Shown piece after piece: positions 1 to 35,943 of a stretch of 35,943 bases of DNA. The first letter of the stretch is position 1. Each line of letters opens with the position of its first letter. The stretch comes from Planctomycetia bacterium TMED53. Its GTDB lineage: Bacteria; Planctomycetota; UBA8108; UBA1146. The notes beneath the pieces were generated by a model that saw only the letters and a program-made list of their open reading frames with translations, was not told the origin of the DNA and did no database searches. The stretch covers positions 1 to 35,943 of the forward strand of contig NHDG01000055.1 of assembly GCA_002167285.1 (NCBI GenBank), read 5' to 3'. The translations under genes and the position numbers were made by a program.

Positions 1-106
1 CCTCTTGGGACAATTCTACTTCCTGTGCCGGCAGAACCGCCACTGAGCAGAGATGAACTGGCACAACGAGGAGGAGCAGCATCGGAAAAGAAAAGATTCG
101 ATTCAT
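1..106 (-). CDS. N-terminus of a secreted protein (runs off left edge)
   Basis: Reading the minus strand from an ATG at 106 gives 35 codons without a stop up to the window edge. They encode a textbook signal peptide: Met-Asn-Arg, a hydrophobic core of Leu/Val, and a probable signal peptidase I site after LPA, followed by QEVELSQE. A GGAG motif (TGGAGAACCG) sits just upstream of the ATG, which supports the start. The gene lies downstream of yaaA on the same strand, 146 bases away. Nothing of the mature domain is visible, so the function cannot be called. A plus-strand ORF covering this stretch is judged a shadow. Confidence 0.7.
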   Translation of the reverse strand, partial: MNRIFSFPMLLLLVVPVHLCSVAVLPAQEVELSQE

Positions 107-252
107 CGGTTCTCCAGAATAGGGTTGTTCAGATGATCGTCCCGGAGAGGGAATGCAAGGTCAAGAGAGTGATCACCCAACGAACTCGGCATGCAGATCT
201 GGGCAAACCGATTTACCGATTCACGCCAAACAGAACCGCCATTGCGAATGAA

Positions 253-1050
253 TCAGCGTCGAACAGGAGGGGGCTTCGGTCGGGTGAAGACCATCACGTC
301 ATCGGTGCTGTCGCCGGCATGAAAACGATACCCTTGAGAATCAAAGCCTTGCAGGTCTTTGAGGTTCTTGGGGCGGTGGTCTGACATCCAGCGCGCCAGC
401 AAGCCACGGGCCTGTTTACCAAAGAGGGTGATGAACTTCGCTTTGCCCTTGTCCACCTGCAGGAACTTGACATCGACGACGGGGCAACCGAGATCGCCAA
501 TGTGGGCCGCCTTTGAATACTCGGCACTCGCCAGGTTCACCAGAATCTCTGCGCCCGATTCTTTCATGTCCTTTTTCAGGAGCTTGTGTATCTGATCTCC
601 CCAGAAGTCATAAAGGTTTTTGCCTTCCTTCGTCTTCAGGGAAGTCCCCATCTCCAAGCGGTAAGGCTGAATGACATCGAGGGGTCGCAGCATTCCATAA
701 AGACCGCTGAGGATGCGCACATGATCCTGTGCCCAAGCCAAGGCCTTCTTGTTCATCGTCCAAGCTTCAAAACCTTGAAAAACGTCGCCACGGAAGCAGA
801 TCGCTGCAGGCCCCTTGGGGTTTGAGCGACTGCCAAAAGAGGACCAGCGCTCCCGATTCATCTCTGCCAACTTCGGAGAGATGGACATCAGCGATTCCAG
901 TTGCCCTGTCGAGTAACCCTGCAATACCCCGACTAGCTCCTTTGAGCGGGAGGCCATGCGCGGGCGAGTGATGGTTGGAGCCCCCTTTGGAAGCTCGGCT
1001 TCCATATCGAGGGTCTTAGCGGGAGAGAGGATGGCGAGAAGTTTTGACAT
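253..1050 (-). CDS. yaaA: Peroxide stress protein YaaA (UPF0246)
   Basis: 265 aa, close to the usual family length of about 257. YaaA in E. coli is a cytoplasmic protein induced by peroxide stress that lowers free iron and protects DNA and proteins from Fenton damage. Family blocks seen in order: LLAILSPAKTLD at the N-terminus, FRGDVFQGFEA, LSGLYGMLRPLDVIQPYRLE with following MGT, LYDFWGDQI, VNLASAEY, FGKQARGLLARWM and GFDSQGYRF. The start follows the family start (MSKLLAILSPAKT). No clear Shine-Dalgarno is seen upstream. The gene is divergent from the M16-like/Clp operon, with 129 bases between them that must hold both promoters. It has a short Pro/Arg C-terminal extension (PKPPPVRR). Confidence 0.95.
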   Translation of the reverse strand: MSKLLAILSPAKTLDMEAELPKGAPTITRPRMASRSKELVGVLQGYSTGQLESLMSISPKLAEMNRERWSSFGSRSNPKGPAAICFRGDVFQGFEAWTMNKKALAWAQDHVRILSGLYGMLRPLDVIQPYRLEMGTSLKTKEGKNLYDFWGDQIHKLLKKDMKESGAEILVNLASAEYSKAAHIGDLGCPVVDVKFLQVDKGKAKFITLFGKQARGLLARWMSDHRPKNLKDLQGFDSQGYRFHAGDSTDDVMVFTRPKPPPVRR

Positions 1051-1179
1051 GCTTGAAAATTAACCGAGGTCGCCGCGCCAGTCACCCCCTGTTGCAGGAC
1101 CGATTACGGATCCGTGATCAAATTTTTGCGCTGACACCTTCGCCCAGCCCCCCTATCTCTGATCAGCGAAAGGAGTCCC

Positions 1180-2361
1180 ATGATGGCGGCCTCAGTCACC
1201 CTGCTTTGCTTTCTCGGGGTCAGCATCTGCGATTCCCTCGACTGCACTCACGACGGCCCTCATGAATGCTCACCGGCACCCCGAATCCTCCTCTCCAGGC
1301 CCCCCTTCATGATCAACCTCGCTCCCCACCCCAATGCTCGTCTGCAGCAGAAAATGGAAGGTGGTGAGGAAAATCTGACGCTGTTGCTGCATGCCGGAGC
1401 AGGAATGGATACTTCAGGTGGGGGCTTTCATCCGCGGGTTGCCCTCCGTGCTGCCGCAAAATTGTTCACTCCTTCATCGATCGGCCCATCTCCCATCATC
1501 GCAACGGCGGCAATTGGGGGATCTTGCAGCGTGATCCAGCTGCGATATCCCCCCCCATGGCGTCGCAAAGTATTGAGGTCGATTCGGCAACTGACCACCG
1601 AAGGCCCCGATCTGATCGATATCAAAGAGGCACTTGCCGCAGAAACTGCCGATGCCGAGTCAAGCTGCCGCTGCCTCTCTGACTGCTGCTGCAGCGCCAT
1701 CGACAGGAGCATCTATCAAGCGATTGAAGCTTTCGATCCTCTACCCCACGGGGCCACACGATCAGGAAATCGTTTGCGCCTTCATCGGGTGAGTGAAATC
1801 ACCGTTAAAGAATGGTCACGTGAATTCTTCACGGGTGGCTGGATTCACATCAATATCGATCAACCGCACGTCCATCAAAGTTATCGCGCCATCATCATCG
1901 CGGACATCATTCATGGACTTGGAGAGATCCGTTTCAATGAAAGGCCTCCTTTGAGGCCCAGCTTGCGATCGATACTTCGTGCACCCACCTCACTCCAAGG
2001 AGAGGCCCCTGGTCACTCTCATCATCATCAAAAGAATCTCATCGAAATCTCAGTTAGACCGGCTCCGCTCTTCGATCGTTCTTCAAAGGCACGGTCGGCA
2101 AGCTACTTGGAAGAGAAGATCGAGGTCACAATTCTGCCGATTCCAAGGACGGCAACTCTGCGACAGGCGCAACTGCTGCTTCACTCTCTTCGACTGAAAA
2201 ACCATTGGATCCGCCGAAAATTGATGGCTCCGCAACCCCCCCATTACTTATCGGAATTACCCACATCGGCATTTCATTGGTATTCGCGCTTCAGGGCATG
2301 GGAATCGAGGGTTTCCGAACCCATCGACAAGACGCCATTACGCTTTAAATATCCCCGATAA
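1180..2361 (+). CDS. Divergent M16-peptidase-like protein, no zinc motif
   Basis: 393 aa. The start is supported by AAAGGAG placed 4-7 bases before tandem ATGs (1180 and 1183). I do not recognise it by strong sequence identity. The layout resembles an M16 (pitrilysin/insulinase) domain: a strand followed by HAGAGMD and a helix with FHPRVALRAAAKLF where active enzymes have HxxEH. Later comes FDPLPHGATRSGN, then a helix and FFTGGWIHINI, like the HPYG...FY.P.N..I segment of M16 proteins. No HxxEH is present, so peptidase activity is not expected. It contains an odd Cys-rich stretch (CRCLSDCCCSAID). It is the first gene of an operon; the next gene starts 27 bases later and a second M16-like gene follows that. 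Family assignment is an inference from pattern; that the gene is real is more certain. Confidence 0.6.
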   Translation: MMAASVTLLCFLGVSICDSLDCTHDGPHECSPAPRILLSRPPFMINLAPHPNARLQQKMEGGEENLTLLLHAGAGMDTSGGGFHPRVALRAAAKLFTPSSIGPSPIIATAAIGGSCSVIQLRYPPPWRRKVLRSIRQLTTEGPDLIDIKEALAAETADAESSCRCLSDCCCSAIDRSIYQAIEAFDPLPHGATRSGNRLRLHRVSEITVKEWSREFFTGGWIHINIDQPHVHQSYRAIIIADIIHGLGEIRFNERPPLRPSLRSILRAPTSLQGEAPGHSHHHQKNLIEISVRPAPLFDRSSKARSASYLEEKIEVTILPIPRTATLRQAQLLLHSLRLKNHWIRRKLMAPQPPHYLSELPTSAFHWYSRFRAWESRVSEPIDKTPLRFKYPR

Positions 2362-2388
2362 GAGGGCATCTCGACATAGAAAAGGACC

Positions 2389-5300
2389 ATGATCTATGCA
2401 AAGATGAAGGCTTCTGTATTTATAAATTTTTCTGAAGTGATGGCAGCAATGTTCAAGGTAACAGATTCCCCAGAGCCGGATCCTGATTCTGTGGATCCTG
2501 ATCGCGTAGATCCTGAGGAATCTGATCCCCCCAAAAAGCTACTGGTCTGGCTGACACAAGCGCTTCTGCTTCTGGGATTCATCATTGGTTGCGGTTGCAT
2601 CTTGGCATTGCTACTCGGCTTTCTCGCTGCGGCCTTACTCTCCCTATACTTCGTCATCGAGAAACTTTGGCTCTTCGCTACCGCCGAGGCCCCCGTATCT
2701 GACATGGGTTGGGTTTGGCTGGGAATCCTCTCGGTCGGCTTTTTTGTCGGAATGTTCTTCTTATTGCTCAGCCGGGCTCAAGCTGAATATGCGAAGGTTG
2801 TGGGGAAGACCGAGAATGACTCTGATATGAGTGATGATTTAGACGAAGAAGACGTCGATTCCAACATGGGAGAAGAGTTTGAAATCTATGGAGTGCAGAT
2901 CTATGAGCACCCCTACGAGCGGTTTAAAAACAGGTTAAAAGAATCCGGCAAAGAATCAGAGCTGAGAGAAATCGCCTATGATCTGAATGATTATGCGGAG
3001 AGCACTGCAGCACTGGCCGTCTTGGGAGATGACGAATTCATCGGCATCCCCGTCAAAGCCGATGCACAGATTTTTGTCTCGGATGATCAACCGTATGAAT
3101 TCAATATTTTGGCAGCACGAATTATGCTGCGAAGATCGGAATCGCTCACACTCTTTTGGGTGATCACCAACTGGTCCTGGGAAGATGAAAACTTCATCAA
3201 GCTGATTTGCGATCACCGACATATTCTCGAAGATCGAGTCGCCTTCGACGAAGAACTTCCACAATACGTCGAGGTCATCCGGGAGATCCCTGAAAAGGAT
3301 GATGCACTCGAAAGCATCGCAAAAATTCTCAATGAAGAAGAAGTAAGTAGACTCAGAGAGGCGTTAACGATGAATGAGCTCGAAGGAGTTTTCGAGTGGT
3401 GGGCTGATAAAACCACCGAAGAACAAAATAATCTGCGAAAGTCGCCTTTAGTCGGCTGTCAAAACGATCGCCTCCTTTCGATCACCGAACGTTTCGAAAT
3501 GGATAACCCAAGATCTCTGCTTATCGGCGGAGAAGCTGGGGTAGGCAAGAAAACCATCGCTCAAGCAGTACTTTGTCACCTCCAGGATCAGGGCTGGGCA
3601 GTGATGGAATCGACCGCTCAGGATTTGATCTCCGGCACGATGTTCGTCGGCCAAATGGAAGAGCGCTGGCTGAAGATTCTATCAAAACTTCAAGAACCAA
3701 AAACGGTGCTCTACATTCCAGATTTTGCTGGGCTCGAACATGCCGGCAAACATATGCAAAACCCTGTGGGCCTCTTGGATCGGCTCAACATCGAAGTGAA
3801 TCGAAATCGAATCACCGTCTTGGGCGCACTCGAAGATACCGATATGGAGAGGATGCTGCGGAATAATGCCTCTTTGAGAAAGTACTACGATATCGAAAAG
3901 GTGACCGCTCCAGCTGCTGAGGAGGCCGCTGAAATTCTTCGCAACCATTCTCAACAGGTTCAAGGAGAAACGGGAATTCAAACTGGCGATGATGTCATCA
4001 AGATGATTGTCGAACTCAGCAGTCAGTTCATGCCATTTCAAGCCGCTCTTGGGGGATCCTTCGACCTTCACGCAGCAATGGTTCGCAAGAAGCAAAAGAA
4101 CAAAGAGAAAGATACGATCGTCGATCTGAGCCGCGAAGATGCGATCGAAGAATTGTGCAGATTCTCGGGACTCCCAAAAGTTCTCGTCGATGAAAAAGAA
4201 ATCCTCGATACAGACGATGTAGAAAACTTTTTCAAAGACCACCTCATCGGTCAGGAAGAGGCGATCCAGTGCATGGTTGATCGGATCACCCTACTCAAAG
4301 CGGGGCTTACCGATTCAACTCGTCCACTGGGAGTGTTTTTCTTCGCCGGTCCCACCGGAACCGGAAAAACCGAGAGCGCAAAAGTTCTCGCCCAGTATCT
4401 GTTTGGCTCCAAAGAACGCTTATTGCGAATCGATATGAGTGAGCTGCAATCCTACGATGATCTCAGTCGCCTCTTTGGCTCTAATCGCGGATTAGAAGGA
4501 CACCATCAACGCAGCCTCCTCGATGGCATCCGTAACCAACCTTTCAGCGTGGTGCTTCTCGACGAATTTGAAAAAGCGCACCCCAATGTTTGGGATCTTT
4601 TCTTGCAAGCCTTCGACGACGCCCGCATGACCGATGCCAATGGTCACACCGTTTGTCTGAAGCACGTCGTGTTTATTCTGACCAGTAATGTTGGAGCCCG
4701 AGAAGCCTCCCAGGGTTCATTCGGATTCAAAAGTGCTGGTGGCCCCGAGAACCCTTACGAAATCGCCCTGAAAGAAACATTCCGACCGGAGTTCCTCAAT
4801 CGCATCGATCAGATCGTGACCTTCCGCCCCTTCTCACGTGCGGAACAACGGGCACTTCTGGAGATGGAATTGAAGCGGGTCCTTTCAAGACGAGGATTAA
4901 AAGATCGGCCCTGGGCGGTCGAGTGGGAAGAGTCGGCCATCGACTTGCTCCTTTCCCACGGCCTGACCGCAGACCTCGGAGCACGCCCCCTGCGTCGTGC
5001 GGTCGAGCGATTCGCCTTGACTCCCATCGCCAAAGAGATGTTGGTTCACGACAATCCACAAGAGGATCAATTCCTCTTTGTTCGTGGTGAATACGGCAAG
5101 ATCGTTGTCGATTTTGTCGATCCGGATGCTGCGGAACAGGAAGCCGCTGAGGCAGAGCTCACAGAGGTTCCAAGAATGTCGCTGGATTCAGAGGCAGATC
5201 GGGCACCTCGATTGCAAGTTCCATACATCGCGATGCGAGGATCCGGTCGACTTGAGGAAGTGATGGTTCTCGCCGACAAGGTCGAACTGCTCGAACAGCG

Positions 5301-6102
5301 CCTTGAATCAGAAGAATGGGCCACGTCGCGACAGTCAGATCTCAAGAGTATGGAAGTCGCCGGCTTCTGGGAAGATCCTCAACGTCTACCAGTTCTCGCT
5401 CGAACAGAGCTTCGTGATCGAATCGACAACGGAACATCCACGGCACGATCTCTCCTCGATCGATTGTCGGGCAATGCTGAAACTTCCCGAGATCACTACC
5501 CACAGGGATTGATTCAACGCTTGGCGCAACAGATCTATCTCCTTGACCATGCGGTCGAAGTTCTCGAAAAGGATCTTCCTCAAGATGCTTACTTGCGCAT
5601 TCAACCGGTGCAGCGCAATAAGGAATCTGCAGCCGAGCAAATTGAATGGTGCTCTCGACTGAGAAAAATGATCGTCGAGTGGGCAGAGATGCGAAACATG
5701 CATTTGGAAGAACTCTCTCATGATTCGTCGGGGAACTGGCTCGTCGCTGTGACCGGCTACGGCTCATGGTTGTTCTTGAACCCCCTCGATGGCCTCCATG
5801 AATTGGAACAACCGGAAGCGCACCATAAGGATCGCAAGATTCATGCGCGGATTTCTGTCGCTTCTCAGCCGCTGGGGTTACCGCCTGCAGTTCGAGAAGA
5901 TCGAATTCGAAGGGCAACGACTCTTCTGGATGAGTCTGCGAGAGCCGATGAAGTCATCCAGCGCTACCGATTGGACCCTGAGCCGAAATTGGTTAATCTG
6001 CAAAACGGGTGGCGCTTTGCGCAGCCAGAAGATGCCCTGAATGGCAATTTTGACCTGGTCGCCAGCTGGGCTTCGACACGACATCCTTCGGAAAGTCGCT
6101 AA
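2389..6102 (+). CDS. Membrane-anchored Clp/Hsp100 ATPase with RF2-like C-terminus
   Basis: 1237 aa. Order of parts: an acidic Asp-Pro-rich tail (about 26-48); hydrophobic membrane segments at about 50-85 and 106-127; a charged middle region; AAA domain 1 with Walker A GGEAGVGKKT (380-389) but Walker B ending IPDF (D445), not DE; AAA domain 2 with GPTGTGKT (654-661), LLDEFEKAHP (D725), sensor 1 TSNVG and the ClpB-type small domain with GARPLRRAVE. From about 950 to the end it matches peptide chain release factor 2: a helical domain with FWEDPQRL, a PCRF-type part (YLRIQP at 1068; WAEMRNMHLEEL), and the RF2 C-terminal tail (RYRLDPEPKLV...GWRFAQPEDALNGNFD, 1193 on). The SPF motif is absent. Only about 27 residues (1162-1188) stand where RF2 carries its GGQ domain. 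Domain 2 should be an active unfoldase motor; domain 1 is probably weak or dead. The start has AAAAGGA very close to the ATG; ATG 2404 is an alternative. Confidence 0.93.
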   Translation: MIYAKMKASVFINFSEVMAAMFKVTDSPEPDPDSVDPDRVDPEESDPPKKLLVWLTQALLLLGFIIGCGCILALLLGFLAAALLSLYFVIEKLWLFATAEAPVSDMGWVWLGILSVGFFVGMFFLLLSRAQAEYAKVVGKTENDSDMSDDLDEEDVDSNMGEEFEIYGVQIYEHPYERFKNRLKESGKESELREIAYDLNDYAESTAALAVLGDDEFIGIPVKADAQIFVSDDQPYEFNILAARIMLRRSESLTLFWVITNWSWEDENFIKLICDHRHILEDRVAFDEELPQYVEVIREIPEKDDALESIAKILNEEEVSRLREALTMNELEGVFEWWADKTTEEQNNLRKSPLVGCQNDRLLSITERFEMDNPRSLLIGGEAGVGKKTIAQAVLCHLQDQGWAVMESTAQDLISGTMFVGQMEERWLKILSKLQEPKTVLYIPDFAGLEHAGKHMQNPVGLLDRLNIEVNRNRITVLGALEDTDMERMLRNNASLRKYYDIEKVTAPAAEEAAEILRNHSQQVQGETGIQTGDDVIKMIVELSSQFMPFQAALGGSFDLHAAMVRKKQKNKEKDTIVDLSREDAIEELCRFSGLPKVLVDEKEILDTDDVENFFKDHLIGQEEAIQCMVDRITLLKAGLTDSTRPLGVFFFAGPTGTGKTESAKVLAQYLFGSKERLLRIDMSELQSYDDLSRLFGSNRGLEGHHQRSLLDGIRNQPFSVVLLDEFEKAHPNVWDLFLQAFDDARMTDANGHTVCLKHVVFILTSNVGAREASQGSFGFKSAGGPENPYEIALKETFRPEFLNRIDQIVTFRPFSRAEQRALLEMELKRVLSRRGLKDRPWAVEWEESAIDLLLSHGLTADLGARPLRRAVERFALTPIAKEMLVHDNPQEDQFLFVRGEYGKIVVDFVDPDAAEQEAAEAELTEVPRMSLDSEADRAPRLQVPYIAMRGSGRLEEVMVLADKVELLEQRLESEEWATSRQSDLKSMEVAGFWEDPQRLPVLARTELRDRIDNGTSTARSLLDRLSGNAETSRDHYPQGLIQRLAQQIYLLDHAVEVLEKDLPQDAYLRIQPVQRNKESAAEQIEWCSRLRKMIVEWAEMRNMHLEELSHDSSGNWLVAVTGYGSWLFLNPLDGLHELEQPEAHHKDRKIHARISVASQPLGLPPAVREDRIRRATTLLDESARADEVIQRYRLDPEPKLVNLQNGWRFAQPEDALNGNFDLVASWASTRHPSESR

Positions 6103-6185
6103 GAGCTTCATAGGTCTGCCCAACTCTTGTTGATCTCCAGGGCGATTTTTCGTCAGATGGGGAGATCGAAGGGGAATGCAGCGTG

Positions 6186-7640
6186 ATGAATCCTAATCTG
6201 GGAACTCCAAACCTCAGTAATAATCCAAGCCGCAGTAATCCAAGCCGCAGCAATCCAAGCCGCAGTAATCCAAGCCAAGGACAAGGCGGATGGAAAGCTT
6301 GCTTCCTCCTGCTTGCTTTTGGTTTGCTCTGCTTTGCAGGGAGCTGGGCGTTGGGATTCAGGGCTGCTGCCAAGGGGTCACCGGCGATCGCAGCCGCGGA
6401 AGTGAAACCCACAGTCCTACGGCAATCTCCTCGCCAAGTTTGGTATCCCTTAGATAACGGATTGCAGTTTGGGTCTCTGCCTCTTCCCTCCTTCCTTCCC
6501 GAAGAAGAACAACGCGCCATCATCATTACCAGTTGGAATGTCGGCTCTCTTCACGATCGAGAAGGAGGTTCCGGAAGAACCCACTTGTTGGCGGAACTAC
6601 TCCGAAGATCACACAACACTCCTTCTGCAGAAGGAGAGGTGCTGGTTGGAACTCATCGAACCTGGTTCATCGAAAAAGTGCCGCCAAAAGATGTCACGGA
6701 GCACCTAAAAAAGATCCTCGATCGAATCGAGTTTCAACAGACGGATGCTTCCCTTTTGGGAAGGGTTCGAGGCGACCTGCTGGCGCAGCAAAAGAAACAA
6801 CGCGCAGAGCTCGTTACTGGTTTGCAAGATCGTGTCCTGGATCGTCTCAGCGCACTTCAGTCTGGGCCTCGAGGGCAATATCAACTGGGTGACTTCAATT
6901 TGGATAACCTGGATCAAGTTCGGCGCGAACTGTTCACTCCCGCAAATTTACACATCGCCATCGTCGGGCCCCACGACCCGGCTCCCACCCTTGAAATTGC
7001 TAAAACCAGATTCGGCAAGATTACTGCAGGAAAGCCCAATCAAAAGATCCCCAACGCAAAACTCCTCAATGGAGAAATCGGCGTCAAAAGAAACAAAAGC
7101 GGCATTCCAGGCGCCATCATTCGTAGCTGGCGAGTGCCGGCTCCCGGATCAGAGCAATCGCTGGCTCTTGGATTGTTGATTCCGCGATTGATCCGCTTCC
7201 TTGATTCAGAGGGTGCGAAAATTATTTGGGAGCCGAAAATCGAGCCTGAACAGTTGAGCGTTTTGATTCCCATTCAACCCGGAGAACTGGATGCAAAAAC
7301 AGCGCTCCTCGCCGCAAGAGCTCGAATGGATGCTGCTGTCGCCTATGCCTTAAGGCCAGACGTCGAGATGAGCGACATGCAGTATGCCCGCAAAACCATG
7401 GGTGGAATCTTGGGGATCTCCAGGGTCCATGACGAAACTTCGATGTACGACCCCATGCCCGCAGCAGAAGCATTGATGATTCAAAGATTGCAGAATGTCG
7501 ATGAGCGTAAGCTGGTGAATCAATTTGGCAGAAACGTCGCTGAACAATTGAATCAATTGGAAACGAATTACATCTCGCCAAAATTGTCGGTCACAGGCAT
7601 TGTGATCCCTACTCAACCTGCGAAGAATTCGAAGCCTTAA
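6186..7640 (+). CDS. Membrane-anchored M16-like protein, inactive zinc site
   Basis: About 484 aa. GTG 6183 and ATG 6186 are adjacent; ATG is preferred, with GGGGA ten bases upstream. The N-terminus is a low-complexity Asn-Pro-Ser-Arg repeat, then one hydrophobic helix (about 40-60), so the bulk is probably outside the cytoplasmic membrane. After it comes the M16 opening pattern: YPLDNGLQFGSLPLP, then ITSWNVGSLHDREGGSGRTHLLAELL, equivalent to the LDNGL...GS.DEP.G..HLLEHLLF of active enzymes. HxxEH has become HLLAE, so the metal ligands are not conserved. The second half keeps the M16 signature LFTPANLHIAIVGP, then a further domain to residue 484. It lies 80 bases after the Clp-RF2 fusion gene and is probably cotranscribed. 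The 3' end nearly touches the convergent decarboxylase gene (8 bases between them). Confidence 0.8.
   Translation: MNPNLGTPNLSNNPSRSNPSRSNPSRSNPSQGQGGWKACFLLLAFGLLCFAGSWALGFRAAAKGSPAIAAAEVKPTVLRQSPRQVWYPLDNGLQFGSLPLPSFLPEEEQRAIIITSWNVGSLHDREGGSGRTHLLAELLRRSHNTPSAEGEVLVGTHRTWFIEKVPPKDVTEHLKKILDRIEFQQTDASLLGRVRGDLLAQQKKQRAELVTGLQDRVLDRLSALQSGPRGQYQLGDFNLDNLDQVRRELFTPANLHIAIVGPHDPAPTLEIAKTRFGKITAGKPNQKIPNAKLLNGEIGVKRNKSGIPGAIIRSWRVPAPGSEQSLALGLLIPRLIRFLDSEGAKIIWEPKIEPEQLSVLIPIQPGELDAKTALLAARARMDAAVAYALRPDVEMSDMQYARKTMGGILGISRVHDETSMYDPMPAAEALMIQRLQNVDERKLVNQFGRNVAEQLNQLETNYISPKLSVTGIVIPTQPAKNSKP
6222..6276 (+). repeat. 15-bp tandem repeat inside coding sequence
   Basis: The unit AATCCAAGCCGCAGT occurs three full times plus ten bases, with one T/C change. 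It encodes the Asn-Pro-Ser-Arg-Ser linker before the membrane helix of the M16-like protein. Fifteen bases keep the frame, so copy number can vary without breaking the gene. Confidence 0.9.
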
Positions 7641-7648
7641 TCAAAGAT

Positions 7649-9079
7649 TTACTTCCCGGCTGAAACTAACGCTTCCCAGGCTGCTTCGACGTGCTCCCAG
7701 CGTGTTTGAGTTCCTCCGAAACAAAATCGAATGATTCTCTGATCTTCAACTGTCGTTGCGGTCACTGACACTCGCCCTGAATCATTGAGCTCTTTTGCGA
7801 TTTGGTCAGTTCGATCATTTCCATCTTTATGTGCAACGCAAACCAGATTCATCGTCCTCCGGTGGGTTACCTGCCAATCGGGGTGAGACTGCGCTTGATC
7901 TTCAAACCAGCTCGCCCACTGTAAGTGTTCGTCGATCAGAGATCTCAATCCCTCTGAACCATAGCTGCGCATCACGAACCACAACTTTAGAGCCCGGAAT
8001 CTTCTCCCCAATGGAATGTGCCAATCTCTGTAATCGATCACCTTCACCGATTCAGTGGCTTCATTGCGCAGATATTCAGGGAGCACACTAAGCGCTTTGA
8101 CGAGGACCTGCCGATCCTTGACCCAAAATGCATTGCAGTCAAAACCCACAAACATCCACTTGTGAGGGTTAAAAGTGAAGGAATCAGCTTCTTCAACTCC
8201 TTCGTGAATCCAGCGCATCTCGGGGACGATCGCCGCTGTACCAGCATGAGCAGAATCGACATGCAGCCAAACACCATGTTTGCGACACACCTTCGCGATT
8301 TCTGCAACAGGATCCACTGCGGTTGTAGCGGTCGTGCCTACCGTCGCCACGACCATCGTCGGCACCATTCCAGCGGCAAGGTCAGCTGTGATCTGGCTGT
8401 CGAGATCTGCCGGATCGATTTGCAGATCCGCATCGGTCGCCACCTGCCGAAACTGCTGACTTCCCAAACCTGCAATGCGCACTGCTTTCTCAATGGATGA
8501 ATGAGTCTGCCCAGAGGCGTAAACCGTCATCTTTGAAGAAACCCCGGATCGATCGACCTGAAATTCGGTCACCCTCTCCCTTGCCGCGATGAGTGCGCAG
8601 AGAGTCGAGCTGGAAGCAGTATCTTGGATAACTCCTCCACCTTCACCGCTGGAGTGAAAGACCTGGGGAAGTCCTAAAAGATCGAGCAACCAATCCATCA
8701 TTCGAGTCTCTACTTCAGTGCACGCAGGGCTCGTCTGCCAAAGCATCCCTTGGACAGCCAAGCCAGAGCTAAGAATATCTGCCGCCAGTGAAGGCCCGGA
8801 AGTATTTGAGTTAAAGAAGGCAAACCAGGAAGGATGCTGCCAATGGGTTAAACCTGGGAGCACGATTTGATCGAGGTCTGCAAGAATTGAATCGAAGTCT
8901 TCCCCACTCTCTGGTGGTGAAGCCGGGAGTTGATTGAAGATAGATCCGGGTTCTACATCCGAATAGACCTTCTTCGTCTCAACCTTCTTCAGATAATCGA
9001 CAACCCAATCAACGGCCTTGTAGGCGTTTTTGCGAACCTTTTCCGGGTCCCAGTGCAGATCTTCAGAAGCAGATGCCAT
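7649..9079 (-). CDS. Group II PLP-dependent amino-acid decarboxylase (aromatic type)
   Basis: 476 aa from the chosen ATG at 9079 (MASASEDLHWDPEKVRK), which matches the usual start of the family; an upstream in-frame start at 9196 would add 39 residues of non-family sequence. Cytoplasmic, fold type I PLP enzyme of the DOPA/tyrosine/tryptophan decarboxylase family. Visible: THWQHPSWFAFF substrate-side block, the stacking His in QTHSS (H193), HVDSAHAG with D275 that pairs with the PLP nitrogen, and the Schiff-base Lys in NPHKW (K307). The family usually has a Tyr or similar aromatic where HVDSAHAG shows His. Substrate cannot be fixed from sequence; an aromatic amino acid is the most likely. It stands alone, convergent with the M16-like gene and divergent from the ClpX-like gene. 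Confidence 0.9.
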   Translation of the reverse strand: MASASEDLHWDPEKVRKNAYKAVDWVVDYLKKVETKKVYSDVEPGSIFNQLPASPPESGEDFDSILADLDQIVLPGLTHWQHPSWFAFFNSNTSGPSLAADILSSGLAVQGMLWQTSPACTEVETRMMDWLLDLLGLPQVFHSSGEGGGVIQDTASSSTLCALIAARERVTEFQVDRSGVSSKMTVYASGQTHSSIEKAVRIAGLGSQQFRQVATDADLQIDPADLDSQITADLAAGMVPTMVVATVGTTATTAVDPVAEIAKVCRKHGVWLHVDSAHAGTAAIVPEMRWIHEGVEEADSFTFNPHKWMFVGFDCNAFWVKDRQVLVKALSVLPEYLRNEATESVKVIDYRDWHIPLGRRFRALKLWFVMRSYGSEGLRSLIDEHLQWASWFEDQAQSHPDWQVTHRRTMNLVCVAHKDGNDRTDQIAKELNDSGRVSVTATTVEDQRIIRFCFGGTQTRWEHVEAAWEALVSAGK

Positions 9080-9249
9080 TCCAGCCCCGATTCCTTTAAA
9101 GAGGTCCTTTGATTGAAAACCCGGCAAGGTTCTATCGCCATGAAGATTTGACGAATTTATCCACCTCATCGTTCTTGTCATGAACAATCGGTGCAAGGGA
9201 AGAAAGATTTGGCTAAACTGCCATGCGTGGCAGAAGGAGGAAGATCCAA

Positions 9250-10638
9250 ATGGCTGATCGAACTACATTCCCAGACCCGATGGAGATCTGGAACTATCTG
9301 GAGCAACAAGTCCGCGGCCAAGAGCACGCAAAGCGGGAGCTCTCGGTTGCAGTCTACAATCACTATCTGAATCACCATCTTTTCAGCGACACCAAACCTC
9401 AGGGGCAACACCTTCTTCTCGCTGGTCCAGAAGGTGTGGGAAAGACATATCTGGTACAGAAAACTGCTGAGTTTTTGGGAGTCCCATGGATCCAGGTTGA
9501 CGCCTCTTCGCTGGTTCAACCCGCACTCTCAGGGCAAGCCTTAGAGGGAATTACAGACGCCCTCCTTCACCGATCTGGTGGAGATCTCAATCTCGCCCAA
9601 CTCGGGATCGTATTGGTAGACCGACTAGACCATTGCCTACGAACGAGCACCTCTCCAGGCGATCCAGGCTTGGCAGTTCAGGAAGCTCTTATCACTCTCA
9701 TGGATGGGGTCATCTTGCGGCACAAAGAGGATCCGCAAAATCAGCTCGATACATCAGGGTTGCTTTTCATCTGCTGCGGAGCATTCCCATGGATTCAGGA
9801 TGCCGTTGAAGAGCGACTTGAAGAAGGCACTCGAATCGGATTTCAAATTGACGAACAACCGAGTGACTCGGTTCAAATGCGTGACTTGATTCAAAAGAGC
9901 GATCTCGTGACCCTTGGCCTGAGTGATGAACTGGCATCTCGATTCAATAAGGTGTCGCTACTGAGCCAGCTGACCTCTTCAGACTTCGTTCATCTGTTAA
10001 AAGATATGGATAATGGAATCCTCGGGCAGAAAAAACTCTTCTGGAAAGCCCATGGGATTGAACTCGCATTTACAGATGCCGCTCTTCAAGCCATCGCAGA
10101 GATTGCGACCCAAATGGGAGATGGCGCCCGCGCTTTAAATAGTCTCGTCGAAAAAGTGCTCGATCCGATCGATCATCGAATCGCTGAGCTCTCCAGAAAA
10201 GGTGTGTGCAGAATCGAGTTTGATCGTGAACATATCGAATCAGGTACCCTTCCTAAACTTGAAGAAGGTGGGGTCGATTCTCCCCTGGAAAATCTCCTAC
10301 AAAGTGTTTGGTCAGAGTTCCAATACGACGCCCAGGAAGAATCGAACGACATAATTCCCATCGAGCCTGCAATTATGGCGATGCCGATTTCCAATGTTAC
10401 AGCAGCCCTTGACCAGCTTGAGCTTTCCATGGGTCGACTCGCATTAACCTCAGATCAGGATAAAACCTGGAGGCAAATTCGTAGAGGGTACGGCGGCGAA
10501 GGCCAAAGAATCATTCTGCAGTTGCTGGCGAGAGCACAACAAGCGGGGGTTTCTCTTTCTTTCCTCTGTGAATCAATACAGCAGAGCGGGGGAGACCTGC
10601 TCACGGCACTGAAAAATATTGAAGGCTCCCAGCGCTGA
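9250..10638 (+). CDS. ClpX-like AAA+ protein with defective Walker B
   Basis: 462 aa from ATG 9250, chosen because AAGGAGG ends nine bases before it; an upstream ATG at 9223 lacks such a site. It aligns by pattern with the ClpX ATPase core: IWNYLEQQVRGQEHAKRELS, Walker A GPEGVGKT (59-66), GIVLVDRLDHC (116-128 region), a QEALITLMDG helix, LLFICCGAF (ClpX has ILFICGGAF) and sensor 2 GARALNSLVEKVL. Walker B reads VDR, so the catalytic Glu of ClpX's IDE is Arg. The N-terminal zinc-binding domain of ClpX is absent. From about 375 there is a helical C-terminal domain I do not recognise. Probably binds ATP but hydrolyses it poorly. It is not the cell's housekeeping ClpX. A strong hairpin follows the stop codon. 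Confidence 0.85.
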   Translation: MADRTTFPDPMEIWNYLEQQVRGQEHAKRELSVAVYNHYLNHHLFSDTKPQGQHLLLAGPEGVGKTYLVQKTAEFLGVPWIQVDASSLVQPALSGQALEGITDALLHRSGGDLNLAQLGIVLVDRLDHCLRTSTSPGDPGLAVQEALITLMDGVILRHKEDPQNQLDTSGLLFICCGAFPWIQDAVEERLEEGTRIGFQIDEQPSDSVQMRDLIQKSDLVTLGLSDELASRFNKVSLLSQLTSSDFVHLLKDMDNGILGQKKLFWKAHGIELAFTDAALQAIAEIATQMGDGARALNSLVEKVLDPIDHRIAELSRKGVCRIEFDREHIESGTLPKLEEGGVDSPLENLLQSVWSEFQYDAQEESNDIIPIEPAIMAMPISNVTAALDQLELSMGRLALTSDQDKTWRQIRRGYGGEGQRIILQLLARAQQAGVSLSFLCESIQQSGGDLLTALKNIEGSQR

Positions 10639-10662
10639 TCCCTCGATCCACTGAATGTAAAA

Positions 10663-10698
10663 AAATAGCCCACTCCCCAAAAAGGAAGTGGGCTATTT
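10663..10698. terminator. Bidirectional rho-independent terminator
   Basis: AAATAGCCCACT (10663-10674) pairs perfectly with AGTGGGCTATTT (10687-10698), a 12-bp stem with a 12-base loop. It has A-rich and T-rich flanks, so it can work in both directions between the convergent ClpX-like and reprolysin-like genes. Confidence 0.85.
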
Positions 10699-10714
10699 CA
10701 ATTATTGGACAACT

Positions 10715-13387
10715 CTACAAATTGCAGTCGAGACCATCCGCAGTCGGATCAACCCCTGGATCAGGATATGGCGGCGGCGGAGGAGCACCCGAAGAGAAGA
10801 GGAACTGCAAGATAGCAACCGCGTCAGCGATGTCGTTACTACCATCATCATTGGTATCGAGCGCGTCGAGACAGTTAGAAGTGATTCCTCCGAAGAGGAA
10901 GTTCAGGACAAAGACCGCATCTGCAACATTGATGCTCAAATCATTGTTTCCATCTCCGCGCGTGAAAAATGCTCCAGAAACATTAATGAAGCCACCTTCG
11001 AGTAATGGAGGAACTGCATTGCCACCTGGATCTACCAAAAGATTTTCCGCCGGCGGATTTGAACCGCCCACTCCATTCACGACAGAAAGTGCAACCTGGG
11101 CCCCGATGGAAACCGTGGGTTGAACAATATACCTCGCTGTTGCGAGAACCGTCTGATCCGAAGGCGGTACAGTATTTCCACCGGTGAAACTCAGAATCAC
11201 TCCCAAAGTCCACCACCCACCATTTGCAGTTAGATCATTATTGAAAGCGGGCTCAAAGAAATCCGCACCTACTGCAATACTGCTTTCATCTGTAATCGAG
11301 GAGACGATCACTTCGCTCGCATCGAAATCAACCGAGAGTGAGTATCCAGAGATCACCGTATCGTGATCAGCACTGACGGTAACCGGAATCTCTGCCCCCG
11401 GTGAACCATCCGCGCTGTCGTGGACGATAAACTCTTCTGTGTAAAGGAACCCGGGGTTGAGAATGTCACTTCCTGAAGCTTGGCTGGCAATCACTGCCAC
11501 GAATCCTGGATTAGAGGAAGGCGGCACATTACCAATCAACTGGGTCGGACTGACAAAATCTAAGTTGTTGATCAGCGCGTTTCCAAGGAGTACCTGAACG
11601 TCTGAAGTGAAGTTCTGGCCCGTAATCGTGACAAATGCCCCACCGGCAGTGGAGCCATCCGGAGGATTAATGCCGGTGATTAACGGCGGATCCAAAGTTG
11701 GAGGCGGCCCGTCGGTAACACTGACGTCATCGATATACCAGTTGTCATTCGATTCGTTCGTATTGGTGATAAACCTTAAACGGAAATTATTATGCCGCGC
11801 ATTGGGTGGCAGGTCGTATCCATGAACGGTGTAGGATCCGGGTGACCCACCCACAGAGACGATTCGATCCAACTCTGTCCAACTCAATCCAGCATTCAAA
11901 TATTCAACGATCAACTCTTCGCCAGATTCAACACCAGAGTGATTGGTGTAAAACTGAAGTGTAGGGTTGGTGCCCGCCAAAAGCAGTTCATTGGTGCGAA
12001 TCTCATCGTAATCATAAGTTCCACTACTGCCGCGGTTCAGCTGCAAGGAAGTGGGACCACTCGGCTCTCCGACTCCTTGGTTGCTGATAATTCCGCCCTC
12101 GTTGTAGATCCACTTATTTGTATCAACCGCGCCCGGTGGAAACTCATCAATAAATGGTAGAGCCAGTGCCGGTGGCTTGCTTGAGAGGCAGTTACGCGTG
12201 TTTCTGTATCCTGTGATTTGCCCGATCGGAACCCCTGTGAAAGTCAGTGGGTTAAGGCCATTACAGCCACTGAGCACTGAACACATAATTCGACAACTTG
12301 ACTGGCTGTCGCAATGACTGGAGGCCCAGTTATGCCCCAACTCATGTGTAGTGAGTGCCGTTCTGCGGCTAAAGATGGAACTAAACCTTGATTCAGACAA
12401 ACCATATGCGTTGTTTGTGCAAATATCTGCGAGGGCAGCAATCCCTATCGTGCCGCCATCGATGTTGATCCCCGTAAAGAAATGCGCCACATCCCTGGGA
12501 ACCTGAGCCTCTGGTGCTGAACTCCAAACATTATCAAAGGTGTTCAACAGTTGGCCAGCATTCGAAATAGTTCCGTATGGATCAGCACTTGTCGTTCTGA
12601 CGATGATGACTGAGATTTCGTATGTGATGAGAATTGCGACGTCTTCAAAAACAGCGCTGACAGCGTTCATCACATTTTCGATATCAGCCACGGTATTGTT
12701 GACGCTGCTGCCGTTTTCATTGAAAAATTCAAAATCGGCATCGATGCCAATCTCAGTCAAGAAATAGGTCGTGCCAAATGTTGGATTGGACGGCCCCGGA
12801 TTAACTCTGGCCGCAGCTCCAGCGGTGTTTGTTCCGCAGAGTTCTCCATTATCGATCACATCCCGATCATCGATGACGACATGCCAGTCAGCGCTGCCGT
12901 CATATCCCCCTTCTGCGGCAGGAATGATGGAATAGATTTCCTCTCCGGAACGAATCATTCCAGTAAATGTGATTCCATCAAAACTACCTACAACCTTGGA
13001 TCCCGGCAGTTGAAGAACCGAGCCTCTGCGTGTCAAAATTGGGGGCGCCGGGTGGGGTTGCAAACCGTTGCCATCATCCACCAGCACTTCAAAGCGATCA
13101 CTCCGAACCGAGTGTGGGTACAAACTGAGAGTCACCACACCATGCTCAGGAAGATCGACCTCAAAAATCAGCTCTCCATCAGAAAACTCTGCAAACTCAA
13201 GTTTTTGAGGATGCACCTGAGTTGCGCCCAATTCGGCTGCCAAATTCGTTGGATTCGGTCCGGAGTCGGCAATCGAAGATTGTGCATAGAGACCCCCGAT
13301 CCCACCGTGGAAGTTCACTATTAAAGCTAAGGCGACCAATAGTTGGACGAACCTAATCCGGCGGGATTTGTCGCTAATCTTGATCAC
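10715..13387 (-). CDS. Secreted reprolysin-like metalloprotease, cohesin- and dockerin-like modules
   Basis: 890 aa. GTG start, supported by AGAGGG eight bases upstream. Signal peptide with a hydrophobic core and cleavage near LYAQ (about residue 36). Pro-like region, then a metzincin catalytic domain with zinc motif HELGHNWASSH (348-358) and a Met-turn candidate (CRIMCS), as in M12B reprolysin-like peptidases. After it follow a jelly-roll-like segment (about 410-560), an IPT/TIG domain (about 565-650, PLITGINPPDGSTAGG), a cohesin-like beta domain (about 655-800) and a dockerin-like tail with two Ca-loops (RGDGNNDLSINVAD, DTNDDGSNDIAD) and a Pro-rich end. Predicted to act outside the cell or at its surface. 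It is unusual to see cohesin-like and dockerin-like parts in one chain. The terminator at 10663-10698 ends its transcript. Confidence 0.9.
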   Translation of the reverse strand: MIKISDKSRRIRFVQLLVALALIVNFHGGIGGLYAQSSIADSGPNPTNLAAELGATQVHPQKLEFAEFSDGELIFEVDLPEHGVVTLSLYPHSVRSDRFEVLVDDGNGLQPHPAPPILTRRGSVLQLPGSKVVGSFDGITFTGMIRSGEEIYSIIPAAEGGYDGSADWHVVIDDRDVIDNGELCGTNTAGAAARVNPGPSNPTFGTTYFLTEIGIDADFEFFNENGSSVNNTVADIENVMNAVSAVFEDVAILITYEISVIIVRTTSADPYGTISNAGQLLNTFDNVWSSAPEAQVPRDVAHFFTGINIDGGTIGIAALADICTNNAYGLSESRFSSIFSRRTALTTHELGHNWASSHCDSQSSCRIMCSVLSGCNGLNPLTFTGVPIGQITGYRNTRNCLSSKPPALALPFIDEFPPGAVDTNKWIYNEGGIISNQGVGEPSGPTSLQLNRGSSGTYDYDEIRTNELLLAGTNPTLQFYTNHSGVESGEELIVEYLNAGLSWTELDRIVSVGGSPGSYTVHGYDLPPNARHNNFRLRFITNTNESNDNWYIDDVSVTDGPPPTLDPPLITGINPPDGSTAGGAFVTITGQNFTSDVQVLLGNALINNLDFVSPTQLIGNVPPSSNPGFVAVIASQASGSDILNPGFLYTEEFIVHDSADGSPGAEIPVTVSADHDTVISGYSLSVDFDASEVIVSSITDESSIAVGADFFEPAFNNDLTANGGWWTLGVILSFTGGNTVPPSDQTVLATARYIVQPTVSIGAQVALSVVNGVGGSNPPAENLLVDPGGNAVPPLLEGGFINVSGAFFTRGDGNNDLSINVADAVFVLNFLFGGITSNCLDALDTNDDGSNDIADAVAILQFLFSSGAPPPPPYPDPGVDPTADGLDCNL

Positions 13388-14026
13388 TCTATCACCCTCT
13401 CATGAGCCCAAATCGACGATACGCGATATAAACACATCCCGTATCTTTCCTCAAAATACACACCCACTCCATTGCCAAAGCTGGCCTGCGGATAACCATT
13501 TCCTCATCTTCTTTGGATAGAACCAGTTACGATGCTATATCGCTTCTTAGGCATGCGCAAGTTTGACGAAGCCAAAGCAGGCACTAACGATGCGCACCAG
13601 GCCGCTCTATTTTGTGTCACTCCTACATAACCACTACTTTTTACAGGGTCTTATAGAGGTCTTTGAGAAGGCATGGTTTTGGTATCAACCCCTCCGCGCT
13701 GTCTGGAAATCCCCATCTAAACGGATCGATTTCACTTCCGCGACACATGAAAACCCTAATCCCGTTGGCGATTCTCACCAAATGCTTCTAGTGCTCTACG
13801 ATCATCTTTGGGGGCATATTCTAGTCCAGTGTCACCAGATTAATGCTCTACCAGGCTCGGAAAGCTGCCGTCATTAGGCAAGCAGGGAAGCACTCATTGC
13901 TAAAGCTGCGAATAGATCAATAAGCTCGCGATTCGCCTGTGACGATGGCCCGAAATATTAGTGTTCGAGCTGTCCCGTCCAATTCTCAGAACAGCTCGAT
14001 CACCGCTGCAGATCTTTGTTAACGAA
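13388..14026. other. Intergenic region between pntB and the metalloprotease gene
   Basis: About 640 bases without a convincing gene. It must hold the promoter of the metalloprotease (minus strand) and the 3' end of the pntAB transcript. One plus-strand ORF of 104 codons (13563-13877) has no family resemblance, no Shine-Dalgarno and odd composition, so I do not call it. I saw no tRNA, riboswitch or repeat array here apart from the inverted repeat at 13965-13999. Confidence 0.6.
13965..13999 (-). terminator. Possible stem-loop downstream of pntB
   Basis: TCGAGCTGT (13965-13973) and ACAGCTCGA (13991-13999) form a perfect 9-bp inverted repeat with a 17-base loop, 28 bases after the pntB stop. 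The minus-strand sequence beyond it is AT-rich but has no clean T-run, so it may be a weak terminator or an mRNA-end stabiliser. Confidence 0.35.
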
Positions 14027-15469
14027 CTACTGCCTCAGCCCCGTCAAAAGCTGATCGATGACCGCTTTTGCGTCGCCAAAGAGCATTCGAGTGTTTTCTT
14101 TAAAGAAGAGAGGGTTTTGGACACCCGCATAACCAGTTCCCATGCTTCTCTTCATCACGATGGTCGTCTCTGACTTCCAAACCTCTAACACCGGCATCCC
14201 TGCGATGGGACTTGCCGGATCTTCGAGAGCATCAGGGTTAACGATGTCATTCGCACCGATCACGAGGACGAGATCGGTCTCTGGGAAATCTTCGTTGATC
14301 TCTTCCATCTCGAGAACGATGTTGTAATCAACATTCGCTTCAGCCAACAAGACATTCATATGCCCGGGCAAACGCCCAGCAACGGGGTGAATCGCAAAGC
14401 GAACCTCTTTGCCTTTTTCACGTAAGAAGTCAACAACTTGGCTCAATGAGTGTTGGGCTTGGGCAACCGCCATGCCGTATCCGGGAACAATGATGATGCT
14501 CGATGCTTCCTGCATCGCTTCAACGGCCTCACCAACCTCAAAAGTTTGAACCTCACCCTGATCTTGAGACTTGGTGGATCCCCCACCGCCCCCATCGGTA
14601 CCGAAGCCGCCCAGAATGACGCTGATAAATGAGCGATTCATCGCACGACACATGATGTAACTGAGGATCGCTCCAGAAGAGCCCACCAGTGCACCTGTGA
14701 TAATTAGCAAATCGTTCTTGAGCATGAACCCTGCTGCAGCGGCTGCCCAACCGGAGTAACTGTTGAGCATCGAGACCACCACCGGCATATCCGCGCCACC
14801 GATGGCCGCCACCATGTGAAAGCCGATCACGCAAGCGATCAGAGTCATCCACAGCAAGGGTTCCCAATTGCTGTTCACATCAGAGGGAACAAAGTCGATA
14901 GCTAGCCAAACGCAAGCAGCCACCATCAGAATATTGATGAGGTGTCGGCCAGGAAGAGTCAGCGGCTTACCGGAAACACTGCCTCTCAATTTGAGGAATG
15001 CGAGCACAGATCCGGTAAAGGTGATGGCGCCGATGAAAACATCGAGGTAGATCTCAATATTGAGGACAAAAGATCCTTTTTCAGCTACATCGACGCTGGG
15101 GTTGCTGTACATGGAGAGTCCCACGAGCACTGCCGCAAGTCCGACAAAGCTGTGCAAAATCGCCACCAACTCGGGCATGGATGTCATGCCGACCCGCGCG
15201 GCCATGATGCCTCCGATGAGAGCACCAACACCGATCGCTGCGGCAAAGGCTGTTTTGGTATTCGAATCACTGAGCAAAGCCTCTGCATTAAGGCCTTCTG
15301 CATTTCCTGTGATCCACAAGGTGGTCGCACCAATCGCCAACAACATTCCGATGATGCCGTAGAGGTTTCCACGCTTGGCAGTCTTCTGGGCAGAGAGCCC
15401 ACCCAGACTGAGAATGAAGAGTACTCCGGCGACGAGGTAAGAGGCGATAATCGCTCCTGCTGGTATCAT
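14027..15469 (-). CDS. pntB: NAD(P) transhydrogenase subunit beta
   Basis: 480 aa (E. coli PntB is 462). Integral inner-membrane subunit of the proton-translocating transhydrogenase, which transfers hydride between NADH and NADP+ using the proton gradient and supplies NADPH. The first 300 or so residues are a set of hydrophobic helices (domain II); a Gly-rich linker ([13 protein letters not shown]) leads to the NADP(H)-binding domain III. This has [15 protein letters not shown], the [20 protein letters not shown] block, [14 protein letters not shown] and [18 protein letters not shown], all diagnostic. It lies 9 bases after pntA, and its Shine-Dalgarno (AGGGGG) overlaps the pntA stop, which suggests translational coupling. 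Confidence 0.97.
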
Positions 15470-15478
15470 CTTGGCCCC

Positions 15479-17032
15479 CTAACCCTGGAACATTTTCAGC
15501 ATGCGCTGGGTAACGAGGAAGCCCCCGGCGATGTTAATGGTGGCAAACAAAACAGCGACAACCCCGAGAATTGTTGCAGGCTCATCCAGCGGACCACCCA
15601 ACTGGAGCATTCCGCCAACGATGATGATTCCACTGATGGCATTGGTCACACTCATCAGCGGAGTATGCAACGAAGCACTGACATTCCAGATCACCTGGTA
15701 GCCCACGAAACAGGAAAGCACAAAGACAGTGACCTGATGAAGGAAGCCTTCACTTCCGGTCCAGCCGACAGCGATCAGGGCGAGGCCGATTAACATCAGC
15801 ACCCATGGTCCCCGGTCTTTCTGTTCTTTTGGCTCTGCAGAAGCAACAGGTGCGGCCTCAGCCTTGGCCGGTTCCGGCTTTTTCAACTCTTCAGCCAATT
15901 TCTTGACCGGTGCGGGCCACTTCATTTCACCGTCGCGGAGTACCAGCGCACCACGGACGACTTCATCCTCTTCGTCGATACGGTATTCCTCAGCCTTGCC
16001 CATGTCGTCGAGGAGGTGGCAGATGTTGTTTCCGTAAAGATCGCTGGAGACATTGGCCATGCGGCTCGGAAGATCGGTGTAACCGACGATTTTGACGCCA
16101 TGGCTTTCCACCACTTCGTCAGCAACGGCACCGGCGGTGTTGCCACCCCTCTCCGCGGCCAGATCGACGATGACAGAACCCTGCTTCATGTTCTTGACCG
16201 CTTGCTCGGTGATCAACAGCGGAGCCGGCTTTCCGGGGATCAACGCCGTGGTGACGATGATGTCGATCTCTTTCGCCTGCTCTTCAAAGAGAGCGTGTTC
16301 GGCATCGATGAACGCCTGGCTCATTTCCTTGGCATATCCACCGGAGCCGGTTCCATCTTCTTCGATCTCCACCGTCAGGAAATCAGCGCCCATCGACTGG
16401 ACCTGTTCTTCCACCGCTGGGCGGGTGTCAAATGCACGAACGATCGCTCCAAGCCCGCGGGCAGCACCGATTGAAGCAAGCCCTGCCACCCCGGCGCCGA
16501 CCACCAGCACCTTGGCAGGTGGCACCTTGCCGGCGGCGGTCATCTGTCCAGTGAAGAAGCTGCCAAACTCATTCGCTGCCTCAAGCACTGCCCGGTAACC
16601 GGCGATGTTTGCCATCGAAGAAAGCGCATCCATCTTTTGCGCTCGACTGATTCGAGGGATGCAATCCATGGAGAGGACTGTGGCCTTACGTGCAGAGAGA
16701 CGATCGACCAGCTCTTTATTTTGACCTGGCCAGATGAAACTAATGAGCGTCCCACCTTCAGGAAGCAGCTCAGCTTCATGCACCTCGAGGTCAGCTCGCT
16801 CCATCGGCTCACGAACCTTGATGACCACATCCGACTGGCCCCATGCTGTTCGCGTATCACAGATGGATGCGCCGGCATCCTCGTAGGCTTGATCGGTGAA
16901 GCTGGCGGCAATTCCGGCCCCCGCTTCCACCTGCACATCAAAGCCCTGCTTGATAAGGCGCTGGACATTCTTGGGAGAAGCGGCCACTCGGCATTCACCG
17001 GGCCAGGCTTCTTTCACAACACCGATCTTCAT
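15479..17032 (-). CDS. pntA: NAD(P) transhydrogenase subunit alpha
   Basis: 517 aa (E. coli PntA is 510), so this is the fused alpha type with its own membrane helices, not the split PntAA/PntAB form. N-terminal alanine-dehydrogenase/PNT domain I that binds NAD(H): [17 protein letters not shown] at the start, [20 protein letters not shown] (130-149), the nucleotide fold [20 protein letters not shown] (from 179), and [20 protein letters not shown]. An Ala/Pro/Lys linker (about 385-405) leads to four hydrophobic helices. AAAGGA precedes the ATG by seven bases. First gene of the pntAB operon; 183 bases separate it from the divergent dockerin gene. Confidence 0.97.
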
Positions 17033-17215
17033 GACCGATCCTTTCAGTGCAGATTCCTGCCTATGACCCTATGATCCCCGTTTTGTCTTTTCTTTGAAGT
17101 AATTCCACAGCATTCGCCAGAGCCAAGAAGGTTCCCCTATATACGCTGAATCGTTAAAATCAGAGGAGTAAGCTCGTTTCTTGGTCCGCCCGTCAGGAAA
17201 TAGACTGGAGAGACC

Positions 17216-17860
17216 GTGAATAACTACCAAACCTCTAGAACAGATAATCCTGTACTAAACCGGGTACCTCATGCAATGAGATTGAAAGCGGCACTCTGCA
17301 CCGGACTCTTGATCTGCATGCTTTCCGCCAACAGTCACGCCCAAACCGCATTCTCCGAATGTGGCACCTTTGATCTGGACCCACTTGGAACTTGTCTCGT
17401 CTTTTACCCTGACGATCCCTCCTGGGGCATGATCTCGGCAGACCTGGGCAACCTTCCGTTACCACTACCGGGAACCCCCGGTTTGTTGAGTGGCAACATC
17501 CTCCCATGTACCGGCATTTGCTTTCCAACTTGGTGTATCTCTGGGGCAACCTTCACGATCAATGCTTGTAATCCGCCAGCCCAACCGGAATTCATCCGTG
17601 GCGACTGTAATAATGACATGTCCTTCAACCTTGCAGATGTCATCTACCACCTCACTAGCCTCTTCGCTGCTGGCCCCCCCGCTCCCTGTCGCAGCGCGTG
17701 TGACATGGATGTCAACAATGCGGACAACATTGCTGACAGCATCATGATGCTCTCCATCTTGTTTCAAAATGGACCTCCGCCCCCAGCACCGTATCCCGAT
17801 TGCGGTCCAGCAGCCCCAGGCAACCTCACCCTCGATTGCCTGAACCCGATCTGCCCCTGA
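17216..17860 (+). CDS. Small secreted protein with dockerin-like tail
   Basis: 214 aa. The GTG start at 17216 has GGAG six bases upstream; an internal ATG (17273) lacks one. A signal peptide follows a polar 19-residue lead, with cleavage after NSHA (near residue 42). The mature part is a Cys-rich domain of about 95 residues (CGTF, GTCLVF, LPCTGICFPTWC, NACNPP) that I do not recognise. It ends with the dockerin-like tail: FIRGDCNNDMSFNLAD, DMDVNNADNIAD, then a Pro-rich PDCG end and a terminal CLNPICP. Cys pairs suggest disulfides and an extracytoplasmic home. The next gene starts 28 bases later and may be cotranscribed. Confidence 0.85.
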   Translation: MNNYQTSRTDNPVLNRVPHAMRLKAALCTGLLICMLSANSHAQTAFSECGTFDLDPLGTCLVFYPDDPSWGMISADLGNLPLPLPGTPGLLSGNILPCTGICFPTWCISGATFTINACNPPAQPEFIRGDCNNDMSFNLADVIYHLTSLFAAGPPAPCRSACDMDVNNADNIADSIMMLSILFQNGPPPPAPYPDCGPAAPGNLTLDCLNPICP

Positions 17861-17888
17861 TGCAAAACTTCACCAGAAAAAAACTATC

Positions 17889-18473
17889 ATGAACTACGAT
17901 CAGGAATCCGACCTCGATGGAAACGACCTGGAAAAACAAACTCCTCAGCAGGAGCTTCTCAATAAATCGCAGAAGACCAGTAAGGTCTTCAATGGCTGCT
18001 TTGGGGTTTTCCTGATCCTGTTTTTCATCGCCTGGTATGTGGGAATCGGTTTCATATTTGAGGAAGCAAGCGAGGCCAAAGATGCGGCGAACTGGCCAAC
18101 AACCTCGGGCAAGGTTGTCGAAACGAAAGTCACATCTCACACCTCCAGGGGAAGTGGCAATCGGAAATCAAGAACGAGCTACACTCCGTTGGTTCTCTAT
18201 CGTTACAACGTCGCCGAGCAGGCACTCGAAAACGACGTCGTGCAGATGATGTCGTCCTATGACTCCCGAGCCGAGGCAAAGAAGGTGACAGCCCTGTATC
18301 CGGTCGGTTCCGAGGTCACCGTCTATTACAAGCTAGAGCAGCCAGGCACATCGGTGCTGGTACCTGGCATCTCGGATGAATCACAGCTGGTTCTAACCAT
18401 CTTCACCTACGTACCCATCACCCTGCTCTCTCTCTTTGTCCTGTCCTCGATCATCAAGCGGATGAGAAAGTAG
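17889..18473 (+). CDS. DUF3592 family membrane protein
   Basis: 194 aa. One membrane helix at about 33-55 and a second at about 166-188, with a soluble domain between them. The loop has the DUF3592 pattern: WPTTSGKVVETKV, YTPLVLYRYNV, then a YPVGSEVTVYYKLEQPGTSVL strand pair. The role of the family is unknown. The Shine-Dalgarno is weak. It follows the small dockerin protein closely on the same strand and is convergent with the cNMP-binding methyltransferase. Confidence 0.85.
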   Translation: MNYDQESDLDGNDLEKQTPQQELLNKSQKTSKVFNGCFGVFLILFFIAWYVGIGFIFEEASEAKDAANWPTTSGKVVETKVTSHTSRGSGNRKSRTSYTPLVLYRYNVAEQALENDVVQMMSSYDSRAEAKKVTALYPVGSEVTVYYKLEQPGTSVLVPGISDESQLVLTIFTYVPITLLSLFVLSSIIKRMRK

Positions 18474-18510
18474 CCGCCGTAAACAGTCCTTGTTTGTGAT
18501 TGACCAACCG

Positions 18511-19962
18511 CTACTCAGAATCTTTCTCACAACAAGCGAATAAGTTGAGCTTCTGCTCCTCATAGAGAATCTCGGTGCAATCTCGACCGAAGCTAGATTC
18601 TCTAAATAGACGATTCATGTCGTCTTCATCGCGATGAATCAATCTCCAGTCGAAGAGATGGTCCATCAGGGCCCTCGACCGATTTGACGTATGAAAATTG
18701 CCCAAGACAACACGCCCACCGGGTCTCAAGATCTGATGGATGTAATTCAGTAGTTTAACGACAAATCCATCGCTGAAGTAATCGATCAAACCAATGCTGT
18801 ACACCAAGTCCTGAGGAGAAACGTCCATCTCCTGGCGACCGAGGGACAAGTAGACCAAATTCAAATTCCTCAGGGTCATCCGCGATTCTAATCCCAATTC
18901 CTTGCGCCACTGATCGACGAATTCTAATGCTTGCTCATCGATATCGATGAGATTGCAGTTCACTTTGGAATCACTCCCCTTCGCCACGAAATGATCGTAA
19001 AGCTCTCTCGCTGGTCCACAGGCTAGACTAGTAATCTCGATCTGCTCCCCCGGCCTCATTTCGCAAGCTCGATCAATCTGACTAGTCAACAATCCTCTAC
19101 GATTCCTGACCGCCTGGCTGCAGCTTAGATTCAAAATCGCCTTGTCTAACAACGAACCCATCGACCCTACGCCTTCAGGATTATTTTGATAAATCCACTC
19201 GATGGTCAAAAAGTCTCCGGCATACCCCCGTGGCTTAGAGTAGGAACGTTCAGCGATTCTCGACAAGAAGAGGTACGGGAGCAACTCAGACATCAAGTGT
19301 CTGCCAATCTGATCGCAGCGAACTGTCCCTAGAGGACTCTCTGTGCCGATGAGGTCGTTGACAAATCCCTCTAGTTGATAAAAATCCTCAACAAACTGAT
19401 TTGATTCTTCCTCCGTCAATCCTCCAACACGGGTTCTCTCCACCTCTTCCAAATGCAAAAACTTTTCTTTAAAGCCACTTAAAGCCGATTCCAACTGGGA
19501 GGTCACCTCTGAATCGACTGGCTGCTCTTTACCGAACTTCGGCTGCAAATGGCGTGAATTATTTCTCAGCCTGCTTGCCATCAACTTCGCCATGGCAGCG
19601 TGGAACCTGGCGGAGAATCGAATATCAGCTTCCAGCTTTTTTTCCAAATGCTGCGACGAAATCTCTAACAACAAACTGTTTTCCTTTGCTCGAACAGTTG
19701 CTGTCGCTGCTCGCCTCTCAATAAATGACAATTCTCCTATAAATTCGCCTGGGCCAATGAGGGACAGCTCGTGACCAGGGAACTCCTCGGTATGAACCGA
19801 CAAAAGACCCTGCAATAAGATGTACAACTTCTCGAGATGCTCTCCCTGACCGATGATCTGAGTGTTCGCAATCACTTGGCGCTCAACACCTGAGCTCAAA
19901 ATCCAATCTCTGTCTTCCTCAGTAAGATCCTGTAAAAACTCAATCGTTTCAAAAACGGCCAT
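18511..19962 (-). CDS. Cyclic-nucleotide-binding domain fused to SAM methyltransferase
   Basis: 483 aa from ATG 19962, chosen because CGGAGGA lies eight bases upstream; the longer reading from 20019 has none. Residues 5-125 are a Crp-type cNMP-binding barrel with PGEFIGELSFIERRAATATV (71-90), which keeps the Gly-Glu and Arg-Ala positions that contact the cyclic phosphate. No helix-turn-helix follows. A helical linker (130-240) leads to KPRGYAGDFLTIEWIY (243-258) and a class I SAM methyltransferase with motif I SLACGPARE (312-320), the acidic LIDID (338-342) and LRPGGRVVLGNF. Proteins with this RGYAGD...ACGPARE pattern are often annotated as 3-hydroxypalmitate methyl ester (PhcB-like) synthases; that substrate is not shown here. 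Activity may be controlled directly by cAMP or cGMP. Divergent from the Rossmann membrane protein. Confidence 0.85.
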   Translation of the reverse strand: MAVFETIEFLQDLTEEDRDWILSSGVERQVIANTQIIGQGEHLEKLYILLQGLLSVHTEEFPGHELSLIGPGEFIGELSFIERRAATATVRAKENSLLLEISSQHLEKKLEADIRFSARFHAAMAKLMASRLRNNSRHLQPKFGKEQPVDSEVTSQLESALSGFKEKFLHLEEVERTRVGGLTEEESNQFVEDFYQLEGFVNDLIGTESPLGTVRCDQIGRHLMSELLPYLFLSRIAERSYSKPRGYAGDFLTIEWIYQNNPEGVGSMGSLLDKAILNLSCSQAVRNRRGLLTSQIDRACEMRPGEQIEITSLACGPARELYDHFVAKGSDSKVNCNLIDIDEQALEFVDQWRKELGLESRMTLRNLNLVYLSLGRQEMDVSPQDLVYSIGLIDYFSDGFVVKLLNYIHQILRPGGRVVLGNFHTSNRSRALMDHLFDWRLIHRDEDDMNRLFRESSFGRDCTEILYEEQKLNLFACCEKDSE

Positions 19963-20187
19963 GCTTGATTCCTCCGTGGAAAACGCTAGCAAAAAGTAAA
20001 TGGAAGTAATGTCAATCAAGGCTTAATAGCCTATGAGAACTCCAGTGAAAACCTAATGTGCTCTTACCCATTATTCGGAAACGTCTGTCCGAAGGACTCA
20101 GCAAATCGGATTTATTTCTCCTGCGCTGTTAGTCAGTAAATACCGCCAGAAGCTTCACTCATCAGAAATGCCGGAAAGAGCAAAAAA

Positions 20188-21174
20188 GTGGTACGATTCC
20201 TCAGAAAATCACTACCTCTGCTTTCTATAATACTTCTCAGCAATCCTGTTTCTTTGTTGATTCTCGGATTACTGAACCGCGCTTTATTAAAACCATTTCG
20301 ATCATGTTTCATTATCTACCCTGCTGAAAAAAAATACGCTGATTATTACTGCTTTGATTTTATGCACCACTTCTTTAAACACAGGCCTGTTGTATGCGGA
20401 ATATATTTCCAAGGTACATTTCCCGGACTGATACTCGGCATTTCAGCGACTGAAGAGGACTTCCAGCAGCCCGGATTCCTCAAAGATCTTAAAAACAAAA
20501 CGGATCGAATCGGTTTGCTAATCGGAACTTCCACGATCAGATACGCCGGCCTCTTGTCCAGCGAGATGCACCGGCAAAAACTTTCTACTTCACCACAGCT
20601 AAAGAGCAGATCCGCATCCATCAGTATGGTGGTATTCCGCGCTGAGAAATTATTAAGAGAAGAATTAGCCCTCGATAAAAAGACCCCAGTAATCCTACTC
20701 GGAGGTGGAGGCAGCGTAGGCACCCCATTGAAACACCTACTCAATGCGGCTGGTCGTCGAATCTATATCGTGGACCGCAATGATTCTCTTCCCGCAGCCA
20801 TTCAAGGAAAAAGAGCGATTCTCATCGATGTCGCCCATAAGGGCGCTCTAGAAGAACGCGTGTCGGAGTTATGGAGCGGCATCGTCATTCTCAATGAAGC
20901 TTACCCCAGCCCCACTCGCGCCATGCTGCAAAAGCTGGAAAGGTTAAAGATTCCGGTATTCCATCTCGCTGGGGTACGTGGCTTCGCACTCCCTACCTTC
21001 CCCCATGCCTACAATGGCGGAATCCCATGCTGCGGAATGAACGATAACGGTGACAGCGTACCGCTTATCAAGTACCTCACCTCTCCCTTACTGAGAGATC
21101 AAGTAATCGAGCTCATAGCGAAAGAGAATGCAGAAAACTGTTTTGATTCTGATTATCAAAGCATCGCAGCATGA
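20188..21174 (+). CDS. Membrane-anchored Rossmann-fold protein, unknown substrate
   Basis: 328 aa. GTG start with GGAAAGAG upstream; an ATG at 20168 is out of frame and runs only 20 codons. An N-terminal hydrophobic stretch (about 8-34) is probably a membrane anchor. The centre has a dinucleotide-fold loop VILLGGGGSVGTPL (about 169-182) followed by IYIVDRND with an acidic end to strand 2, as in NAD-binding dehydrogenases. A conserved-looking end FPHAYNGGIPCCGMND follows. I do not recognise the family. The gene and its upstream region are clearly more AT-rich than their neighbours. It shares a 225-base divergent promoter region with the cNMP-binding methyltransferase, so the two may serve one pathway. 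A short 5-bp inverted repeat (AGGCTTAATAGCCT, near 20020) lies in that region. Confidence 0.7.
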   Translation: MVRFLRKSLPLLSIILLSNPVSLLILGLLNRALLKPFRSCFIIYPAEKKYADYYCFDFMHHFFKHRPVVCGIYFQGTFPGLILGISATEEDFQQPGFLKDLKNKTDRIGLLIGTSTIRYAGLLSSEMHRQKLSTSPQLKSRSASISMVVFRAEKLLREELALDKKTPVILLGGGGSVGTPLKHLLNAAGRRIYIVDRNDSLPAAIQGKRAILIDVAHKGALEERVSELWSGIVILNEAYPSPTRAMLQKLERLKIPVFHLAGVRGFALPTFPHAYNGGIPCCGMNDNGDSVPLIKYLTSPLLRDQVIELIAKENAENCFDSDYQSIAA

Positions 21175-21335
21175 GCTTTTTCTTCGCACTTAATCAGCAT
21201 TCTAGATCATCACTGGTCTTTTAAAGGCATGGCTCAGCCTGGCTTTATCAATAACAGAACTTTCTGCAAAGACTTATTTTGATATGATAAATGATTGAGA
21301 TGCTAATCTATGATTTCAAGATATGAGTTAAGTCG

Positions 21336-22661
21336 ATGAAGATATTTCACAACTCCCACAGAAATTCTACCCAAAAGCTCCGTCACGCTTTTTTGGCCAC
21401 AGCAATGACCTTGTCGTTGCTATTGGCTACGTCGAGTTATGGACATGCTTACGATGTCTACCTACTCAAGATGGAAACACCGGCTATTCCGCTTCCGTAC
21501 GTCGAGTTGATTCTTGATAGTCAGTTTGGCAGTCCCATTTCTGGTTGGTCAATCACGATATGTCACGAAGCTGGCCAAGTAGAGTTAAGTGCGCTAAATC
21601 CCGGTACCGCGATCACCGATTTGTCCTCACCCCCAGATTTTGAAGCGATCACCCCTTTTGCAAATGGGTTCACCGTTGACTGTGTTATCGACACTTCATT
21701 CGTGACCACTTTGCCCGTTGATGCATATCACCAGCTATACACCATCGATTACGAGTGGGTTCCCAGCGGCTTCCAGTGGTCTGAATTAGACTTCTGCACG
21801 AGTCCCAGCGGCCCCAATGGAACACTGATTAATTCTGGCGGGAACTCGTACGCTCCCTTCACTTTTGATACGTTCATCTTTAATGGTGTTGTTGATCCTA
21901 TCGCCTTCTACCAAATCCCTCTCTCATCGGGGACGTATGACGCTGGCAGCGGCGCCGGCGAAATCACCATCGAACCAAGAGTTTTCCCTGGTCTGATTCC
22001 AACTTTTGAGCTGGAAGGCTTGTCGATGGCGGTCTCCCATGACTCCATATTGCTGCAAGTCGATAGCGTTGAACCCGCAGGGGAATTCGCGCAGCTTTTT
22101 GGTGGCAGCGGGCCTGAAATTGTATTGGTGGAAATTTTTGACGACGGCTGGGTCATCGATATGACTGTCGATACTACGGGTTCCAATATCGTACTTCTAA
22201 ACGACCTTGTCACACCTGTGCACGCAACTTACTCGACGATTCCGGCTGCAATCACTCCTGGCAGTTGCGTAGCGAGCTGGTTGCGATTTGATAACTCTAT
22301 CGGAGTTGGCAACGAGTTGGATTTTGTTGGGTTCGGCAGTGAAGTACCGCTCTTCGAAGACAATGTACTGGTGCTGACTCCCGTAGCGGTCTCCTTCTTA
22401 AGAGGAGACGTTAATGACGATTCTACTTTGAATTTGGCAGATGGTATCACTCAACTAGGGGCGCTCTTCTCCGGAACCGGGCCACTCGATTGCACAGATG
22501 CCGCCGACACCAACGACGATGGTAACTTCAATATCGCTGACACCATCTATCTGTTGAGCTTCCTTTTTACGGCGGGGGCACCTCCGCCCGCACCATTTCC
22601 AGATTGCGGACTGGATCCGACGCCTGATTCCCTCGGCTGCTCCTCTTCAGCGTGCCCGTAG
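21336..22661 (+). CDS. Secreted protein, two cohesin-like modules plus dockerin-like tail
   Basis: 441 aa. Signal peptide with a basic N-region and cleavage near GHA (about residue 38). Two beta-rich modules of about 150 residues follow (about 40-195 and 200-350). Each begins with a YVELILDS- or FELEGLSMAVSHD-type strand and contains the SGWSITICHEAGQVEL pattern often seen in planctomycete cohesin-like domains. The end is the dockerin-like tail: FLRGDVNDDSTLNLAD, DTNDDGNFNIAD, a Pro-rich PDCGLDPTPDSLGC and terminal SSSACP. The Shine-Dalgarno is weak. It is probably a cell-surface or extracellular structural/binding protein. A 160-base gap separates it from the Rossmann protein. Confidence 0.85.
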   Translation: MKIFHNSHRNSTQKLRHAFLATAMTLSLLLATSSYGHAYDVYLLKMETPAIPLPYVELILDSQFGSPISGWSITICHEAGQVELSALNPGTAITDLSSPPDFEAITPFANGFTVDCVIDTSFVTTLPVDAYHQLYTIDYEWVPSGFQWSELDFCTSPSGPNGTLINSGGNSYAPFTFDTFIFNGVVDPIAFYQIPLSSGTYDAGSGAGEITIEPRVFPGLIPTFELEGLSMAVSHDSILLQVDSVEPAGEFAQLFGGSGPEIVLVEIFDDGWVIDMTVDTTGSNIVLLNDLVTPVHATYSTIPAAITPGSCVASWLRFDNSIGVGNELDFVGFGSEVPLFEDNVLVLTPVAVSFLRGDVNDDSTLNLADGITQLGALFSGTGPLDCTDAADTNDDGNFNIADTIYLLSFLFTAGAPPPAPFPDCGLDPTPDSLGCSSSACP

Positions 22662-22686
22662 TATAAAAAAATTGGAAAAATCGGTC

Positions 22687-22726
22687 CGGACCTCCTGCTC
22701 TTCCTGATATAGGGGCAGGAGGTCCG
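22687..22726 (+). promoter_or_regulatory. Hairpin that sequesters the ribosome binding site of the CitE-like gene
   Basis: CGGACCTCCTGC (22687-22698) pairs perfectly with GCAGGAGGTCCG (22715-22726). Pairing can extend inward through TCTT/AGGG with two G-U pairs, giving about 16 bp around an 8-base loop. The Shine-Dalgarno AGGAGG (22717-22722) of the gene that starts at 22728 lies wholly in the 3' arm. No T-run follows, so it is not a standard terminator. This looks like a translation-control element. Confidence 0.6.
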
Positions 22727-22727
22727 C

Positions 22728-23621
22728 ATGAATACCAGCGCGATATCGCCAAAAATGGGCCCCCACAATTTCCGCTGCTTGATGTTCGTAAAAGCGAGCA
22801 TCACTGCCAAAAAACTGCGCTCTTTGCCCCCTCAAGCCACGCTGATCTTGGATCTTGAGGACAGTATTCCCACTGAAGAGAAAGCTCAACAAAGGCAGAA
22901 GGTTCGCCGTCTCTTCGAAATGGGTCTGTTCCGAGACCGCTCTGTCATCCTACGAATCAACGGCCCTGACCAACCGATTGAAATGCGCTCTGATTTATCG
23001 GAGTGCCTTCACAAAGACCTCAACGGCATCATGGTTCCGATGGTTCAAAGTGCGACTGAGCTGCGCTGCATTGGGGAGCTGCTGAAGCACCGTGAAGAGA
23101 ACCTGAATTGGGGACAAGGCCACTTTTCTCTAATTCCCCTGATTGAGCGCCCAGGTGCGGTGCTCGCATTGGAAGAAATTTCCAGAAGCTCCAGCCGTAT
23201 CGCTGCATTGGCATTTGGGCACGTTGATTACTGCGTGGAGATGCATTCAGAGATCGATGAGGAATGCTACGCCGATGCGCAGATGAAGGTCCTTCAAACA
23301 GCTCGAGCTTGCCGGCTTTCAGCAGTCTCAACCGTCTACCTGGATCTGGCCAATGATGAGGGTTTCAAACTGCAAAACAAACGCATGAAAAAACTGGGAT
23401 TCGATGGTTGTTTTGCTCTCCACCCACGACAAGCAGAGATGGCTGCAAAGATCTTCTGCCACACTATGGAAGAGATTGAACATTCCAAGCGAGTAATCGC
23501 AGCTTGTCATGAACAAGGGACGATCGCCATTCTCGATGGTGAAATGATTGGCCCTCCTATGCTGAAGATCGCCGAGAGAATCTTACAAGAGCACGCTCTT
23601 GCAAAGAGAGAAGTCGCGTAA
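22728..23621 (+). CDS. HpcH/HpaI-CitE family acyl-CoA lyase
   Basis: 297 aa, usual length for the CitE/malyl-CoA lyase branch. TIM-barrel, Mg-dependent enzymes that cleave or form beta-hydroxyacyl-CoA (citramalyl-, malyl-, beta-methylmalyl-CoA). Visible: RCLMFVKASITAKKL at the N-terminus, ILDLEDSIPTEEK (metal-side acidic block), SVILRINGPDQP, the Glu metal ligand in SLIPLIERPGAVLALEE, FGHVDYCVEMH, and FDGCFALHPRQAEMA. The start ATG is five bases after AGGAGG, which is buried in the hairpin at 22687-22726; an ATG ten codons in is a fallback. The stop codon overlaps the next start (TAATG), so it is translationally coupled with the first MaoC-like gene. Confidence 0.88.
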   Translation: MNTSAISPKMGPHNFRCLMFVKASITAKKLRSLPPQATLILDLEDSIPTEEKAQQRQKVRRLFEMGLFRDRSVILRINGPDQPIEMRSDLSECLHKDLNGIMVPMVQSATELRCIGELLKHREENLNWGQGHFSLIPLIERPGAVLALEEISRSSSRIAALAFGHVDYCVEMHSEIDEECYADAQMKVLQTARACRLSAVSTVYLDLANDEGFKLQNKRMKKLGFDGCFALHPRQAEMAAKIFCHTMEEIEHSKRVIAACHEQGTIAILDGEMIGPPMLKIAERILQEHALAKREVA

Positions 23622-24718
23622 TGCGTGGTGAAATCCCTAAATACGGCCTCGATCTGAAGACCGCTCGGACTGGTCAAATTCTCGAGAGCCCCTATGAGAT
23701 CACCGTCGACGATTCTTGGCGCTGCCAATGGCAATCGGTATTTCCAACTGCAAGCAAATTGACCACTAGCCGAGAATACGCAAAAGCTTGTGGCTTCAAC
23801 GCGATTCCGATTCCGCAAGCGATGCTACTCAATATGACTCTTTGCTTCTCAGTCGAGCCCTTCTCCCAAAGTTGCAGACTCCATCTGGGTTTAGAAAATG
23901 CTCGGCAGGAACTTCCGGCTAGTTTTGGAGATACATTCCGCAGCTTCACGAAAATTGAATCCTTGGCAAACACTTCAAGGGGTGATGCAAGTGTGATTCA
24001 CACCACTCACATTCTGGTCAACCAGAGAGATGAAAGAGTTTTCTCGCTAAAGAAAAGATCTTATTACGAACCTCTCCCCAATAACGATGTGATAGAGCCG
24101 ATTCAAGAAAGCGATGGGATGGCTTCTCACTTCGAAACTCCAACAAAATCTCTGATCGATCATTATGACGGAATCAAAGAATTTCCATCCGCTCAAATCG
24201 AGCCTCTGAAGGCGGGCCGCCTCATCATTCACCCAATGGTGCGCCCCTTGGGATGGTCTGAGAATCTCGCATTGTCCACGACTTACCGAAACACCCACCC
24301 AATCCATTGGGATTCAACAAGCTATGGCAGGGACGGCATCGTCGTCTGTGGAGGATTCGTTCAATCGTTGGTATTTGCTACTGGCGATCGAGAAATCCGC
24401 CAGGTTCTCGATGAAACCCTAATTCATTCTTCCCATATCAATACTGTCACTCCCGAAGATGGCATCGGTTCTATCTCCAAGATCTTGGAAATTGAAAATA
24501 TTTCTGATCGCTTGGAAAGAGTGACACTGAAAACCCTTGGGCTAAAAAATGTTGACGTATCAAAAGAGCTCTCCTCATTGGAGATTCCAAACAAGCTCTT
24601 GAATTCAGATCCTTTAAAACCATCTGAAATTGAACTTACTTGCTCGGATCAGTGCCCTGAGCTTGCTGGAAAAATCGCCATGCAGGCAACCCGATCGATT
24701 TTACGACCCCGATATTAA
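23621..24718 (+). CDS. MaoC-type double-hotdog hydratase, copy 1 (mesaconyl-CoA hydratase-like)
   Basis: 365 aa. Length and layout fit the double-hotdog MaoC group that includes mesaconyl-CoA hydratase/beta-methylmalyl-CoA dehydratase. N-half: GQILESPYEITVDDSW, GDTFRSFTKIESLANTSRG, THILVNQRDERVF. C-half: HPIHWDSTSYGRDGIVVCGG, which holds the catalytic Asp/His pair of MaoC hydratases and the R-Y-G-R/D-G-I-V pattern of the mesaconyl branch. Starts inside the stop codon of the CitE-like gene. The pair fits a hydration-then-cleavage sequence (unsaturated C4/C5-CoA to hydroxyacyl-CoA, then lyase). Exact substrate is inferred from the pairing, not shown. Confidence 0.85.
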   Translation: MRGEIPKYGLDLKTARTGQILESPYEITVDDSWRCQWQSVFPTASKLTTSREYAKACGFNAIPIPQAMLLNMTLCFSVEPFSQSCRLHLGLENARQELPASFGDTFRSFTKIESLANTSRGDASVIHTTHILVNQRDERVFSLKKRSYYEPLPNNDVIEPIQESDGMASHFETPTKSLIDHYDGIKEFPSAQIEPLKAGRLIIHPMVRPLGWSENLALSTTYRNTHPIHWDSTSYGRDGIVVCGGFVQSLVFATGDREIRQVLDETLIHSSHINTVTPEDGIGSISKILEIENISDRLERVTLKTLGLKNVDVSKELSSLEIPNKLLNSDPLKPSEIELTCSDQCPELAGKIAMQATRSILRPRY

Positions 24719-24770
24719 ACTTCGGGGAGGTGTGCAGGGTTGGGGAACCTGAAAGTGGATAGCGACGTTT

Positions 24771-25946
24771 ATGCGAAAAGAAACAAAATGGAAGCCGCCC
24801 GGTTCATTGGAGACCCTATTGAACCAAGCACCGTTTTCGTCCAGCGGATTTGACTTGAACCAGTCATCTCCCGGTCAGATCTTAGAAAGTCCACACGAAA
24901 TCACCGTTGAAGATCATTGGCGGAATCAGTGGGCCTCAATTTTTCCCGCTTCTCAAAGAATCCACACCAGCATCGAATACGCCAATAGCTGTGGTTTTCC
25001 CGAGATCCCAGTCCCTGCGGATTTACTTCTAAACATGGCTCTTAGCTTCTCGCTCGACCCGCTTTCTGACTACTGCCGTTATCAGCTTGATATCGAAAAT
25101 GCACGGCAGGAGGCATTGGTTCAGGTTGGCGACACTTTAAAAAGCTATTCTCGAGTAGAAGAGGTCCGCAACACCAGCCGTGGTGATGCCAGCGTCGTAT
25201 CGATGACTCACATTCTCGTTAATCAACGAGAGGAAAGAGTTTTTACTCTTCTGATGCGCTATTACTTTGATCCCGTAGAGGTCGAACCGAAAGCTCTGCA
25301 ATCCGAGGAACCCCATCCAGCGATTCATCACTTCCAACGTGCTGCTGAATTTTCCAGTGCGCGGTTTAGCAAAGTTTCACAATTCCCTGTAGCACCACAC
25401 TCACCCTTAAGAACGGGTGATTTAATTTTTCACAGGGGAAGCCGACCCATTGCATGGTCCGAAAATCTCTCGATTTCTACTCTGCTACAAGAGTCCCATC
25501 CGATTCATTGGGACACTCATCGCTACGGCCGAGAAGGCTTAATCATCTCTGGAGGATTGATCCACTCATTGGTATCAGCGATCAGCAATCGTGATTTCCG
25601 TCAAGTGATCGATGAGGTCGTCTTGCACTGTTCACATCTCCAGCCCGTCTCACCTGGTGACCAGGTAGGGGCCATTAGCCGAATTCTTTCGGCGGAACCC
25701 ATCGATTCCAGATTGGAAGCGGTAAGAGTCAAAACCCTGGGGCTTAAAAATTTCTCCTCAATAAAGAATCTGGAGGATCGCTTTCCTTCACGATTACTCA
25801 AGGAAAAACAGCGCTCTCGAAGAGAGATCGATGAGATCTGTACACAGGAATCTCCCCAACTGAATGGAAAGATTGTCCTTCAGTCGGTTCGTACTTTGAT
25901 TCGCCCGAGGATGAATTCCGACCTCAAAACCCAATCGCCAGATTGA
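24771..25946 (+). CDS. MaoC-type double-hotdog hydratase, copy 2
   Basis: 391 aa, a paralogue of the gene before it. The two share long stretches: GQILESPxEITVxDxW, xxGFxxIPxP, DIENARQE/LGLENARQE, NTSRGDASV, THILVNQRxERVF, HPIHWDxxxYGRxG, VKTLGLKN. About half the residues are alike by eye. This copy has a 17-residue longer N-terminus and a longer linker. The catalytic HPIHWD block is intact. The Shine-Dalgarno is weak and 52 bases separate it from copy 1. Its last 23 bases overlap the 3' end of the convergent outer-membrane protein gene. Either the copies handle different acyl-CoAs or they form a heteromer. Confidence 0.83.
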   Translation: MRKETKWKPPGSLETLLNQAPFSSSGFDLNQSSPGQILESPHEITVEDHWRNQWASIFPASQRIHTSIEYANSCGFPEIPVPADLLLNMALSFSLDPLSDYCRYQLDIENARQEALVQVGDTLKSYSRVEEVRNTSRGDASVVSMTHILVNQREERVFTLLMRYYFDPVEVEPKALQSEEPHPAIHHFQRAAEFSSARFSKVSQFPVAPHSPLRTGDLIFHRGSRPIAWSENLSISTLLQESHPIHWDTHRYGREGLIISGGLIHSLVSAISNRDFRQVIDEVVLHCSHLQPVSPGDQVGAISRILSAEPIDSRLEAVRVKTLGLKNFSSIKNLEDRFPSRLLKEKQRSRREIDEICTQESPQLNGKIVLQSVRTLIRPRMNSDLKTQSPD

Positions 25947-26997
25947 TGACAGGCCCGGGGTCATAGGTCCCCTCAGGCCCAGAAGAAGTCTCTACAGACA
26001 GAGGAAGAATCAGCGACAGGTTCCAGCTCTTCATCGCTTCATCGCGCCAACTGATCCCCAATTGCAGTGACAGATTCTGGAATCCTGTATTGGGATCTGC
26101 TTCGCCGTCCCAATACGCTTGATCCATGTCCTGCACAAACAGGCCCACCACTCCATTGAGATGATCCCAAGGGCCCACCTCCCCCAATGCCGTCACAACG
26201 CCCAATCCACCCTGGATCAGTTGAGACCCTTTGTAACCTTTACTGCTGGTGGAATTAGGAAAGCGACCCTGGCCATAAAGGCTGAAGACACTGCCCTCAC
26301 CGAAGGGGCGAGAGTAGAAAAACTCGATGATGGGATCGAAGGTTCCACTGCCAAATTGAATGTGCTCATGACGCTCACCGGCATCACCCAGATCATACGG
26401 ATTGTCTTCCGTTTTTCCCGTGGGCAACGTCGAGCCGACAGCAATCGCCAGATTGCCCATTTCGACCCCGAAATCACGTAACTGGTATCCAACCAGTAAC
26501 TCCAGGTCCCCGAATCCGGTCAGAATTTCTGACGGATGATGGATTTGCAGATTTCGCTCCATCGCTTCAATCTGCTCCGGCGTTGCCGCCGGATCGATTT
26601 GTGCAAGGGAGGATGTGCGGGTTCTTCTCTCCAGGGGTAATCGGGCACGCAAACCCCAAGGCTCCTCAAAGGTGTAATCGAATTGCATCACCACCCGGAA
26701 GAGATCGAGGGTCACATCGTGAACGTGCCCTGGGACATCGATGACGTTGCCAAATTCATCTACCCCCTTCTCCTCGAAGTGGGTGCCATCGAAGCCAAAT
26801 CCGCGACTGAAGGAGAGGCGTGTCTGAATTGTACCGGTGCCTTGATGGATGGAACCCAGACCGGATCCCAGGGCGCCCGGATCAGGTGCGCCCGGATTGG
26901 TTCAGGCAGGTCAGCCCTGAGCCCAAAGGGTAGGGCCGGCACAAAGCTGAATCAGAAAGAAAAAGCAAAAAAGCCCTAAGCGCAGCGGGTGTAGCAA
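25924..26997 (-). pseudogene. Outer-membrane beta-barrel protein gene with two in-frame TGA codons
   Basis: The long open stretch (263 codons from 26715, to the stop at 25924) is a beta-barrel of alternating strands ending in the C-terminal Phe typical of Bam substrates (VINLAIGF). The same frame continues upstream through RLSFSRGFGFDGTHFEEKGVD, then meets TGA at 26902-26904 and TGA at 26911-26913. Beyond them, still in frame, is a clear signal peptide (LLHPLRLGLFCFFFLIQLC, cleavage after LWA). It starts at a TTG at 26997 with GAGGAGG just upstream. So the start signal, signal peptide and barrel are all present in one frame, with two stops at the junction. Removing one G from the GGG at 26914-26916 and adding one C at the CC of 26900-26901 would read ADLPEPNPGAPDPG with no stop. 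Recent nonsense damage or homopolymer sequence error are both possible. Confidence 0.75.
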
Positions 26998-27085
26998 AGG
27001 CCCTCCTCATGAATTCTCGATTCCTGACAGTAGAACAATCTACCACATTCCACTAAAAGGGGTAAAGAAAGGGATTCACAAGGGC

Positions 27086-27283
27086 CTACGCCTTCTTCTC
27101 AGCGGCAGTTCCCTCATTCAGACTAATTTTCTTCGATTTTTTGGGGGTCGCTGATTTACACCTCGCTGAGCAATATCTGACCTCATCCCAGTTTCTCTCC
27201 CATTTTTTTCGCCATGAAAATGGCCTCCCACAAGTGAGACAAACCTTTTGCTGAAAATCAGATTTCTTTCTCTGTTTAGCCAT
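27086..27283 (-). CDS. DUF2256 family small zinc-finger-like protein
   Basis: 65 aa from ATG 27283 (MAKQRKKSDFQQKVC), the family-like start; an upstream ATG at 27310 would add nine residues. It has the DUF2256 pattern: KVCLTCGRPFSWRKKW, then YCSARC, giving four Cys that can bind one zinc. A Lys-rich tail extends it beyond the usual length. Function unknown; family members are small, cytoplasmic and widespread. It is divergent from the lysA remnant. Confidence 0.85.
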   Translation of the reverse strand: MAKQRKKSDFQQKVCLTCGRPFSWRKKWERNWDEVRYCSARCKSATPKKSKKISLNEGTAAEKKA

Positions 27284-27345
27284 AACCCGAGAATAACCAC
27301 TTAATTCCATCAGCTCTGCTAAGAAGCCCCTTATCTGAGAAAAGC

Positions 27346-28286
27346 ATGATTAGTTTGAATCACCCCTCTCAACTCTTCAGCAAGGCTGGGAGTTCTGGTT
27401 TTCCGCCGACAACATCATCTTCACTCCTAATGGAGTTCCCTTTGAGGAGCTGAAACAAGCAATAGAGCTGGGCGCGCGAATTAACATTGAAAACTTGTCT
27501 TATCTGAAAAAGTTCGGAGAAACCTATCGCTCCGAAGCGCCCTGCACCTTGCGAATTCATCCAGGTCTCGTTTTGCCTGAATCAGATCGCGATGCGAGTG
27601 GTTGGTATCAAAGATCCAGATTCGGGATTGACCGCAATCAATTAGATGAAGTTCATCGTCTCGTCGATTTGTATCAAATCCGTGTTGAAGGATTACATGT
27701 TCACTCCAGTTCGATGATTCTCGATGAGTCGGTCTTCGGCAGCGCCGCTGAACTGCTGATGCAGCTCGCTCTTCAATTCCCGGATGTTCGCGTCCTTGAC
27801 CTTGGTGGAGGAATTCGTCCTCCCTATCGTGAAGATGACGACCACCCCGACCTCGATGCACTCGCGAGTTCGATAAAAAAACCCTTGGAGCGCTTTGAAG
27901 AAAAAAGTGGTCGTAAGTTACAGCTCTGGTTTGAGCCTGTTAGATACCTGGTCGCTGAAAGTGGGATCTTGCTGACCCAGGTGAACGTCGTGAAGGAGGT
28001 GGGCGGTCGTATTGTTGCTGGTGTCGATACCGGCTTTCACCAACTGATACGCCCTAAACTTTATGACGCCTGGCACGAGATTCGAAATGTCTCAAATCCA
28101 CAAGGCGACAAAATGCCCATCGATATCAGCGGTTGTCTCTGTGAAGAGGACGACTTAGCACGGCAACGTACACTGCCGGAGGTGCGTGAAGGCGATCTGC
28201 TCGCCATCCTCAATGCCGGAGCCTACGGCTATTCTATGGCCTCTACTTACAACTCTCGGCCGCTTCCGGGGGAGTTACTGCTCTAG
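27346..28286 (+). pseudogene. lysA: Diaminopimelate decarboxylase remnant, N-terminus missing
   Basis: The intact frame from about 27399 to 28286 matches the C-terminal three quarters of DAP decarboxylase: DNIIFTPNGVPFEELKQAIE, ARINIENLSYLKKFG, HVHSSS, RVLDLGGGIRPPY, LWFEPVRYLVAESG, GVDTGFHQLIRPKLYD, ISGCLCEEDDLA, LNAGAYGYSMASTYNSRPLP. The first 70 or so residues, which should carry the PLP Lys (YAxKA), are absent. Upstream, another frame reads ISLN...FSKAG (27349-27390), as expected for this part of LysA, so about eight extra bases near 27387-27397 shift the frame. The only start codons (TTG 27495) lack a ribosome site. Enzyme activity is not possible without the Lys. A working lysA must lie elsewhere if the cell makes its own DAP and lysine. 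Confidence 0.82.
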
Positions 28287-28458
28287 CCTCATCGAACGAG
28301 CATTCTGCAATAGACCCCCAAAGCCGCTGTTGAGTTTTTCAATTTGATTCATCTTGTTAGCCCCGGTTCGCTTTCGCGAATTGCTTAGATCAGTATGATT
28401 TGCGATTCACGGCTCGGTCATGAGTCGGGCTGAATCTATTTGGAGAAACGAGATCGAA

Positions 28459-30321
28459 ATGCAGGAACAGATCCGCAACGTGGCCATCATCGCCCACGTC
28501 GACCACGGAAAGACCACCTTGGTGGATCGCCTCCTGTATCAATCAGGGATGTTTCGTAATGAAGAACTCGACCGTCTCGCTGGTGGGCAGCACGGCCTAA
28601 TCTTTGACAGCAATCCCCTTGAGCGAGAACGCGGAATCACCATTCTCGCCAAAAACTGTGCCATCGAAGTTCAGCGTGGTGAGATCACGTATCGTATCAA
28701 TGTCATCGACACCCCCGGTCACGCCGACTTTGGTGGTGAAGTGGAGCGCGTGTTATCGATGGCGGACGGCGTCTTACTACTCGTGGATTCCTTTGATGGC
28801 CCGATGCCACAAACTCGCTTCGTATTGCAAAAGGCACTCGAGAACGGTCTGAAGCCGATGGTCATCATCAATAAAGCGGATCGACCTGATGGGCGCCCTT
28901 CTGAAGTCGTTGACGAAGTCTTCGATTTGCTGGTCAGCCTTGAAGCAGATGATGACACCCTCGACTTCCCCATCTTCTATTGCTCAGGTAGAGACGGCTG
29001 GTGCGAAGAGGAACTCGGGGGCGAACGCTACGACCTTCAACGCATCTTTGATGCCATCATCGAACACGTGCCACCCCCACCTGTCACACTCGACGCGGCA
29101 CTTCAATTGCGCGTCAGTACTCTCGATCACTCAGAGTTCATCGGCCGTATCGCGATCGGACGTATCGCTGCAGGTAAAATATCGGTCAACGAAGAGATTC
29201 AGGTACTGAGCCCAAATGCAGAGCCCCGCAAGGCTCGCATCAAAGAGCTTCATCTTTTTGAAGGGCTCGGTCGCAAACAGGTCAAGTCCGCAGAGGCCGG
29301 AAACATCTGTGCGATCGTTGGCATCGAAAACATCGAAATCGGCGATACGATCGCTTGCCAAAAAAATCCCACTGCTCTCCCCGCAATCCTCGTCGACGAA
29401 CCCACACTCCACATGACATTCCGTGTGAACGATGGCCCTTTCGTCGGGCGAGAAGGAAAATATGTGACCTCTCGTCAACTTAAAGATCGACTCGAAAAAG
29501 AGCTGGAACGCAACGTCGCCCTTAAAGTGGAGCAAGGAGAGCGACCTGAAGAATTCATGGTCTCCGGCAGAGGCTTGATGCATTTGGGCATTCTTCTCGA
29601 AAACATGCGCAGAGAAGGCTTCGAGATGTGCGTCGGCATGCCCCGGGTCATCGAGCGTCAAGTGGAAGGCAAGTGGCATGAACCCTTTGAGCATCTGGTG
29701 CTGGATTGCCCTGTCGATGCTCAAGGCCCGGTGATGATGCTAATTGGTGAACGACGTGCAGAAATGATGGATATGAGCACCCGTGCCACCGGCGATATGG
29801 TGCACATGGAGTTCAAAATCCCAGCTCGTGGCTTAATTGGCCTGCGGACCAAACTTTTAACCGCGACCGCTGGCAGGGTCATCATGCACCATAGCTATCT
29901 GGAGCACGGCCCAAAGGCAGGATCCATTCCGCGCAGAAATTCCGGTTCGCTGATCGCCGTCGAGAGTGGCCAAGCCACCCCATATAGCCTTGATGCCCTC
30001 TTCGATCGTGGGGTCTTTTTCGTCGAACCAGGTGATCAGGTGTACGAAGGCCAGATCGTCGGGGAACACAATCGTGATAATGATCTCGAAGTGAATGTGG
30101 TTCGAACTAAAAAGCTCACCAATATTCGCGCAGCGGGTAAAGATGACAACAGCAGTGTTCGCCCCCTCAAAAAACTAAAATTAGAGGAGGCCCTGGAGTT
30201 TGTCGTCGAGGGAGAAATGGTCGAAGTCACCCCTGAAAGCATCCGTGTAAGAAAAAATCTACTTAAAGAAGCAGACCGCCGCCGTGAAAAACGTAAAGCT
30301 AAGGGAAGCAAAGAATCGTAA
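28459..30321 (+). CDS. typA: Ribosome-associated GTPase TypA/BipA
   Basis: 620 aa from ATG 28459 (MQEQIRNVAIIAHVDHGKTT), the family start; ATG 28420 in frame would add 13 residues without family match. GGAG lies about 12 bases upstream. Translational GTPase of the EF-G type that binds 70S ribosomes and aids 50S assembly and stress growth. Seen: G1 AHVDHGKTT (12-20), RGITIL switch I, G3 DTPGHADFGGEVERV, G4 NKADRPDG, the domain II beta barrel, and the BipA-specific C-terminal half with KIPARGLIGLRTKLLTATAG, MHHSYLEHGP and a Lys/Arg-rich tail. Complete and normal. It sits between two broken genes. Confidence 0.97.
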   Translation: MQEQIRNVAIIAHVDHGKTTLVDRLLYQSGMFRNEELDRLAGGQHGLIFDSNPLERERGITILAKNCAIEVQRGEITYRINVIDTPGHADFGGEVERVLSMADGVLLLVDSFDGPMPQTRFVLQKALENGLKPMVIINKADRPDGRPSEVVDEVFDLLVSLEADDDTLDFPIFYCSGRDGWCEEELGGERYDLQRIFDAIIEHVPPPPVTLDAALQLRVSTLDHSEFIGRIAIGRIAAGKISVNEEIQVLSPNAEPRKARIKELHLFEGLGRKQVKSAEAGNICAIVGIENIEIGDTIACQKNPTALPAILVDEPTLHMTFRVNDGPFVGREGKYVTSRQLKDRLEKELERNVALKVEQGERPEEFMVSGRGLMHLGILLENMRREGFEMCVGMPRVIERQVEGKWHEPFEHLVLDCPVDAQGPVMMLIGERRAEMMDMSTRATGDMVHMEFKIPARGLIGLRTKLLTATAGRVIMHHSYLEHGPKAGSIPRRNSGSLIAVESGQATPYSLDALFDRGVFFVEPGDQVYEGQIVGEHNRDNDLEVNVVRTKKLTNIRAAGKDDNSSVRPLKKLKLEEALEFVVEGEMVEVTPESIRVRKNLLKEADRRREKRKAKGSKES

Positions 30322-30475
30322 CTTTCAGAGATCTTTGTATGCCAATCCAATGCTGACGTAACCGATCATAGTCAAGCTTTACAAGGTTTTGCCCGGCCCA
30401 CATTCTTGATCAATGTGTCCACTTCTTGCAAGATATCTCTTCAAATTAATCTACTTTATAGGAGGTGTATCTTGA

Positions 30476-31150
30476 GGCAGCGAGATTTGGGTGAATGGCG
30501 TGTTTGCAAACTCCCTGCCCGGCACGGCGACGAACTTCACCGTGGTCGCTGGATCTGGTCGGGATATTTGCGTCCGTGGGTTGATCGCGAATTGCTGGTC
30601 CGATCTGGTGTGCTGCAATAACACCGGAACACCACCGGGAATCGGCTCCATCAACTGCGACCCCAATGAGCCCAACTCTGAAGTGGTCGTCGTGTGGACT
30701 CCGCCGATCGTCTACGACACGGTGGAAATCTCGCTCAACGGCACTGTCGTTCAGACGATCTCTGGTACTGCCTCGCCCTTCGTGACCGTCACCGGAGTTG
30801 CGGGTATCCGGGAAATCTGTGTGACCGGCATCATCGGTGGTGTCGCCACCACGCCAGCCTGCTGTACCGTCGAGATCCCCAATTTCATTCGTGGAGACAC
30901 CAACCATGACGGAGGTGTCGATATCGCCGATGCGATCCGTGCGCTTCAGGAATTGTTCTCTGGCGTGCCTTCACTGGGTTGTCCCGATGCCAACGACGCC
31001 AATGACGATGGCGGTGTCGATATCGGCGATGCGATCGGAATCCTACAATTCCTCTTCAGCAGCGGCTCGATACCGATGCCGTTCCCGAACTGCGGTCCCG
31101 ATCCGACTTCAGACGGTCTTGGGCCTTGCACTCATGCAGCATGTCCCTGA
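30476..31150 (+). pseudogene. 5'-truncated secreted protein with dockerin-like tail
   Basis: 224 codons open from just after a TGA at 30473. No signal peptide is present. The sequence begins inside a repeat module: EIWVNGVFANSLPGTATNF...ICVRGLI...CC, which recurs as VEISLNGTVVQTISGTASPF...ICVTGII...CC. So an N-terminal part of at least one module is lost. It ends in a dockerin-like tail: FIRGDTNHDGGVDIAD, DANDDGGVDIGD, a Pro-rich PNCGPDPT and CTHAACP. GTG 30491 is the first start in frame and has no ribosome site at a useful distance. A perfect AGGAGGTG at 30460-30467 serves a different frame (TTG 30472) that stops at 30621. The same frame upstream of the TGA reads a hydrophobic peptide from ATG 30413, which may be chance. 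A strong terminator follows. Confidence 0.7.
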
Positions 31151-31171
31151 TTGAGCTGAGGTTTTGACAGC

Positions 31172-31210
31172 AAAGGGCTGGTACGCAATGCGTGCCAGCC
31201 CTTTTTTATT
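31172..31210 (+). terminator. Rho-independent terminator
   Basis: AAAGGGCTGG (31172-31181) pairs with CCAGCCCTTT (31195-31204); the stem continues through TACGC/GCGTG (one T-G pair) to a three-base AAT loop, about 15 bp in all. TTTTTT follows the stem. It ends the dockerin remnant's transcript, which suggests the gene was once expressed. Confidence 0.92.
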
Positions 31211-31299
31211 GCAGATTTTCATTCCGCCAATGGTTGTTGGGTACTTCCCAATCTCCATAATCAATTTAGGTCGAGAGAGGAACTGAAGGGAAATCACCG

Positions 31300-31821
31300 A
31301 TGCGAGCCTTGATTCTCTCTGTGCTTTTCATCGGCATTTTGGCCGGCGTTTATCTCTTCATCCAAGACCACTTCAAATCGGACGCCAGATCCTACACTGA
31401 GCGCCTCGTGCGCATTCATCAGAGAAATCAACTAAACAACAATCAGGACGCGCGGCCGGTCTTCATCGAAGATTGCGCTCCTGAAGTTTTGATGTACTCA
31501 AATACACATTTCCCCGACATCGAATGGGAAAACGTTCGGCAGATTACAGCCTATAGCGGCGCTGCTAGCGGCGGGCCAAAAGAGACTAATTTAGAATCTG
31601 TCGAAGCTCCTTGGGGAGTCTCCTTTCAATCATTCTATTGTTTAAAGATGCTCGTCGAACTGACGATGAACAATGGCGATAAAGAGTATGGCGTGGCTTG
31701 CCTCAGGCCATCTGATGGAGACTGGCTATTACTACCTTCTGCCAACGAAGAATCTCCCGGTAAATCTGCCATCGCTGCCACCCTGAAACGATTAAAAAAG
31801 AGTCACGGTATCGAAGACTAG
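31300..31821 (+). CDS. Hypothetical protein with N-terminal membrane anchor
   Basis: 173 aa. AAGGGAAATCACCG precedes the ATG. The N-terminus (residues 3-22) is a hydrophobic helix with no clear cleavage site, so the protein is probably anchored with its body outside the cytoplasm. The body has a mixed alpha/beta look (DIEWENVRQITAYSG, FYCLKMLVELTMNNGDKEYG). I do not recognise the family. It stands between two terminator-like elements as its own unit. Confidence 0.75.
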   Translation: MRALILSVLFIGILAGVYLFIQDHFKSDARSYTERLVRIHQRNQLNNNQDARPVFIEDCAPEVLMYSNTHFPDIEWENVRQITAYSGAASGGPKETNLESVEAPWGVSFQSFYCLKMLVELTMNNGDKEYGVACLRPSDGDWLLLPSANEESPGKSAIAATLKRLKKSHGIED

Positions 31822-31892
31822 ACCTTTAAACAGACCTCGGTCAACGCCGCGAAAATTTCCGCCTACAATCGAGGTTAAATTTTTACCCGCAC

Positions 31893-31954
31893 AAACCCAT
31901 CACGAACCCAACAAGTGCGACTTTCTAACGACTTGCACTCCCATGGGTTTTTGT
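31893..31954 (+). terminator. Possible terminator after the anchored hypothetical protein
   Basis: AAACCCAT (31893-31900) pairs with ATGGGTTT (31943-31950) and runs into TTTTT; inside, AGTGC (31914-31918) pairs with GCACT (31935-31939). The nested arms leave several unpaired bases, so it is weaker than the other terminators here. Confidence 0.45.
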
Positions 31955-32043
31955 CAAAACGTAAAGATGTGTTAGTCTGCCGTTGCCCTGGTTGACTTCC
32001 AACCCGGAACGAAAAACTGATCCATCTTTCTGAAAGAAAGCAC

Positions 32044-33297
32044 ATGAACCGCCATTCTCACCAAATGATCTGTGCGTTCCTCTGTTCACTCTTCCTACTT
32101 TCATCCTGTACTCATCTTCAAAACAAGAACTCTTCTATTGATCCTCCCCTGCTCAGTGATTCTTTTGAGGAGGATCTGCAGGCCCTTCAGGATTCCCTGA
32201 TCGATGAGGAGATCACCGGCAGCAACTTTCTGATGATCGTCAGAGATGGGCAGGAGATTTATCGCTCCACCACCAACTCTGGCCGATCCGGCGACCGGGA
32301 CATCACCGATGAAACTCTGTTTCCCATCTGGTCGATGTCCAAACCGATCACCATCGTCGCCATGCATCTGCTGCACGAGCAGGGTCTCTTCAATTGGGAT
32401 GATCCGGTGTCCCGGTACATTCCCTGCTTTGAAAACCTGACTGTGGCTGAAGGAGAAACGGTTCGTCCGGCAAAGACGCCACTGCTGATCGAGCACCTGA
32501 TGAACCATCGTTCAGGATATGGCTATTACACCCCGTGGCCCGGAATGCCGCCGATGGGCACCACCAACCCACCTTCCTACCATCATCCGCATACCACCCA
32601 GACCCGCTTCGATAACCTTCAGCAGTTTTGCGAGGTCGCTGCGGAGACCCCTTTGGCTTTTGACCCCGGCACCAGTTTTCTCTACGGCATCAACCAGGCA
32701 ATCCTCGGACGACTGGTCGAGGTTTTGACGGGCAAGAGCTTTGCGGATTCTCTTCAGGAGCTAATCTTCACGCCGCTGGAAATGAACCGCACCAGTTTTG
32801 TTCTGGAGGAATCCGAGTTCGATCTCTTCCAGCCCCTCTTCATCAACTCCGGAGACCTATTCGGATACACCAATCTGCTGAACGAGTTGACCTACTCGCC
32901 CAAGAGTCAGGCCCACTTCGGTGGCGAAGGCCTCATCTCCTGTCCGGAAGATTACTCACGATTTTGTGAAATGCTCGCAGGTGGCGGGATGTTCCGAGGC
33001 CAACGCTTCCTCTCCGAAGAGAGCCTTCAAAGGATGACCACGATTTCCTCAGTGGCCCCCTTCGCCGATGTCACCCCGGCTTACGACATGGCTGACAGCG
33101 TCTTTGTTCTCAACAACCCGCAACTGGAAGGCAGCATGGCACCGGTCGGTTGCTTTGGCTGGTCCGGATATCACAACACCCATTTCTGGATCGATCCTAC
33201 CAACCAGCTGTATGGACTCTTCTTTACCCGGGCCCGGGAATATAACTTTGATTTGCCCATCAATCTTCGCAAAGCTCTTTACGGCGAAGTCGAATAA
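32044..33297 (+). CDS. Serine beta-lactamase-fold lipoprotein (class C/esterase type)
   Basis: 417 aa. A lipoprotein signal with lipobox LSSC (Cys22). The penicillin-binding fold follows: the catalytic S-x-x-K is SMSK (S97-K100) in FPIWSMSKPITIVAMHLL; the second motif is the Tyr of FLYGINQAILGRLVEVLTG; the end shows CFGWSGYHNTHFWIDPTNQLYG, which in esterase-like members replaces the K-T-G strand. This group (beta-lactamase/EstB-like) mostly contains esterases, D-amino peptidases and related hydrolases, and true lactam resistance is uncommon. It is probably anchored in a membrane facing the periplasm. The region just upstream has a weak TTGTCA-type -35 element (31951). Confidence 0.9.
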   Translation: MNRHSHQMICAFLCSLFLLSSCTHLQNKNSSIDPPLLSDSFEEDLQALQDSLIDEEITGSNFLMIVRDGQEIYRSTTNSGRSGDRDITDETLFPIWSMSKPITIVAMHLLHEQGLFNWDDPVSRYIPCFENLTVAEGETVRPAKTPLLIEHLMNHRSGYGYYTPWPGMPPMGTTNPPSYHHPHTTQTRFDNLQQFCEVAAETPLAFDPGTSFLYGINQAILGRLVEVLTGKSFADSLQELIFTPLEMNRTSFVLEESEFDLFQPLFINSGDLFGYTNLLNELTYSPKSQAHFGGEGLISCPEDYSRFCEMLAGGGMFRGQRFLSEESLQRMTTISSVAPFADVTPAYDMADSVFVLNNPQLEGSMAPVGCFGWSGYHNTHFWIDPTNQLYGLFFTRAREYNFDLPINLRKALYGEVE

Positions 33298-33451
33298 TCC
33301 GTAGGAAATGCACCTAGTTGGCAATTAAGCCATAAAAGGGCATCAGTCCGTTGATTCGCGCGGTAGATAACGACACCCGAATTCCGTACAATCGGGACAT
33401 CATTTGCAGAGAAACCCGTCATTGCGATGACGATGGATCGAAAGAGCCAAT

Positions 33452-34372
33452 ATGGATCTCAAAAATCGTTGGGGACTGGTCACCAGTCTCGTGATTCTAT
33501 TCACGATTTCCAGCGCCACCCTTCACGCTCAGTGATGAGGCGTGGGCCCTGCCACGGGAGTTTCCCGCGGCTCCACTCCTCCTGGAACTGCCGGCGGCGG
33601 CGGTTCTGGTCACGGCGGTGCGGCACCGTATGTCCCCGGTGAAAGCACCCTCCTCGACTGGAAAAAGGATCAAGGATTCCATCACGCCATGAACCGCGAA
33701 GCCGGTTCCAAGAAGCCGATGGTAGTCTTCCTCTACTCCAGCTCCATGAACAAAGATTGCTGCTGCGCCAACTTTGAACGCGCCCTTTTCCGCGACCGTG
33801 ATTCGGTCAAGGAGTTCAAATCGTGGACGTGCTACAAACAGCTGATCGAAACCCTGAAGGATGAGGAGAAAGAACTCCTCGCCCCCTTCATGCTGAATAT
33901 GAAGAAGCCAGCCCTGCTCTTCTTTGATTCAGAGGGGGGCTTGCTTCACAAGCAGCAGCTCTGCGTCGATCCGCCGAAATTCGTCAAAGTGATCCGCAGC
34001 ACCAAGAAGCTCAGCGATATGCGCCTGAGACTGCGCAAGTCCCACCTGGCGGAGCGTGCCAAGGCTCGCAAGCACATGGATGCGGGACGCTACGGCAAGG
34101 CCATCGTCATGCTCGACAAGATGGTCGAAAACCGCAGGGTCATGAGTGGCTTCGTTTCCAAGTTGGTCGATCAAGATCTCGCTGAGCTCGAAAAGACCGG
34201 CAACGAGTTGCTGATCGAGGCCGCACGCCTCAAAGAAGAAAAGAAGATCGTCGATTCCTTCAAGCTCTACAAAGAGATTGAGGAGGAGTTCGAGAGACTC
34301 GAACAGCTCAGCAAGGAAGCGAGCAAGCACCGCAAGGAGCTGCTCAAGAAGCTGCGCGACATGGGTCTTTAG
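33452..34372 (+). pseudogene. Thioredoxin-like secreted protein gene with TGATGA after the signal peptide
   Basis: From ATG 33452 the frame encodes a clear signal peptide of 27 residues (MDLKNRWGLV..., hydrophobic core, cleavage after LHA). It then meets TGA TGA at 33533-33538 and continues open in the same frame to 34372. The downstream part starts with a Gly-rich linker (GTAGGGGSGHGGAAPYVPGE), then a thioredoxin-like fold: KKPMVVFLYSSSMN followed by DCCCANFERALFRD, and PALLFFDSEGG. A long charged helical region (about residues 175-300) follows. The only start after the stops, GTG 33542, has GAGG just one base upstream, too close to use. The signal peptide plus in-frame body show one gene; the stops either inactivate it or need readthrough, or are sequence errors. 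The stop codon lies in a tandem repeat. Confidence 0.75.
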
Positions 34373-34405
34373 GGAGTTGGGTCTTTAGGGAGTTGGATCT
34401 CTAGG
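34363..34405 (+). repeat. 16-bp tandem duplication over a stop codon
   Basis: GGGTCTTTAGGGAGTT occurs at 34363-34378 and again at 34379-34394, with a decayed third copy (GGATCTCTAGG) to 34405. The first copy includes the last codons and the TAG of the thioredoxin-like gene. Confidence 0.9.
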
Positions 34406-34425
34406 CTTCACTCAAGGCAAAAAAG

Positions 34426-34463
34426 AAACCCTCCGCTTTTCAGCCGAAAAGCGGAGGGTTTTT
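34426..34463. terminator. Bidirectional rho-independent terminator
   Basis: AAACCCTCCGCTTTTC (34426-34441) pairs perfectly with GAAAAGCGGAGGGTTT (34446-34461), a 16-bp stem with a four-base loop. T-runs on both strands let it serve both the thioredoxin-like gene and the convergent lipoprotein gene. Confidence 0.93.
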
Positions 34464-34480
34464 CAATTCCGGTGGAACTG

Positions 34481-34972
34481 TTACTTCGGAGCGGTCACGG
34501 CCTGAGTGGTGATCTTCCACTCACCATCAAAGAGCAGCACCTTGTACATCCCCCCACGGACCTTCGGCAGCATCACTTCGCCATCCTGATTGACCCGGCG
34601 GAAATGAATCTTCACCGTGGCCAGGGTGTCATTGACCACGTCAATCTCTTCGTCGATCAGTTCTGAGTGATCCCACCCCTCCGCCTTGATTCTCTCAAAG
34701 AGGGCAGCGTACATTTCCCCCACGTCATCAAGAGTCGCCAGTGACCGGTTCGCTTCACCATTGGAGGTCCACGCCGGTGCGTGCCAGCAGTCCTTTACTG
34801 CTTCGACATCGGCCGCGTTGAAGGCGTCGAAGTAACGCTGCATCAGCGCCTCGACCTGACCATCGGCTTCCACAGGGCGACGAATGTCGATGGAGAAGGA
34901 GCAGCCTGCGATCAGGGTCGCAAGCAGCAGAAGAACGGTAATGAATCCGGTCCTGTTCATGGTGCCAATCAT
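34481..34972 (-). CDS. NTF2-like (SnoaL/DUF4440-type) lipoprotein
   Basis: 163 aa from ATG 34972, chosen because GAGAGG lies nine bases upstream; ATG 34993 and ATG 34960 are in-frame alternatives. A lipoprotein signal with lipobox LIAGC. The mature part is a short cystatin/NTF2-like fold: VEALMQRYFDAFNAADVEAVKDCW opening helix, a second helix with MYAALFERIKAEG, then strands ending MYKVLLFDGEWKI. Proteins like this bind small ligands or act as accessory domains; no catalytic residues can be named. Anchored in a membrane, probably facing the periplasm. Confidence 0.82.
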   Translation of the reverse strand: MIGTMNRTGFITVLLLLATLIAGCSFSIDIRRPVEADGQVEALMQRYFDAFNAADVEAVKDCWHAPAWTSNGEANRSLATLDDVGEMYAALFERIKAEGWDHSELIDEEIDVVNDTLATVKIHFRRVNQDGEVMLPKVRGGMYKVLLFDGEWKITTQAVTAPK

Positions 34973-35098
34973 GGTGCTAAGCCTCTCATGCATTTCAAAA
35001 TTCAGAAAACGATCCGATGGAGGCAGGATATCGCAGTCTCTCCGCGGGCCGCAAGCGACTATGAACCGGCACTCTCCATCTCACAGAATCTTCATTCT

Positions 35099-35943
35099 TC
35101 AGGGCAGGATTTTCAGCTTCTCTTCTTCGCTGAGGGGAAGGAACGACTGGTGAAAGGCTTCCAGCATCGCCTTCGATGAAAGACCGAAGTTCTTTTGAAA
35201 AGACCCCTCAAACCCTTCCTTGTTCAGATCTCGATAAAAGCCCTTCAGATAGGCTTCCTCGCTGGTGCGGTCGATGAGATAGGCGATAAACCAGGTGCCC
35301 AGGTCATAGGCGATCATCGCCCTCTCACCGTAGGGGATGTCGGTGATGCTCTCCCCTTTTTTGAGGTCTTTCAGCGAACGCAGCTTCTGCCGCATCTTCT
35401 CTTTCAGATATCCGGGGCGGACTCCCTTCTGCCGGGAATACAGCAGTTGGGCCATGTACTCGGCCCCACCCTCCGCCCACCAGGGATTGACCTGGTTGCG
35501 ACTGTTTCGTTCCGATTCCTTGCGACTGAAGATGTGGGCGTGCTGATAGATATGGAAGTATTCATGCAGGACGACTGCCTTGTAGTCTTCTTCCTCTGGC
35601 CCGGGATATTTGGCAGACATCGTGATGATAAAACCGGACCACTCTGAATGCTCACCCCGACGGGTATTCAGACCCGCACCCCCATCGCGCACATAATCCG
35701 CAAAACTGTGGCCCCTCCTCAGGCAATCCTTCAATCGCAGCTGAGGGTCCTTCTCCTTGCGAATCTCACAATACTTCCGGTTCAGCTCCTCCGCGGCCTC
35801 CGAACTCTTCCCCACCAGCCAAAACTCCGTCGGCCCATAATTACCCCACGCCTTGGCCCCTACTTCATACCACTTCCGAGTGAGATTCAGAGTCTCTTCA
35901 GAGACATCTGCGGCTTTGAAGAATTTAGGTGCCCCTTCAAGTA
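35099..35943 (-). CDS. Zinc metallopeptidase-like protein (partial, runs off right edge)
   Basis: The frame stays open past the GTG at 35815 to the window edge, so the N-terminus is outside; the visible part is 280 codons. The upstream part reads FFKAADVSEETLNLTRKWYE and NYGPTEFWLVG. The gluzincin-type zinc motif is VVLHEYFHIYQHAH, with the third ligand probably in NPWWAEGGAEYMA 30 or so residues later. The rest is helical, ending in a SFLPLSEEEKLKILP tail. Probably a peptidase of the MA clan with no signal seen yet because the start is missing. Neighbour of the NTF2-like lipoprotein on the same strand. Confidence 0.8.
   Translation of the reverse strand, partial: LEGAPKFFKAADVSEETLNLTRKWYEVGAKAWGNYGPTEFWLVGKSSEAAEELNRKYCEIRKEKDPQLRLKDCLRRGHSFADYVRDGGAGLNTRRGEHSEWSGFIITMSAKYPGPEEEDYKAVVLHEYFHIYQHAHIFSRKESERNSRNQVNPWWAEGGAEYMAQLLYSRQKGVRPGYLKEKMRQKLRSLKDLKKGESITDIPYGERAMIAYDLGTWFIAYLIDRTSEEAYLKGFYRDLNKEGFEGSFQKNFGLSSKAMLEAFHQSFLPLSEEEKLKILP

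What the first reader, a model, noticed from the sequence alone, without database searches (positions are those of the whole stretch)
5240..6102. Release factor 2 remnant fused to a membrane-anchored Clp ATPase, with the GGQ domain cut out
Seen: after the ClpB-type small domain, residues about 950-1235 follow RF2 in order: a helical domain with FWEDPQRL, YLRIQP...WCSRLRKMIVEWAEMRNM like the PCRF part, then RYRLDPEPKLVNLQNGWRF...PEDALNGNFD like the RF2 tail (SYVLDPY..VKDLRTG.ET.N...VLDGDLD). The GGQ domain, which lies between these in RF2, is replaced by about 27 residues, and SPF is gone. Known: RF2 domain 1 and domains 2/4 contact the ribosome; domain 3 releases the peptide. Inference: a ribosome- or nascent-chain-docking adaptor on a membrane unfoldase, perhaps clearing stalled secretion substrates. 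I cannot tell whether this architecture has been described.
Basis: partly seen in the sequence, partly recalled or inferred. Interest (0 to 1): 0.88.

Follow-up and report, generated by a model that had tools for sequence, protein, structure and literature searches.

The report
Dead release factor fused to Clp ATPase
In several bacterial families of the phylum Planctomycetota, a copy of the protein that ends translation (RF2) has lost its stop-codon reading and peptide-releasing parts and has become the tail of an ATP-driven Clp-type machine; the one in this window has also lost the whole catalytic domain.

Summary
The ORF at 2389-6102 (1237 aa) is a two-ring ClpC-like AAA+ protein whose last ~290 residues are collinear with RF2. 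A single-sequence search barely shows it (prfB E=0.001). The family profile finds RF2 at E=2.9e-9, and Foldseek of the predicted fold returns RF1/RF2 as all of the top 50 PDB hits. Relatives make the case. At least 38 of 392 Planctomycetota genomes, in 14 GTDB families, encode the fusion. Most of these (group B) keep a whole RF2 (E=3.9e-52), but GGQ, SPF, the helix-5 tip and the switch loop are lost in all. The window belongs to a well-supported clade (group A, 100/100) nested among them, in which domain 3 is deleted. Genuine prfB is present elsewhere in the same genome. Family-wide, the Clp part keeps D2 Walker A and B, sensor 2 and a [LIVF]GF ClpP-type loop, but has lost the D1 Walker B acids and the D2 GYVG pore loop. 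Membrane segments occur only in some group A members. I read it as an ATP-driven remodeller carrying a pseudo-release-factor docking module. Ribosome docking is plausible but undemonstrated, and clearing secretion substrates is unsupported. I found no published description.

The parts
2389..6102 (+). Fusion gene, 1237 aa: predicted membrane segments + helical N-domain + AAA D1 + AAA_2 D2 + ClpB_D2-small + RF2-like C-terminus (true start may be Met-20, base 2446)
   Evidence: conserved ORF in congeners
2560..2769 (+). Predicted transmembrane segments, residues ~58-96 and ~109-127
   Evidence: Kyte-Doolittle scan only; absent from group B members
2881..3378 (+). Helical N-domain, residues ~165-330; group B equivalents score as HEAT_2
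   Evidence: AF2 helices at pLDDT ~70-84; Pfam HEAT_2 in group B
3529..3552 (+). D1 Walker A (GEAGVGKK), altered last residue
   Evidence: alignment
3637..3654 (+). D1 pore loop (TMFVGQ), aromatic kept
   Evidence: alignment
3712..3726 (+). D1 Walker B site (YIPDF in place of FIDEL): catalytic Glu lost
   Evidence: alignment; lost in all members aligned
4348..4371 (+). D2 Walker A (GPTGTGKT), intact
4477..4515 (+). D2 pore-loop site: GYVG of ClpC absent (GSNRGLEGHHQRS)
   Evidence: absent in all members aligned
4555..4581 (+). D2 Walker B (LLDEFEKAH), intact
4717..4734 (+). SFGFKS at the position of the ClpC/ClpX ClpP-docking loop ([LIV]GF in most members)
5104..5223 (+). Linker between the D2 small domain and the RF2-like part (residues 906-945)
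   Evidence: alignment A2
5224..5577 (+). RF2 domain-1-like helical part, residues 946-1063, with GFWEDPQR
5578..5874 (+). RF2 domain-2-like part, residues 1064-1162; no GGTE helix tip, no SPF
5875..5958 (+). ~28-residue segment replacing RF2 domain 3 and switch loop (residues 1163-1190)
5959..6066 (+). RF2 domain 2/4 C-terminal part, QRYRLDPEPKLVNLQNGWRF..ALNGNFDL (residues 1191-1226)
6183..7640 (+). Neighbour: 485 aa protein with hydrophobic N-terminus and M16_C 'inactive' domain; homologue next to the fusion in 5 relatives (opposite strand in 2 of them)

Best explanation
Shown: a ClpC-derived two-ring AAA+ protein gained a whole RF2 at its C-terminus in Planctomycetota. The RF2 part lost the stop-codon-reading and peptide-releasing motifs, and in the window's clade lost domain 3 altogether, while its scaffold (domain 1 and domain 2/4) stayed under purifying selection. 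Inferred: the pseudo-RF2 is a docking module. It most likely brings the ATPase to ribosomes or a ribosomal state, with domain 1 towards the L11 stalk as in RF2 and no stop codon needed. D1, which keeps its pore aromatic but should not hydrolyse ATP, holds a target; ATP hydrolysis in D2 drives remodelling or release; the [LIVF]GF loop may hand the target to ClpP. In the window's clade the machine also sits at the membrane.
For: RF2 homology. All fusions one clade beside RF2 (100/100), the domain-3-less clade nested inside with or without domain-3 columns. Lost in 29/29 fusions: GGQ, SPF, GGTE tip, switch loop; kept: FW, G[LVI]H, R.Y, VL.G in nearly all. Motif states of the Clp part are uniform. 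In the RF2-like part pN is far below pS (0.111 v 0.741; 0.013 v 0.219). Genuine prfB is present over the cut-off in 19 of 21 fusion genomes. In RF2, domain 1 contacts the L11 stalk, and SPF is not needed for ArfA-mediated release (PMC5378476).
Against: No direct evidence of ribosome contact. All decoding-centre contacts that RF2 uses are lost, so the scaffold may be reused elsewhere. Loss of the D2 pore loop argues against ordinary threading. FGF in the window deviates from [LIV]GF. No phylum-wide conserved neighbour points to translation.
Confidence: 0.42

Rival explanations
1. The RF2 scaffold was co-opted as a generic protein-binding or assembly module: an adaptor that recruits substrates or orders the hexamer, with no ribosome contact left.
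For: All codon-reading and catalytic elements are lost in every member; the branch leading to the fusions is long (1.2 changes per site); conserved residues are mostly of the scaffold.
Against: Selection kept the whole RF2 domain order, and in group B even domain 3, which a generic adaptor would not need.
Confidence: 0.33
2. It belongs to a conflict or defence-type ATPase system, in which HEAT repeats sense something and the pseudo-RF2 targets or protects the translation machinery.
For: Patchy distribution within the phylum and both groups present within families f35 and f62; HEAT repeats; tandem GYVG-less Clp relatives with a diverged RF2-like tail; a near-identical recombinant tract between two congeners.
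Against: PADLOC matches only through the general Clp AAA domain; neighbourhoods show no defence genes apart from one SLFN-g3 helicase neighbour in one locus; no plasmid record covers 80% of a D2+RF2 query.
Confidence: 0.15
3. A regulator of true RF2: the pseudo-RF2 titrates or remodels RF2 partners (PrmC, RF3, an ArfA-like factor).
For: Partner surfaces on domains 1 and 2/4 could be kept.
Against: PrmC acts on domain 3 (GGQ), which is dead in group B and missing in group A; the switch-loop aromatic used by ArfA (PMC5378476) is lost.
Confidence: 0.06
4. Artefact: chance resemblance, decaying pseudogene or mis-joined ORF.
For: Weak single-sequence score; one MAG copy (L056) carries in-frame stops.
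Against: Profile, fold and tree evidence; the same fusion as an open frame in more than 30 genomes, with pN well below pS.
Confidence: 0.01

Closest known systems
Class I release factor RF2 (prfB; TIGR00020, PF03462 PCRF + PF00472 RF-1)
   Same: Same domain order and fold for domain 1 and domain 2/4; FW, G[LVI]H, R.Y and VL.G signatures kept; tree puts the fusions beside RF2, not RF1
   Different: No GGQ, SPF, GGTE tip or switch loop; domain 3 deleted in the window clade; fused to a Clp ATPase; a genuine prfB coexists
ClpC/ClpA (class 1 HSP100)
   Same: Two AAA modules, D2 Walker A/B, sensor 2 GAR, loop with [LIVF]GF, D1 pore aromatic
   Different: D1 Walker B acids lost; D2 GYVG loop deleted; HEAT-like N-domain (membrane segments in some) in place of the Clp N-domain; RF2-like C-terminus
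PrfH / ArfB-type release factor paralogues
   Same: Examples of class I RF offshoots (PrfH seen as a weak hit)
   Different: Those keep GGQ and domain 3 (from general knowledge); here these are what is lost
Tandem GYVG-less Clp-like proteins of Planctomycetota (L120, L122-L125, this work)
   Same: Nearest Clp relatives; C-terminus matches the RF2-domain-2-like part of group B (96%, E=2.3e-9)
   Different: Two or three adjacent genes, N-termini unlike HEAT, RF2 likeness limited to ~130 residues

Membership tests
Class I release factor RF2 | Sequence/fold homology over domains 1 and 2/4 | tested here: met
Class I release factor RF2 | GGQ motif in domain 3 | tested here: not met
   14/14 RF2 rows GGQ; 0/29 fusions; domain 3 absent in 10/10 group A rows
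Class I release factor RF2 | SPF codon-recognition motif and helix-5 GGTE tip | tested here: not met
   0/29 fusions
Class I release factor RF2 | Switch loop with conserved W/F before RSY | tested here: not met
   0/29 fusions
Class I release factor RF2 | Ribosome binding / peptide release activity | not testable with these tools
   needs experiment
ClpC/ClpA HSP100 unfoldase | Two AAA+ modules and D2 small domain | tested here: met
   Pfam AAA_2 E=1.2e-43, ClpB_D2-small 2.1e-9; TIGR02639 aligns 329-886 but far below its cut-off
ClpC/ClpA HSP100 unfoldase | Catalytic Walker B in D1 | tested here: not met
   YIPDF; acids lost in all members aligned
ClpC/ClpA HSP100 unfoldase | Catalytic Walker A/B in D2 | tested here: met
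   GPTGTGKT, LLDEFEKAH
ClpC/ClpA HSP100 unfoldase | GYVG pore loop in D2 | tested here: not met
   deleted in all members aligned
ClpC/ClpA HSP100 unfoldase | ClpP-docking loop [LIV]GF | tested here: inconclusive
   [LIV]GF in nearly all relatives, FGF in the window and its close relatives
ClpC/ClpA HSP100 unfoldase | Clp N-domain | tested here: not met
   no Clp_N hit; HEAT_2 in group B
Known anti-phage defence family | Dedicated PADLOC model match beyond the shared AAA domain | tested here: not met
   best DolB/PDC-M37B, only over the D2 AAA stretch

The most novel reading that the evidence does not exclude
A previously undescribed ATP-driven machine that uses a dead release factor to dock on ribosomes, at the membrane in some lineages, and to remodel or extract what sits there, independently of stop codons.
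Probability: 0.3. Interest if true: 0.9.

Novelty: new variant of a known kind. Interest (0 to 1): 0.72.

Why it matters
Release factors have given rise to rescue factors that keep the catalytic domain. Here the opposite happened: catalysis and codon reading were stripped, the scaffold kept, and the result welded to a Clp ATPase. The graded series (whole but dead RF2, then domain 3 deleted) lets one ask which RF2 surfaces remain under selection once termination is gone, and whether Planctomycetota have an ATP-driven ribosome quality-control factor. Carriers found here are mostly draft metagenome-derived genomes, which may be why it has gone unremarked.

Tried and rejected
Chance match: rejected by profile, fold and tree. 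Pseudogene: rejected (open in relatives, pN<<pS). Displaced true RF2: rejected, prfB is at G000:C44. Frameshifted prfB joined to clp: rejected, the same fusion occurs in many genomes. Operon-based function: neighbours are not conserved beyond subgroups. L072 (860 aa ORF) looked like a fusion with intact GGQ but is ordinary prfB in a long open frame. PADLOC: only AAA-domain matches. Full-length AF2 model: pTM 0.35, so no domain arrangement was read from it. Literature searches for the architecture found nothing; the library lacks most subscription journals.

Full report
WHAT IS THERE. The window lies in a Planctomycetota genome (G000, 2.98 Mb, 83% complete; relatives are mostly named Planctomycetota MAGs). 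The ORF at 2389-6102 encodes 1237 residues: predicted membrane segments, a helical N-domain, two AAA+ modules, the ClpB D2 small domain and a ~290-residue C-terminus.

IS THE RF2 LIKENESS REAL. With the window sequence alone it is marginal: Pfam gives no PCRF hit and NCBIfam gives prfB at E=0.0011 over residues 31-181 of the C-terminal piece. With nine family members prfB hits all nine (best 2.2e-7) and PCRF five (best 2.6e-6). A profile of the nine finds RF2 chains first in the PDB, E=2.9e-9, and aligns the RR(Y)..L.GDFD tail to RF2 residues 322-355. An AlphaFold2 model built on only seven sequences has mean pLDDT 60 and pTM 0.58, but the domain-2 core reaches ~92, and Foldseek against the PDB returns RF1 or RF2 for all of the top 50 hits, best E=1.2e-7.

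RELATIVES CHANGE THE PICTURE. A phylum scan with the window-clade profile, the full-length profile and a second profile shows long ORFs with Clp and RF2-like parts in at least 38 of 392 genomes from 14 GTDB families; this is a lower bound, because only a few candidates per genome are scored. They fall into two groups. Group A (window genus and family, plus f24, f30 and single genomes of f35 and f62) lacks domain 3. Group B (22 strong hits) keeps a complete RF2: the 17-row profile A5 matches RF2 chains at 3.9e-52 over the full length, Pfam PCRF scores exceed the gathering cut-off in all six group B proteins scanned, and A1 aligns with A5 at 99.7%, E=3.9e-25, leaving a gap exactly at domain 3. 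In the alignment GGQ is present in 14/14 true RF2 rows and 0/29 fusions (often xGR in group B); SPF, the GGTE helix-5 tip and the switch-loop aromatic are lost in all; FW, G[LVI]H, R.Y and VL.G remain in nearly all.

TREE. In a tree of RF1, RF2 and fusions (51 rows) the fusions form one clade (100/100) on the RF2 side with a long stem (1.2). Group A is one clade (100/100) that shares a supported fork (100/99) with one part of group B, so it is nested in group B; dropping the domain-3 columns gives the same nesting (97 SH-aLRT). The D2 tree also groups the fusions (SH-aLRT 93; two rows labelled 'other', L056 and L111, are fusions I had not marked). The simplest history is one fusion of a whole RF2, loss of its activities, then one deletion of domain 3. 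The true prfB is a separate gene in the window's genome (G000:C44) and scores over the cut-off in 19 of the 21 fusion genomes.

THE CLP PART. Compared with the window genome's own ClpC-like proteins, every member aligned has: a D1 Walker A-like loop (last residue altered in several group A members) with the Walker B acids lost; a D1 pore loop usually with its aromatic; intact D2 Walker A and B; the D2 GYVG pore loop deleted; GF at the ClpP-loop position, preceded by L, I or V in most and by F in the window's relatives; sensor-2 GAR. GYVG loops transmit pulling force and IGF loops dock ClpP (PMC7112952). A remodeller with D1 gripping and D2 firing is therefore likelier than a standard threading unfoldase; this is inference. 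Predicted membrane segments are found in part of group A only; group B N-domains are HEAT repeats.

SELECTION. In three congeneric pairs the RF2-like part has pN far below pS (0.111 v 0.741, 0.013 v 0.219, 0.022 v 0.116), so it is maintained.

MECHANISM. In RF2, domain 1 contacts the L11 stalk, SPF reads the codon, Trp319 of the switch loop contacts A1492, and ArfA-dependent release does not need SPF (PMC5378476). The fusions keep domain 1 and the 2/4 scaffold and lose the rest. Docking to the ribosome without a stop codon is my preferred reading (0.42), against a generic adaptor (0.33) and a conflict system (0.15). No step of the docking has been shown.

NOVELTY. Six literature searches found no description of the architecture, though the Pfam domains of group B would let a database list it. 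It fails membership of RF2 (GGQ, SPF) and of canonical ClpC (D1 Walker B, GYVG), so I call it a new variant built from two known kinds.

Noticed in passing
window 2950-4940 (residues ~188-850) versus L017: Between two congeneric species this stretch of the fusion gene differs by 0-9% at the DNA level (mostly 0-3%), while both ends differ by 22-58% and neighbouring genes by ~27-33%: a recombination or gene-conversion tract covering N-domain, D1 and D2 but not the RF2-like part or the membrane segments. A MAG chimera was not excluded.
   Followed up: partly
L120:2074-10861, L122:5340-14268, L123:1-6899, L124:5225-13000, L125:3-7221: Two or three adjacent GYVG-less Clp-like AAA+ genes in other Planctomycetota; at least one C-terminus per cluster carries a diverged RF2-domain-2-like stretch (hhalign 96%, E=2.3e-9 to group B). 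Some N-termini look HicB-like by eye. The Clp-RF2 kinship may be wider and older than the family described.
   Followed up: partly
window 9223-10638 (+): A second AAA_2 + ClpB_D2-small protein (471 aa) two genes downstream of the fusion.
   Followed up: no
window 1180-2361 (+): 393 aa ORF directly upstream of the fusion, no Pfam hit, conserved at the same place in four congeners.
   Followed up: no
L063, L066, L068-L070, L113, L114, L118, L119: In this part of group B the lost GGQ is replaced by a recurrent (x)GR at the loop tip (RGR, GGR, KGR, VGR, TGR), suggesting the dead domain 3 still has a conserved tip.
   Followed up: no
L056:7356-11531 (G046): The fusion gene of this MAG is interrupted by in-frame stops; a close relative (G209, L058) is open.
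   Followed up: no
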